From NCBI GenBank assembly GCA_022567305.1, contig JADFHF010000004.1, positions 104,623 through 159,379 of the forward strand: DNA of 54,757 nucleotides. Reading direction: 5' to 3'. Positions 1 through 54,757 of the stretch are shown here, in pieces. The notes below the pieces were generated by a model that saw nothing but the letters and a program-made list of their open reading frames with translations, searched no databases and was not told the origin of the DNA. Source of the DNA: Bacteroidota bacterium. Its GTDB lineage: Bacteria; Bacteroidota; Rhodothermia; Rhodothermales; UBA10348. The position numbers and the translations under genes were made by a program. Each line of letters starts with the position of its first letter. Position 1 is the first letter of the stretch.

Positions 1-2
1 TG

Positions 3-239
3 GCCGAGTCCGACGATCCTGACTCGTCCACCCCGGCACAAGTCACCCTTCTCAACCGGGCCGTAAAGAATCTCGATCCAGAGGATCAGCTACTCGTGTT
101 ACTCCGCTTTGAGCACGAAATGAGAGCTCATGACATCGCAAAAGTGATGCACTTCGAAAATCACCGGTACGTATATACGCGGTTGCGAACGGTCGTGAAT
201 CGTCTTCGAAGAGAGGTCATCCGCGCGGAATCCGTGTAG
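3..239 (+). CDS. RNA polymerase sigma-70 family protein, C-terminal part (5' end outside window)
   Basis: Open frame from the window edge to TAG at 237-239, 78 residues visible. The segment resembles sigma-70 region 4 of ECF-type factors: a loop containing LDPEDQLLVLLRFEHEM, followed by a helix-turn-helix-like stretch (AHDIAKVMHFENHRYVYTRL) that would contact the -35 element, and a basic tail (RRE). The usual region 4 core 'eIA..lg.s.gTVksRl' is only loosely matched, so it may be a divergent sigma factor or a related DNA-binding protein. The N-terminal region 2 lies upstream of the window. A 135-bp gap separates it from the next gene on the same strand, so co-transcription is uncertain. Confidence 0.6.
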   Translation, partial: AESDDPDSSTPAQVTLLNRAVKNLDPEDQLLVLLRFEHEMRAHDIAKVMHFENHRYVYTRLRTVVNRLRREVIRAESV

Positions 240-374
240 CGGATTGAGCTTGCCTCTGCCTAAAGGACTGATCACGGCTCGACCACCTCGCAGAACGGGT
301 ACCTATAAAAGAGCAACTCTTCGTGCGGCAAGTCGTAGTTTCAGCCTCATTTCTTCCCGTAGATCATCTATTCT

Positions 375-1409
375 TTGACCGACTCCGACAACACCACGGA
401 CCTTTCCAATTCTCATCCCACTGAGAATTATCTGACCGATTCATGGTCGTTTGGTCGCCCAATTCCTCTGGCTGGACGCCTGGAAAAGAGCGGATTTCCT
501 CCCTGGCTGACTGTCTTTGTGGGTCTCATCTTCGCGTTTGTGCTTTTTCAGGGTATCAGTCTCGTCGTCACATTTATTCTCCTTTTCATCAACGACGTCT
601 CTCTTACAGATTTAACTACGGATCTTAATGTAATACTCGAGGAAAATGCTCGTGAGTTGATGATTGCCAATACGATTGGTCAAGTGTTCGGCTTACTGAT
701 TCCTGCCATCCTTTTCGCGCGTCTTCATAGCAAGAATCACTCTGATTTTCTACGCCTTCGCTCAACCGACATCAGGCTTGTCGTTCTTTCGGTGATCGGG
801 TTGCTCGCCCTCGTACCTGTTGTTCACTGGATAGGCGTGGTGAGTGAATCGCTTCCTTGGCCACAGTCCATACGAGACTTTGAACAGACCCAGATGGATT
901 TGATCGAGCGTATTCTGTTGCAGGACTTCAGCGTTACATTTGCCCTCTCGATGATGGCCCTCACGCCCGCGATTTGCGAAGAGATTCTTTTTCGCGGCTA
1001 CATTCAGCGCCAGGCCGAAAGGAGCATGGGAATCTGGGGTGGGATCTTGTTTTCGGGTCTGATCTTTGGACTCTATCACCTTCGACCGACTCAAGCCATT
1101 CCACTCGGTTTTCTCGGAGTATATCTCGCCTATCTCACCTGGAGATCCGGTAGCATTATTCCGGCAATTATTGTTCATTTTGCGAACAACGCGTTCGCCA
1201 TTGCATTGGGTCGATATGCACAAACGGAGGCTGGTTCAGCACTCGATGTAGAGTCGTTTCAAGTTCCCCTTTCAGTCGTTATCCCGGCGGCTTTGATCCT
1301 TGCGATCGTTACATTTGGTTTAGACAGAACGGCGAAGCTCGTACTCAAGGAGAAATCCATCAATCAGGACCTGTCAGATGTTTCGCGAGAAAGAAGACAA
1401 ACCGATTGA
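375..1409 (+). CDS. CPBP family intramembrane metalloprotease
   Basis: 344-residue polytopic membrane protein of the CPBP (CAAX protease/bacteriocin-processing, ABI) family. The three family motifs are present: EEILFR (Glu202, Glu203, Arg207), FGLYH (His235) and HFANN (His268, Asn271/272), which together form the predicted metal-dependent active site within the membrane. Hydrophobic segments lie around residues 45-75, 100-115, 135-155, 190-200, 222-235, 243-256, 262-280 and 295-315. The start is TTG at 375; no ATG in frame would keep the N-terminus, and the Shine-Dalgarno is weak. The gene overlaps the next (DUF2007) by 32 bp and heads a run with cdsA. The substrate cannot be told from sequence. 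Confidence 0.88.
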   Translation: MTDSDNTTDLSNSHPTENYLTDSWSFGRPIPLAGRLEKSGFPPWLTVFVGLIFAFVLFQGISLVVTFILLFINDVSLTDLTTDLNVILEENARELMIANTIGQVFGLLIPAILFARLHSKNHSDFLRLRSTDIRLVVLSVIGLLALVPVVHWIGVVSESLPWPQSIRDFEQTQMDLIERILLQDFSVTFALSMMALTPAICEEILFRGYIQRQAERSMGIWGGILFSGLIFGLYHLRPTQAIPLGFLGVYLAYLTWRSGSIIPAIIVHFANNAFAIALGRYAQTEAGSALDVESFQVPLSVVIPAALILAIVTFGLDRTAKLVLKEKSINQDLSDVSRERRQTD

Positions 1410-1710
1410 AGGCTGGCTTACCGTTTTCAAGAGCGGGACGGATTATGAGGCGGATCTTGTGAAAGATCGGCTAGTCGATTCGGGTCTTTCGGCTGTCATT
1501 CTCACGCATCGAGACCACGCCTTTCATCTGACGGTTGGAGACCTGGCTGTCGTTCGAGTGCTGGTAGCCCCAAGTCAATATGAGGACGCGATGCGGATTC
1601 TTCAGGCAGTTCCGCTGACCGATGAAGAATTGGAAGCCGCTGCCCTTGCCGCGAACCCTCGACTCACGGACCATGATCAAAATCCGGATCAGTCGGGAGA
1701 TCAGAAGTGA
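1378..1710 (+). CDS. DUF2007 domain-containing protein (putative signal-transducing protein)
   Basis: 110-residue soluble protein. Residues about 12-80 match the DUF2007 pattern: a beta strand WLTVFKSGTDYEADLVKDRL, then a strand ending in AVVRVLVAPSQYEDAMRIL, an ACT/ferredoxin-like fold used to sense or bind small ligands in related proteins. The C-terminus is acidic and probably disordered. The gene begins inside the end of the CPBP gene (32-bp overlap) and its TGA overlaps the GTG start of cdsA (GTGA at 1707-1710), so the three are almost certainly translated from one message. The function of the family is not established. Confidence 0.8.
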   Translation: MFREKEDKPIEGWLTVFKSGTDYEADLVKDRLVDSGLSAVILTHRDHAFHLTVGDLAVVRVLVAPSQYEDAMRILQAVPLTDEELEAAALAANPRLTDHDQNPDQSGDQK

Positions 1711-2525
1711 AAAACAGTTTGACCAGAGTACTCACTGCCGCCGTTGGAATTCCTGCGGTCGTGGTCGTTGCGTATCTCGGAGGTACCTTGTTCGCCGCGG
1801 TCATTGCATTTACCGCTATCCTGGCTCAACTCGAATTCTACGATCTCCAAAACAAGGTCGGATGGAATCCGTCTCGGATCCTGGGCGTGATCTTGGCGCT
1901 GGTTGTTATTCTTCGGTATGAAATCTCCTGGAATGAACCACTTCTGATTGGACTGGCACTGGTCACTATTGCGGACCTGCTCAGAACGGGTCCTGACCAG
2001 ACCCCTGTTGCCCGGTTCGCAGGTACACTGGTTGGGGTTGTCTACCCAGTCTGGCTTTTTTCCTATTTAACAGATATTCGTCTCGGCCTGGAAGGCAATC
2101 TTCCATCCGGACAGGCATTTGGAACGACGATGATGTTGATCGCTCTCGTTTGGGCTGCGGATTCGGCCGCGTATTATGTGGGGAAGGCCGTCGGGAAGCG
2201 TCCTCTTGCTCCATCGCTTTCACCCAAGAAGACTTGGGAGGGGGCGTATGCTTCCGTTCCTGGGGCTCTGATAGTGGCCATCTGTTTCAAAGTCTTGTGG
2301 TTGTCTTACCTGAGCTGGACGGACGTGGTTGTCTTCTCGCTGATCAGCGGTGTATGGGGGCAGGTGGGAGATTTGGCGGAGAGTGCGTTCAAGAGGAGCG
2401 CCGGCGTTAAGGATTCAGCGTCCATCTTGCCGGGCCATGGAGGTATGCTGGATCGGATCGACTCGCTGATCGTCGTCGTGCCTCTCTATTATTTATATCT
2501 GCGATTCTTCATGAACGTGCTGTAG
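1707..2525 (+). CDS. cdsA: phosphatidate cytidylyltransferase CdsA
   Basis: 272-residue integral membrane enzyme that makes CDP-diacylglycerol from phosphatidate and CTP, the branch point of phospholipid synthesis. The C-terminal CDS signature is complete: FKRSAGVKD followed by LPGHGGMLDRIDS at about residues 229-253, with the Lys-Asp and His-Gly-Gly/Asp-Arg-Asp residues that bind metal and substrate. An upstream LSPKKTWEG motif (about residues 171-179) is also typical. About eight hydrophobic segments are visible. The GTG start at 1707 overlaps the TGA of the DUF2007 gene. Length is normal for the family. Confidence 0.95.
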   Translation: MKNSLTRVLTAAVGIPAVVVVAYLGGTLFAAVIAFTAILAQLEFYDLQNKVGWNPSRILGVILALVVILRYEISWNEPLLIGLALVTIADLLRTGPDQTPVARFAGTLVGVVYPVWLFSYLTDIRLGLEGNLPSGQAFGTTMMLIALVWAADSAAYYVGKAVGKRPLAPSLSPKKTWEGAYASVPGALIVAICFKVLWLSYLSWTDVVVFSLISGVWGQVGDLAESAFKRSAGVKDSASILPGHGGMLDRIDSLIVVVPLYYLYLRFFMNVL

Positions 2526-2595
2526 TTTTTCTACGGAACGTAGATACAGGCGCTCGGTAACAGGCGGATATTTGGGAATAACGAGACTCAGTCCT

Positions 2596-2796
2596 ATGGG
2601 TCTATTCATTCAAAATAAAAAGGCCAACAAAAGGTTTTCGTACGAACCGCGATTCTACAACCCCGAGAAAGAAGAGCGACTGAAAAGACGGATTCGAGTC
2701 AAACGAGTGACCGGACGCCGACGAGATCCTATGGGGCTAATCATTTTCGGAATTTTAGCCGGAATAGTTCTCTACATGTACCTGAATCTCGGATGA
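2596..2796 (+). CDS. small single-pass membrane protein, unknown
   Basis: About 66 residues from ATG 2596; a TTG at 2572 in the same frame would add eight residues, but the ATG is preferred because the conserved-looking part begins MGLFIQNKKANKRF. The protein is strongly basic (KEERLKRRIRVKRVTGRRRD) and ends in one transmembrane helix (GLIIFGILAGIVLYMYLNL), suggesting a C-tail-anchored protein with a cytoplasmic positively charged domain. It lies between cdsA and mutL on the same strand. I do not recognise a named family. Confidence 0.6.
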   Translation: MGLFIQNKKANKRFSYEPRFYNPEKEERLKRRIRVKRVTGRRRDPMGLIIFGILAGIVLYMYLNLG

Positions 2797-2850
2797 ACGA
2801 TCGAGGCGGGAGGGAGAAGAGGCCGGAAAGGTATTTGGGACAGGAGATTG

Positions 2851-4713
2851 GTGGAAATTTCTGTTGAGCAAGATCAAGTGATCCGGTTAATGCCGGAGAC
2901 CGTCTCGAACAAGATTGCCGCTGGCGAGGTTGTTCAACGGCCGGCCTCTGTCGTAAAGGAGCTTGTTGAGAATGCCATCGATGCGGGGGCCGAACACATT
3001 TCCATCGTCGTAAAAGGAGCGGGAAGCGAACTTATTCAGGTCGTCGACGACGGTTGTGGAATGAGCGCGGCGGACGCCGCTGCCAGTTTTCAGCGTCACG
3101 CTACGAGCAAAATTAGGTCGATTGAGGACCTCGAATCCATTCGCACGCTTGGATTCAGGGGCGAAGCTCTGGCTTCAATCGCTGCTATCGCAAAAGTGAG
3201 ATTGCAATCGCGTCGATCGGTGGACGAAGTCGGAACGGAGATCATCGTCGAGGGGGGCGAGCCGATTTCGAACGCTCCTAAACCCATGCTCCCGGGCACC
3301 ACGATTTCTGTCCGCAACCTGTTCTACAACGTCCCGGCTCGCCGAAAATTTTTAAAACGTCCGTCCACGGAGCTGAAGCACATCGTCGACGTAGTCCAGG
3401 TTAATGCGCTGGCCAATCCGGGTATTGCTTGGACCCTTCGAAGCGGAGAAAATGAACTGATGTGTGTCACGCGTGGTGAAAGCCACGATCCCAAAGAAAT
3501 TCTACAAACGCGGATTAAAGAATTACTCTCGCTGGATTCCTTCGAACCGCTCATTACGGTGGACGAGTCGACCAGCTATTTGAGGGTCTTCGGGATTCTC
3601 GGAAAGCCCGAATTGTACAAACGCACTCGGGGACGACAGTTTTTGTTCGTAAATAACCGGGCGATTAAGCACCGATACCTCGAACACGCCGTCTATTCGG
3701 CCTACGAGTATCTACTTCCGGAGGGCACCTTCCCGCTCTTTGCTCTCTTTCTCGATATCGACCCTCGACATGTCGATGTCAATGTGCATCCGGCAAAGGC
3801 CGAAGTGAAATTTGAAGACGAGAGTGGTGTATACAGTATGATGCGGACGATTGTCCGGAAGGCATTGGGTACGGCTGAACTCACGCCTGATTTTCTTTCG
3901 GCCGTTCCGCTGTCGGGTATTAAGCTGGATCTGGATTCCTCTGAATCGCATGAGTCGGGGAAGGGATCGAAGGGGCTCCGCTTAGCCGAAACCGGCCTGA
4001 CCGGGTTTGCGCACGAACCCCACTCAAATCCTTGGTTGGAAGCGGGATCTGCAAGTAAACGGTTATATGACTCCGGCCCAGGGGGAGCCATGTCGTCAGG
4101 AACGGTGGAGAGTCGGGGAGACGAAACGCGTGAGACAGAGTCGTCAGACTTACTCTGGCAGTTACATGATGCTTATGTACTCACACAGATTCGCTCTGGT
4201 TTGGTGATCGTGGATCAACAAGCTGCACACGAGCGCATTCTGTACGAAAAAGCCACCATTAGTCTCGCAGATGGATTTGGACTTTCACAGCAGTTGCTGT
4301 TCCCAATCACGATCGAGTATCCGCCGGGCGACTTTGTATTGCTGGAAGAATTGATGCCTGATCTTCGATCGCTTGGATTTGACATCGAACCGTTCGGCGG
4401 TCGTAGTGTGGTCATGCGCGGAGTCCCGGCCGACATCCGAGCTGGCGATGAACGACAGATTTTGGATGCTGTGTTAGATCAGTACAAGTCATTCGAAAGT
4501 GTTGACAAACTGACCGGTCGGGAAAATCTGGCTCGAAGTATTGCCCGAAAAAGCTCCGTGAAGGCTGGAGCGCGATTGTCCCACAAAGAAATGCGCGCCT
4601 TGATCGATCAGTTGTTTCTCTGCGAAATGCCATATGTCAGTCCGGATGGCAGACCTACCATCGTCAAGCTATCCGTCGATGAGCTCCGTGAACGGTTTGG
4701 GCGGCGAGGGTAG
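2851..4713 (+). CDS. mutL: DNA mismatch repair protein MutL
   Basis: About 620 residues. The N-terminal GHKL ATPase has all motifs: ELVENAIDAGA, DDGCGM, FQRHATSKI and TLGFRGEALASI. It couples MutS mismatch recognition to downstream repair steps. The C-terminal dimerisation domain carries a variant endonuclease-type motif, DQQAAHERILYEKA, in which the usual His of DQHA is Gln; the later ACR-like and CPHGRP-like positions read ARKSSVKAG and SPDGRP. A Shine-Dalgarno AGGAG (2842-2846) sits four bases before GTG 2851 and one base before an alternative TTG at 2848, so GTG is preferred. tilS follows after 23 bp. Confidence 0.96.
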   Translation: MEISVEQDQVIRLMPETVSNKIAAGEVVQRPASVVKELVENAIDAGAEHISIVVKGAGSELIQVVDDGCGMSAADAAASFQRHATSKIRSIEDLESIRTLGFRGEALASIAAIAKVRLQSRRSVDEVGTEIIVEGGEPISNAPKPMLPGTTISVRNLFYNVPARRKFLKRPSTELKHIVDVVQVNALANPGIAWTLRSGENELMCVTRGESHDPKEILQTRIKELLSLDSFEPLITVDESTSYLRVFGILGKPELYKRTRGRQFLFVNNRAIKHRYLEHAVYSAYEYLLPEGTFPLFALFLDIDPRHVDVNVHPAKAEVKFEDESGVYSMMRTIVRKALGTAELTPDFLSAVPLSGIKLDLDSSESHESGKGSKGLRLAETGLTGFAHEPHSNPWLEAGSASKRLYDSGPGGAMSSGTVESRGDETRETESSDLLWQLHDAYVLTQIRSGLVIVDQQAAHERILYEKATISLADGFGLSQQLLFPITIEYPPGDFVLLEELMPDLRSLGFDIEPFGGRSVVMRGVPADIRAGDERQILDAVLDQYKSFESVDKLTGRENLARSIARKSSVKAGARLSHKEMRALIDQLFLCEMPYVSPDGRPTIVKLSVDELRERFGRRG

Positions 4714-4736
4714 TCGAGATTTTGAGGCTCTGATAA

Positions 4737-6089
4737 ATGCTCGAGCGAGTTCAGTCATACATCGTCGACCACCGCTTATTCGGCTCCGGCGGGCCAATTC
4801 TTGTAGGGGTGAGTGGAGGCGTCGATTCCGTGACTTTGGCCTGGGTTCTCGGCGAACTCGGCTACAACATCGAAGTAGCGCACGTTAATTACCAACTTCG
4901 TGGCGATGAAAGCGATCGGGACGCTGAACTCGTTCGCTCGTTTTCAAGGGATCGAGATCTGGTTCTGCATGAAGTCGAGCCAGGCGCGATGCCCCCCGGT
5001 TCTTTGCAGGAAAATGCCCGCAATTTTCGATACCAGCGATTTGAGGAAATCGCCATCGATCGAGAGATGACCCGTATTGCAGTGGCTCACAACCGAAACG
5101 ATCAGGCAGAAACCGTTCTGCTCAATCTGCTTCGCGGAGGAGGATTTGATGGCGTGGCTGGTATGCGGCCGTCCAGACCCGTGCGACAAGATTCGCCCAT
5201 CCATGTCGTTCGTCCTTTCCTGGATATTTCTCGTTCAGACATCGTGGCAATTGCGACTTCCTCGGGCCTTCCGTGGCGTGAGGATAACTCAAACGCCGAT
5301 TTGAGCTATTCGCGAGTCAAAATCCGAACGGGCACCCTACCGGCGCTTGAGTCCTGCGGTGAATCCGACCTGATTGGGGAATTGGTGACGATTTCGAAGG
5401 ATATGCGGGTGCTGGTGGATGAACTGCTCCCTGAAACGCTGCCACCGGATCTACAGTTTGGTCGGCTGATCGGCCACTCGGTGCCGATCGAAGCCTTACG
5501 AGAACTTGATCCGGCAGTAAGGGGCTGGTATTTGCTTCGACTCGTACGAAAGTGGCTTCCAGAGGCCCCTGTAAGACGATCGACCGTTTTTTCCATCGAT
5601 CGATTGATGGATGCACCGACCGGGAAGCGCATTCAGTTCAAAACCGGGTCGATTTGGAGAGAGCGCGATCGCATCCGATTCGTACCCTCCCCGAGTGAAG
5701 CCGAACCGACCCCAGCGGGCGTCACCACCGGAAATGAAATTATGGGAAGCTTCGGTCGGTTGACCTGGAACGTAATTCCATCGGAAACGGTCGAGACACA
5801 GACGGGCCGGTTTGAGATTGTCGTGGACGAGAACAAAATCAGAGGGTGTCTTTCGGTAAGGCCCTGGCGTCCGGGTGACCGCTTTAAACCGTTCGGTATG
5901 GCCGGGTGGAAAAAAGTGAAATCGTTTCTAACGGACGCAAAGGTCGCCTCCTCGGAACGAAAATCGGTTCACGTATTGTGCGACGATGAACGCATCGTCT
6001 GGATTTTGGGGCACCGAATGGACGATCAATACCGTGTGGAGGATCACACGAAGCGAGTTCGACAAATCTTATTCGAACCTGCACGTTAA
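4737..6089 (+). CDS. tilS: tRNA(Ile)-lysidine synthase TilS
   Basis: 450-residue ATP-dependent ligase that converts C34 of the tRNA-Ile CAU anticodon to lysidine, so that AUA is read as isoleucine. The PP-loop SGGVDS lies at about residues 25-30 of the N-terminal adenine-nucleotide alpha-hydrolase domain, with HNRNDQAETVLLNLLRGGG further on. The C-terminal TilS domain (about residues 365-445) shows RPWRPGDRFKPFGM and KSFLTDAKV. Length is typical for a full-size TilS. It is followed on the same strand by hpt, a frequent tilS neighbour in bacteria, though the usual ftsH is not next here. Confidence 0.94.
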   Translation: MLERVQSYIVDHRLFGSGGPILVGVSGGVDSVTLAWVLGELGYNIEVAHVNYQLRGDESDRDAELVRSFSRDRDLVLHEVEPGAMPPGSLQENARNFRYQRFEEIAIDREMTRIAVAHNRNDQAETVLLNLLRGGGFDGVAGMRPSRPVRQDSPIHVVRPFLDISRSDIVAIATSSGLPWREDNSNADLSYSRVKIRTGTLPALESCGESDLIGELVTISKDMRVLVDELLPETLPPDLQFGRLIGHSVPIEALRELDPAVRGWYLLRLVRKWLPEAPVRRSTVFSIDRLMDAPTGKRIQFKTGSIWRERDRIRFVPSPSEAEPTPAGVTTGNEIMGSFGRLTWNVIPSETVETQTGRFEIVVDENKIRGCLSVRPWRPGDRFKPFGMAGWKKVKSFLTDAKVASSERKSVHVLCDDERIVWILGHRMDDQYRVEDHTKRVRQILFEPAR

Positions 6090-6217
6090 TCTATCTTCTC
6101 AAGGAGAATTTCGTGTACGCATTCAGTTGAATCCCGTATTTTCCGCCTTCCTTTTTCGCCCCTTTTTACCAACCGTTTCCGCCAACCGTCTCCGTGGCCT
6201 CGACCTGATCCGCAGCC

Positions 6218-6799
6218 ATGACCGCCAATCTTCTTCTACACGATGACAGAACGATCACCCTTCGTGGTGAACGTTTCAGTGTCTGCATGGACAGCGAAAT
6301 GATCCAAAATCGTGTCGCCGAGCTTGGAGCAAGAATATCGGTCGATTACGAGGGCAAGCGTCCGATCTTGATTGGCGTTTTGAACGGCGCGTTCATGTTT
6401 CTTGCCGATCTGATGAAGAAGATTCGGATTGACTGCGAAGTAGACTTCGTGAAGCTCTCGTCGTACGGCGCGGAGAAGATTTCGAGTGGCGTCGTCAGGG
6501 AACTCAAGAAAATCGACGCAGACCTCGAGGGCAGACATGTACTCGTCGTCGAGGACATTGTGGACACGGGTCTCTCGATGCAGTACATCCTGGATATCAT
6601 GCACAGTCAGAATCCCGAATCCGTAAAGGTTGTTACGCTCCTTCACAAGTACGAAGCGACCGAAGTGCACGTACAGCTGGACTACGTAGGATTTCGAATT
6701 AAGAATCAGTTTGTCGTCGGATATGGACTGGACTATGGCCAGGTCGGCAGGAATCTCCCGGACCTTTATGTGCTGGATCCGCACGAGGATGACTCCTAG
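6218..6799 (+). CDS. hpt: hypoxanthine phosphoribosyltransferase
   Basis: 193-residue type I phosphoribosyltransferase that salvages hypoxanthine/guanine to IMP/GMP using PRPP. The PRPP loop VVEDIVDTGLS is at residues 110-120 with the two acidic residues before the Asp-Thr-Gly. LIGVLNGAFMFLADL (about 51-65) and VDFVKLSSYG (76-84) match HPRT family elements. It starts at ATG 6218 after a 128-bp spacer from tilS. The spacer contains no other gene or clear terminator. The convergent kynU gene ends only 16 bp away. Confidence 0.93.
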   Translation: MTANLLLHDDRTITLRGERFSVCMDSEMIQNRVAELGARISVDYEGKRPILIGVLNGAFMFLADLMKKIRIDCEVDFVKLSSYGAEKISSGVVRELKKIDADLEGRHVLVVEDIVDTGLSMQYILDIMHSQNPESVKVVTLLHKYEATEVHVQLDYVGFRIKNQFVVGYGLDYGQVGRNLPDLYVLDPHEDDS

Positions 6800-6815
6800 G
6801 CTCAGTCTGGAATAC

Positions 6816-8087
6816 TCAGGTCACATCGTCTAGAGCCTCTACGGCTTGAAAAACGTCCGAGTACGAGTTGTAGAGAGGAACGGGCGCCATCCGGATGATT
6901 CCAGGCTCTCGCCAGTCGCAAGAAACACCACGAGATTTCAAGGTCTCAAAAACATCCCGCCCGCCATGGATCCGAATAGATAACTGGGCTCCTCGATGGT
7001 CCGGGTCGCCGGGAGTGATGACGGTCGCTTTTTCCCCGATTCGCGTCTTCAATAGGTATTCAAAGTATCCAGTCAGTCGCCGCGATTTTTCGAGTATGGC
7101 TGGAAATCCGGCCTCTTCAAATAATTCCAGAGACGCTTTGAGGGGCGCCGTTGAAAGGAGCGCCGGGTTACTGATTTGAAATGCCAGCGCGCCACGAGCC
7201 GGAGCGAAGTTGTCCAGCATTCGAAAGCGATCCGCTATGTTCTGTCCCCACCAACCGTGAAGTGCGGGGAGGTTTGAATCGGCCGAATGCCTGGCATGGA
7301 CGAAAATACACCCTGGACCACCGGGACCTGCGTTCAGGTACTTATAGGTGCACCAGGCAGCAAAATCCACATTCCAATCGTGAAGATTCAGGGCCACGTT
7401 TCCGGCCGCGTGGGCAAGGTCGAATCCGACCACGCATCCTGCCTCATGAGCGGCTCGGGTGATTTCTTCCATGTCCAGAAGTTGGCCCGTGTAGTAGTTC
7501 AACCCTCCCAATAGTACAAGTGCGATTTCAGATCCGGATTCCGCGATTACCGTGAGGATGTCTTCGGTACGAAGGAGGGTCTCATCACCGCGCGGCCGAA
7601 GTACCAATATGGCGTTTTCGGGATCGCATCCGCGCCACTCGACGTGAGACCGGATCGCGTATCGGTCAGACGGGAAAGCGTCCTGCTCAACCAGCACTTT
7701 ATATCGCGCAGCCGAGGGGTTATAGAACGAGGCCATCAGAAAATGAAGGTTTATCGTCAGCGCGTTCATTAGTACGGTCTCCGTACTATCTGCACCAACT
7801 AGTACGGACACCTTACTATTCAGGTCTTCGCAATAGTTCAGCCAGGGGGACGGGCCAGAAAAATGGCCATCCAGGCCGCGCGTCTTCCAGGCCTCCAGAA
7901 TTTCAAGGACATGCGCCTCGGCGCCGACAGGTTGAAGCCCGAGTGAGTTGCCCGTGAAATAGATGATCGGCGCCCCGTCCGCTCCGAGAGGAAGATGAAA
8001 ACGATCGCGAAATATGCCGAGAGGATCTCGACGGTCTTCCTCGCTTGCGAAGGCGGGAGAGGATTCAAATGGAGGAAGTCGATTCAC
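6816..8087 (-). CDS. kynU: kynureninase
   Basis: 423-residue PLP enzyme that splits kynurenine to anthranilate and alanine (tryptophan catabolism, or de novo NAD synthesis via 3-hydroxykynurenine). Diagnostic segments: IIYFTGNSLGLQP (about 41-53), EQDAFPSDRYAI (134-145), GFDLAHAAGN (221-230) and CTYKYLNAGPGG, where Lys249 is the expected PLP Schiff-base residue. It is monocistronic and convergent with hpt. A TATAAT on the minus strand (8126-8121), about 33 bp before the start codon, may be its -10 box. No other kynurenine-pathway gene is in the window. Confidence 0.93.
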   Translation of the reverse strand: MNRLPPFESSPAFASEEDRRDPLGIFRDRFHLPLGADGAPIIYFTGNSLGLQPVGAEAHVLEILEAWKTRGLDGHFSGPSPWLNYCEDLNSKVSVLVGADSTETVLMNALTINLHFLMASFYNPSAARYKVLVEQDAFPSDRYAIRSHVEWRGCDPENAILVLRPRGDETLLRTEDILTVIAESGSEIALVLLGGLNYYTGQLLDMEEITRAAHEAGCVVGFDLAHAAGNVALNLHDWNVDFAAWCTYKYLNAGPGGPGCIFVHARHSADSNLPALHGWWGQNIADRFRMLDNFAPARGALAFQISNPALLSTAPLKASLELFEEAGFPAILEKSRRLTGYFEYLLKTRIGEKATVITPGDPDHRGAQLSIRIHGGRDVFETLKSRGVSCDWREPGIIRMAPVPLYNSYSDVFQAVEALDDVT

Positions 8088-8207
8088 GGATATCGCTCTC
8101 TAGGACGGCTCAGTGATCCAATTATAGGCATATTGAATGATACGGCACTCTATATTACGAGCCATGCGAGATGCATTTCCCGTTCTTCCTCCAGATACCG
8201 AACGAAA

Positions 8208-8885
8208 ATGGAGCGATTTCTCTCGAGAGCAACCGTCTGTTCGCTATCTATCAGCGTTTCGATCGTCGGAAATCTAAAGGCTCAGAAACGGAAGCTGAAG
8301 CTCGACGATTATGCCGAGTGGCAGCGCTTCGAAACGACGCTATTGTCGCCCGATGGCCATTGGTTTGCCTATTCCATGAACCCCGTAGAAGGGGATACAT
8401 GGCTCGCTGTCAAGGAAATGGGATCGGATGAAGAGCCTGAAGTCATGCACGGTAGCGGCCCCTCGTTCTCGGATAACAATCGCTGGTTCACTTTTTCGAT
8501 CGGGGTCTTTGAGAAAGAAGAAAAGAAACTGAAGGATGAGGAGAAGCCAGTGCGTCTGAAGCTCGGAATGATGGGTTTATCCGCGACCGTCGTGGATACG
8601 TTCGAGTTCGTGGAAGAATTTACGTTCTCTGGTGACGGGGCGTTTCTGGCCATGCCGAAATACAAGGCGGAGGGCGTAAAAACGAAAGGCACGGACCTGA
8701 TGGTCAGAAATCTGGAGGAAGACACGAATCAAAAAATCGGTCATGTAGCGGAGTATTCATTGAGCGAAGAAGGAGTGTTGCCAGCGGTTCTAATTGACGC
8801 TAACGAAAAGCCTTCTGGAATTGGACGACCTGCATGGCGAGAAGTGGCCGAAGGGACAAACACTTTTTGGACTCGTTTGCCATGA
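8208..8885 (+). pseudogene. truncated S9 (prolyl oligopeptidase) family peptidase, N-terminal remnant
   Basis: From ATG 8208 the frame encodes about 225 residues: a short signal-like stretch, then KLKLDDYAEWQRFETTLLSPDGHWFAYSMNP, typical of the N-terminal beta-propeller of large secreted S9 peptidases. The alpha/beta hydrolase domain with GxSxG, Asp and His is absent. Complete members of this type are about 900 residues. The frame loses family likeness after about 8790 (VLPAVLIDANEK) and stops at 8885, where the dipeptidase gene begins with an ATGA overlap. The simplest reading is a deletion that removed the 3' part of the gene and brought the dipeptidase gene against the stub. An N-terminal fragment might still be made, but catalysis is not possible. 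Confidence 0.65.
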
Positions 8886-9760
8886 AATCCGTCATTGCGC
8901 ACAGAGGAAGGTTTTCATGCGCCAGGCTGGTCTCGCCGGTCCTGGATGGTTCGGTCCGTCAAAAAAAGAGTGGACGCAGTCTGGGATGGAGACTCCAGCT
9001 GACTAACACACGGGTCTGGTTTGCGACCGGCGGTCTGATTGCCAGTATTTCGATTGCACCAGCGTGTAGTCAGGAATCGAATATTCCAGAAGGGTTTGTT
9101 CTGGTGAAGGACGTCGTTCCTTCGATCGTCCTCGACATGCGGTACTATCATGGGCACAATTTCATAGGGCGTCAGATCGACGGTTATCTCGCACCGAAAA
9201 GTTATCTGACACGTCCTGCGGCGATGGCGCTGAAACTTGTCCAGGACGAGCTAATGGAGCTCGGATTATCGCTGAAGATCTACGACGCCTACCGGCCTCA
9301 ACGCGCGGTTAACGAATTCATTGAATGGGCTGAAAACCTTGACGATACCGCAGCGAAGGCTGAATTTTATCCAGATTTGTCGAAATCGATGTTGTTTGAC
9401 GAAGGTTACATTGCGGCCAGGTCCGGGCATACTCGCGGGAGCACGCTCGATCTGACGATCGTACCCTATCCGCCTCCGGATGAGCCCGACTGGTCGGCAC
9501 AGAATCAGCAATCCTGCAAGCTGCCCGCCGATCAGCGTTTTGCCGACAATAGCCTGGATATGGGAGTTGGATATGACTGTTTCGATACGCTTTCCTGGAC
9601 GGATGATGATCGAATTGGACCATCCCAGCGGGCTCACCGCCTTTTGCTGAAATCGCTCATGGAGAAACACGGCTTTCAGAACTATCCCAGGGAGTGGTGG
9701 CACTATTCGCTCGTGGATGAACCGTTTCCAGACACCTACTTTGATTTTCCGATTAGATAA
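8882..9760 (+). CDS. D-alanyl-D-alanine dipeptidase (VanX/DdpX family), probable lipoprotein
   Basis: About 292 residues from ATG 8882. The M15D zinc dipeptidase motifs are present: YRPQRA (Arg138), SGHTRGSTLD (His183, Asp190) and EWWHY (Glu271, His274). These enzymes cleave D-Ala-D-Ala, usually to recycle wall peptides rather than to confer vancomycin resistance. A hydrophobic segment with a lipobox-like SIAPAC (Cys62) suggests export, but the region before it is unusually long. The real start may therefore be further in, with the upstream part a by-product of the deletion that truncated the S9 gene. No vanHA-type partner is nearby. Confidence 0.85.
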   Translation: MKSVIAHRGRFSCARLVSPVLDGSVRQKKSGRSLGWRLQLTNTRVWFATGGLIASISIAPACSQESNIPEGFVLVKDVVPSIVLDMRYYHGHNFIGRQIDGYLAPKSYLTRPAAMALKLVQDELMELGLSLKIYDAYRPQRAVNEFIEWAENLDDTAAKAEFYPDLSKSMLFDEGYIAARSGHTRGSTLDLTIVPYPPPDEPDWSAQNQQSCKLPADQRFADNSLDMGVGYDCFDTLSWTDDDRIGPSQRAHRLLLKSLMEKHGFQNYPREWWHYSLVDEPFPDTYFDFPIR

Positions 9761-9846
9761 CTAGATTGTCCTTGATCTGAGGTGCGTGAGAGGATTCTCA
9801 CCGTCCTCGTTTTGTCCCACTGCACTTGTAAGAGAAGGAGGTTGTT

Positions 9847-10827
9847 ATGCCCCGATTTCACAGAGCTTTTTTAAGCCTAGGCTTGATGTGCCTGGCGACC
9901 GTGCTGACAGCCAAGGCTCAAGACACGCTTCGTTTTACGCCAACCGTCGGATATCCCACATTCGCGGTCCGCGAACCAGTTGCTTACATCCAGCCCAATA
10001 CGGTACTTATCTCCGAGACCAATAAGGGAGCCTACTATGAGGAAGGAGGCGGAGCCTTTCCGGGTGAAGTCGGACCGTTCTACGTCGAAGGGGCGACCCC
10101 GAACGATATGCTCGTCGTGGAGATCATCAAGGTTCGGCCGAATCACCACCTCGCGGGTGCTCAGATTTATGCCGATTTCGGAGGCCTGGCAACTGACAGT
10201 AGGCTCAGATTACTGAACGACCCGATCCCAGCGCGAAGATATGAATGGCACCTGGACACGGAGAATTTAACCGGTACAACAGAACTGCCGGATTCCAAGA
10301 TGGGCTCTATTACGATTGATCTGGAGCCCATGCTCGGGAGAATTGCCGTCGCCCCGAGGGGTGAAGAAGCGTTCGGTGGTCTCTGGCCGGGCGATTTCGG
10401 AGGGAATATGGACTCCCCGGATGTCCGGGAAGGGACGACGGTATACCTTCCCATCTTCCACGACGGGGCCTATTTCTATTTCGGTGACGGGCATGCCAAG
10501 CAGGGAGAAGGCGAGGTCAACGGTACGGGTCTGGAAACCTCCATGGACGTCATCCTTCGCATCGATGTGATCAAAGGGAAAACTATCGCGTGGCCGCGTC
10601 TGGAAGACGCCAACTATATCATGGTTGCCGGAAGCGCTCGACCGCTTATCGATGCATTTCGGCTGGCCCATGTTGAACTAATCGAATGGATGGTGGAGGA
10701 TTACGGCTTCGGAAAGTGGGATGCGTATCATCTGGTCGGGCAGCTCGGCGAGCATATGGTGGCGAATATTGTTGATCCCATTTACACGGTTGTGGCAAAG
10801 TTTCCCAAGAAATACTTACCTGAATAA
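9847..10827 (+). CDS. acetamidase/formamidase family protein, exported
   Basis: 326 residues with a signal peptide (about 1-24, cleavage after LTAKA). The mature part matches the FmdA/AmdA acetamidase-formamidase fold: GPFYVEGATPNDMLVVEI, LWPGDFGGNMDSPDVREG and DGHAKQGEGEVNGTGLETSMDV, which holds the Asp/His and Gly-Glu residues of the active site. A strong Shine-Dalgarno AAGGAGG (9835-9841) lies just before ATG 9847. Members hydrolyse short amides to ammonia and the acid; export to the periplasm is seen in many Bacteroidota versions, and the natural substrate is unknown. The EEP lipoprotein gene follows closely. Confidence 0.88.
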   Translation: MPRFHRAFLSLGLMCLATVLTAKAQDTLRFTPTVGYPTFAVREPVAYIQPNTVLISETNKGAYYEEGGGAFPGEVGPFYVEGATPNDMLVVEIIKVRPNHHLAGAQIYADFGGLATDSRLRLLNDPIPARRYEWHLDTENLTGTTELPDSKMGSITIDLEPMLGRIAVAPRGEEAFGGLWPGDFGGNMDSPDVREGTTVYLPIFHDGAYFYFGDGHAKQGEGEVNGTGLETSMDVILRIDVIKGKTIAWPRLEDANYIMVAGSARPLIDAFRLAHVELIEWMVEDYGFGKWDAYHLVGQLGEHMVANIVDPIYTVVAKFPKKYLPE

Positions 10828-10850
10828 GGCATACAGTGGCTGGGACAGCG

Positions 10851-11696
10851 ATGACTTGGTTGCAATCGGGCAAACGTTCTCGTATTGGATTGTCGGTGAC
10901 GCTCGTCATCGCTGCGCTGATGATGACCGGCTGTGCGGAGCAGCACAAGCGTACGGCAACCCGCTCGTCCGTAGATACGCTTCGCATTCTTTCGTACAAC
11001 ATTCATCACGCCGAGGGTATGGATGGCACGGTGGACTTGGAACGGATCGCCGATCTAATCAATCGTTTGGAACCCGACGTGGTTGCTCTTCAGGAAGTGG
11101 ACCAGCTTGTCGAGCGAACCGAACGAGTGGATCAGGCGATGGTTCTTGGAGAATTGACCGGCCTGACACCCGTGTTTGGGGCCTTCATGGACTATCAAGG
11201 TGGACAGTATGGGATGGCGCTTCTTTCTCGTTGGAAGGTCGTTGACGCCACGAATGTACGGTTGCCCGACGGAGAGGAGCCCAGATCATCCGTTGTTGCC
11301 ATGTTGGAATCGCCAACGACGCGAAACCGAGTTGTGATCGCAGGAATCCATTTTTACCGCACGGAAGAAGAGCGAATGGCTCAGGCGAAGACATTGGTCA
11401 CTGAACTCAAGGATCGCTCGAAGCCCGTTATTCTTGCAGGAGATTTTAACTCACAACCTGGATCGGCTGTGATGCAGTATCTGGAACGAGAGTGGTCTGT
11501 GATGAACAAAGGCGAGAATCGCTTCACGTTTCCGTCATATGCACCTGCGCGGGAAATCGACTTCATTGTCGCCAGAAGGGATGCGGAGCTTGAGCTTCTG
11601 TCACACGAAGTGCTCAACGAGCCCGTAATGTCGGACCACCAGCCAATCTTTGCCGAGATTTTGATCCACGCCACCTTGGTGGACGAGCGGCCATGA
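10851..11696 (+). CDS. endonuclease/exonuclease/phosphatase (EEP) family lipoprotein
   Basis: About 281 residues. The N-terminus is a lipoprotein signal, LSVTLVIAALMMTGC (Cys28). The EEP fold motifs follow: ILSYNIHHAEG, VVALQEVD with the metal-binding Glu, LAGDFNSQPGS and MSDHQPIFAEI with the Asp-His pair. The family covers DNases, sphingomyelinases and inositol phosphatases, so the substrate is open; the lipoprotein location argues for an envelope role. A GTG at 10836 is an alternative start. The stop overlaps the ATG of the DUF5107 gene (ATGA at 11693-11696), showing translational coupling. Confidence 0.88.
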   Translation: MTWLQSGKRSRIGLSVTLVIAALMMTGCAEQHKRTATRSSVDTLRILSYNIHHAEGMDGTVDLERIADLINRLEPDVVALQEVDQLVERTERVDQAMVLGELTGLTPVFGAFMDYQGGQYGMALLSRWKVVDATNVRLPDGEEPRSSVVAMLESPTTRNRVVIAGIHFYRTEEERMAQAKTLVTELKDRSKPVILAGDFNSQPGSAVMQYLEREWSVMNKGENRFTFPSYAPAREIDFIVARRDAELELLSHEVLNEPVMSDHQPIFAEILIHATLVDERP

Positions 11697-14600
11697 GACG
11701 CTCAGGCATATCCCGCAGAAGCTTTTTATTAGCCATAAGTGTGGTCTCTGCGGTGCTGCATGGGTCTGTATTCGCACAGACGGCCAGCATTTCCGAAGAA
11801 AGGCGTTTCATTTCAACCTACGAGTATTCTGAAGCGAATCCCGTTCCTGTACTGGTGAGCGACCCTCGACTCTATCCTTATCATAAGTATCAAGCATACG
11901 CCGTTGATCCTGTCGAAAAGGAATGGACCGTAGTCAAACTGGAGAATGCGTACATCGAGGTGTATGTCCTACCTGAAGTCGGGGGGAAGGTGTGGGGAGC
12001 GATAGAAAAGTCATCAGGACACGAGTTCATCTATCGAAATGAGGTGCTCAAGTTCAGAAGTATCTCACTTCGCGGACCATGGACGTCGGGAGGAATCGAA
12101 TTCAATTTCGGGGTAATCGGGCATACACCTGCGACCGCCAGCCCCGTCGATTACAAGTTGGTAGAGAATCCGGACGGAAGCGTGAGCTGTTTTGTCGGGG
12201 CCATGGATCTCCCGTCCCGAACCCACTGGCGCGTCGAGATCCGTCTTCCTGCTGACAAATCGATCTTTGAGACGAATGTTTTTTGGACCAACCCCACTCC
12301 GCTCACGCAGTCGTACTACAACTGGATGACGGCGGCGGCATTTGCGCGCGTTGATCTGGAGCTGAGCATACCCGGCAATCAATATCTGCGTCATGGTGGA
12401 GAAGCACTTTCCTGGCCTGTTGACGACACCGGCAGGCTTCTGTCTTCCTATTCGAATAATGCCTTTGGGGGCAGCAAGTCCTACCACGTTGTGGGAGAGT
12501 TCAACGATTTCTTCGGCGGCTATTACACAGACGATGACTACGGCTTCGGACACTGGTCCCGGTACAGCGAGATGCCCGGTCAGAAACTCTGGCTTTGGGC
12601 ACTTTCTCGGCAAGGCGGAATCTGGGAAGACCTGCTCACCGACACGGACGGACAATACATCGAATTTCAGGCGGGTCGATTGTTTGTCCAATACTCACCG
12701 GGGAGTCACGTAAACCCCATCACACAGGCCGGATTTGAGCCGTATGTCACGGACACCTGGAAGGAAATCTGGTTTCCGGTGGAAGGGATTGGAGGTCTCA
12801 GCGATGTGTCTCCAAAAGGCGTCATGTCGGTGAGGGAGAAGGGCGGTGAACTGACGATCGGGATCAATGTCTTCCAGGAATCGAGCGCCACGATCAGCGT
12901 GATCACGGATGGCGAAACCATCCACAGCGTGCCGTTTTCAGCGGAACCATTACAAGCGATATCCAAACATTTCGCCATTTTGCCTGAACAAGAATACGAG
13001 ATCGTAGTGCCGGAACTAGATCTTCATTTTCGTTCCAGCCCCGGGTCCATTCAACTGTCTCGTCCCTTCGAGACTGAGCCCGCTGCAAAGCCATCCATTC
13101 CCGAGGCGGATCGGGATGCCTTTGAGGGTTGGGAGCTCTTAAAAGCGCGGCGGTATTCGGCAGCCATGGCCCTCTTTCAGTCCGCCTTGTCGAAGGAGCC
13201 GTGGCACTCGGATGCGCTATTGGGCGTTTCCGAACTCTACTACAGAAGGGGCGAATACGCCGAAGGACTGGTCGCCGCGAATCGGCTTCTCCAGCTCGAT
13301 TCGTACAGCGCAGATGCGAATTTTCAAGCCGGTATACACTACCGGGCGCTTTCGGAGTTCGTCAACGCGAAAGAAGCGTTCGGATGGGCGGAGCGGTCGA
13401 TGACTCACCGATCCGCCGCAAATGCGGAGCTCGCAGAGTTGGCGTTGAACGTCGACGACTACAACGAAGCCGTTTTCTATGCCCGGAAAGCGTTGGATTA
13501 CGATCGAAATAGCATCAATGCTCACCAGGTACTGGCCATTGCGGGACGATCGCTGAATGATGTCGAGCTCGTCGGAAAGAGCCTGGCACACTTGCTGAAA
13601 CTGGATCCTCTCAATCATTTTGTGCAGATGGAGCGCCATTTAGCCGATGTGAGTTCATCGAGTCCCGATGACTGGAATGACCTAATTCGAAGCGAATTCC
13701 CGGATCAGGTTTTCCTTGAACTGGCCATCTCATACAAGTCGCGCGGCCGGGGCGCGGACGCTTTGCAGGTACTTGAACTCGCTGATTCTCAAGCGCCGTC
13801 TCAGGTCGGGCGGTTGTGGGCAGCATTTCTAACTCGTACACCCGATCCTGAGTCTTCGAGTCAATGGTTGGTTCGGGCTGCGGACGTTGAACCCATCGGA
13901 AGACCGTATCGACAAGAATCGATACCCGTCATGGAGTGGGTGGTCGACCAAAGCGATGATTGGCTCTGGACGTATCTACTTGGTTTGAACTACTGGGCCG
14001 TAGGTCGAAAGGCAGACGCGGCGGCGAAGCTGAAGGCCCTGGGCGCAAGACCCGACGACGCCTCTTTCTACGTTGCACGGGCTGCTTTGCTGCGCGAAGT
14101 TGAAGACCATGATGAGGAAGTGGATCTGCACAGGGCGCTTATGCTGGACGGTTTTAAGCCAGCAATACGATTGCCTCTGGTTCAATATTTACAGCGTCAC
14201 GATCGCTGGGAGGAGGCGCTCGAACTGACGAAGCAGTTTCGAGAGACGTATGTAGGTCAATTCAACATGGATGTGCTCCACGCCCGATCGCTCGTTCATC
14301 TCAACAGGCCGATTGACGCGATCAACGTCCTGCAACGATCCGTCATTCTACCGTCGGAAGGCTCAAGAGGAGGGCACACGGTCTACGAAGAGGCTCACCT
14401 GATGGCGGGGTTGGATGAATTGGAAGAGGAAAACTGTGTTGGGGCGCTCAGCTTTTTCGAGACTGGACTCGAATGGCCGGAAAACCTGGGAGCCGGGCGC
14501 AGCTACGACCCCGACGATAGAATCTTTCAGTTTCTGATCGGGACCTGCAATCGAAAGGTGGGAAACGATTCAGAAGCCCGTACGGCTTTTCGGCGCGTTA

Positions 14601-14878
14601 TTGCAGCAACAGAGTCGAGGATCGGATCGAGTCAACTGGAGCACTATCTGGGATTTCTCGCTCATCAGAAACTTGGAAATGAGAGCGGTGCACGAGAGCT
14701 GATTCAAGTTTTGTCCGAATCCGCTCATTCAAATCAGGCTTCGACGCAATGGGTCCTCGCACGAGCCGGCCACAATCTCGACCCGGTTCGGGACCTTGAA
14801 GCGGGTGAAATGGGTATCTCCGACTCTTTCAGTACGAGGATGTTTAGGCGCGTCGCGGACCTGATCGAGCAGCACTGA
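11693..14878 (+). CDS. exported DUF5107 domain protein with TPR repeats
   Basis: 1061 residues. A signal peptide with a twin-arginine-like start (RRSGISRRSFLLAIS) ends near FAQ. DUF5107 occupies about residues 40-340 (EVYVLPEVGGKVWGAIEKSSG, GGIEFNFGVIGHTPATASPVDY), a galactose-mutarotase-like beta sandwich often found with glycosidase-type or carbohydrate-sensing proteins. From about residue 470 to the end are tetratricopeptide repeats (AMALFQSALSKEPWHSDALLGVSELYYRRGEY and later copies), a protein-interaction scaffold. The gene is coupled to the EEP gene by an ATGA overlap. Its role is probably binding or processing of an extracellular glycan, which is inference from the domain pair. Confidence 0.85.
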   Translation: MRRSGISRRSFLLAISVVSAVLHGSVFAQTASISEERRFISTYEYSEANPVPVLVSDPRLYPYHKYQAYAVDPVEKEWTVVKLENAYIEVYVLPEVGGKVWGAIEKSSGHEFIYRNEVLKFRSISLRGPWTSGGIEFNFGVIGHTPATASPVDYKLVENPDGSVSCFVGAMDLPSRTHWRVEIRLPADKSIFETNVFWTNPTPLTQSYYNWMTAAAFARVDLELSIPGNQYLRHGGEALSWPVDDTGRLLSSYSNNAFGGSKSYHVVGEFNDFFGGYYTDDDYGFGHWSRYSEMPGQKLWLWALSRQGGIWEDLLTDTDGQYIEFQAGRLFVQYSPGSHVNPITQAGFEPYVTDTWKEIWFPVEGIGGLSDVSPKGVMSVREKGGELTIGINVFQESSATISVITDGETIHSVPFSAEPLQAISKHFAILPEQEYEIVVPELDLHFRSSPGSIQLSRPFETEPAAKPSIPEADRDAFEGWELLKARRYSAAMALFQSALSKEPWHSDALLGVSELYYRRGEYAEGLVAANRLLQLDSYSADANFQAGIHYRALSEFVNAKEAFGWAERSMTHRSAANAELAELALNVDDYNEAVFYARKALDYDRNSINAHQVLAIAGRSLNDVELVGKSLAHLLKLDPLNHFVQMERHLADVSSSSPDDWNDLIRSEFPDQVFLELAISYKSRGRGADALQVLELADSQAPSQVGRLWAAFLTRTPDPESSSQWLVRAADVEPIGRPYRQESIPVMEWVVDQSDDWLWTYLLGLNYWAVGRKADAAAKLKALGARPDDASFYVARAALLREVEDHDEEVDLHRALMLDGFKPAIRLPLVQYLQRHDRWEEALELTKQFRETYVGQFNMDVLHARSLVHLNRPIDAINVLQRSVILPSEGSRGGHTVYEEAHLMAGLDELEEENCVGALSFFETGLEWPENLGAGRSYDPDDRIFQFLIGTCNRKVGNDSEARTAFRRVIAATESRIGSSQLEHYLGFLAHQKLGNESGARELIQVLSESAHSNQASTQWVLARAGHNLDPVRDLEAGEMGISDSFSTRMFRRVADLIEQH

Positions 14879-14899
14879 TGTTACGTGCCGCTCTAGGTT

Positions 14900-14935
14900 A
14901 TCCAGAACGTCATCCAGAACGTCATCCAGATCGTC
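14900..14935. repeat. three direct repeats of a 12-bp unit
   Basis: Units ATCCAGAACGTC (14900-14911), ATCCAGAACGTC (14912-14923) and ATCCAGATCGTC (14924-14935) lie head to tail between the DUF5107 gene and the next start at 14943. The third differs at one base. Confidence 0.9.
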
Positions 14936-14942
14936 GTTCATA

Positions 14943-15392
14943 ATGACTCTTTCTTTTGTTCGAACGTTTCTACTCCTCATTTTCTTGATGGGCGTCGCAG
15001 GGAGTGCGGTAGAACTGTTCTTGTTGGGTCATACTGAAGAGTTCTGGCAATACCTGCCTCTTGTTTTGTTTGGAACGAGCCTGCTCCTGCTTGGCTGGCA
15101 CATGGTCTCGCGTGTGCCGACTGGACTGAAATTATTCCGGTACGCCATGGGGTTGTTTTTGATTGCCGGCCCAATAGGACTATTTCTCCACTACCGGGAA
15201 AACGTCGCCTTCGAGCTCGAAATGTATCCGAATATGGGCGGGCTGGAACTCTTCTGGGAAGCGATCACGGGCGCAACACCGGCTCTCGCTCCGGGTACCA
15301 TGGTCCTACTGGGTCTCCTGGGATGGTTGTACACGTTTCGACACCCTCGTTTTTCGAAGACCCCCAATATTGATCCCGATCAAAAACGATAA
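14943..15392 (+). CDS. hypothetical membrane protein, four predicted helices
   Basis: 149 residues with hydrophobic stretches at about 7-25, 34-51, 62-80 and 120-138, the last carrying MVLLGLLGWLYTF. No motif points to a known family. It starts at ATG 14943, just after a 12-bp tandem repeat, and the helix-hairpin-helix gene starts 9 bp after its stop, so the two are likely in one operon. Composition matches its neighbours. Confidence 0.72.
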   Translation: MTLSFVRTFLLLIFLMGVAGSAVELFLLGHTEEFWQYLPLVLFGTSLLLLGWHMVSRVPTGLKLFRYAMGLFLIAGPIGLFLHYRENVAFELEMYPNMGGLELFWEAITGATPALAPGTMVLLGLLGWLYTFRHPRFSKTPNIDPDQKR

Positions 15393-15400
15393 CCCTGATC

Positions 15401-16036
15401 ATGAAGAGATTTTTCTGCTGCGTCGCGACCGTCCTATTCGTCGCTGCCTCCGCGTTGCCAACGTTTGCGCAGGTCGGTAACAACGACCACGTCCTAAATC
15501 CGAACAGGGCCGGGGCGGATCAGCTCGCCGCACTACCTCACGTGTCCGAAGAGTTTGCCGAGCAGATCGTGGATAACAGAATGTACCTGGACATTTCTGT
15601 ACTTCACGAATTTCTTGGCGCGTCGCTGAACGAAGAGCAGTTGAGCGAGCTGTATCCCCATTTGTTCGTGCCGATAAACCTGAACTCAGCATCTCGTGAA
15701 GAAATCTTACTCGTTCCGGGAGTCGGCGAACGGATGGCCCACGAGTTTGAGGAATACCGGCCGTATACGTCCATGGTCCAGTTCAGGAGAGAAATCGGCA
15801 AATACGTGGACCATGACGAGGTGGCTCGTTTCGAACAGTTCGTATTCGTTCCCATTAATCTGAACGAAGCGAGCGAAGAAGACATCCTGAGCATTCCCGG
15901 AGTCGGAGACCGGATGCTCCACGAATTCCTGGAATACCGCCCGTATCGAAGCATTGAACAGTTTAGGCGTGAAATCGGGAAGTACGTGAGTGAAGATGAG
16001 GTCGCCCGTCTGGAACGCTTTGTCACGCTGGACTGA
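15401..16036 (+). CDS. exported ComEA-like helix-hairpin-helix protein with tandem duplication
   Basis: 211 residues. A signal peptide (about 1-23, ending PTFAQ) is followed by three helix-hairpin-helix units. The first is divergent (NPNRAGADQLAALPHVSEEFAEQI). The second and third are near copies of about 68 residues: INLNSASREEILLVPGVGER and INLNEASEEDILSIPGVGDR, each followed by FRREIGKYV and DEVARxE. ComEA HhH domains bind double-stranded DNA without sequence specificity during uptake, but no other competence gene is nearby. The repeat suggests recent internal duplication. Binding DNA in the periplasm is inference from the family. Confidence 0.82.
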   Translation: MKRFFCCVATVLFVAASALPTFAQVGNNDHVLNPNRAGADQLAALPHVSEEFAEQIVDNRMYLDISVLHEFLGASLNEEQLSELYPHLFVPINLNSASREEILLVPGVGERMAHEFEEYRPYTSMVQFRREIGKYVDHDEVARFEQFVFVPINLNEASEEDILSIPGVGDRMLHEFLEYRPYRSIEQFRREIGKYVSEDEVARLERFVTLD

Positions 16037-16053
16037 GGTCGACCTGGGCGCAG

Positions 16054-17082
16054 ATGAAGGCAATGCTCCTCCATAAAGTTGGTGCTCTGGCTGAACATCC
16101 CGATCCGTTGGAGCTGATGGATCTGGCGCGGCCGAGCCCAAAGCATGACGAACTCCTCATTCAGGTGTCGGTCTGCGGTGTCTGTCATACAGAGCTTGAT
16201 GAGATAGAAGGTCGGACACCTCCTTCTATCCTGCCCATCATACTGGGTCACCAAATCGTTGGTCACGTAGCCGAGCTTGGAAATCAAGTGTCTGGCTTCA
16301 CGGTGGGCGATCGGGTGGGCGTAGCATGGATTTTTTCGACCTGCGGATCCTGCGAATATTGCCTGAAGGGCGACGAAAATCTGTGCGCGAATTTTCGAGC
16401 AACCGGAAGAGATGCTCATGGTGGTTATGCGGAATTCACCACGGCTCCTGCGGATTTTGTCTTTCGAATTCCAACATCTTTGACCGATGTGGAAGCAGCT
16501 CCGTTGCTTTGTGCGGGAGCGATTGGATACCGGTCGTTGCGATTGACTGGTCTTCGAGACGGTCAGAACCTGGGTTTGACAGGATATGGTGCCTCGGCCC
16601 ATCTGGTTCAGAAAATGGTTAAATCCCTCTATCCGAATTCTGATGTTTACGTTTTCGCGCGGAGCGAAAAGGAGCAGAAATTTTCAAGAGAACTCGGCGC
16701 TGTCTGGGCTGGTGATACGTCGGACACGCCGCCTGAAAAATTGCAAAGTATTATCGATACGACACCGGTTTGGAAACCCGTTGTCGAGGCACTGAGAAAC
16801 CTGGCACCGGGTGGTCGGCTCGTCATTAACGCCATTCGCAAGGAGGCGATCGATAAAGACTATCTCCTGCGGCTTGACTACGAAGAGCATCTCTGGCAGG
16901 AAAAGGAGATCAAGAGCGTAGCGAATGTCAGTCGAAGAGATGTTTCCGAATTTCTTAATCTGGCTGCGGAGATGAATATCCACCCGGAAATTCAGGAATA
17001 TCGAATTCAAGATGCGAATGAGGCATTGAATGATATGAAGTCTGGTAATATTAAGGGAGCCAAAGTGTTACGTATTCTGTAG
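16054..17082 (+). CDS. zinc-dependent alcohol dehydrogenase family protein
   Basis: 342-residue medium-chain dehydrogenase/reductase. Catalytic-zinc ligands are seen in CGVCHTELD (Cys, His) and GHQIVGHV, with Gln where the more usual Glu of GHE stands. The structural-zinc knuckle CGSCEYCLKGDENLC has four cysteines in the classic spacing. The nucleotide-binding glycine motif is weak (LTGYGASAHLV), as in a subgroup of NAD(P)-dependent alcohol dehydrogenases. It follows the HhH gene by 17 bp. The substrate cannot be read from sequence. Confidence 0.9.
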   Translation: MKAMLLHKVGALAEHPDPLELMDLARPSPKHDELLIQVSVCGVCHTELDEIEGRTPPSILPIILGHQIVGHVAELGNQVSGFTVGDRVGVAWIFSTCGSCEYCLKGDENLCANFRATGRDAHGGYAEFTTAPADFVFRIPTSLTDVEAAPLLCAGAIGYRSLRLTGLRDGQNLGLTGYGASAHLVQKMVKSLYPNSDVYVFARSEKEQKFSRELGAVWAGDTSDTPPEKLQSIIDTTPVWKPVVEALRNLAPGGRLVINAIRKEAIDKDYLLRLDYEEHLWQEKEIKSVANVSRRDVSEFLNLAAEMNIHPEIQEYRIQDANEALNDMKSGNIKGAKVLRIL

Positions 17083-17248
17083 CTCAGCGTTCAGCGGTGA
17101 TCTAAATCATCCTTCTGGACGATCCAAACGGCGCGGGAATCGTGTTCTATGAAGCGTTCTGGGAAGAATTTCCGACCACGCGCTTAGAATAATTTCTTAG
17201 ACTGTAGCGATCCTGTTGCATGTCTCAGATTTTTCCGAAGTGAATGAA

Positions 17249-19054
17249 ATGAAAAGGCAAGTCCGCGCACTCGTTGTATTTCTTCCCCTGCTCCTCACAG
17301 CCTGTTCGACGTCATCTGATTCTCCGGATCTGGTACTGCTCAACGGAATCGTCTATACCGTAGACGAAGCGCAGCCTTGGGCCGAAGCGATCGCGATCAG
17401 TGGTGAGTACATTACTGCAGTCGGGTCAGTCGCTGAGATTCAGGGCCTCGCAGGATCCGACACCCGCACCATCGATCTGAATGGGGCATTTGTCACGGCC
17501 GGGTTCAACGACGCGCATGTGCACGTCTCATCGACCGGAGCGCTGATTGTCGGTGTGAATCTTCTGGATGTACACGAACCCGTCGCATTCGCGGATCGAA
17601 TCCAGACCGCGACGGAAAGACTTCCATTGGGAAGTCTCATCAGTGGGGGCAGCTGGGGTGCGTATGAACAATGGGGTGAAGGGTCGGCTGGAGAAACCAA
17701 GACCGACGAAGTGGCCGAACCATTCACTCCGCATCGTGATTTGTTGGATGGTTTCTCGCCCAATCACCCGGTGCTGGTGAGTCGTTTTGATCGCTCGATG
17801 CATCTTGCCAATAGTCGTGCTCTTGAACTGGCAGGAATCAATGCCAACACCTTGGATCCGGCTGGAGGAGAATTCGTGCGCGACGAGTCAGGTCGACTCA
17901 CCGGCATACTGAAAGGATCGGCCTACACTGAGGTCCGACGAGCCATGCCATCGAAGTCATTCGAACAGAGAATGATCGAGTTTGAGGCCGTGCAGAAAGA
18001 AGCCCGACTTGGTGGCGTGACGACCATTCAAGATCTAACGTCGCCTGAGATGCTCCGGGTCTACCAGGAGACGAGAAACCGCGGGAATCTAACCGTTCGG
18101 GTGATGCTCCGGCCGACGCTCTACAATGTCAAACATATCGGTGCGCTGGGGATCACGAAGGGATTCGGAGACGACTACCTGAAATTCGTGGGCTACAAAG
18201 CCTGGGTCGATGGGATAATGGGAGGGAGCAGTGCGCTGTTCTATGAGTCTTACGATCACATGTCGGATCATTTCGGCAACCTCCGCACCATCATGTTTCC
18301 AGAAGGGCAACTGGGCGCTGGGATGTCTATGACGAAATCCCAGAAGTACACAGATTTTCCCGCAGGAAATCTCGAAAAACTTCTGCAGGCTGCCGTCCCC
18401 ACTGGATTACCCGCACACGTGCACGCGATCGGCGACAAAGGAGTTCGGATTCTTCTGGATATCTATGACAAAGTGCTGACAGAAAACGAATTGGTGGACA
18501 GCGATCATCGATGGCGAATGATTCATGCTCAAGTCGTACATCCAGATGATTTCCACCGCTTTGGTGAACTGAATCTCGTTGCCGAAGTCAATCCTTATCA
18601 TGTTTCTGACGACATGCGCTGGATGGAGGAACGAATCGGAGCAGATCGATCAAAAGGGGCCTATGCATTTCGCACGTTAAAGGAAAACGGGGCCGTATTG
18701 ATCTTTGGGAGCGATAGCCCGGGGACGAATGCGGCCAGGTACTTTCTGAACCCCAAATACGGGTTGTACGCAGCTGTTTCCCGCCAAACTTTATCTGGAG
18801 AGCCTCTTGAAGGTTGGTTTCCGGATCAGCGATTGACCATCGAAGAAGCGATCGAAGCGTACACCAGAACCTCAGCGTGGGCCACCTTTGAGGAAGCCTT
18901 TAAAGGCACCATCACGCCGGGAAAACTGGCTGATATCGCTGTTTTCAATACCAATTTGATCGATTTAGGGCATAACGACCCGTCGGCTCTGCTTGATGCG
19001 GAAGTTCTGTTTACGATCGTCGGGGGAAGGATTGTTTACGAGGCAGGGCAGTAA
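17249..19054 (+). CDS. YtcJ-like amidohydrolase, lipoprotein
   Basis: 601 residues from ATG 17249; an upstream ATG at 17216 would add an 11-residue lead before the signal peptide and is less likely. Lipobox LLTAC (Cys19). The amidohydrolase superfamily, YtcJ-like (Amidohydro_3), is shown by GFNDAHVHVS with the HxH metal pair, GYKAWVDGIMGG with the expected carbamylated-lysine region, HVHAIGDKG with two further metal histidine positions, and GSDSPGTN with the catalytic Asp. The flanking composite beta-sandwich is present (LVLLNGIVYTVDEAQPWAEA). Such enzymes hydrolyse exocyclic amides or similar bonds; anchored in the envelope, it probably acts on a nutrient. Substrate unknown. Confidence 0.88.
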   Translation: MKRQVRALVVFLPLLLTACSTSSDSPDLVLLNGIVYTVDEAQPWAEAIAISGEYITAVGSVAEIQGLAGSDTRTIDLNGAFVTAGFNDAHVHVSSTGALIVGVNLLDVHEPVAFADRIQTATERLPLGSLISGGSWGAYEQWGEGSAGETKTDEVAEPFTPHRDLLDGFSPNHPVLVSRFDRSMHLANSRALELAGINANTLDPAGGEFVRDESGRLTGILKGSAYTEVRRAMPSKSFEQRMIEFEAVQKEARLGGVTTIQDLTSPEMLRVYQETRNRGNLTVRVMLRPTLYNVKHIGALGITKGFGDDYLKFVGYKAWVDGIMGGSSALFYESYDHMSDHFGNLRTIMFPEGQLGAGMSMTKSQKYTDFPAGNLEKLLQAAVPTGLPAHVHAIGDKGVRILLDIYDKVLTENELVDSDHRWRMIHAQVVHPDDFHRFGELNLVAEVNPYHVSDDMRWMEERIGADRSKGAYAFRTLKENGAVLIFGSDSPGTNAARYFLNPKYGLYAAVSRQTLSGEPLEGWFPDQRLTIEEAIEAYTRTSAWATFEEAFKGTITPGKLADIAVFNTNLIDLGHNDPSALLDAEVLFTIVGGRIVYEAGQ

Positions 19055-19222
19055 ATAGACCCAATATGCAACCGTCCGGTTCACCTTAAAATCATCGAAA
19101 AAGTGGACATCAATTTCTTTTTATAGCCGAAAATTCAATATTTTTGCGATCGAGGTCAGTATTGCTTGTTGTAACACCGGGCCCGAATTCGATTTACTAA
19201 CTATTTCCGTTGAGAAGAGAAA

Positions 19223-19486
19223 ATGAACATTTACGTGGGCAATTTGGCCTGGGGAACTTCTGAAGATGATCTGTACGACCTGTTTGCTGCCTATGGCGAA
19301 GTGACACGCGCGACGATTATTTCTGAGAAAGATACAGGACGATCAAAAGGTTTCGGTTTTGTAGAGATGGCCAGTGACGAAGAAGCACAAACCGCGATCA
19401 GTGGGCTTGATGGCTCTGACGTTGGCGGGAGAGATATCCGTGTGAACGAGGCCCGTCCAAGGCCAGAACGCCGGCAGCGCTACTAG
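19223..19486 (+). CDS. RRM-domain RNA-binding protein
   Basis: 87 residues forming one complete RNA-recognition motif: RNP2 IYVGNL at residues 3-8 and RNP1 KGFGFVEM at about 42-49. The arginine-rich tail (RPRPERRQRY) probably adds non-specific RNA contacts. This is the small glycine-poor RRM type found in cyanobacteria and Bacteroidota, often cold-induced. A 168-bp AT-rich leader upstream (with runs such as TTTCTTTTTATAG) is free of genes and could form a regulated 5' UTR; that is inference. Monocistronic. Confidence 0.93.
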   Translation: MNIYVGNLAWGTSEDDLYDLFAAYGEVTRATIISEKDTGRSKGFGFVEMASDEEAQTAISGLDGSDVGGRDIRVNEARPRPERRQRY

Positions 19487-19526
19487 GCGCACGCTCGAAG
19501 TCTGAGTTGAGCGCCTGACGTTCTCG

Positions 19527-20138
19527 TTAGAGAGCGCTCGGAAGGATGTAGCGGAGAAGCAAGTCTCGTGGCTGTTCCCAAGCTAGCCGGTTATCATTTC
19601 CGGCAGTGAACACCACGACCATGTCCAATTCATCGATTACAATGATGTACTGGCCTCCGCGACCTCCGGCGTAGTACGCATCAACGCGCTTGGCTCCCAC
19701 CTGGTAGTTGGTCAACCACCAGTGATATCCGTAGCTCGGGTTAGGACCGTTCTGCGATGTGGATTCGTTTGCCCAATCGCTATTGATGAGACGGGTGTCA
19801 TTCCACATACCGTCATTCAAAAATAGCGATCAAAAACGCAGCATGTCCCGGGGAGTCATGCTCAAGCCGCCACCGGTTTGAGCCGTGCCGTTGGCCGCCA
19901 GCGACCAGCGTTCTCCCGAAACACCCATTTTGTTGAACAGGTGCTCATCTGCGAATTGGCTGACCGATCGACCGGTCGCCTTCAGGATGATCGCTCCTAG
20001 CGTGATGGAGACGCCGCTGTTATACAAGAAAGTCGATCCAGGTTGTGAGGCCATGGGTCGGGTCAGGACGCAGTGTCCCCAATCTCCATTTGCGTACATC
20101 CTTGCGTGATCATGACTTCTTTGAGAACCGGGTTCGAT
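19527..20138 (-). pseudogene. serine hydrolase (beta-lactamase/class C-like), truncated and interrupted by an in-frame stop
   Basis: Reading leftwards, the frame gives MASQPGSTFLYNSGVSITLG (with the YxN-type motif YNSG), ATGRSVSQFADEHLFNKMGV and GGLSMTPRDMLRF, then TGA at 19832-19830. The same frame continues SLFLNDGMWNDTRLINSDWA and GYHWWLTN to a normal end at 19527. One base change (GGA to TGA) would explain the break. The N-terminal part with the SxxK nucleophile is missing: upstream sequence in this frame runs straight into the TGA of the HD gene at 20139. The gene is therefore dead twice over. Relatives are exported beta-lactamase-related hydrolases. Confidence 0.85.
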
Positions 20139-21416
20139 TCATGACAATTCTTTGGGATAACACACGTAGGGTCTTTGCTCTGGGCTGGCAATACCGGAAA
20201 TAGCGCTCATCTGGGTTGCTTCGGAGAGTTCGACGACCCTACCGTCTCTTTGGATCACACGTATCGAGTTTTCGGCTCGTTCATACGCAGCATGCCCCGA
20301 TTCGGCGAAATCCAAGTAGTATTCGGTATCTGTTTCAAGAAAATCGTGACGGGAAAGCCCGAATTCAAGGAGGAAATTTTGGACCTTTTCGCGCCATTGG
20401 GCACGCTCCTCCTCCGACACTACCGCATCCGTAAACGTGACTCGAAAGAAATCCCGGTTTAGCATTCGTCGGCACAAATCGGAGAGAAGAACATCTGACG
20501 AGTGTTGCCAGCGCTTCAGGCTATACAAAATGTCGGAATCATCGAGGGCGCTGTAATTTTCGATGACGTCATCGTTTTGTAGTTCGGAACCTGTGATGGT
20601 GTTTTCCAGAAAGAACTGAAAAGCCGGAGCCGTGCCCTCCACCGCGTCCAGATTGCCGACCGAGAACTGGGTACGAGCTCGACGGATGATCCCTCGCAGT
20701 AGGTGGTCTCCTGCGAGAATGGTCTTGTGCAGATACACTTGCCAATACATGAGTCGGCGGGCAATGAGAAAATTTTCTACGGCATGTATCCCTTTTGCCT
20801 CGACCACGATTTCATCGTTGGGCGTGCCGTCATCCGGATGTACGCGAAGGGTTTTGATGATCCGGTCTACTCCAACACGACCTTCCGCGACTCCGGTGTA
20901 ATAGGAATCTCTCCGCAAGTAATCCAGTCGATCCATGTCCAGCTGGCTGGAAATCAGCTGATAGAAGAAGGGCCGTTCGTAGTCGTTGTCGAACATCCTC
21001 AGGGCCAACATCAGCGCTCCGTCCATCCGCTGGTTCAATCGACCGATGAGGACTCTGCTCATGTATTCATGTTCGAAGTCATCGATCAATTCATGCTCGA
21101 GCGTGTGGGAAAACGGGCCGTGTCCGACGTCGTGTAAGAGTGCGGCGGCCAGGGCTGCCGTATGTTCTTCCGGTGAAATAGCCGTGCCTTTTTCTGAGAG
21201 TGACGTCAGCACATCGTGCATCAAAGCCATCGCACCCAATGCGTGGCCGAATCGCGAGTGTTCTGCCCCGGGAAAGACGAGATACCCGATTCCGAGTTGT
21301 CGAATTCGCCGAAGCCGCTGGACTTCAGGAGTTTGGATCAGGTCCAATACGGGACCTCTTGGTACGGATATAAATCCATGAACCGGGTCAGAGAAGATCT
21401 TGAAGCGGCTTTTCAC
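20139..21416 (-). CDS. HD-domain phosphohydrolase (dGTPase/SAMHD1-like superfamily)
   Basis: About 425 residues from GTG 21416; an ATG at 21470 in frame would add 18 residues with no family match, while the GTG gives the expected MKSRFKIFSDPVHGFISVP start. HD metal ligands appear in HSRFGHALGAMALMHDV and LLHDVGHGPFSHTLEHE. Later segments SSQLDMDRLDYLRRDSYYTG and the C-terminal region fit the uncharacterised HD family near YdhJ. Relatives hydrolyse dNTPs or other phosphoesters; the substrate here is untested. It is divergent from the deacetylase-like gene, with about 80 bp between the proposed starts, and abuts the serine-hydrolase remnant. Confidence 0.88.
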   Translation of the reverse strand: MKSRFKIFSDPVHGFISVPRGPVLDLIQTPEVQRLRRIRQLGIGYLVFPGAEHSRFGHALGAMALMHDVLTSLSEKGTAISPEEHTAALAAALLHDVGHGPFSHTLEHELIDDFEHEYMSRVLIGRLNQRMDGALMLALRMFDNDYERPFFYQLISSQLDMDRLDYLRRDSYYTGVAEGRVGVDRIIKTLRVHPDDGTPNDEIVVEAKGIHAVENFLIARRLMYWQVYLHKTILAGDHLLRGIIRRARTQFSVGNLDAVEGTAPAFQFFLENTITGSELQNDDVIENYSALDDSDILYSLKRWQHSSDVLLSDLCRRMLNRDFFRVTFTDAVVSEEERAQWREKVQNFLLEFGLSRHDFLETDTEYYLDFAESGHAAYERAENSIRVIQRDGRVVELSEATQMSAISGIASPEQRPYVCYPKELS

Positions 21417-21496
21417 GTTGGAGTGGACACCAGATCTGATTTCAGGTTGTTGTATATAGCAAAGAGTCACCTGGATTTCTATCGATAACCCTATTC

Positions 21497-22903
21497 TTGC
21501 ATATTCGGTTGCGTATTCCGTGCTGCATAGACGTACCTGAAGAATTCCTTCAGAAGGCCCGCTATGGGGTCAAGATGCTGTTGTTGCCGTTTCGAGTCGA
21601 GCCGAAATGGACATCGAGTGACCGGCTCGAGGGAGGCGGAATCTACTACGGAACGGACGCGGAACTCGTTTCGGCGTCTGCGTGGAGAATTGGCCTTCTC
21701 GAATCGACCGTTGATTTCTTTGCAAGTGGGGAGCACGAGCCTCCATCTGCCCGAATGGTGACGATAGGCGGGGTAGATTTACCGGTGTTGTTCGAGAGCG
21801 ATGGAGACTCCCCTTTCGATCTCGTCGCTGCCACGTTCTATTTCTTGGCAGGGTGGCAAGAGAACACGTCCATGGTTCGCGACGAACACGGGCGTTTCCT
21901 GTTCTCTGAGTCAATTCAGAGTCGTCACAATCTGGCCACGATTCCAGTCGTTGATCTATATCGTAAACTTCTGCAGCAGGAATTGGTCCGGCGACGTGTA
22001 CCGCTCGAACGGAAGCAGTGGAACGAAAAAACGTGGGCTTTTTGCCCGACTCACGATATCGATTGCCTGAAGAAGTGGAGACCCGGAATTGTTTACAGGG
22101 AAGTCGTAGAGCGGGCACTATTCAATGCTGAAAAGGAAACGCTCAGGGCTCGGGGATCGAGAATAGGCCGTGCTGTGGCGGGCCTTCTCAAACATCATGA
22201 TCCGTATGCGAATACCATCAAGCGGATGCGGGACGAGGTGGCAAACCGGGGAGGAAAAGCAACGTATTTCTTCAAGACAGCAGCCCGGGGGCCGAATGAC
22301 GTTCGTTACAATGAAAATGCCTCGTTTCTGCATCGTCAATACCTGGAATTACGAAATCTAAACTTCGAAATCGGACTCCATCCCAGTTATCATGCCTACA
22401 ACCACGGAAGGTATCTGCGTGAGGAGCGCGCCGCACTACGAAGGGCGACCGGTATTGAGGCCACATCGTCGCGTACCCATTTCTTGCGCTTCGATCCAGC
22501 TGCCACACCAAGACTTCTCGCTGACACCGGGTTTCAGATCGATTCATCCCTTGGATTTGCTGAACAGGAGGGTTTTCGACGCGGTACGTGCCTTCCCTTT
22601 CCATTGTACGATCTGGAAGCAGATCAGTCACTCAAGCTCTGGGAAATGCCACTCGTAGTGATGGAAGGAACGCTATTCAATCGACGACATCTCCAGGTGG
22701 ACGAAGCGATATCGGCAAGCAACGAGCTCATGGCGACGTGCAAGGCGTTTGGTGGCGTATTCGTTGGTCTTTGGCACAACTTCCTCTGGGATGAGCACGA
22801 TTTTCCGGGATGGGCTCAGCATTTCATCGCATGTTTGGATCAAGCCAGGAAGGAGGACGGACTGGCCACATCACTCCGGTCCGCACTAAAAGCGTGGAAG
22901 TAG
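21497..22903 (+). CDS. polysaccharide deacetylase-like protein with N-terminal DUF7033-type region
   Basis: 468 residues. The C-terminal half has the NodB-like metal site: FCPTHDIDCLKKW (His-Asp pair, about residue 180) and LHPSYHAYNHG (His pair, about residue 296), with a late hydrophobic barrel segment ending GLWHNFLWDE. The N-terminal 150 residues (GGIYYGTDAELVSASAW, FDLVAATFYFLAGWQE) match the lead region of Bacteroidota proteins in this family. It lacks a clear signal peptide, so it may act on a cytoplasmic or lipid-linked glycan. The start TTG at 21497 is tentative. tsaC follows 26 bp downstream. Confidence 0.82.
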   Translation: MHIRLRIPCCIDVPEEFLQKARYGVKMLLLPFRVEPKWTSSDRLEGGGIYYGTDAELVSASAWRIGLLESTVDFFASGEHEPPSARMVTIGGVDLPVLFESDGDSPFDLVAATFYFLAGWQENTSMVRDEHGRFLFSESIQSRHNLATIPVVDLYRKLLQQELVRRRVPLERKQWNEKTWAFCPTHDIDCLKKWRPGIVYREVVERALFNAEKETLRARGSRIGRAVAGLLKHHDPYANTIKRMRDEVANRGGKATYFFKTAARGPNDVRYNENASFLHRQYLELRNLNFEIGLHPSYHAYNHGRYLREERAALRRATGIEATSSRTHFLRFDPAATPRLLADTGFQIDSSLGFAEQEGFRRGTCLPFPLYDLEADQSLKLWEMPLVVMEGTLFNRRHLQVDEAISASNELMATCKAFGGVFVGLWHNFLWDEHDFPGWAQHFIACLDQARKEDGLATSLRSALKAWK

Positions 22904-22929
22904 TATGACAAAGAAAGGTTGAACGTCCC

Positions 22930-23877
22930 ATGCAAACGGTTATCACAGAAGATGTTCAGGTGGCTGCGCGTCTGATTCGAGAAGGGTTGCTAGTCGCATT
23001 CCCCACAGAAACGGTCTATGGATTGGGAGCTGACGCGACCAACGAGGCGGCCATTCGTGACATTTTTGAAGCTAAAGGCCGGCCCACGAATAACCCTATC
23101 ATTGTACATATCGCCGATTTTCGTGATTTGACGGGCGTTGCAGAATCTATACCGGCTCCGGCGATGGCGCTGATGGACGCGTTCTTTCCAGGACCGCTCA
23201 CATTGATATTGGATCGGCATCCGTCCATTCCAGATGTGGTTTCAGCCGGGCTTCCGACCGTAGGTGTTAGAATGCCCGACCATGACCAGGCCGGTGAACT
23301 GATCCGCAAGGCCGGTCGCCCGATTGCAGCTCCGTCGGCCAATCTATCGGGTCTACCCAGCCCAACGACCTGGCAGGCCGTTAAAGAGGACCTGGACGGG
23401 GTGATCGCCTGCATCCTGCTTGGCGAACAGACCCCCGTGGGTCTCGAGTCGACGGTTGTCGACTGTACGCGCGAGAACCCGGTCATCCTTCGATCCGGCA
23501 ATGTCACGCTCGAGCAACTACGGCTGGTGATTCCTCAAATCAAGCCGGAAGCTGAAGAGGATATTGTAGTCGCCCACAGCCCGGGAATTTTACATCGACA
23601 TTACGCACCGAAGGCCATGGTTATCCTGGTCGATCGGTCCGATGGCATTGAGCCCGCGAGTCAGGCGGGATTCATCGGGTTTACCGCTCCAGATGCTTCT
23701 GACGATTTTCTCGTCGTTGGGCAGGTTTCGAATCTGGAGGATTACGCTTTTCGGCTGTTTGAATTCTTTCGGGAATGCGATCGACTTGGAGCAGAATCCA
23801 TTTATTGCCAACGTGTTATACGCGAGGGGGTTGGTGTTGCACTCATGGATCGGTTGGAACGGGCGGCGACGAGATGA
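22930..23877 (+). CDS. tsaC: threonylcarbamoyl-AMP synthase (TsaC/Sua5)
   Basis: 315 residues, the long Sua5-type version. It makes threonylcarbamoyl-AMP from threonine, bicarbonate and ATP for the t6A37 modification of ANN-reading tRNAs. Evidence: AFPTETVYGLGADATNE (about 19-35), KGRPTNNPIIVHI (Lys/Arg contacts to ATP), PGPLTLIL, and AAPSANLSGLPSPT. The linker SPGILHRHYAPKAMV (about 217-231) joins the C-terminal Sua5 domain. The partner gene tsaB is in the same window (32006-32713). ATG start at 22930 following the deacetylase-like gene. Confidence 0.95.
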   Translation: MQTVITEDVQVAARLIREGLLVAFPTETVYGLGADATNEAAIRDIFEAKGRPTNNPIIVHIADFRDLTGVAESIPAPAMALMDAFFPGPLTLILDRHPSIPDVVSAGLPTVGVRMPDHDQAGELIRKAGRPIAAPSANLSGLPSPTTWQAVKEDLDGVIACILLGEQTPVGLESTVVDCTRENPVILRSGNVTLEQLRLVIPQIKPEAEEDIVVAHSPGILHRHYAPKAMVILVDRSDGIEPASQAGFIGFTAPDASDDFLVVGQVSNLEDYAFRLFEFFRECDRLGAESIYCQRVIREGVGVALMDRLERAATR

Positions 23878-23887
23878 ATCACTTTGG

Positions 23888-24004
23888 CTAAGCAATCTTA
23901 CTAAGCAACGATTCTAAGCATTCGTACGAAGTAACCTTACCAAGCAGCCTTACAAAGCAACGTTTCTAAGCAACCCGCCTAGGCAACACCCTGAGGCAAT
24001 CGGT
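23888..24004. repeat. nine-unit degenerate tandem repeat, 13-bp period
   Basis: Nine consecutive units fill most of the gap between tsaC and the DigH-like gene: starts at 23888, 23901, 23914, 23927, 23940, 23953, 23966, 23979 and 23992. Consensus CTAAGCAACCTTA; the AAGCAA core is the best kept part, while the last four positions vary most. No unit is inserted or lost in register. It cannot be coding in one frame because 13 is not a multiple of three. It is too short and too degenerate for a CRISPR array. Confidence 0.92.
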
Positions 24005-24040
24005 ATCTTTGAGACCCATTCAAACATTTCCGAATCTCCA

Positions 24041-25666
24041 TTGAAAAATCAGCGCAGCTTCTGTTTCCCTTTCTATCTGCTCGGTTTTTCTTTCTTCGTC
24101 GCGGCTTGCTCCAGCTTCGCTCCAGTTGCTCGTGACACACCCGTTCCAGATAATGAGACACCGGCAGACTCGGTTCGGCTCGTAGAAGTCATTTTGGATG
24201 GTTCAAATGAGGCTCTACTGGCGACGCTTCCACCCGTCAAGAGAGAGTTCAGAGGGGTCTGGGTTGCAACCGTAGACAATATTGACTGGCCTTCCGAACC
24301 GGGGCTTTCCACGGCCGATCAACAGGCCGAGATGCTGGCGATCCTTGACCGAGTCAAGGAGCTGAATCTGAATGCCATCATTTTTCAGGTCCGGCCGACG
24401 GCAGATGCCTTCTATTCATCCGAGTTCGAACCCTGGTCGGCTTACCTGACAGGCACGCAGGGAAAACCCCCGGATCCGTACTACGATCCGCTTTCATTTA
24501 CGATCGACGAAGCGCATAAACGCGGAATCGAAGTTCACGCGTGGGTCAATCCATTCCGTGCCTACCACCCCACCGCTGAGGCGAAATTCGACCCTTCGCA
24601 CGTCTCTCAGCGATCCTTCACCGTAGAATATGGCACCCAGCGCTGGATGGACCCTGGAAATCCGGACGCAAGAGCTCATTCTTTGAAAGTCATTATGGAT
24701 ATCGTCGAGCGGTACGATATCGACGGGATTCATATGGATGATTATTTCTACCCGTATCCGGTTCAGGACGACTCAGGTGCGAATGTGCCGTTCCCAGATG
24801 AGCCATCCTGGCGGGCTTACCGTGCCACGAACGAATCCATATCCAAAGACGAGTGGCGGCGCCAGAACGTGGACGATCTTATAAAAAGCGTTTATGACGG
24901 GGTGAAAGAGCGTAAACCGTGGGTGAAATTCGGGATCAGTCCATTCGGTATTTGGCGGCCGGGTTTCCCGGAAGGAATCGTCGGATTTGACGCGTACGAG
25001 ATGCTTTACGCGGATGCCCGGAAGTGGTTGGTTGAGGGATGGGTCGATTACTTCAGTCCGCAGCTCTATTGGTCCATGGAAAGCGAAGGCCAACCCTATC
25101 CGAAACTGCTTGACTGGTGGATCGAGCAAAACGAGGCACAGAGGCATATGTGGCCCGGAAACTTCACGAGTCGCATCCGGCTCGAAGGCACTCGGTATTG
25201 GGGCGCCGAAGAATTACTCAGTCAGATCGAACACACGCAAGCAACACCGGGCGCCGAAGGGAATATTCATTTCAGTATGGTCGCGCTGATGCCTGCCGAA
25301 CATCGAATGGGAGAGAAACTCGGGATCGAGTCGTATCCGACCGCAGCTGTTATTCCGGCGAGTCCGTGGCTCAACGGTACCCCTCCGGGAAAGCCGATTG
25401 TACAAGTGATGGAATCCAGCGCCGGGAAAGAGGCGAGAATGTTCGATTTGACGAGCTCGGGGATCTGGCTGTGGATCGTACGCACCCTGGTGAACGATTC
25501 CTGGCTTACCGAGATTGTCCCGGGGAATCAGCGGAGAGTCCAGCTTCCTTCCGGGGCGGGTGGAGCCCGAGCCGTTGCCATTTCGGCTATTGATCGGACA
25601 GGACTGGAAGGGCCCGTATCGATCGTCCAATTCCGGAACCCGTCTTCCGAGCGTCGTGCCTGGTAG
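24041..25666 (+). CDS. family 10 glycosylhydrolase-like lipoprotein (GHL10, DigH/YddW type)
   Basis: 541 residues from TTG 24041. Lipoprotein signal FFVAAC with Cys23. The GHL10 TIM barrel spans about residues 68-370: REFRGVWVATVDNIDWPS, NAIIFQVRPTADAFYSSEFEPWS, EVHAWVNPFRAYHP, DGIHMDDYFYPYP with two acidic residues, and KFGISPFGIWRPG. E. coli DigH of this family cleaves denuded glycan strands of peptidoglycan at division sites. A C-terminal beta domain (about 450-540) may be FN3-like. It is first in an apparent cell-wall operon with the golvesin/amidase protein and the AmpG-like permease; an array of 13-bp repeats lies just upstream. Confidence 0.9.
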   Translation: MKNQRSFCFPFYLLGFSFFVAACSSFAPVARDTPVPDNETPADSVRLVEVILDGSNEALLATLPPVKREFRGVWVATVDNIDWPSEPGLSTADQQAEMLAILDRVKELNLNAIIFQVRPTADAFYSSEFEPWSAYLTGTQGKPPDPYYDPLSFTIDEAHKRGIEVHAWVNPFRAYHPTAEAKFDPSHVSQRSFTVEYGTQRWMDPGNPDARAHSLKVIMDIVERYDIDGIHMDDYFYPYPVQDDSGANVPFPDEPSWRAYRATNESISKDEWRRQNVDDLIKSVYDGVKERKPWVKFGISPFGIWRPGFPEGIVGFDAYEMLYADARKWLVEGWVDYFSPQLYWSMESEGQPYPKLLDWWIEQNEAQRHMWPGNFTSRIRLEGTRYWGAEELLSQIEHTQATPGAEGNIHFSMVALMPAEHRMGEKLGIESYPTAAVIPASPWLNGTPPGKPIVQVMESSAGKEARMFDLTSSGIWLWIVRTLVNDSWLTEIVPGNQRRVQLPSGAGGARAVAISAIDRTGLEGPVSIVQFRNPSSERRAW

Positions 25667-25691
25667 ATCTGAATTTCAAATCTTTCAATTC

Positions 25692-28600
25692 ATGCGTATT
25701 CACTCCTTTGCGCCCGCACTCGTGCTTGCACTGTTGCTGACGGCGGGATGTGCTTCTTCCGGACTAGTTATTACATCCAATGACACACTTTCAAACGATT
25801 TCGTGGCGGCTGAAGAGGGGTTTGGTCGGTTCATCGACGCATGCACGCTCGGCGGATGTGGATTTTCTCTTGATCCGGGGAGTCGGGTGGATACGCTCGT
25901 TGTAGACGAAGCTACGCGTACGATCCGCGTCGAATTCAACGAAGCTTTTGCTCAGATTCCGTTTCGCGAGCACAACGTTCGGGCCATTCGTCGGCGTATA
26001 ATCGAAGCATTGGGATCCGGATTCAACGGCTATAAGCTGGAACTGCTTGCACTCGGGATTCCCATTGAAGAACTGATTCCAAACCGGTATAGAATGGGAT
26101 CCACTGCCATCGATGAGCAGCGGATGCCACAGGCACCACGTGCACTTCGCACCCACGTTCGAAACCTGGATAGGCCAATTATTCCCTCTCAAGGCTTGTT
26201 TGGGCGTCACATCGCCATCTGGCCATCGCACGGCTGGTATTATGAAGCGACTCTGGATCGGTGGGAGTGGCAACGGGCTCGACTTTTTCAGACGGTAGAG
26301 GATCTCCTCCCGATGTCATTCATCGTGCCATTTCTGGAACCGATGCTCGAACGGGCTGGTGCCTCCGTGTACCTCCCGCGCGAGCGCGACATACAACATC
26401 ATGAAGTAGTCGTTGACAATGACGGATACTCTCGTGAGAACCGGAGCCGATACGTAGAACACACGCGGGCAGAACGGACTTGGTTTTCGGGGATCGAAAA
26501 AGGGTTCGGTGGCGCCGGTGATCTGCTCTACGGTCAAACAAATCCATTTTCACTTGGATCGTATCGAGTTACCCACACGAATACGGAGACCGATGCCGAC
26601 GTCGAGTGGATACCGGAAATTCCGGAGCGCGGTGAGTATGCTGTCTACGTTTCCTACGCGAAGCTGCCAAACGCTACCACCGATGCGCGATATACCGTAT
26701 ACCATCTAGGCGGCTCAACCCGATTCGTGGTCGACCAGACCATGGGAGCGGGTACCTGGACCTACCTGGGTACGTTTCTGTTTGATGCCGGCGTACATCC
26801 CATCGGTGGGCGGGTCAAGCTGGAGAACAAAAGTGTGGGCGGACGAAGAACCCTTTCCGCAGACGCGGTTCGTTTTGGCGGCGGGATGGGAAATATTGTA
26901 CGTGGCAGGGCGGCCAGCGGAAGACCACGGTTTACGGAAGGGGCCCGATACTATATGCAGTACTCGGGAATGCCGGACACGCTGGTATACAATGTGACCG
27001 GGACGCTGGATGACTATGTAGATGATTATCGGGGCAGGGCGGAATGGGTGAACTTCCTCCGCGGCGCTCCATCCGGTCCGAACAAAGATCGCGAGCTTTC
27101 GGGGCTCGGAATACCGATTGATATCTCGCTGGCATTTCACACGGACGCGGGCATCACGAAGAGTGATTCGACGATCGGAACGTTGATGATTTACAGCAGC
27201 AAAGGATTCGACGACGAAACCCGCTTTCCGGACGGCCTCTCGAGGTTTGCGAACCGCGATCTGGGTGATCTGATGCAGACCCAAATCGTGGACGATTTGC
27301 GTGCGCTTTATGATTCAAATTGGCACAGACGTCCCATCTGGGATCGGGACTATAGCGAAGCTGTTCGACCGAATGTGCCGGGTGTGCTGCTCGAGCTTTT
27401 GTCGCACCAAAATTTTGCCGACATGAAGTTCGGATTGGATCCACGATTCCGATTTCACGTGGCCCGTTCTATTTACAAATCCATCTTACGTTATCTCTCG
27501 TTTCAGAACAGAGAACCATATGTCGTACAACCACTTAAGGTATCTCACATCGTATCAGATCTCTTCGATGACGGAGCCGTTCGCCTTACCTGGAATCCGA
27601 GACGAGATCCGCTCGAAACCAGTGCAGATCCAACCGGATATATCGTCTATACACGGCGCGGAGAGTCCGCTTTTGATAATGGAACGTTCGTGTCCGATCC
27701 CGAATATGTACTCACCCATCTTGAGGCGGACGTCGTATACAGCTTCAAAGTTACTGCGGTAAATCGTGGAGGGGAGTCTCGAGCATCCGAAGTGGTCTCC
27801 GTAGGACTCGGTTACGATTCGAGAGCACCGATCCTCGTGATCAACGGATTTGATCGCGTTTCAGGACCCGGAACGATAGAGCAGGGAGACTGGCGCGGAT
27901 TTGCAGGACTCGTGGACGAGGGTGTTCCGGACGGGCGGGACGCCAGCTTTGTGGGTGAGCAGTATGATTTCGACATCGACTCGCCGTGGCTGGACGACGA
28001 CGCTCCTGGACACGGTGCCAGTCACTCGACCGCAGAGACAGAGGTCAGAACGGGCAACACGCATGACTATGCTGCCATCCATGGTGCGGCCATCCTCGCT
28101 TCCGGACGCTCGTTTGTGACCGCATCAAATGAAGCCGTGGCTGAGCGAGTTGTAGATCTTAGCCGATTTGATCTGCTTGATATTATTCTCGGAGAGCAGC
28201 GCACAACGGTTGGACCCGGTAACCGACGCGGGGCTGCTTTTCGAACCTTCACTCTCAGACTGCAGGCCGTACTAGAGACCTACTCTGCCGGCGGGGGTAA
28301 CTTGTTTGTTTCGGGAGCCTATGTCGGGACGGATCTGAATGGCCCGCTCAGTAGGGAAGAGGATCGTCGATTTTCAGAAGACGTCCTTCGGTTCAAGTGG
28401 CGAACGGATCACGCATCTCAGAGCGGATTGGTCTCGGCCCCGGATGACTCATTTCTTGAATACGGTGCAAGCATGTCCTATAACACGGACGCGTCGGGAC
28501 CTATTTACCGGGTCGAGTCTCCCGATGCGGTGGAGCCTCTCGACGAGTCTGCGGAGACGTTGCTTCGCTACGGAGACAACAATACAAGCGCCGCAGTGGG

Positions 28601-28718
28601 ATCGCGTGGCAATTCAAACGTTGTGATCTTTGGCTTTCCGTTTGAAACAATTCTCACCGAAACTGGACGAAATCAGCTCATGAAGTCGGTTCTCTCTTAT
28701 CTGGAGAATGACGAATGA
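25692..28718 (+). CDS. lipoprotein with golvesin-like, amidase-like and fibronectin III domains
   Basis: 1008 residues from ATG 25692 (the frame is open further upstream, inside the previous gene). Lipobox LLTAGC, Cys20. Order of domains: an N-terminal segment that may include an Amidase_3-like core split by insertion; a golvesin/xanthan-lyase-type C-terminal-like beta sandwich (about 290-400: YAVYVSYAKLPNATTDARYTV); an amidase-like section (about 480-600: ISLAFHTDAG, PGVLLELLSHQNFADM) that would hold zinc His and Glu residues; an FN3 domain (about 620-710); and a C-terminal region with a flavodoxin-like or glutamine-amidotransferase-like look. Such proteins are often labelled xanthan lyase, but peptidoglycan is the likelier target given the neighbours. 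ATGA overlap with the permease gene. Confidence 0.8.
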   Translation: MRIHSFAPALVLALLLTAGCASSGLVITSNDTLSNDFVAAEEGFGRFIDACTLGGCGFSLDPGSRVDTLVVDEATRTIRVEFNEAFAQIPFREHNVRAIRRRIIEALGSGFNGYKLELLALGIPIEELIPNRYRMGSTAIDEQRMPQAPRALRTHVRNLDRPIIPSQGLFGRHIAIWPSHGWYYEATLDRWEWQRARLFQTVEDLLPMSFIVPFLEPMLERAGASVYLPRERDIQHHEVVVDNDGYSRENRSRYVEHTRAERTWFSGIEKGFGGAGDLLYGQTNPFSLGSYRVTHTNTETDADVEWIPEIPERGEYAVYVSYAKLPNATTDARYTVYHLGGSTRFVVDQTMGAGTWTYLGTFLFDAGVHPIGGRVKLENKSVGGRRTLSADAVRFGGGMGNIVRGRAASGRPRFTEGARYYMQYSGMPDTLVYNVTGTLDDYVDDYRGRAEWVNFLRGAPSGPNKDRELSGLGIPIDISLAFHTDAGITKSDSTIGTLMIYSSKGFDDETRFPDGLSRFANRDLGDLMQTQIVDDLRALYDSNWHRRPIWDRDYSEAVRPNVPGVLLELLSHQNFADMKFGLDPRFRFHVARSIYKSILRYLSFQNREPYVVQPLKVSHIVSDLFDDGAVRLTWNPRRDPLETSADPTGYIVYTRRGESAFDNGTFVSDPEYVLTHLEADVVYSFKVTAVNRGGESRASEVVSVGLGYDSRAPILVINGFDRVSGPGTIEQGDWRGFAGLVDEGVPDGRDASFVGEQYDFDIDSPWLDDDAPGHGASHSTAETEVRTGNTHDYAAIHGAAILASGRSFVTASNEAVAERVVDLSRFDLLDIILGEQRTTVGPGNRRGAAFRTFTLRLQAVLETYSAGGGNLFVSGAYVGTDLNGPLSREEDRRFSEDVLRFKWRTDHASQSGLVSAPDDSFLEYGASMSYNTDASGPIYRVESPDAVEPLDESAETLLRYGDNNTSAAVGSRGNSNVVIFGFPFETILTETGRNQLMKSVLSYLENDE

Positions 28719-30028
28719 GCGAACCCACCCGCTCGAGCACCCGTGGCGCCTGGCGCTGGGTTCCGACGCTTTATTTCGCGGAGGGGTTGCCGTACGCCAT
28801 TGTCATCCTGGTTTCCGTCATCATGTACAAGCGCCTGGATGTATCGAATACGGAAATTGCACTCTACACCAGTTGGCTCTATTTGCCGTGGGTAATCAAG
28901 CCCATATGGAGTCCGATTGTTGATACCGTTTCGACCAAGAGATTCTGGATCCTGACCACCCAGATTCTTATCGGGGCAGGGTTGGCCGGCGTGGCGCTGA
29001 CGATACCCACGTCTGATTTCTTCCGGTACAGCCTTGCATTCATGTGGCTGTTGGCTTTCAGTTCAGCCACACACGATATCTCGGCGGACGGATTTTATAT
29101 GCTGGGCCTAAACGATCACGATCAGGCCTGGTTCGTGGGGATTCGCAGTACCTTTTACAGACTCGCGATGATTTCGGGTCAGGGCCTGTTGGTCATGCTT
29201 GCCGGATACCTGGAGTCTAGATTTGACAGCGTTCAGACGGGGTGGTCGATTACGCTGATGGTGGCCGCCGGGATTTACATCCTCGTTTATCTCTATCACA
29301 CCCGGGCCCTACCCCGCCCGGATTCGGACGATCCGCGCACCGTTGAGTCGTTCGGCCATCTACTTCGTGAGACGAGAGATGCGTTTACTTCGTTTTTCCG
29401 CAAGACGCATGTGGTCGTTGCTCTCGCGTTCTTTCTGTTGTATCGGCTCGGCGAAGCGCAGCTCGTTAAGATGGCACCTCTGTTTCTGTTGGATGCGCGA
29501 GAGGCAGGAGGTCTGGCGTTGTCTACCGGGCAGGTTGGAAAGGTGTATGGCATCGTCGGTGTGGCCGCGCTGACAGCAGGCGGTATTCTAGGAGGTTTGA
29601 TGGCCGCGAAGAAGGGTCTGAAATACTGGTTGGGCTGGATGGTTGTCGCGATTAATCTACCAAATGTAGTGTATGTCTTTCTCTCCTACGTGACGCCGGA
29701 GAGTATTCTGGTGGTCAATGCTGCCGTGGCGGTCGAACAGTTTGGATACGGCTTCGGCTTCACCGCGTACATGCTCTATATGATCTATTTTGCTGATGGC
29801 CCCTGCAAAACGTCTCATTTTGCCATTTGCACCGGATTCATGGCCCTGGGAATGATGCTTCCAGGTATGATCAGCGGCTGGATTCAGGAATCGATCGGAT
29901 ATCAACTGTTCTTCGTCTGGGTGCTTGTGGCAACCATCCCCGGCTTTATTGTGGCCTATCTGATACCGGTTGATCCCGAGTTTGGAAAGGGAGAGGAGGC
30001 TGTGGCGTTGTCAACGAGCGAACCATGA
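28715..30028 (+). CDS. AmpG-like MFS permease
   Basis: 437 residues with about 12 transmembrane helices. The start region WVPTLYFAEGLPYAIVILVS and the segment SATHDISADGFYML are hallmarks of the AmpG/SLC33-like branch of the major facilitator superfamily. AmpG imports anhydro-muropeptides (GlcNAc-anhMurNAc peptides) for recycling. The gene is translationally coupled (ATGA, 28715-28718) to the golvesin/amidase lipoprotein and, by another ATGA (30025-30028), to the GNAT gene, which supports wall-fragment uptake. Other substrates of this branch remain possible. Confidence 0.85.
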   Translation: MSEPTRSSTRGAWRWVPTLYFAEGLPYAIVILVSVIMYKRLDVSNTEIALYTSWLYLPWVIKPIWSPIVDTVSTKRFWILTTQILIGAGLAGVALTIPTSDFFRYSLAFMWLLAFSSATHDISADGFYMLGLNDHDQAWFVGIRSTFYRLAMISGQGLLVMLAGYLESRFDSVQTGWSITLMVAAGIYILVYLYHTRALPRPDSDDPRTVESFGHLLRETRDAFTSFFRKTHVVVALAFFLLYRLGEAQLVKMAPLFLLDAREAGGLALSTGQVGKVYGIVGVAALTAGGILGGLMAAKKGLKYWLGWMVVAINLPNVVYVFLSYVTPESILVVNAAVAVEQFGYGFGFTAYMLYMIYFADGPCKTSHFAICTGFMALGMMLPGMISGWIQESIGYQLFFVWVLVATIPGFIVAYLIPVDPEFGKGEEAVALSTSEP

Positions 30029-30903
30029 TCAGGCGAATCGAACTGGACGGCGAAATGGACGCCCTGTTTCAATGCTGGAATGCGTCGGCCCATTTTGATC
30101 GTCTTCCCCTCGAAGTCTTTCAGGAGAAGCTTGAAGACGACGGATACCGGGACGGTTTCGGGTGGGTGGAGGAAGAAGAGGGGGCGGTTTGCGGGTTCGT
30201 CGTGGGTGTCGTTCGGACGGTCGATCGGATTTCGGTGGGTTATGTTAAACTCCTGGCCGTCCATCCGGAGCGCCGCCGTCAAGGATCGGGCTCGGCGTTA
30301 CTCGTTAAACTCCTGGATGCGTTTGCCGTCGAGGGTGTGAATCGGATACGTATTGCCGAGTCCGCACCAAACTACTTGACTCCTGGACTCGACGTTCGAT
30401 ATACGCCCGCGCTACACCTGTTTGAGAAGCATGGATTTAAGACGATCGGAGAAGCCTATAACATGGAGGCGAGTCTGCCGGGAGAAGGATATCCGACCGA
30501 CCAGATCCTCGGTTTAACCATTCGACGGGCGCAAGAAGCCGACGGCCCGGAGGTTGAGCAGTTCGTCGCCATTGAATGGAAAGCCTGGGTGCCGGAAGTC
30601 CATTGCTCCTTAGGGCGCGACCCTGTCGCCGTACATCTTGCTCTGAATGGCGAAGAGATCGTTGCGTTCTCGGCGTATGAAGGAAATAACGCCAGCTTGG
30701 GTACTTTTGGACCGATGGGCACGGCACCGGAATACAGAGGACGGGGGATCGGGGAGAATCTTCTTAAATGGTGCCTCACAGACCTTGTACACCTCGGCTA
30801 CGAACGGGTTACGATTCCGTGGGTTGCTCCGATTGGATTCTATACAAAAACCGTCCACGCTACGATTTCGAGGGTTTTTACGCGAATGGAAAAACAGTCT
30901 TGA
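30025..30903 (+). CDS. GNAT family N-acetyltransferase with two GNAT domains
   Basis: 292 residues. The N-terminal GNAT domain shows the acetyl-CoA loop VHPERRRQGSGSALL (about residues 75-89). The C-terminal half is a second GNAT domain with TAPEYRGRGIGENLLKWC (about 234-250). Each Arg/Gln-x-x-Gly-x-Gly loop is intact, so both may bind acetyl-CoA. It is the last gene of the operon with DigH-like, golvesin/amidase and AmpG-like genes, suggesting acetylation of imported amino sugars or wall peptides; this is inference from context. A terminator follows at 31062-31100. Confidence 0.87.
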   Translation: MIRRIELDGEMDALFQCWNASAHFDRLPLEVFQEKLEDDGYRDGFGWVEEEEGAVCGFVVGVVRTVDRISVGYVKLLAVHPERRRQGSGSALLVKLLDAFAVEGVNRIRIAESAPNYLTPGLDVRYTPALHLFEKHGFKTIGEAYNMEASLPGEGYPTDQILGLTIRRAQEADGPEVEQFVAIEWKAWVPEVHCSLGRDPVAVHLALNGEEIVAFSAYEGNNASLGTFGPMGTAPEYRGRGIGENLLKWCLTDLVHLGYERVTIPWVAPIGFYTKTVHATISRVFTRMEKQS

Positions 30904-31000
30904 TGGAGATTATCCACCCGGCGTCTCCTTTTTTCCATTCAGATACAAATTCCGACCGTTGGCCCGCTCATTACCGCCGCCCTGCGATCATCCCTGTATC

Positions 31001-31063
31001 ATGAATCCGGGTGAGCTACTCAAGGCTTCTCAAAAGGGTGATGTTACTTCGGTAGCTGCATGA
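31001..31063 (+). pseudogene. 20-codon ORF resembling an ankyrin-repeat N-terminus, probable remnant
   Basis: ATG 31001 to TGA 31061 encodes MNPGELLKASQKGDVTSVAA. The string LLKASQKGDVTSVAA matches the first helix of many bacterial ankyrin-repeat proteins, which would go on with LL..GADVN; here it stops. The stop codon overlaps the first base pairs of the terminator hairpin. It could be the broken 5' end of a lost ankyrin gene or a short leader peptide. Confidence 0.4.
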
Positions 31064-31100
31064 ACGTCCGGCGTAGTGGGTGCGCTGGACGTTCTTTTTT
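31062..31100 (+). terminator. Rho-independent terminator
   Basis: Stem GAACGTCCGGCG (31062-31073) pairs with the run ending GCTGGACGTTC (31084-31094), with one G-T type mismatch, then T residues to 31100. It would end the DigH-like/AmpG-like/GNAT transcript before the convergent accD gene. Confidence 0.8.
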
Positions 31101-31120
31101 AGGTCGACCAATTCGAGCAA

Positions 31121-31987
31121 TTACTTCCGCGTATCCGGATCGTCTTCCAGGATCAAATCCAAATACTGCACCAGTTCCTGTCGAAGTTCTCTCCGATCCA
31201 CGATCCGGTCGACAAACCCGCGTTCGAGAAGAAATTCAGATCGTTGGAATCCGTCTGGCAAATCCTGACCCATGGTTTCTCGAATGATCCTCGGCCCTGC
31301 GAACCCGATCAGTGCACCGGGTTCAGCGAAATGAATATCTCCGAGCATTGCAAAGGAAGCCGTGACACCGCCCGTTGTAGGGTTGGTCAGGAGGACCATA
31401 AACGGTAGACCGAGTTCTTCCAGCTTGCCAAGATTTGCACTCGTCTTGGCCATTTGCATGAGACTCAACGCACCTTCCATCATTCTGGCTCCGCCGCTTT
31501 GAGCAATGACGAGCAAAGCCGTTTTTTCAGAACACGCCCGTCTGATGGCGCGGGTGACGACTTCGCCAACGACCGATCCCATGCTTCCACCAATGAAGGA
31601 GAAATCCATAGAAGCCACCGATATCCGGTGCCCGCCTATCATTCCCATCGCTGTTCGTGCGGCATCACTCAGCTGGGTTTTTTCGCGCGACGTCTCGAGT
31701 CTGCTCGAATACGATTTTTTATCGACAAATTTCAGTGGATCGACGGAGATGAGTGTGTCGTCGTAAACCTGAAACTGACCATTATCAAACAACAACTCGA
31801 AGTATTCATTGCTGGACAGTTTGAAATGGTGCGAACAATTGGGGCACACCTTCAAATTCTTACCGATCTCCCGCTGATTGATCGTTGTTGAACACCCCGG
31901 ACACTTCACCCAGTGTCCTTCGGGAACGTTGATCTGCTGGCTGATTTTGGTGTGAATACCGGCAGTTTTACGCCTGAACCATGCCAT
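31121..31987 (-). CDS. accD: acetyl-CoA carboxylase carboxyltransferase subunit beta
   Basis: 288 residues. With AccA it transfers the carboxyl group from carboxybiotin to acetyl-CoA, giving malonyl-CoA for fatty acid synthesis. The N-terminal zinc ribbon has Cys29, Cys32, Cys48 and Cys51 (CPGCSTT and CPNCSHH). The crotonase-like core shows SGGARMMEGALSLMQMAKTSA and PFMVLLTNPTTGGVTASFAMLGD, with the oxyanion-hole glycines. tsaB lies just upstream on the same strand, 18 bp apart, so the two probably share a transcript. Confidence 0.96.
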   Translation of the reverse strand: MAWFRRKTAGIHTKISQQINVPEGHWVKCPGCSTTINQREIGKNLKVCPNCSHHFKLSSNEYFELLFDNGQFQVYDDTLISVDPLKFVDKKSYSSRLETSREKTQLSDAARTAMGMIGGHRISVASMDFSFIGGSMGSVVGEVVTRAIRRACSEKTALLVIAQSGGARMMEGALSLMQMAKTSANLGKLEELGLPFMVLLTNPTTGGVTASFAMLGDIHFAEPGALIGFAGPRIIRETMGQDLPDGFQRSEFLLERGFVDRIVDRRELRQELVQYLDLILEDDPDTRK

Positions 31988-32005
31988 ACGCGTCGTATTG
32001 ACTGA

Positions 32006-32713
32006 TTAGAACGGAAGACGGTCGAAAATGGACCTTGTAGCCTTCCGCGCCACAAAATCACGTAAATAATACGGCTTGAACGCCGATGTGTCTTCAAATA
32101 ATTGTTTTTCCAGCCTACCGAGTGCTGCGAAACCCACGTTTTTCGCCGAAAGACTGATTTCAGAGACGGTGAATCCGTCCAGGTTAACACCCGATTCTAC
32201 AAGGCGGGTCACACCAGGTCCGCAGATCAATCCAGTGGTAATCTTGGCCTCTCTGAGGCGTTTTGAAAACGTATCGGTCTCAAGAGCACACTCGTCCACG
32301 ATTCTGCGGATACTATCGCCGTCCGCTTCAAACACCGCGAGATAGACTTCGCCTCGACGTGACGGCAGCACTCCAATGACTGGGCCATTCGTGGACTGAA
32401 GTAACGGAAAAGCGAGAGCTTCAAGGGTTGGGACCGCGATGATGCGCGCGCCTGTAGCGTACGCGAGCCCCTTTGCCGTGCTCGCACCAATCCGCAAGCC
32501 GGTATACGAACCCGGCCCGGATGATACGGCAATCGCCTGGAGGCGCTCGGGTTCGATGGCCGCTTCGACGAGGCATTCCTGGATCATCGGTACAAGTCGT
32601 TCAGCGTGTGACTTCGCTTGATCGAGACTCCGATGAGCGATCGGATGTTTGTCGCAAAAAACGGCAACGTCACAAATGTCTGTGGCTGTTTCCAGCGCTA
32701 GAAAATGGCTCAT
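32006..32713 (-). CDS. tsaB: tRNA threonylcarbamoyladenosine biosynthesis protein TsaB
   Basis: 235-residue ASKHA-fold pseudo-peptidase that scaffolds TsaD and TsaE in transfer of threonylcarbamoyl to A37 of tRNA. The N-terminal LALETATDICDVAV and the AVSSGPGSYTGLRIGASTAKG segment (about residues 64-85) are diagnostic. Length is normal. It is upstream of accD on the minus strand and divergent from the EF-G-like gene; its enzymatic partner TsaC is at 22930-23877. Confidence 0.94.
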   Translation of the reverse strand: MSHFLALETATDICDVAVFCDKHPIAHRSLDQAKSHAERLVPMIQECLVEAAIEPERLQAIAVSSGPGSYTGLRIGASTAKGLAYATGARIIAVPTLEALAFPLLQSTNGPVIGVLPSRRGEVYLAVFEADGDSIRRIVDECALETDTFSKRLREAKITTGLICGPGVTRLVESGVNLDGFTVSEISLSAKNVGFAALGRLEKQLFEDTSAFKPYYLRDFVARKATRSIFDRLPF

Positions 32714-32782
32714 TTACTCTGGCATAAGGCCGCACAGAATTCAGTGCTCGAATGAATGTTCCGTCTCGGTGGCCAAGGGTAC

Positions 32783-32818
32783 GAAAACGCCCTTTAACAC
32801 GTGATGACTGGCGTTTTC
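32783..32818. promoter_or_regulatory. perfect 9-bp inverted repeat in a divergent intergenic region
   Basis: GAAAACGCC (32783-32791) and GGCGTTTTC (32810-32818) with an 18-bp spacer, between tsaB (leftward) and the EF-G-like gene (rightward). Genes diverge from it, so a terminator role for either is unlikely; an operator or the end of an unannotated small RNA is possible. Confidence 0.5.
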
Positions 32819-32847
32819 AAAATCTCAAAGAGGGCGGTCCGGGCGGG

Positions 32848-32875
32848 TTGACATATACATTGACGGGCGTATCTT
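32848..32875 (+). promoter_or_regulatory. candidate promoter of the EF-G-like gene
   Basis: TTGACA (32848-32853), a 16-bp spacer and TATCTT (32870-32875), 52 bp before ATG 32927. An overlapping TAATCTTG (32878-32885) resembles the Bacteroidota -7 element TAnnTTTG. Confidence 0.4.
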
Positions 32876-32926
32876 AATAATCTTGCTTGCAATTCTTCAG
32901 CTATTGATAAATAAAGATTAGGAGAA

Positions 32927-35047
32927 ATGAACGTATACGAGACCGATCGCATTCGCAACATCGCTCTGGTTGGCCATCAGGGAAGCGGGAAAACGATGTT
33001 GTCAGAAGCGATGCTTCTCACGACCGGTGTTCTTCAACGAATGGGTACGATTGCCGAGGGCACGACAGTCAGTGATTACCACCCGAGCGAGAAGGAGCGC
33101 GAGATGTCAGTTTTTGCTTCGCTCATTCACGTAGAATATGGTGGAAACAAGATCAACGTGCTGGATACACCAGGTTATCCCGACTTCGTTGGAGAAGTCA
33201 TCGCGTCCCTTCACGTTGCGAACACGGCAGTGTTCGTCATCAACGCGGCTGAAGGCGTGCAGGTTGGGACAGAGCTGGGCTGGCGGTCAGCCGAGAAGTC
33301 GGGGACGCCCGTCATGTTTGTGATCAACCACATGGACAAATCCAAAGCTGACTTCCGAACGGTAGTCGCTCAAATCAAGGACCGATTCGGACGTGGCGCA
33401 TCCGTGGTTCAGCTCCCTGCGGGAGAGGGCACGAACGCTGTAATCGACGTGTTGCTGATGAAGCAGATCTCATTCGACGCCATGGGAAAGGCTTCGCATG
33501 CTGAAATCGACGAGTCTTTCGCAGATGAAGCAGAATCGCTGCATAACGAATTGGTCGAGAACATTGCTGAAAACGACGAGAGCCTGATGGAGCTCTATTT
33601 TGAGAAGGGTTCGCTCACCGAAGAAGAGATGAGAAGCGGCCTGAGAGAGGCCATGGTTAGGCGGCAACTATTCCCGATTTTCTTAACCAGTGCCACGAAC
33701 GTATTCGGAGTTTCACGTCTACTCGAGTTTATCGGAAACGTGTGTCCCAGTCCGGCCGACGTTCCAGAAGCAGAATTGGAAAACGGAGAAACCATTGCAG
33801 CAGATCCATCGGGAAAACCCGTGGCTCTGGTTTACCGAACCATGGCAGAACATCACGTAGGTGACTACTCGTTCGTTCGTGTTTATTCAGGTGCGATCGA
33901 ACACGGAACAGATATGCAGAATGCGGACACCGGGAGTACCGAAAGACTCGGTCAGCTCTTCGTTATTGACGGTCGCAAGCGCGAGTCGGTTGAAAAGCTC
34001 AATGCGGGAGATCTTGGCGCGCTGGTAAAGCTGAAAAATACGCACACGAATAACACGCTCAGGACCAAGGGGAGTTCGGTTAGACTCAAACCCATCGAAT
34101 TTCCTGAGCCTCGATACAGGGCGGCCGTTGTAGCAGCCAAGGATGGGGAGGAAGACAAGTTAGCACAAGGTCTTCATCACCTTGTGGAAGAAGATCCTTC
34201 GCTTCACGTGGTCCATGACCAGCATCTCAATCAGCTCGTACTCGGAGGTCAAGGCGAGATGCAGCTCGAAATCGTTAAATATCGACTGAAAAACCGGTTC
34301 GGCGTGGATATCGACTTTGTCAGACCCAAAGTGGCCTATCGCGAAACGGTCCAGTCTCAGGCACGCTCCAAATATCGACACAAGAAGCAAACAGGGGGTG
34401 CGGGTCAGTTTGCCGATATTTCCATCCTTGTGGAGCCGTTGGAGGGCGATTTTGTCCCACCTTCCGATATCTCTGTCCGTGGCGTCCAAGAAGAGGTCAC
34501 GCTTTGGGGATCGACCATTCAATTCATTAATGGCATTGTGGGTGGAGTGATTGACATGCGCCGATTCTTCGGTGCTATCCGCAGGGGCGTGCTGGAAGCA
34601 AGTCAGAAGGGTCCGATCGCCGGCTACCCCGTTGGCAATGTCCGGGTTGTGATTTTTGACGGGGGTATGCACGCGGTCGACTCTAACGAGGCCGCATTTA
34701 AGTCAGCAGCTCGAATGTGTTATCGCGATGCGTTTCGCCAAGCAACACCGGCGATACTGGAGCCGATCTATGACATTGAGGTCCTGTGTCCGGATTCTTA
34801 CACTGGAGATGTGATGGGGGATTTGAACACGCGAAGATCCCGAATTCAGGGTATCGAAACGGAGGGGATCTTCAAAAAAATTATTGCGCAAGTACCGGAA
34901 GCTGAATTGGACCGATATTCAACCGTGCTGCGCTCGCTGACGCAGGGACGAGGGTTGCACCGCGCAAAGTTTTCTGCCTACGAAGTGATGCCCCGCCATA
35001 TTCAGGACAAAGTCGTATCGGAAGCGGGAGAGCTTGCAGAAGCATAG
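32927..35047 (+). CDS. fusA: elongation factor G, second-type paralogue
   Basis: 706-residue translational GTPase. G1 is GHQGSGKT (about 16-23), G3 DTPGYPDF and G4 NHMDKSKAD. The G4 motif has His in place of the Lys of canonical NKxD, and the switch region reads EREMSVFASLIHVEY rather than the GITI-type sequence of classical EF-G. These are features of EF-G2-like proteins of Bacteroidota and Thermus. Domains II to V follow in order, ending AKFSAYEVMPRHIQDKV. It is not linked to rpsL/rpsG/tuf, which supports a second copy. Role: translocation or ribosome recycling; which one cannot be settled here. Confidence 0.9.
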   Translation: MNVYETDRIRNIALVGHQGSGKTMLSEAMLLTTGVLQRMGTIAEGTTVSDYHPSEKEREMSVFASLIHVEYGGNKINVLDTPGYPDFVGEVIASLHVANTAVFVINAAEGVQVGTELGWRSAEKSGTPVMFVINHMDKSKADFRTVVAQIKDRFGRGASVVQLPAGEGTNAVIDVLLMKQISFDAMGKASHAEIDESFADEAESLHNELVENIAENDESLMELYFEKGSLTEEEMRSGLREAMVRRQLFPIFLTSATNVFGVSRLLEFIGNVCPSPADVPEAELENGETIAADPSGKPVALVYRTMAEHHVGDYSFVRVYSGAIEHGTDMQNADTGSTERLGQLFVIDGRKRESVEKLNAGDLGALVKLKNTHTNNTLRTKGSSVRLKPIEFPEPRYRAAVVAAKDGEEDKLAQGLHHLVEEDPSLHVVHDQHLNQLVLGGQGEMQLEIVKYRLKNRFGVDIDFVRPKVAYRETVQSQARSKYRHKKQTGGAGQFADISILVEPLEGDFVPPSDISVRGVQEEVTLWGSTIQFINGIVGGVIDMRRFFGAIRRGVLEASQKGPIAGYPVGNVRVVIFDGGMHAVDSNEAAFKSAARMCYRDAFRQATPAILEPIYDIEVLCPDSYTGDVMGDLNTRRSRIQGIETEGIFKKIIAQVPEAELDRYSTVLRSLTQGRGLHRAKFSAYEVMPRHIQDKVVSEAGELAEA

Positions 35048-35159
35048 CGTAGACGAACTTTCGAGGCCGTTGAGAAATCGGGAGGCGACGAGTCAGACAG
35101 ATGGTCTGTGAATAGTACTACTCGATTCGACAGAAATTCGGACGGAAATGGGGAAGTAA

Positions 35160-36260
35160 ATGGGGAACGATCGGAGTCGACATAGCCATCGACAAGAGAT
35201 TTTTCGAAGCGTTTATGAAGAGAACAAACGCATCGAAGATCGGTCCCGGCCGCGAAGAGCGGTACCCGCGGCGCGAACGAACGTAACGGGAATTGGAGGC
35301 GTCATTTTCCTCATTCTTGTCTTCGTTCTAGCAACGAATTACGTGTTTCAGGATGCCCGATCCAGCGAGTTCGATATCGAAAACTTCTCCTCCGTTCCGG
35401 CGAAGTCGGGTTATGCAGACGTAGGATTGTCAAACGAATTGCTAATTCCGTCTGACGAACTGCCGGTTGCTGATGATTTCAGCGCAATCGCAACGGCTCC
35501 TGTTCCCTTGGCTGAGCTGTTCCATCTACGTGTTCGAAGAATCGTCGTAGATGCCGGGCACGGCGGCCGCGATCCTGGCGCTCTGGGTTCGGAAGGCCTT
35601 ATGGAGAAGGATATTACGCTTGATGTGGCAAGACGACTCAAGCGTCGACTCACTGAATTTCATGGGATCCGGGTCGACTTAACACGAGAGGAAGATCAAA
35701 CCCTTAGTCTGAAGCAGCGGGCTGAGTTTTCAAATGCGTCGGGCGCAGACCTTTTTGTATCCCTTCATGTCAATCAGTTTCCTGAAGAGCCGGTTTATGC
35801 CCTCGAGACATACTATTTTGGTCCGCAGAAGAATGCATCTGCCTTGCAATTGGCGGAACTGGAGAATAAGAACTCAGACTACACGGTAGCAGAATTCAAT
35901 CGGATGATCCGGCAGATCGGGGATCGAGTCAAAACGGAAGAATCCAGACGACTTGCGGCTCATGTTCAGGCGAGCATGTTCCGTAATTCCCGGGAGTTGA
36001 ATAGTCAGGTTCGGAACTGGGGAGTTAAAACAGCGCCGTTTTTGGTTCTAGTAGGGGTAACGGCTCCTGGCATTCTTTGTGAAATTGGCGTAATTAGCAA
36101 CAGCGAGGAAGAGAGCCGCTTACGCACTCCTGAATATCGCGAGCAGCTGGCCATGTTTTTGGAGGAAGGGATCCTTGCCTACCTTAACGAACTTTCGAAT
36201 CTAGCAGCCACACAGAACGGAGTCACGGAAAATGCCACCGAAGAAAAAGACAACGACTGA
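35160..36260 (+). CDS. N-acetylmuramoyl-L-alanine amidase (Amidase_3, AmiC/LytC type)
   Basis: 366 residues. A cytoplasmic basic lead (residues 1-42) precedes one transmembrane helix (about 43-62), so the enzyme is anchored in the inner membrane and faces the periplasm. The zinc site is complete: VDAGHGGRDPG (His134), the Glu at about 144-149, SLHVNQ (His203) and the late CEIGVISN with the catalytic Glu. It cuts the amide between MurNAc and L-Ala, typically during daughter-cell separation. Its last 29 bp overlap the MamK-like actin gene, implying translational coupling and possibly a joint role in envelope organisation. Confidence 0.92.
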   Translation: MGNDRSRHSHRQEIFRSVYEENKRIEDRSRPRRAVPAARTNVTGIGGVIFLILVFVLATNYVFQDARSSEFDIENFSSVPAKSGYADVGLSNELLIPSDELPVADDFSAIATAPVPLAELFHLRVRRIVVDAGHGGRDPGALGSEGLMEKDITLDVARRLKRRLTEFHGIRVDLTREEDQTLSLKQRAEFSNASGADLFVSLHVNQFPEEPVYALETYYFGPQKNASALQLAELENKNSDYTVAEFNRMIRQIGDRVKTEESRRLAAHVQASMFRNSRELNSQVRNWGVKTAPFLVLVGVTAPGILCEIGVISNSEEESRLRTPEYREQLAMFLEEGILAYLNELSNLAATQNGVTENATEEKDND

Positions 36261-37257
36261 CACCTTGTACATTGGAATCGACCTGGGCACGTCGCGCAGT
36301 GCGATCGTCGCAAGTACTGGAAAGCGACAGTGGGTTCAAAGCTATGTAGGTTGGCCCAAAGACTTCGTCGCAAAGAAAATGCTCGGCGACAGTGTTCTAT
36401 TTGGTCAGGAGGCACTGGATAACCGCCTATCTGTACATCTTGTACGGCCGCTCGAACAGGGCGTAATTCGCGACGGAACCGAGCGCGATGAAGAAGCCGT
36501 GCGCGAACTCGTACACCATTTGATCGAAATGGTGGATCCGGGATCTTCCCAGGAAATCTACGCCGCTGTTGGCGTGCCGGCGGAAGCGCTTCGTGTAAAC
36601 AAACTGGCCATTCGAGACGCCGTTAAGGAATATGCTGATCGACTCATGATCGTCTCAGAGCCTTTTGCCGTCGCTTATGGTCAAGAAATGCTCAACAATG
36701 CCCTGTTTATCGACATTGGAGCCGGAACGGTGGATTTTTGCATCATGCATGGCACGATGCCAACCGAGGAAGACCAACGAACGATTACCACTGCGGGCGA
36801 TTTCATTGATGCGCAGCTTCTGGGACGACTGCAGGAAAAATATCCAGGTGCTTCTTTTAGCGAAACAATGGTTCGGGGATTTAAAGAGAGCAAAGGATTT
36901 GTCGGAAGTGCCAGGAATAGAGTTAAGGTCTCGGTTCCGTTCGACGGCGTTACGAGGTCGCTCGATATCTCATCAGAGATGAGCCATGTCTGCGAAAGCG
37001 TGATACCCGCGATCGCCGAGACGGCGATGGATCTGATCTCGGGTTACGAGCCCGATTTCCAGGAAGACGTAAAAAAGAATGTGTACCTGGCAGGCGGCAG
37101 TAGCTTGATTCGTGGGATGGACGATGGCATCGCCGACGCCCTAAAAGAGTACGGTAGTTTTAACGTCTCAGTGATCGAAGATCCGCTTTACGCGGGCGCC
37201 GACGGAGCCCTGGCACTCGCTCAGGACATGCCTGAGGAGTATTGGGTGGATATGTAG
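36232..37257 (+). CDS. MamK-like actin-family ATPase
   Basis: 341 residues with the full actin/MreB/ParM nucleotide fold: phosphate 1 IGIDLGTSRSAIVA (14-27), connect 1 with LMIVSEPFAVAYG (Glu143, equivalent to the catalytic Glu of MamK), phosphate 2 FIDIGAGTVDFC (159-170) and adenosine motif VYLAGGSSLIRG (about 291-302). Whole-protein features are closer to MamK, the magnetosome filament protein, than to MreB: VGWPKDFVAKKMLG, GTMPTEEDQRTITTAGDFID and the end PEEYWVDM all have MamK counterparts. No other magnetosome gene is in view. It starts inside the amidase gene (29-bp overlap). Likely forms cytoplasmic filaments; its cargo is unknown. Confidence 0.85.
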   Translation: MPPKKKTTTDTLYIGIDLGTSRSAIVASTGKRQWVQSYVGWPKDFVAKKMLGDSVLFGQEALDNRLSVHLVRPLEQGVIRDGTERDEEAVRELVHHLIEMVDPGSSQEIYAAVGVPAEALRVNKLAIRDAVKEYADRLMIVSEPFAVAYGQEMLNNALFIDIGAGTVDFCIMHGTMPTEEDQRTITTAGDFIDAQLLGRLQEKYPGASFSETMVRGFKESKGFVGSARNRVKVSVPFDGVTRSLDISSEMSHVCESVIPAIAETAMDLISGYEPDFQEDVKKNVYLAGGSSLIRGMDDGIADALKEYGSFNVSVIEDPLYAGADGALALAQDMPEEYWVDM

Positions 37258-37375
37258 TCGGGTCTTTACGGTTGAAAAAGGAGGCGCTGGCCACGATTTG
37301 ATCAGCCTTCTCTACCCGTTTGTCATATTCCTTCTTCTAAATCTTGCTTAGGATGCTGGCTCCCGGATAGGCTTC

Positions 37376-37630
37376 TTAGCCTTCGACCCTAATTTCCTGA
37401 GCCATGAATTCTGCATAACCGCCGGCTGGACCTACCATTAAATACACTTTGCCGCCCGGCTCTCTACCTTCGAGTACACCCATGGGAAATCCCGTCGTAG
37501 CCCAGACTGTTCGACATTTCGGGGCCTTTTTGTTGCCGGGCATCATGTGATCATCTTCGTGATTCGTCTTTGCGAGATTTCTTCTCAAGACCGTCATGAA
37601 TTGAACGGTCCTCGTACTATTTCCGGGCAA
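37376..37630 (-). CDS. small hypothetical protein
   Basis: Up to 84 residues in the 477-bp gap between the actin gene and the kinase gene. The C-terminal half (TVWATTGFPMGVLEGREPGGKVYLMVGPAGGYAEFMAQEIRVEG) looks like a folded beta-rich domain rather than a shadow. The start is uncertain: several Met codons, including a MetMet at about residues 29-30, could serve. I recognise no family. The rest of the gap (37258-37375, 37631-37734) shows no gene or clear hairpin. Confidence 0.45.
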   Translation of the reverse strand: MPGNSTRTVQFMTVLRRNLAKTNHEDDHMMPGNKKAPKCRTVWATTGFPMGVLEGREPGGKVYLMVGPAGGYAEFMAQEIRVEG

Positions 37631-37734
37631 TGTGGCAAGCCCCGTACTTGTTGTGCACGTATCTATCTATATTGAAAGGTTATAGAGTGCCCACCCAGCA
37701 TCATCCAATTCATCACTAACGGCCAAAATCTATC

Positions 37735-39666
37735 GTGGACCGCATCGGCAAATACGAGATCCTGGAAAAAATCGGCCAGGGAGCGATGGGCGCGGTCTAT
37801 CGAGCTCGGGACTCTGTGATCGGACGGGATGTCGCGATCAAAGTCATTTCAGACAACGCCTTAAACACATCAGACATTAAGGAGCGTTTTTACAGGGAGG
37901 CCCGTTCCGCTGGGCGATTGTCCCATGAAAACATTACGACTATCTACGATGTCGGCGAGGACAACGGCCACCCATACATCGTTATGGAGTACCTGGAGGG
38001 AGACGATCTGCGGTCGATGATCAATCCGGATGCCAGTCATACTCCCGAAGAAAAACTTGATGTCGCCATTCAGATCTGCCAGGGTCTCCACTTTGCGCAT
38101 AGACACAACGTCATTCACCGTGATATCAAACCCGATAATGTTCGTGTGTTGCCAAATGGTCGCGTCAAAATTCTGGATTTTGGAATCGCCCGCATTCAGG
38201 ACGATACGGAGTTTCAGACTCTCACCCTCACCGGGACGAGCATCGGAACTCCGCGATACATGTCCCCCGAACAGATCCGCGGCGAAACGTTGGATGCTCG
38301 ATCGGATATTTTTTCCTTCGGGGTTCTGTTCTACGAATTGTTGTCCGGGACGGCTCCTTTCTTCGGCGATCGCGTGGCTACCATTATCTACATGATTTTG
38401 AACGTAGATCCGGAGCCCTTTGAGTTTGATCCGAAAGTCGTTTCCAAAGAGTTGCAGCCCATACTCTTTAAATGTCTCGCTAAGGAAAAGGAAGATCGGT
38501 ACAACGACTTCACCGAAATATTGCGGGACCTGCAGTCAGTCCTTCGATTGACGACTGAAGTAGGAGATTCACTCAAGTCGCAAATTCTCGATTCGACGAT
38601 ATCGGATTTTCTGGCGAAAGACGCTGTGGCCGTATCATCGGAACCGACCCCGGAATTGTTAGAGAAAAATTCCGTGCCGTCGTCGAAAAAACGTACGTGG
38701 GTCTATGCCGGGGTTGTTGCACTCGCCGTCGTGCTAGTGACGATTGGAGTTCTCGTTCTTGGCTCGGAGTCGACTACACCCGGATCCACCGATCGTGTCG
38801 AATCCGATGGCTTATCGTCGTCGGTATCTGCCGGCGCGACGTCCACGGGCGAAAATCAGCAGAATGACACCGGCGAAGGCGTTGGAAACGTAAATCGGGA
38901 TGAAATATCAGACACTGATAACTCGACCCAGACACCTCCACCGAGCGGTGGAAACATCGCACGTAGCGCGGCTGACCAGAATAGGGCGGATCAGCAGTCC
39001 GCAGAGCAAGCTGCACCGATCAAGGACGGTGAACAATCGGCTGAAATCGTTGAGGAAGATCCTGGTCAGGACCTGGAGGAAGGAGCCATCTTACAAGACG
39101 GAGCCGCAGAACTTAATCAGGCCCAATCGCCTACTGATCCGAGCGAGGCCGATGCCGAGCGGAGCGCAATGCTCGATGCGAAAGGGCGGGTGATGGCCGA
39201 CATGCAGCGGCACCCTGTTTTCCTGGCAGCTTTGATTCAGGAGAGCGACGGGAGCGATGCATACGATTCGAGCGACTATGACAGGGCTTCCGAACTCTTC
39301 AGAAGCTCGACCATCGGATTCGTCGAAGCCGGTTCGATTCGAAGCAATCTGGATTCTGTGATCGCACGGCTCGTGCGGCGGTTAGACTCCGGGTACGGCG
39401 GAATGAATCTGATCGACCTGCGTGACGTGCACGATTTTTATGCGTCTGACTACTACGCGACTTTATTCGGTATCGCAGTGGAGCTTTCCACCTCAACGAG
39501 CGCGTCCAGTATCGGCGTTACGACTCAAGGGGCCTCAGCCATCGTCAGTTCAAAGTTTGTCTACAAGAACAACAAGAATGAAGAGATCGGGTTCGAACGT
39601 AGGGAGCAATGGACATTTCAAGAAGTGAACGGAAGCTGGAATCTGGTCGACGTCCAAAGTCTCTAA
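37735..39666 (+). CDS. transmembrane Ser/Thr protein kinase with periplasmic C-terminal domain
   Basis: 643 residues from GTG 37735. A complete Hanks-type kinase domain covers residues about 7-270: glycine loop GQGAMG (14-19), Lys36, HRDIKPDN with catalytic Asp130, DFG (148-150) and GTPRYMSPEQ. One transmembrane helix follows (321-343). The outer part begins with a long acidic, Gln/Ser/Thr-rich linker (about 345-480) and ends in a compact domain (about 500-643) with an NTF2/SnoaL-like feel (FVYKNNKNEEIGFERREQWTF). PASTA repeats are absent, so the signal sensed differs from muropeptide-sensing PknB. The outer-membrane barrel gene follows by 27 bp. Confidence 0.93.
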   Translation: MDRIGKYEILEKIGQGAMGAVYRARDSVIGRDVAIKVISDNALNTSDIKERFYREARSAGRLSHENITTIYDVGEDNGHPYIVMEYLEGDDLRSMINPDASHTPEEKLDVAIQICQGLHFAHRHNVIHRDIKPDNVRVLPNGRVKILDFGIARIQDDTEFQTLTLTGTSIGTPRYMSPEQIRGETLDARSDIFSFGVLFYELLSGTAPFFGDRVATIIYMILNVDPEPFEFDPKVVSKELQPILFKCLAKEKEDRYNDFTEILRDLQSVLRLTTEVGDSLKSQILDSTISDFLAKDAVAVSSEPTPELLEKNSVPSSKKRTWVYAGVVALAVVLVTIGVLVLGSESTTPGSTDRVESDGLSSSVSAGATSTGENQQNDTGEGVGNVNRDEISDTDNSTQTPPPSGGNIARSAADQNRADQQSAEQAAPIKDGEQSAEIVEEDPGQDLEEGAILQDGAAELNQAQSPTDPSEADAERSAMLDAKGRVMADMQRHPVFLAALIQESDGSDAYDSSDYDRASELFRSSTIGFVEAGSIRSNLDSVIARLVRRLDSGYGGMNLIDLRDVHDFYASDYYATLFGIAVELSTSTSASSIGVTTQGASAIVSSKFVYKNNKNEEIGFERREQWTFQEVNGSWNLVDVQSL

Positions 39667-39693
39667 TCCAACAACTCTTCAGCTCGTTCTACT

Positions 39694-40989
39694 ATGCGTT
39701 TTAGAATTGCGTCGTGCCTTCTTGTATTGACGGTTTCCGCCGTACCTGCACAGTCGCAGCTCAATCAGCAGTTGGACAATCTCTTCGACGATTTCCTTAG
39801 AGAAGGGTTTGTTCGCAGTCCCGGGGAGCACGGAGAGCATTTTATTCCTTCTGCCAATCTTGCGAGCGACGAACTCACACCCGCGTTGAACAATCTGATC
39901 TCCGGAAACGTGGCTTCATTCCCGTTGACGTCTACCGTCGCTGGCGTGACATTCGACCCGATGACCGGACAAACCTTGACGTCCAGCCTCGGACCCATCT
40001 TTACCGAACCGGTTGAAACGGTCGGAGCAGGAAATATCAGTATTGGCTTGAGTGCGACCTATCTCTCGCTTAATCAATTTCGAGGTCTACCGACGGATCA
40101 AATGCGATTTACCTTTCTCCACCAAGACGTCGCAGAACCGGGTCTCGGAGACAGTTCGAACGAAAGTGATGTTGTAGATTTGTTTCTGGATCTTGACGTC
40201 GATGCCTCCATCGTTGCTGTCTTTGCCACGTTTGGACTCTCGAGAAATCTGGACCTCAGCGTCGCCGTCCCTTTTGTAAACGTGGGTATGAAGGGGAGTG
40301 CTCGCGCACGTGTAAATAGCGCTACGATTCTTCTTGGAGGCAATGCCAATCACTCTTTTGGCGGCGACTCACTGAATCCGGTTCTTCAAAGGGTGATTCC
40401 CTATGATGTGAGTGCGGGTGGCGTAGGTGACTTGGCGGTACGATTGAAGTATCGTTTCACGGATGAGAAGTCGGCCAATGGCGTTGCAGCCCTGCTGGAC
40501 GTGCGACTGCCGACCGGCGACTCAGACGATTTTCTGGGTACCGGGAATTTTACGGCCCGCACCCTTCTGATTGGCTCGGCCAGAATGGGTGAATTCACGC
40601 CGCACGTCAATCTTGGATTTGACTATCGGAATTCTGACTTTGACAGCGACGAATTTGAGGTGGCCATAGGATTCGATCAGGTTATTTTCACAAACTGGGT
40701 TTTTGCGCTTGAATTCCTGGGAGAATTCGATCTTGACAGCGCTGAGACGATCGAGATCTTTCCCGGCACCGAAACGATCCATGGCCGGATCGAAAACATT
40801 GTTGACCTCAGCAATATTCCGGAACGACGAAATGACCATCGGATGGATACGTCGATCGGATTCCGATACGCACCTGTCCTCAAGCAATCGGTGCAAATAC
40901 AAATCCTGGCAAACCTGATTGTACCGCTTCAGGACGGAGGACTGCGCTCGGGTGTAGCCCCAACGTTTGGATTTTCGCTGAGCTTCTAG
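39694..40989 (+). CDS. outer-membrane beta-barrel, transporter-like
   Basis: 431 residues. A signal peptide (about 1-21, ending PAQS) is followed by alternating hydrophobic strands: VETVGAGNISIGLSATYLSL, DLSVAVPFVNVGMKGSARARV, GDLAVRLKYRF, ANGVAALLDVRLPTG and EFTPHVNLGFDYR. It ends SGVAPTFGFSLSF, with the C-terminal Phe expected for insertion by BamA. It resembles the putative MetA-pathway phenol-degradation/transporter barrel group. It is in tandem with the Ser/Thr kinase gene. The transported compound is unknown. Confidence 0.75.
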   Translation: MRFRIASCLLVLTVSAVPAQSQLNQQLDNLFDDFLREGFVRSPGEHGEHFIPSANLASDELTPALNNLISGNVASFPLTSTVAGVTFDPMTGQTLTSSLGPIFTEPVETVGAGNISIGLSATYLSLNQFRGLPTDQMRFTFLHQDVAEPGLGDSSNESDVVDLFLDLDVDASIVAVFATFGLSRNLDLSVAVPFVNVGMKGSARARVNSATILLGGNANHSFGGDSLNPVLQRVIPYDVSAGGVGDLAVRLKYRFTDEKSANGVAALLDVRLPTGDSDDFLGTGNFTARTLLIGSARMGEFTPHVNLGFDYRNSDFDSDEFEVAIGFDQVIFTNWVFALEFLGEFDLDSAETIEIFPGTETIHGRIENIVDLSNIPERRNDHRMDTSIGFRYAPVLKQSVQIQILANLIVPLQDGGLRSGVAPTFGFSLSF

Positions 40990-41033
40990 ATCGTGAGTGG
41001 ATTGACGATGTACCCGAAAATGTCCACGATCTG

Positions 41034-41054
41034 ACACGGCGGATCACGCCGTGT
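41034..41054. terminator. perfect 8-bp hairpin after the barrel gene
   Basis: ACACGGCG (41034-41041), loop GATCA, CGCCGTGT (41047-41054). GC-rich stem but no T-run, so a Rho-independent terminator is only possible. Confidence 0.4.
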
Positions 41055-41115
41055 TGGGAAGTCGATATTCGCACACCTTCTTTCGGTTGGAATGAGGACA
41101 CTTCACGTAAATCCC

Positions 41116-41171
41116 GTTCTCAAAGCCCATAACGTCGACATCTCGATGGATTGCAAGGGCCGCTGGATGGA
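41116..41171 (+). pseudogene. IS3-family transposase, broken left fragment
   Basis: The plus-strand frame from 41116 reads VLKAHNVDISMDCKGRWMD, the stretch of an IS3-family DDE transposase that precedes DNVFVERLW. It is cut at ATGGA (41167-41171), where the serine-recombinase element begins. The rest of the transposase lies at 44514-44720. Upstream sequence lost its likeness, so the 5' part of the insertion sequence is deleted. Confidence 0.8.
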
Positions 41172-41196
41172 CAAAGCGATAGCTGCATACTACACC

Positions 41197-43275
41197 TCAT
41201 TGACTTGTTGAAACGCGAGGTTGCGCGGGAGTCCGGCCGATGAGTCGCTTACCCTGCATTTTGCGCGGCGCATCGGGGCCGGGTGGTTCATAGAGACATT
41301 CGTTTTTCGCAGAATACGGATAAGCGATGAGCAAACCATGCCGATTCCACGCCTTCACGGTCATGTGATGAACATTCAGACGGTCTGCCATCTCCTCTAT
41401 GGTAAGCATTCCACGGGCACGAAGCCGTTCGAAGCGATTCTTCAGTTTGTACTGTCGCCTGATGTTGTGTACGATCGAACGGGACCAGGGAAGTCCGTGA
41501 CCGGAGGTGAGTCCACGCGAGTTGAGGATCTCGGCGATGTCGGCCTCGAGGTGATCCTCCAGTAGACGGTCCACCTCTCGCACCACTTCGGCAGGTGTCT
41601 GATGCACCTCCCAGGTTCTGGCGGGTCGGGGTAGGTCGAGCTGCTTTACGGCACCGCCGCGCAAGCGTACCTGCAGCCTGATGTGCCCGTTCCGGACAAG
41701 GGTCACGTCTTCGATCATCAGGCGAACCATCCGTTTGCGTTCGCGATCGCTGGTCTCCGGGCGACGCCACAGTCTGGGAAGGTCGTTGGCCAACGCGAGA
41801 AGCTCGCTGCGAAGCGCCTCGTCCACGAGCAGAGCGTCGTTTTGCCTTTGCTGTTCATACGTACGCTGAGCCTCTTCCAACGTGCGCAGCTTTGCATTCC
41901 AATCGGCCTCGAGCGCATCTGCCACCAGACGATTTGCTGGATCGACGTTCATGAACCGACGCCGGGCCAGATCGCTCTCATAGCGCGTTCGCTCAACCTC
42001 TTGGAGCCGAAGACAATCGGCCTCTTCGGAGCGAGCAAGAAGTTCCTCCTGCACGGCCAGGGCAACTTCGACGCTCGTCGTGCTCATCAACGAGAGGAGC
42101 ATCCGGGCGATAGCGTCGTCGATGGCAGCGCCGGGAACGATCTGGCAGAAAGGCCGACCGTGTTCTATCCCGTCGCGCATACACGTGTAGTCAGGCACCA
42201 GGCGTTTACGCCGAGCATGATAGCGCACGCTCATGCGATGGCCACACCGGCCGCAGATCACGAGCCCCTGCAGAAGTGCCGGCCCCTCCCGAGGCGGACG
42301 CTTGTGTCGGTCGTAGCCATACCCGTTGGCATTATCACGCAGGCGCCGCTCGTTCGCCTCGAACCGATCCCAGCTGATGTAGCCTTCGTGGGCGTTGGGA
42401 AGCAGCGCGAACCACTCCTCACGCGCCAGAGAATGCGATGAGTAGCGGCCGTCGGGACGCCGCTTTGTACGTGTACGCCCATAGAAGAAAGCACCGGCGT
42501 ATCGTGGGTTGTGCAAGCACGTGAGCGCACGAGTGTGCGTCAGGTCGTTCCAGTGCAGTTCGCCTTTGTGCAGACCCTTGTGAATCCGACGCGGGAACAG
42601 GAGACCCTGTCGCCGGAAGTCCTTGACGGTAGCCGTCGCCGAACCGGTACGCAGGAATGTCGCGAAAAAGCAGCGAATGCTCGTCTGCACCTGCCGGTCC
42701 GGATCGAGAATGACTTGATCCTGTTCGTCGTAGAGAAAACCGGTTGGCAACCGCATCTTCAGCGCTCCACGCCGGGCCTTGTTCAGGGCGCCGCCACGCA
42801 TGCGGGCCTTCAAAAAATGAAGCTCGGCTTCGCTCATCGTGCCTTTGAGTCCAAGTAGCAGTCGGTCATTGAAATGTGCCGGATCGTAAAGGCCATCTTC
42901 GTCAAGAATAAGCGTCGCCGTGAGGGCGCAAATTTCCAGGAGGCGATGCCAGTCACTCGAATTGCGAGCCAGGCGCGAGACTTCGAGCCCCATCACCAGT
43001 CCTGCGTGGCCCAGGCCCACCTCGGCCACGAGTTTCTGAAACCCTTCGCGGCCCTGCGCAGAGGCGCCCGATTTACCGAGATCGCAATCGATGACATGGA
43101 TGCGTTCCGTCGGCCAGCCGAGCGCAAGTGCCCTCTCGCGCAGTGCGTACTGTCGCTGAGTACTCTCGCCGTGCTCGGCCACCTGGCGTAAGGAGGACTG
43201 TCGCACATAGAGATAGGCGTCGCGGCCGAGATGCGAAGCGGTTACCTTTTGTACGCTCGGATTGGCTGGCTGCAT
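41197..43275 (-). CDS. large serine recombinase
   Basis: 692 residues. The N-terminal resolvase domain (about 18-150) has the active site YVRQSSLRQV with Ser27, and LEVSRLARN (Ser100, Arg101, Arg104), so it appears catalytically intact. Next come the recombinase domain (about 170-290), a zinc ribbon starting VICGRCGHRMS, a coiled coil rich in Glu/Arg (about 430-490), and a late MerR-like helix-turn-helix (LTIEEMADRLNVHHMTVKAW). The start ATG 43275 has Shine-Dalgarno GAGGTG (43288-43283). It is the last gene of the element and should drive its integration and excision at the shared GATGGA. Confidence 0.93.
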   Translation of the reverse strand: MQPANPSVQKVTASHLGRDAYLYVRQSSLRQVAEHGESTQRQYALRERALALGWPTERIHVIDCDLGKSGASAQGREGFQKLVAEVGLGHAGLVMGLEVSRLARNSSDWHRLLEICALTATLILDEDGLYDPAHFNDRLLLGLKGTMSEAELHFLKARMRGGALNKARRGALKMRLPTGFLYDEQDQVILDPDRQVQTSIRCFFATFLRTGSATATVKDFRRQGLLFPRRIHKGLHKGELHWNDLTHTRALTCLHNPRYAGAFFYGRTRTKRRPDGRYSSHSLAREEWFALLPNAHEGYISWDRFEANERRLRDNANGYGYDRHKRPPREGPALLQGLVICGRCGHRMSVRYHARRKRLVPDYTCMRDGIEHGRPFCQIVPGAAIDDAIARMLLSLMSTTSVEVALAVQEELLARSEEADCLRLQEVERTRYESDLARRRFMNVDPANRLVADALEADWNAKLRTLEEAQRTYEQQRQNDALLVDEALRSELLALANDLPRLWRRPETSDRERKRMVRLMIEDVTLVRNGHIRLQVRLRGGAVKQLDLPRPARTWEVHQTPAEVVREVDRLLEDHLEADIAEILNSRGLTSGHGLPWSRSIVHNIRRQYKLKNRFERLRARGMLTIEEMADRLNVHHMTVKAWNRHGLLIAYPYSAKNECLYEPPGPDAPRKMQGKRLIGRTPAQPRVSTSQ

Positions 43276-43281
43276 GGGCTT

Positions 43282-43575
43282 TCACCTCAAATGGTTGATT
43301 TGGGGATCGGGATGCCTGCCCGATCCGAGGATAAGCGAGACGATGGTATGCACGAGTTCGCTCTCTTCGGGCAGCCGCATCGCCGGTGCACTCACCGTCG
43401 GCAGCACCTCTGCCGTGTGAGCCGTGCGCATCCAGGTCAGCAGGCCCCGGTGCACGACGAGTCCGTAACCCATCGGGCGGTCCTCCTGGCAGCGAGGCCC
43501 GAGCGCCCGGGAGCGAAGCTGTTCGTAGGCTTCGATTCCGGTGTAGGGTTCGGGATATTTACCGGTAACGCTCAT
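43282..43575 (-). CDS. small element protein of unknown function
   Basis: 97 residues, MSVTGKYPEPYTGIEAYEQL at the start. The ATG at 43575 overlaps the TGA of the HTH gene (ATGA), and its own stop is 6 bp before the recombinase start. This tight packing makes it a real gene. No named family is recognised. Possible roles are control of recombination direction or an accessory to the recombinase; both are guesses from position. Confidence 0.7.
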   Translation of the reverse strand: MSVTGKYPEPYTGIEAYEQLRSRALGPRCQEDRPMGYGLVVHRGLLTWMRTAHTAEVLPTVSAPAMRLPEESELVHTIVSLILGSGRHPDPQINHLR

Positions 43576-44027
43576 CGTTTTTTTTGCCGGGCCTCCAAGC
43601 GGCGCTTGATCGTGCGTGGATGCACACGAAGGCCCACGTGCTTGTCGAGTTCGCCGACCAGATCCACCCACGTAAGATGAGGATCCTCGGCGAGACGTCC
43701 TTCGAGGAACTCCACCAGGTCAGCCGTGAGTTTGAATGCACCGCGTGGGCCGCGCCGCTCGGGAACCAATCCCCACAGACCACCCGCGTCGAGGGCCCGT
43801 CGTGCCGCGTAATACGTAGGCCGGGAGAACCCAAAGCAATCGGCGGCTCGGCTGATGCTCCAAGCATCGTGCTTCACGCGGCGTAGCATCTCGTACTTGA
43901 CCTGAACAAGGTCGGCTGCGTCGAAGAAGGCGACCTCGAGAAAGAGCAGGTCCTTTACCGCAAGGGCGTGAGGATTGAACGTGCCCGACTGACGGAGCGC
44001 TTTGTCTTTGCCGTCGCTTTTTGACAT
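43572..44027 (-). CDS. helix-turn-helix protein of the recombinase element
   Basis: 151 residues from ATG 44027. The HTH is DAWSISRAADCFGFSRPTYYAARRALDAGGL (about 52-82), of the type found at the N-terminus of IS481/IS630-like transposases and in stand-alone element regulators. A second winged or homeodomain-like region (LTWVDLVGELDKHVGLRVHPRTIKRRLEA) lies near the C-terminus. The frame is open up to 44264 but those codons are AT-rich and unlike protein-coding sequence. It likely binds element DNA as regulator or excision factor. Confidence 0.78.
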   Translation of the reverse strand: MSKSDGKDKALRQSGTFNPHALAVKDLLFLEVAFFDAADLVQVKYEMLRRVKHDAWSISRAADCFGFSRPTYYAARRALDAGGLWGLVPERRGPRGAFKLTADLVEFLEGRLAEDPHLTWVDLVGELDKHVGLRVHPRTIKRRLEARQKKR

Positions 44028-44187
44028 GGCTTTAGTTTGAATTGTAAATATATTGTTGTCTTTATAGGAATCTATAACCAGATAGATAATGCAATATAAG
44101 TTATATATTGGCCAATGTGCTACCATTAACCTTGAATATATGGTACTTATCCGCATTCCGGTGCACGTAGATGAGACATTATTATTT
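44028..44187. promoter_or_regulatory. AT-rich gap inside the element, probable promoter region
   Basis: 160 bp between the DUF5372 stop and the HTH start, conspicuously AT-rich amid GC-rich genes. It contains the perfect palindrome ATTGGCCAAT (44107-44116) and several TATA-like stretches. I cannot fix a -35/-10 pair with confidence. Confidence 0.4.
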
Positions 44188-44466
44188 TTACAAAGTGACA
44201 GATTTTGCTTTACACTCCGAAGCCCTTGGATCTGCCAGAGAATTGAGCAGACTGCGAAGTTCAAGCAGATCGATCAATCGAAAACAGCTCCGCCCGGCCG
44301 AGACCACAACGAAAGGATCCGGGGCGACACAATCCGTCCAGGAGGCCGGAATATTCGTCGGATGGCCTTTTGCGTCGTAGAAATAGACCCGATCTTCACC
44401 CCAGGCATTGCGATACGTCAGGACTTCGAACTCCTGCCCACAAAGCGGGTGATACGGATGTGTCAC
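44188..44466 (-). CDS. DUF5372 family protein
   Basis: 92 residues from GTG 44466. MTHPYHPLCGQEFEVLTYRN, GEDRVYFYD, PASWTD and DPFVVVSAGRSCFRLIDLLEL match the DUF5372 pattern, a small family seen next to recombinases. The start codon lies inside a perfect inverted repeat (44462-44482). It is the first gene of the recombinase cassette and only 46 bp from the right border, so its promoter must be very short or lie in flanking DNA. Function unknown; phage and element context suggests an accessory DNA-processing role. Confidence 0.7.
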   Translation of the reverse strand: MTHPYHPLCGQEFEVLTYRNAWGEDRVYFYDAKGHPTNIPASWTDCVAPDPFVVVSAGRSCFRLIDLLELRSLLNSLADPRASECKAKSVTL

Positions 44467-44482
44467 GACGAAACGTCGTGAC
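44462..44482. repeat. perfect inverted repeat over the DUF5372 start codon
   Basis: GTCACGAC (44462-44469), GAAAC loop, GTCGTGAC (44475-44482). It includes the GTG start at 44466-44464 and lies about 30 bp inside the right end of the element. Candidate operator, recombinase accessory site or translation-blocking hairpin. Confidence 0.75.
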
Positions 44483-44513
44483 TCTTCATCGTGTTGGGGT
44501 GCACTTGACGGAG

Positions 44514-44720
44514 ATGGATAACGTGTTTGTCGAACGCCTGTGGCGGAGCCTGAAATATGAGGAGGTGTACCTGAAGGCGTACGAGAGCGTGTCCGAGGCG
44601 CGTCAATCGATCGCCACTTACTTCCGGTACTTCAATAACGAACGGCGACACAGTTCGCTCAGAAGACGAACCCCGGCTAACGTATTTTTCAACCACGAAA
44701 CGCTTCAAAAAGCAGCATAA
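44514..44720 (+). pseudogene. IS3-family transposase, broken right fragment
   Basis: The frame from ATG 44514 to TAA 44718 encodes MDNVFVERLWRSLKYEEVYL and FRYFNNERRHSSLRRRTPAN, the C-terminal end of an IS3-family DDE transposase (integrase core, rve_3). The sequence before 44514 in the same frame belongs to the inserted element. Its missing upstream part is at 41116-41171. Confidence 0.88.
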
Positions 44721-44745
44721 TCAACCCGTAAGATTCCACTTAAGA

Positions 44746-44768
44746 CCCTGTCCAGTTTTCCCGGACCA
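44746..44768. repeat. probable right terminal repeat of the IS3-family element
   Basis: CCCTGTCCAGTTTTCCCGG and following ACCA lie 25 bp after the transposase stop, the place and style of an IS3 terminal inverted repeat. The matching left end (TGGTCCGGG...) is not found upstream of 41116, in keeping with deletion of the IS left part. Confidence 0.45.
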
Positions 44769-44815
44769 CTTCTCTGAACGCTTGGCTTGAGCATGAAAGT
44801 AAATGCGAAGCTCGT

Positions 44816-44917
44816 TTAATACACAATCCGCTCTACAAAAGTCCTTCGAATAACCCGGTCACATTTGTCGTAGATGCGCGTCGTTTTCATGTCTGCGTCG
44901 CTCGCTGCTTCTTCCAG
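44816..44917 (-). pseudogene. tyrosine recombinase, C-terminal remnant copy 1
   Basis: The minus-strand frame ends LEEAASDADMKTTRIYDKCD then RVIRRTFVERIVY and TAA. TTRIYD holds the catalytic Tyr position of phage/integron-type integrases. Only the last 33 codons are recognisable; upstream sequence is degraded. Confidence 0.75.
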
Positions 44918-45078
44918 AGAAGAAATAATCGTCTGCTCACAGAAGGTTACTCCGCTCGACTGGTGTCTATCACATGTCGGCACCGAATCTCAACACCTCG
45001 GTGATATTCATGTAACCTCGGCTACTGCATTTCGTCTCCCGCCTCAATATGGATTAGACTACCGCACTTGAAAACAAT

Positions 45079-45528
45079 ATGAATCGAAAAAGAACACATC
45101 GGTCATTAATCGTTCAAACAGCGATTTGGGTCTCTCTGCTTCTGACTGCCGTCGGTTGTGACACCGCTTCAAATGATGACGGTCAGCTTGCCGGTGGCGT
45201 TCTTGTGACTTTCAACGTTGAAAGTGAACAGTTCAAGATTTGGATCACGAAAGAGACGACGATTCAGCAAGTGCTGGATCTTCGCGACGGGAAAAGCAAC
45301 GCAAATATCCCCAACGGTGCTCTTCGTCGCAATTCGGGTAAGGACAATTATAACGCACCTTGGAGTTGGCACGTAGATCCAGAAGAAATAGAGATGGCAG
45401 AATCGACGATCGAGGCTTGCGATGGTCTTCCGTCATTCATCGAAGACGATATAGACTATTGGGTAGATAATGTTAGTCATTTCTGCCCGTGGTCTGCCAC
45501 CTTAAGCTCGGTTGAGGATTTCAGGTAG
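45079..45528 (+). CDS. BP74-like lipoprotein
   Basis: 149 residues. Lipobox LLTAVGC with Cys27. The mature domain (about 38-145) shows VTFNVESEQFKIWITKE, YNAPWSWHVDPEEIEMAE, CDGLPSFIEDDIDYWV and FCPWSATL, the pattern of the BP74 N-terminal domain first named in Dictyostelium and present in various bacterial secreted proteins. Its role in bacteria is unknown; a surface or calcium-linked function is only suggested. The gene sits between two integrase remnants and is likely cargo of a decayed integrative element. Confidence 0.72.
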   Translation: MNRKRTHRSLIVQTAIWVSLLLTAVGCDTASNDDGQLAGGVLVTFNVESEQFKIWITKETTIQQVLDLRDGKSNANIPNGALRRNSGKDNYNAPWSWHVDPEEIEMAESTIEACDGLPSFIEDDIDYWVDNVSHFCPWSATLSSVEDFR

Positions 45529-45583
45529 TCAGTTGTGATATGACGAGCGAGGATGCAAGTCTGAAAAGTAGAGCGAAGCTCCA

Positions 45584-45751
45584 TCAATAAACAATCCGCT
45601 CAACTGACGTCCGTCGAATAACCCGATCGCGCTTGTCGTAGATGCGGGTTGTTCTCATGTCCGCATGGCGGGCCGCTTCTTCGAGCGTGCCACCGGCCTC
45701 GAGGAATCTCGTAATACCGGTTGCTCTGCAGACGTGATTTCCAATCCAGTC
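45584..45751 (-). pseudogene. tyrosine recombinase, C-terminal remnant copy 2
   Basis: The minus-strand frame reads DWIGNHVCRATGITRFLEAG, then GTLEEAARHADMRTTRIYDK, RDRVIRRTSVERIVY and TGA. It carries the HxxR pair (HVCR) and the catalytic-Tyr region TRIYD. It is a longer, diverged copy of the remnant at 44816-44917, in the same orientation; the flank after each stop is also similar (GCGAAGCTC). The N-terminal part is missing. Confidence 0.8.
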
Positions 45752-45878
45752 AGGAAGTCCGGCCCACGCTTGCTCTTATTGGCTTCAGAGATCGGGCCTC
45801 TGAGAGACGCACAGACGACGCACGGTGCCACTACATTCCCACAACAAGGCAGGGACCGGCGGTTTATAGGCGTCGATA

Positions 45879-45957
45879 CGCCCTAATAGGCTACCTATTC
45901 AGAAGCAGCTCCTGACTGCGGGTCAGGAGGTTCCACGTTCGAATCGTGGTAGGGCAA
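45879..45957 (+). pseudogene. tRNA-Arg(GCG)-like sequence with intact 3' half, probable attachment site
   Basis: The 3' half is perfect: anticodon stem CCTGA/TCAGG with loop CTGCGGG (anticodon GCG at 45918-45920), T-arm CCACG-TTCGAAT-CGTGG, and acceptor strand TAGGGCA. The 5' acceptor CGCCCTA is present with one mismatch, but the D-arm region (GGCTACCTATTCAGAAGC) is not canonical and lacks the GG of the D-loop. CCA is not encoded. A 3' tRNA half next to integrase remnants is the classic signature of an att site; a functional tRNA is less likely. Confidence 0.6.
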
Positions 45958-45963
45958 CTGCCC

Positions 45964-46008
45964 AAAAGCCCCTTTAAAGGTCTGTTTACGACTGATAGAG
46001 GGGCTTTT
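45964..46008. terminator. bidirectional terminator
   Basis: AAAAGCCCCT (45964-45973) and AGGGGCTTTT (45999-46008) form a perfect 10-bp stem with A/T flanks usable on both strands. It ends exactly before the stop of the T9SS gene on the minus strand and after the tRNA-like sequence on the plus strand. Confidence 0.82.
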
Positions 46009-46009
46009 C

Positions 46010-47737
46010 TCATTTCACCAACATCATCGATCTAGTGGCGCTTTCATGACCGATTTTGATTCGGTAGAAGTAGACGCCGGAGGGGAGACTGGTGCCATCA
46101 AATGTAACCGAGTAGTCACCTACGTCCTTCCGCTCACTTACCAATTCCGTCATTTCTCTTCCAAGCACATCGAGCACTACTAATTGCACGTCGGCTGAGT
46201 GAGGGACGCGATATCGAATTGTTGTCCTATCGGAAAAAGGCTCCGGGTAGTTGTCTGCGAGCCCTACACTTAGATTGGGTTCTATCCGTACGGAATTTAG
46301 AGGAAACGACACAGTAGAATTCCAGAATCCTTCGTCAAACGCACGTTGGACTTTCAGCGCAGCTGTTTTTAGTTCAGTCACGGAGTCTAAATGATCTTCG
46401 CCTATGGCCCAGACGATGGCCACCGTGATATCAGTGTCTTTACCCGCTCCGAGCGTGAAAGGGCCCGAGGAAATAAACAAGCGTCTGTCACCCGGCTCAC
46501 GGCGTGTTCCCAGACCGTCAGAATTCATCTCTGACCAAAATTCGCTGGTAACAGGGTCACCTGAAAAAACATTATGAGTTGGAATATTAGAGAAATCACG
46601 TCCATTTCCGCCATACGTATACGGCTTTCCATCTTTCCACTTGCCTTGCATATACTGGTAGTAGTGAGCTGCTGTAGTCGGATCCTCAGTTACACCACCA
46701 CCGCTGTTATACCAACCAACCATCGTGGTTCGTAATCGCTCTCCCGGCTCATCCACCTCTCCATCGCGGTCATTGTCGATGAGATCATCATCTGCGTTCG
46801 GTCCTTCCATGAACAAAAGGCCGAGTGCTGGTGGAGGAGTGCCGTACCCTTCTCCGCCACCGTCTTCATTGTCCGCGTTGAAAGTGAATCCCATTCCGAG
46901 CGTGCTGTCAGATCCGATATAGTCGTCGTCAAAATCACCAAGACTGGTGTCCAGAAAGACTCCGATGTATGCCTCCGTTACCGGAAGGACGTTTCGATTA
47001 AAGATCCGGAAATTGTAGAGCGTTGTGTTATTGGGTATCTCTCTTGGGCTCGACGCTGCGAAGGCATGTCCGTGTACCTCAATTCCCATCGGTAACGTGT
47101 GGGTTGATTTGTGTTCATTCCCCCGATCATTCATGACCCACCAAATGGACTGATTGCCGAGCACCGCCGGCAGCTCGCTTGCCGCTAAGTTGATCACTCG
47201 ATCTCGGCGCGCAGAGAGAGGCAGGTCCATCAGGTCGATTTCATTTCCTTCGGAATCCACTGTTGGAGCGCCTAGACCCGTGGGCCATTCCCGCAAATCG
47301 TCCGAAGCGATGCCCGTTGTTTCATACGTTTCGATATTGGAAGTGCTGACTTTGTAAATCCGGTCGTAGACTTTGCAGTCCTCAGGTGGATGTCCAAGCT
47401 CGTCTAGCGGACCTGCCCATAATTCGTAGTTTCCGTATCGAGCGGCAGACATTCTTAGCTTGCCATCAATCATACCGCCAATCCAAATAGCACCCGCAAA
47501 GATTGCGTTCGACCCAGAGTGTATGGGTACCTCGTACACATGAGGCTCACTTCGATAGAAGAGGACTCCGGTATTTACGATCCGAGCCCGAACATTGTTA
47601 ATGTCCAGATACTGTTCTCCGAGTGAGCGATCGCAGGTGCCAAATTCTTGCGCGACGACGACGCCCGGTAGAAGCGAAAGCGTCAGCGACATGAGCAGAA
47701 TGCTCTGAATCAAGATTCGGTAAGAATACCGTGTCAT
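46010..47737 (-). CDS. T9SS type A sorting domain-containing secreted protein
   Basis: 575 residues. A signal peptide (about 1-30, ending VVVAQE) leads into a large extracellular part with no named domain (FGTCDRSLGEQYLDINNVRARI, DNDRDGEVDEPGERLRTT with a calcium-binding look). From about 489 the T9SS sorting domain runs to the end: YPEPFSDRTTIRYRVPHSA, VLDVLGREM, GTSLPSGVYFYRIKIG and a final MLVK. The protein is expected to cross the outer membrane through the type IX system and stay on the surface or be released. Relatives in Rhodothermales are common but uncharacterised. Confidence 0.88.
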   Translation of the reverse strand: MTRYSYRILIQSILLMSLTLSLLPGVVVAQEFGTCDRSLGEQYLDINNVRARIVNTGVLFYRSEPHVYEVPIHSGSNAIFAGAIWIGGMIDGKLRMSAARYGNYELWAGPLDELGHPPEDCKVYDRIYKVSTSNIETYETTGIASDDLREWPTGLGAPTVDSEGNEIDLMDLPLSARRDRVINLAASELPAVLGNQSIWWVMNDRGNEHKSTHTLPMGIEVHGHAFAASSPREIPNNTTLYNFRIFNRNVLPVTEAYIGVFLDTSLGDFDDDYIGSDSTLGMGFTFNADNEDGGGEGYGTPPPALGLLFMEGPNADDDLIDNDRDGEVDEPGERLRTTMVGWYNSGGGVTEDPTTAAHYYQYMQGKWKDGKPYTYGGNGRDFSNIPTHNVFSGDPVTSEFWSEMNSDGLGTRREPGDRRLFISSGPFTLGAGKDTDITVAIVWAIGEDHLDSVTELKTAALKVQRAFDEGFWNSTVSFPLNSVRIEPNLSVGLADNYPEPFSDRTTIRYRVPHSADVQLVVLDVLGREMTELVSERKDVGDYSVTFDGTSLPSGVYFYRIKIGHESATRSMMLVK

Positions 47738-47929
47738 AGCTGATTTCTGGCTAAATCAGCCTCTCAGTGCCAGAAATGGTGATAGGGTGCGTCTAGTCAA
47801 TAAGTGTAGTGGTTAGCGAGGTCACACGGTAGTGAAAAAGGGGTGCACCGTAGTCACCATGCTCCGTGCCGCCAATATTTTCACCTCCGGCATTACATTG
47901 AAGACACAAATCGGCCTAATTGTGCAAAA

Positions 47930-48892
47930 ATGATCAACTGCCGTATCTGTAATAACGCTCACGGTAACCGGGTTCATACGGCCAAAGAGATGATGTACGG
48001 AACCCGCGACGAATTCGACTATCTCGAGTGCGGAGAATGCGGCTGTGTTCAGGCTGCTGAAATCCCGTACGACATGTCCGAATACTATCCGGAAAATTAC
48101 TATTCCCTCACTCTCGAAAGAGAAAACTTCTTTCTGCGTTTGCTGAAGCGGCGTCGTGCCACGCAGGCCATGGGCGGCGATACCGTCATTGGAAGACTTC
48201 TTGTTCAAATCTGGGGAATTCCACCCATACTTGAGTGGCTTCGACCCGTGGGCATAACGCAGGATTCGTCTATTTTTGACGTTGGAACTGGCGCAGGGCA
48301 GCTGTTGCTAGATATGAACAACATTGGCTTTTCAGATACACTCGGGATAGATCCCTTTCTCGATCATGATCTGAATTATGGCAGTGGAACTCGGATCCTG
48401 AAAAAAGAGCTTTCAGAGATAACGGGCGTATTTGATCTGATCATGTTCCATCATTCTTTTGAACACATGCCAGATCCCTTGGACGCTCTCCGAGATGCGA
48501 ACAGATTAGTTCCGCTTGGAGGTAAAGTTCTTATCCGGATACCCATCGCCGGAACGTATGCGTGGAAGACGTTTCAAACCGACTGGGTGCAGCTAGATGC
48601 CCCGAGGCACCTATTCCTTCATACAAACAAGAGTATGGAAATGTTAGCTGCCGAATGCGGGTTCAAAATTGAGCACATTGTTCATGACTCGTCTGCTTTC
48701 CAGTTCTGGGGAAGCATTCAGTATCAGCGAGGTATTCCCTTGAAGGATGAACGCTCCTATGGGTTGAATCCAAAACAACCAATTTTTTCTCGAGCGGAAA
48801 TTGATGAGTTCGAGAAGAAAGCCATCGAGCTCAATGAATTACAAGATGGCGATCAAGCCTGTTTCTATCTACGAAAGACAAAATCAGCTTGA
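47930..48892 (+). CDS. class I SAM-dependent methyltransferase with N-terminal zinc ribbon
   Basis: 320 residues from ATG 47930 (the frame is open from 47843). The zinc ribbon uses CRICNN near the start and CGECGC about 30 residues on. The Rossmann SAM motif is SIFDVGTGAGQLLLDM, with motif IV-like FDLIMFHHSFEHMPDP. This Methyltransf_13/23-type layout is typical of sugar C-methyltransferases and of methyltransferases in surface-glycan clusters, but no sugar-nucleotide genes are next to it. It lies divergently from the T9SS gene at 46010-47737. Confidence 0.85.
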   Translation: MINCRICNNAHGNRVHTAKEMMYGTRDEFDYLECGECGCVQAAEIPYDMSEYYPENYYSLTLERENFFLRLLKRRRATQAMGGDTVIGRLLVQIWGIPPILEWLRPVGITQDSSIFDVGTGAGQLLLDMNNIGFSDTLGIDPFLDHDLNYGSGTRILKKELSEITGVFDLIMFHHSFEHMPDPLDALRDANRLVPLGGKVLIRIPIAGTYAWKTFQTDWVQLDAPRHLFLHTNKSMEMLAAECGFKIEHIVHDSSAFQFWGSIQYQRGIPLKDERSYGLNPKQPIFSRAEIDEFEKKAIELNELQDGDQACFYLRKTKSA

Positions 48893-49338
48893 GGTTTGGA
48901 GCGATGTGATCGGAAGTATCGCCGTCGAGGACTTCATTTCACCCCCATCATCTTCCTCGTCTGGGTGAAATCGCCGGTTATGAGACCATAGAAGTTGGAA
49001 CTAGTGCCCCTCAGACTACGCACAGTATTTCGGCTACCGGAACGCCCTCCCAGACGCCTACACATGCTCTATTGCAAACGTTTTTTATGGTTATTTAATG
49101 ACTATATCCGATGCAGTTCATATCACTTCGCCCAACTCATGAAAGCGTACTCTCCGGTCGGTATCATCGGGGTTGAGTAAATCTAGGTCATTTTGAATGC
49201 GAAATAGCCGGCAATTCAATGGCGCTGTAGCAAACGAATGAAAACGGGGTCAAATCCTTACCATTCATGAGTTTTTGCATTGTCGATTGAGTTTTTCGGC
49301 CTGATTTTCTCATCATCACGATTGGAAGGTGAGCTCCA
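48893..49338. other. 446-bp intergenic region with an inverted repeat
   Basis: No convincing gene. A perfect 9-bp inverted repeat, ATTTCACCC (48936-48944) and GGGTGAAAT (48963-48971) with an 18-bp spacer, lies 44 bp after the methyltransferase stop and may be its terminator, though no T-run follows. A plus-strand ORF at 48995-49180 has no protein-like features. Confidence 0.55.
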
Positions 49339-51798
49339 ATGCGGGTTGTACGATCCTTCATATCATTTCTGCTCCTCGGACTGTTCGGTTTCGACGCCTC
49401 ATCCCAGACGGTCGTGGGGGGCAGGGCGAGTGAGCAATGGACTGCGGCCGGAAGTCCCTATCTGCTTGCTGGCTTCGTCGTCGTTCAGGACGGATCGCTA
49501 CTCGAAATCGAGCCGGGAACTGAAATACAACTCATGGGGAAGGGTCTCTATGTTGGATTCGAAACGGCGGGAGAGCTCCAGGCAAACGGTGTCCGTATTG
49601 TTGGTCCGGGAGAGATCCGGTTCTATTCTCAGGAAAACAACATGGGACTCGGACTTGGGTGGATTAAGAATTCAGAATTCGTTGACAATGCGACCGTTTC
49701 TTTTCATACAGGAGGGAGCCCGACCTTCGAAGGAAACTCCGGTGTCAGTTCGATTTCGATTACAGATGCCTCCTCTACGCTATCCCATACCTGGACGCTT
49801 CCTTCTATAGGTTTACCTTTTCTCATCGACGATTCGTTAACCGTTTCGCCTACCGGTCAATTGATTCTAGAGGGAGTGACACTCGTTGGGAATGGTCAGA
49901 TCATTTTTCAGTCTGCTGTTGAAGCTCCAGACGAGAGCAATGGACCGAGTCGCATCGTCAACTCGGACTTTTCTAACGGCCCTGAAATCATTGTATTTCC
50001 TGGAGCCAATCTGCAGATACAAGGCAATATTGGAATCGATCATCTTACACTCCCGGGCCAAACAATTGGCGGACCTGGGCAATTTAAACTGGAAGACTAC
50101 GGTGTGCCGTATTTCATCCGTGGTGAGATGTCTATCGCACCTGACGTGTCTTTTAGAGCGGAAGGAATCTCTTTTGCACGTGGACGAATCATATTCAGGG
50201 GACCGGATGAAAACGTAAGTGCGCCTGATGTCCAGACATCGTATTTGACGGGATGTAATTTCAACGCGGCGTTTACACTGTCCATAGAGTTGGGATCGCA
50301 GCTTCGGTTAGAAGACAGCTCAGGTTTGTCATCGATAAGGCTCGTCGCGGGCCGTTTGTCATCACCTTACGACTGGACTTTGCCTGATTACGACCTTCCG
50401 TATCGTGCTTTGGGACAACTTTCTGTATCGCCGCATATCGGTCTATACGTCGACGATCTGAACTTTTCACAGCAGGTCACCATTACCTTCCGAGGCCCTG
50501 ACCGTAACACGGCATTCGATTCTGTACGTACGTCCTCTATTGTTAACAGTGCGCTGAGCGACTATGTCAAAATTGCCATTCATCCTGGAGCCCAGTTACA
50601 TCTGGCCGGAAATTCTGGGATTGATGAAATCATGCTCTCGACCGGTTCTCCGTCGGAGCCCTTCGACTGGACACTACCTGATTACGGTGTGCCTTATAGA
50701 GTGACCGAAAGAGTGGATATTGCCCCAACTCAAGGAGTAACGATCAGCGGGGTAGAATTCATTGGGTTGGGACGGATCGTATTTCAGGGACCCAATGCAG
50801 GTGTGCCTGTGGATTCCGTCCGCATGTCTAGCATATCAAATACCATTGTTGGCCCCCAGGTAGATATAGGAATCGAAATAGGATCGCGTTTAACGATCGA
50901 AAACAATCAAGGAATTGACCAACTTTATCTTTCCAATGGCTCAGCGGATGCGTTTTTCAATTGGACGCTGACCGACTACGGCGTTCCGTATGTGATCGCT
51001 GAAGATATCGGAATTTCCAACGGCAGTTACCTATTGATACCTGAGGGTATGATTCTACGATTCAAGTTTGGAGGGCGTTCGTTCGGGACATTTGGAGTTG
51101 GAAAAACGAAGACGGCAACACTCGAAATTAGAGGAGCATTGCTCTCGGGCCCCGGAAATATTGCGTTTGGATCGAACGCACATGGAAGCATAGAAGGATC
51201 TGTTTTTGATCAGACAAGCCTTCTTTTTTTTACTCAGGATGTAATCGTGACCAAAAACCGGTTCGAAAATCAGGAGATTGCGATTACGAATTGGTCTAGC
51301 GGTGCACCGGTAATTCGGGAGAATGATTTTATAAACACTGTTGTTGCGTTGCAGCATTTCAATATCGTAGAGATCGATGCCCGCGACAACTACTGGGGAC
51401 ATGCCTCCGGACCCAAACACCCCAACAATCCCGGCGGGCAAGGTGGTGAGATTGAAGGACCTGTGTTGTTCTCTCCCTGGGCGACGACGCCCTTCACGAC
51501 GTCTACGACCGTCGAGTCAATTGAGCTGCCTGATCTTCCTTTCGCACTCGAGAGTGGTTACCCCAATCCATTCACGTCAACAACACACCTTCCCTTCTCC
51601 ATATCGGAATCGGGACACGTTCGGATCGCTGTTTACGATCTACTCGGAAGGCGAATTGCTGATATTATTGATGGCATACTTCCGGTTGGAAGACACGAGG
51701 CCATGCTGAGTGCCCGAGGATTAGCTCCGGGTACGTATCTCGTGGTTCTTTCCCTCGAGGGCGACAACCGGTCGCAGTTTGTGAGTGTAGTGAGGTAG
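49339..51798 (+). CDS. secreted repeat protein, predicted beta-helix, with T9SS sorting domain
   Basis: 819 residues. Signal peptide about 1-22 (LLLGLFGFDASSQ). The middle (about 130-600) holds five tandem units of roughly 83 residues, each with a landmark near WTLPDYGVPY (variants WTLPSIGLPF, KLEDYGVPYF, WTLPDYDLPY, WTLPDYGVPY, WTLTDYGVPY), then a strand pair and IIFRGP/IVFQGP. A parallel beta-helix end region follows (NRFENQEIAITNW, DNYWGHASGPKHPNNPGG). Residues about 736-819 are a T9SS type A sorting domain (YPNPFTSTTHLPFSI, YDLLGRRIADI, LAPGTYLVVLSL). Probably a surface adhesin-like or polysaccharide-binding protein. Confidence 0.85.
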   Translation: MRVVRSFISFLLLGLFGFDASSQTVVGGRASEQWTAAGSPYLLAGFVVVQDGSLLEIEPGTEIQLMGKGLYVGFETAGELQANGVRIVGPGEIRFYSQENNMGLGLGWIKNSEFVDNATVSFHTGGSPTFEGNSGVSSISITDASSTLSHTWTLPSIGLPFLIDDSLTVSPTGQLILEGVTLVGNGQIIFQSAVEAPDESNGPSRIVNSDFSNGPEIIVFPGANLQIQGNIGIDHLTLPGQTIGGPGQFKLEDYGVPYFIRGEMSIAPDVSFRAEGISFARGRIIFRGPDENVSAPDVQTSYLTGCNFNAAFTLSIELGSQLRLEDSSGLSSIRLVAGRLSSPYDWTLPDYDLPYRALGQLSVSPHIGLYVDDLNFSQQVTITFRGPDRNTAFDSVRTSSIVNSALSDYVKIAIHPGAQLHLAGNSGIDEIMLSTGSPSEPFDWTLPDYGVPYRVTERVDIAPTQGVTISGVEFIGLGRIVFQGPNAGVPVDSVRMSSISNTIVGPQVDIGIEIGSRLTIENNQGIDQLYLSNGSADAFFNWTLTDYGVPYVIAEDIGISNGSYLLIPEGMILRFKFGGRSFGTFGVGKTKTATLEIRGALLSGPGNIAFGSNAHGSIEGSVFDQTSLLFFTQDVIVTKNRFENQEIAITNWSSGAPVIRENDFINTVVALQHFNIVEIDARDNYWGHASGPKHPNNPGGQGGEIEGPVLFSPWATTPFTTSTTVESIELPDLPFALESGYPNPFTSTTHLPFSISESGHVRIAVYDLLGRRIADIIDGILPVGRHEAMLSARGLAPGTYLVVLSLEGDNRSQFVSVVR

Positions 51799-51802
51799 AG
51801 TT

Positions 51803-51964
51803 TTAAAAGGACAATCTGCCTGCTCCGCCATCATAGATTTCGAGAAAGTCAGCGTTGTGCGTACTCTCATCATCGGCGTCGACTTCAATAATCAGAACAG
51901 TTTGACAGACGGCAGCAATTGGGGACAATAAAACTAGAGTGAGAGGTAGTATCAGTTTTTTCAT
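51803..51964 (-). pseudogene. N-terminal remnant of a secreted lamin-tail-domain protein
   Basis: ATG 51964 to TAA 51803 encodes 53 residues: signal peptide MKKLILPLTLVLLSPIAAVC, then QTVLIIEVDADDESTHNADF and LEIYDGGAGRLSF. The latter is the opening of the lamin-tail domain (VLINEVDAD...AEFIELYDGG) of large secreted Bacteroidota nucleases. The rest is absent; the stop lies 5 bp from the end of the convergent repeat-protein gene. Confidence 0.65.
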
Positions 51965-52313
51965 CGGTTGAGGTCTCTAGCGTCGGAATTAGTAAGCTTA
52001 TATAAGCGAAAGTGCAATGAGGGGGTGAAGGAGTGAATAAGGAATCAAGCGGCCGGGCAAGCCCGTCTCATTGTACACGTGGTGTATTCTGCAGCAAGAT
52101 GTCAAATCAGATACTCTCTAATGAATTATTATTCTGGCCTCCAGTTGTCACTAATTCCACAATGTATTTCGGCGTTGTGGGTAACAGACATTATCTATCC
52201 AGTACATGTGGATTGTATTGCCATTTCACAGTAGAGTAAAACATGAAGTCGCTCCCGAAGCTGGAGCGCCGGGCCGTTAGAAAAACCGTTACCCTAGCCT
52301 TTGCCTTCAGACA
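51965..52313. other. 349-bp intergenic region without recognised gene
   Basis: Comparatively AT-rich. A plus-strand ORF at 52033-52239 has no family likeness, odd composition and no Shine-Dalgarno. I see no repeat or clear promoter. Confidence 0.5.
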
Positions 52314-52315
52314 AC

Positions 52316-52357
52316 AAAAAAGCCGCAACACCATACTCGCATGGAATTACGGCTTTC
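52316..52357 (-). terminator. terminator of the tRNA-Phe/tRNA-Asp operon
   Basis: On the minus strand AAAGCCG pairs with CGGCTTT across a loop holding an inner CCAT/ATGG stem, and TTTTTT follows (plus-strand A-run 52316-52321). It lies 7 bp after the tRNA-Asp 3' end. Confidence 0.75.
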
Positions 52358-52363
52358 TAAAAG

Positions 52364-52438
52364 CGGTTCGGACGGGACTCGAACCCGCGACCTCCGCCGT
52401 GACAGGGCGGCGTTCTAGCCAAACTGAACTACCGAACC
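52364..52438 (-). tRNA. tRNA-Asp (anticodon GTC)
   Basis: 75 nt. Acceptor GGTTCGG/CCGAACC with G73, anticodon stem CCGCC/GGCGG with loop CTGTCAC (GTC), T-arm GCGGG-TTCGAGT-CCCGT. CCA is not encoded. It is second in the operon. Confidence 0.95.
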
Positions 52439-52518
52439 GATTTCAATCTCCAATAAACGGGCCGCTAAATAGCAAGATCCAAGATTTTAGGCGCTGTATT
52501 GTTGAGTTTCAAAGAATG

Positions 52519-52591
52519 TGGTCAGGGGCGGAATTGAACCGCCGACACCAGGATTTTCAGTCCTGTGCTCTACCAACTGAGCTACCTGACC
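52519..52591 (-). tRNA. tRNA-Phe (anticodon GAA)
   Basis: 73 nt. Acceptor GGTCAGG/CCTGACC with A73, D-arm GCTCAGTTGGTAGAGC, anticodon stem CAGGA/TCCTG with loop CTGAAAA (GAA), T-arm GGCGG-TTCAATT-CCGCC. CCA is not encoded. It is first in the operon, 80 bp before tRNA-Asp. Confidence 0.96.
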
Positions 52592-52605
52592 AAACAAGAG
52601 CGCAG

Positions 52606-52635
52606 AATATATAATCGTATAGGAACAGGAGTCAA
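52606..52635 (-). promoter_or_regulatory. promoter of the tRNA operon
   Basis: -35 TTGACT (52635-52630), 18-bp spacer, -10 TATATT (52611-52606) on the minus strand; transcription would begin about 8 bp before the tRNA-Phe 5' end. Confidence 0.65.
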
Positions 52636-52683
52636 CAAAGATTCCGGGTGACCACCGGTTTCACTGCGAGTTTACAAGCGGAA

Positions 52684-53562
52684 CTAGCTCTTTCGAACGC
52701 CCCACATGAGCTTGTTTCGTAGCGTGTCGAAATATTCTTGGTCATCAAATTTGACCAGTCGCACGGAATGTGTAGAGCGCTCAATGATGAGACTTGACGA
52801 ATTCCCTCCGAGCACAGTGCTCATTCCGTCTGATGTGAACACATGATCTTTGTCCGTATCCAAAACCTTGACTTCGATGATTGAGGTATCCGGAATCACA
52901 ATAGGCCGAACGGTCAAGGTATGAGGCGCTACCGGTGTAATCAGAATGCCGCCACAGCCAGGGGTCATGATTGGACCGCCCACTGCGAGCGAGTAGGCCG
53001 TCGATCCGGTGGGGGTCGCGATGATCAGGCCGTCCGCCCAAAAGGTATTCAGGTGTTTCTGGTCAACATGGACATCTATTGAAAGTAGCCCAACCTCGCC
53101 GCTCCTTTGAATCGTGAATTCGTTGACAGCCCATGTAATCGGCAGCTCGGACCCGTCAGAAAAGGAAGCATTCAGTGCGAGTCTCTCCTCAATCTCGTAT
53201 TTGCCGCTTTCCAGGCGGCCGATTGCGTCATCCAGCGTCGCGATTTCAACATGGGTCATGAAGCCCAAACGACCGAGATTCACGCCTAGAATGGGTGTGC
53301 CCTGGTCTCCAATCTCGTGAGCCGTGTTGAGTAGTGTTCCGTCACCTCCAAATGAAAGGACGATGTCAGCGTCCACGGCGAGATCTGACGTAGTTTGTTC
53401 GGCGTGAACCGATTCATTCAAGAGATTTCTCTCTTTCAGGCCGTCTGCGACACCCTTCTGGATACAAAACTTTCGATCTGCAGCCAACAAACGCTGAACG
53501 ATCTCGGCTATGGGCGCCCAGATGTTTTCTTTATTCGTATTTCCAGTAATTCCAAATCGCAT
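52684..53562 (-). CDS. nadK: NAD kinase
   Basis: 292 residues. It phosphorylates NAD to NADP. The GGDGT motif is at residues 72-76 (SFGGDGTLLNTAHEIG), followed by GVNLGRLGFMT. NEFTIQRSGEVGLLSIDVHV and ATPTGSTAYSLAVGGPIMTP complete the family pattern, including the Thr-Gly-Ser-Thr-Ala-Tyr substrate loop. Start ATG at 53562. It is the gene before the tRNA operon on the same strand, with the promoter above between them. Confidence 0.95.
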   Translation of the reverse strand: MRFGITGNTNKENIWAPIAEIVQRLLAADRKFCIQKGVADGLKERNLLNESVHAEQTTSDLAVDADIVLSFGGDGTLLNTAHEIGDQGTPILGVNLGRLGFMTHVEIATLDDAIGRLESGKYEIEERLALNASFSDGSELPITWAVNEFTIQRSGEVGLLSIDVHVDQKHLNTFWADGLIIATPTGSTAYSLAVGGPIMTPGCGGILITPVAPHTLTVRPIVIPDTSIIEVKVLDTDKDHVFTSDGMSTVLGGNSSSLIIERSTHSVRLVKFDDQEYFDTLRNKLMWGVRKS

Positions 53563-53792
53563 CGGGTCACCAACGGTGTCCTCGTATGAAGAATATTGTC
53601 ATTGATTGAAAACTACGCTGGATTAGTCCTGTAAGCTACTGGCGAATGGACTCAATGCGGTTGACCGAGATCATCATTGCGACTCAAGTCCGTAGCGTGA
53701 ACAAGTCCGAGCTGGAAAAGTACTGACGGAGTTTTAAAGCCGATGGGCTGTTTGAATATGATAGACTGCGGCCTGCGAATCAAAAAATTGAA

Positions 53793-54757
53793 ATGTCGGA
53801 GCGAATGGTCATAGTTGGGAACGGAATCAGCGGTGTTACAGCCGCTCGATACGTCCGAAAACGTAGTGATGTCAGTATCACTATTGTTTCCTCCGAATCC
53901 CCCCATTTTTTTGCGCGGACGGCGCTCATGTACGCCTACATGGGCAGTATCCGTGATCAGGACCTGAAGCCGTACGAAGACGACTTCTGGTCAAAGAACC
54001 GCATCGATCTCGTGCAGGACTATGCGATCAAGGTGGACACAACCGCGAAGATCGTGCGCCTGGCGGGCGGCGATAATCTGTCATACGACTGCCTCATTCT
54101 AGCAACCGGCTCCAAACCCGTTCGCATTGGATGGAAAGGAGAAGAGCTTCCCGGAGTTCAAAGCCTGTATTCAATGCAAGATCTAGCATTGATGCGGCGT
54201 AGCACGAACGGCGTGAAACGGGCTGCGGTAGTAGGCGGTGGACTTACCGGCGTTGAAGTCGCCGAGATGCTTAGATCGAGGGGAATCGAGGTTGTTTTCG
54301 GGGTGCGCGAAAAGAGATATATGGACTATGTATTACCCAAAGAAGAGTCTGAACTCATTGAGAATCAGATTCGCAAACACGGCGTAGATCTGCGGATGCA
54401 TGAGGGTCTTAGTCATATGGAAGCAGGAGCGGATGGCACCGTTGAAGCAATTGTACTCGAGGGTGGGGAAAGAATCGATGTCGGTTTCGTGGCCCTCACG
54501 ACCGGCGTCTGTCCACGGACTGATCTGGCCGCTGCTTCCGGAATCGATGTGGGCTGGGGTATTTATGTGAATCGATACCTGGAGACGAGTGCGCCGGACG
54601 TGTACGCGGTAGGCGATTGCGCCGAATTTACTGAGCCCCTACCATCAGGTGAAACCGTTCAGCAATTATGGTATTCCGGCCGCGAACAAGGAAAGGTCGT
54701 GGCCGAAGCTATGTTGGGCGAACGGACTCGATACGATCCGGATGTCTTCTACAACTC
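53793..54757 (+). CDS. FAD-dependent pyridine nucleotide-disulphide oxidoreductase (3' end outside window)
   Basis: About 321 residues visible from ATG 53793; the frame is open to the window edge. FAD motif VIVGNGISGVTAARYVRKRS near the N-terminus; LILATGSKPVRIG is the second FAD element; the NAD(P) motif AVVGGGLTGVEVAEML follows; and VYAVGDCAEF is the GD motif that closes the FAD site. This is the Pyr_redox_2 fold of nitrite/rubredoxin/ferredoxin reductase-like proteins. No redox-active Cys-x-x-x-x-Cys is seen, which argues against a disulphide reductase. Divergent from nadK; electron acceptor unknown. Confidence 0.9.
   Translation, partial: MSERMVIVGNGISGVTAARYVRKRSDVSITIVSSESPHFFARTALMYAYMGSIRDQDLKPYEDDFWSKNRIDLVQDYAIKVDTTAKIVRLAGGDNLSYDCLILATGSKPVRIGWKGEELPGVQSLYSMQDLALMRRSTNGVKRAAVVGGGLTGVEVAEMLRSRGIEVVFGVREKRYMDYVLPKEESELIENQIRKHGVDLRMHEGLSHMEAGADGTVEAIVLEGGERIDVGFVALTTGVCPRTDLAAASGIDVGWGIYVNRYLETSAPDVYAVGDCAEFTEPLPSGETVQQLWYSGREQGKVVAEAMLGERTRYDPDVFYN

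Follow-up and report, generated by a model that had tools for sequence, protein, structure and literature searches.

The 3347-bp element at positions 41173..44519 (-) of the window, by which we mean the whole 54,757-nucleotide stretch of Bacteroidota DNA that was analyzed, is very probably (roughly 0.88) a serine-recombinase transposon that parasitizes insertion sequences (ISs). As shown by comparison among its copies, it enters DDE-type IS transposase genes by a conservative crossover at the dinucleotide AA, within the Lys or Asn codon of the motif [K/N]-x-x-x-E, whose Glu completes the DDE catalytic triad. The transposase gene is severed immediately before this Glu, with the element in antisense orientation.

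In the window, the element separates two parts of a single IS3 orfB. The left remnant (..VLKAHNVDISMDCKGRWMD; 41098..41172, +) corresponds to the left half of attB, and the right part (44520..44720, +), which begins with NVFVE and its catalytic Glu, corresponds to the right half; empty-site relatives of this IS3 agree with the left assignment. The protein obtained by joining the flanks matches the NCBIfam model transpos_IS3 (E value, 5.8e-22), which bears out the description in an earlier note of a four-gene, one-strand, 3347-bp unit lying between the two sides of one IS3 frame. The extent of the element, with one AA core counted, was set by end alignment and homology between copies, and its GC content is 58%, against 52% elsewhere in the window. 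Only about 25 residues of orfB precede the junction, with little of its 5' part left, so the host IS had either decayed beforehand or was trimmed later. Outside the element, two diverged remnants on the minus strand (44816-44983 and about 45574-45660) resemble the C terminus of a tyrosine recombinase (..ADMKTTRIYDK..VIRRT..ERIVY).

All four genes of the element are on the minus strand. The large serine recombinase (LSR; 692 amino acids, 41197..43275) has Resolvase, Recombinase, and Zn_ribbon_recom domains (PF00239, PF07508, and PF13408, all above cutoffs), the catalytic motif Y22-x-R24-x-S26, a zinc ribbon, and, toward the C terminus (residues about 623-653), an additional MerR/Xis-like helix-turn-helix (HTH); R24, S26, and an SRLAR motif are invariant across six homologues. 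At higher coordinates lie the genes for a 97-amino-acid protein with no assigned family (43282..43575), weakly conserved in the corresponding position of other elements, and for a 151-amino-acid protein with a transposase-like homeodomain HTH (HTH_32/HTH_28; 43572..44027). The fourth gene encodes a DUF5372 protein of 92 amino acids with a GTG start (44188..44466; PF17342, E value of 1.1e-27 and 96.3 bits against a gathering cutoff of 25). An AlphaFold model of this protein from the single sequence had a pLDDT of 45, too low for use, and a structure search found no solved relative. An inverted repeat with 14-nucleotide arms and a 3-nucleotide loop lies over the DUF5372 start (44457..44487, -), recurs in a second copy of the element on contig C90 of the same genome, and could regulate DUF5372 translation.

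Alignment of element ends across copies yielded a simple rule, read here on the sense strand of the transposase: at the LSR end, host sequence gives way to AA-N17-RCACC, and at the DUF5372 end, GCA-N16-AA gives way to host sequence. The AA core accordingly occupies 41173..41174 (+) at the recombinase-side junction (RE) and 44520..44521 (+) at the DUF5372-side junction (LE). The attP of the element reads GCA-N16-AA-N17-RCACC, with quasi-palindromic arms flanking the core; in the window, the right arm is ACACCT (41192..41197, +), conserved across elements in the attP alignment, and the left arm, GCA-N16 (44501..44519, +), adjoins the core as at the other left ends of the clade. A slight departure from this rule, GCGCTCC in the right arm, is seen in the two identical Streptomyces copies. 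AA is found at both ends of every two-sided site, and this, with the ungapped empty sites described below, agrees with the identical 2-bp core and conservative exchange of LSRs. The expectation that such nested borders would give the att sites held, although the shared GATGGA that had been proposed as the core is partly coincidental. As a candidate core, GATGGA was rejected: the AA is preceded by GAC in the window but by GAT in a near-identical element (L005), and the uninterrupted sites closest to the window IS3 read ATG-GAC-AAY, fitting an AA core and not GATGGA. Contig C90 ends within the element, and its element bases match the window copy at 94 of 94 positions up to the AA, beyond which its IS3 is 83% identical to that of the window; therefore, the AA core is not a product of chance. 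The attB sites are only loosely alike, approximating C(-8)....GAY-AA-NG........GAR, with C at -8, GAY before the AA, G at +2, and, at +11/+12, GA from the Glu codon. In this consensus, conservation of the protein is inseparable from preference of the recombinase, and the GAR may reflect constraint on the protein instead of recognition by the recombinase.

The same position was cut throughout the survey. We tabulated 25 insertions (18 two-sided and 7 one-sided), and the host in every one was an IS transposase gene, of IS3, IS21 (istA), or ISNCY. Nine representative DDE-type hosts were rebuilt and assigned with NCBIfam models, in a test whose tenth protein was IS66 TnpB, the host of an element from a sister clade; the remaining hosts were assigned by sequence reading. 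In all 25 insertions, the crossover AA occupies positions 1 and 2 of a Lys or Asn codon, and a Glu lies four codons past it in 18 of the 19 sites with a readable right side (NVFVE, KGRVE, KAKVE, NGSIE, NAAME, NPYSE, KGKDE, and others); the exception, L040, is 6 bp shorter. Cutting the same codon of the catalytic motif thus appears to be the habit of the clade, with the exception of one phage insertion described below. The earlier note had proposed that the element targets IS3-type transposase sequences. Homologous copies with flanks unrelated to IS3 dispose of an IS3-only target, and because these flanks belong to IS21 and ISNCY, and to IS66 tnpB in a sister clade, they strengthen the wider claim that IS transposase genes are targeted.

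Uninterrupted relatives of the hosts provide the corresponding empty sites. When rebuilt, the ISNCY host of L009 and the IS21 host of L015 each align with an uninterrupted IS in a single ungapped alignment of 602 nucleotides, with identities of 97.8% and 91.9%, respectively, and AA stands in an open frame at three uninterrupted sites. In genome G397, a member of the same order as the window's organism, one uninterrupted ISNCY-type copy (L145, 16660-16780) has GATATG at the core where occupied copies have GATAAG; this copy is possibly a resistant site.

Homologous units were recovered mainly by a tblastn search of plasmids, which returned 546 records, mostly from rhizobia and also from Paraburkholderia, Aromatoleum, Streptomyces, and Rhodococcus; a single-protein genome scan and a viral scan yielded few loci. 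These units occur in Alpha- and Betaproteobacteria and Actinomycetota, with LSRs 52 to 58% identical to that of the window. Distribution nearer to the window is patchy, with DUF5372 found in 3 of 394 genomes of its phylum and the LSR in 6 of 114 genomes of its order. One of the latter, G397, has nine LSR matches, with TTCGCA/TGCGA arms about the AA and with ISNCY and IS21 hosts. The gene order at annotated loci is DUF5372, HTH, small protein, and LSR. The suggestion that the four genes are kept together holds for most copies, with identities to the window proteins of 40 to 49% for DUF5372, 42 to 47% across phyla for the HTH protein, and, at the annotated loci compared, 52 to 55% for the LSR; it is weakened by the 97-amino-acid protein, which is poorly conserved at only 21 to 30% identity, and by distant relatives that retain only a DUF5372-like gene and the recombinase.

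If the unit could not move by itself and were accessory cargo copied along with one IS lineage, its copies would be expected to travel with their hosts, and some do. On Aromatoleum EbN1 plasmid 2, a 6085-bp composite of IS21 and the element occurs twice at 100% identity (L141, 4564-10648, and L142), with the inverted ends of IS21 at its borders and apparent target duplications that differ (TCTGC and GGATGTC), and three copies in G397 share one ISNCY host. The EbN1 composite moved as a unit, so riding on ISs, as the earlier note had foreseen, occurs as well; since istA is broken by the element, the transposase was presumably supplied in trans. As the only mode of movement, however, carriage by one lineage is contradicted by pairs of copies in different hosts, and we regard it as improbable. 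Plasmid pNGR234a carries the same element twice, once in an ISNCY and once in an IS21 host, and the two LSRs show no difference across the region compared; in Streptomyces NBC_00841, copies with identical LSRs lie in two distinct IS3-type genes; and on Sinorhizobium medicae pMl2, near-identical copies lie in IS3 and IS21, the shared DNA of 3321 bp being the element alone. The presence of the same element in different IS families on one plasmid supports the proposal that the unit is self-mobile. The copy on C90, with its identical element end and its 83%-identical IS3, likewise represents an independent insertion of the same element, and in a metagenome-assembled genome of another genus in the family (L005/L024), an element with a 97%-identical LSR interrupts a different IS3 at the same codon. 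At L063/L095 on pMl2, the right side is IS21 istA (KPSAEESV..) and the left flank is unlike the matching IS, which makes a later rearrangement likely.

Beyond the window's clade, related recombinases also reside in IS genes. A sister clade, with LSRs 47 to 56% identical, is inserted in IS66 tnpB between LFT and KRLERGRF, also at AA. More-distant LSRs (33 to 40% identity) accompany a DUF5372-like gene that falls just under the Pfam cutoff or below detection; their hosts, with cores placed roughly, include istB at the Walker A loop (L102, L057, and L021) and near RYERG (L096 and L100), IS66 tnpC behind the catalytic Glu (L071, L103, and L098), IS1380 (L050), and IS110 (L056). An LSR tree supported by SH-aLRT only groups most target types by clade; the DDE label needs four changes, since the TnpB and phage cases nest within it, and the IstB Walker A insertions do not form one clade. 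It is likely, in our judgment, that an entire superfamily of small serine-recombinase elements marked by DUF5372-like genes consists of IS hyperparasites, its clades each tuned to the DNA encoding a near-invariant motif of an IS protein, the proposed motifs being the DDE catalytic Glu helix, KRLER of IS66 TnpB, IS66 TnpC, IstB Walker A, IstB RYERG, IS1380, and IS110.

A recombinase of low specificity could also yield many IS insertions, since ISs tolerate insertion and IS-rich DNA is over-sampled: the survey was skewed to the IS-rich plasmids of rhizobia, no IS host could be assigned to L030, L035, L036, or the right side of L031, and one element on an IMG/VR contig (L019, with a recombinase 57% identical to the window's) occupies the start of a phage baseplate-like gene. 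The last case indicates that the target is defined by a DNA motif, which need not belong to an IS, the recombinase reading DNA and not gene identity. Low specificity is nevertheless hard to reconcile with a base-exact insertion at the same transposase position in 25 sites of several IS families, and with ISs making up as much as 20% of the DNA, the chance of 30 of 30 insertions falling in ISs would be about 1e-21 before position is counted; we consider this explanation as improbable as carriage by one IS lineage. Least probable is a defense or regulatory cassette that switches off ISs to the benefit of the host, for although each insertion destroys a transposase just ahead of its catalytic Glu and the genes are antisense, any insertion there would break the transposase, there is no sign of benefit, and multiple copies, patchy distribution, plasmid enrichment, and an intact recombinase fit a selfish element.

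For a transposon that parasitizes ISs, we propose that the element excises as a circle, whose attP would recombine with the loose attB supplied by catalytic-helix codons, and that the recombinase alone could carry out this integration. Because these codons supply an attB in several IS families, one recombinase can use IS3, IS21, and ISNCY copies, and because AA is not palindromic, insertion has a fixed orientation, with the element antisense to the transposase. A directionality factor or regulator may be among the three small proteins; DUF5372 is the best candidate, as it is the sole small gene kept in distant relatives. An IS family would offer an abundant, dispensable, and horizontally moving target and occasionally, with transposase supplied in trans, a vehicle.

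The niche of such an element is other mobile elements: it disables the transposase at a stretch that the IS cannot change without loss of activity. If the superfamily reading is true, conserved catalytic codons serve as a target that the prey could not readily lose by mutation, and the idea that ISs are kept in check by their own parasites becomes testable. The copies described here also provide several natural sets of recombinase, attB, and attP whose cores are known, of which some could be applied to many IS copies together, and context for the annotations "recombinase family protein" and "DUF5372" on rhizobial and actinobacterial plasmids. The two pNGR234a copies (L009 and L039), which we take to be the repeated y4b/y4p gene block, are annotated as separate genes, mostly of unassigned function, and we found no description of this block as a targeted element in the open-access literature. 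That literature also yielded nothing relevant on DUF5372, on serine recombinases in IS3, IS21, or IS66, or on recombinases targeting transposases. Elements that insert in conserved genes are already known; to our knowledge, none specializes in the catalytic-site codons of IS transposases across families.

Among known systems, XisF-type recombinases, which excise the fdxN element, are the best NCBIfam match of the window LSR, although its score of 90.1 bits against the equivalog model NF041201 is far under the cutoff of 375, and the element, unlike that type, lacks developmental excision. The element resembles the IS607 family in serine-recombinase transposition without inverted repeats. IS607 transposases have an inverted domain order and minimal target specificity (PMC4058570), whereas the element has a large recombinase and base-exact targets. 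LSRs with many target sites are already known (PMC10083194), and with multi-targeting LSRs and the TndX-TnpX transposons (Tn5397 and Tn4451), the element shares recombinase-driven transposition into many loci. DUF4368 occurs in 63% of the multi-targeting clade, of which one example uses loose AT-rich sites with a TT core (Durrant et al., PMC10083194); in contrast, the site of the element is a GC-rich coding motif of transposases. DUF4368 had no match in the window LSR at E values up to 1, an absence that is not exclusive given that 63%. Like large serine integrases of the phiC31, Bxb1, and A118 type, the element combines Resolvase, Recombinase, and zinc-ribbon domains with a 2-bp core and an inverted-arm attP, and it has neither terminal inverted repeats nor a target duplication. 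Those phage integrases act at one or a few unique sites in the chromosome, whereas the element, only 3.3 kb long and without phage or conjugation genes, uses a motif common to many mobile transposase genes.
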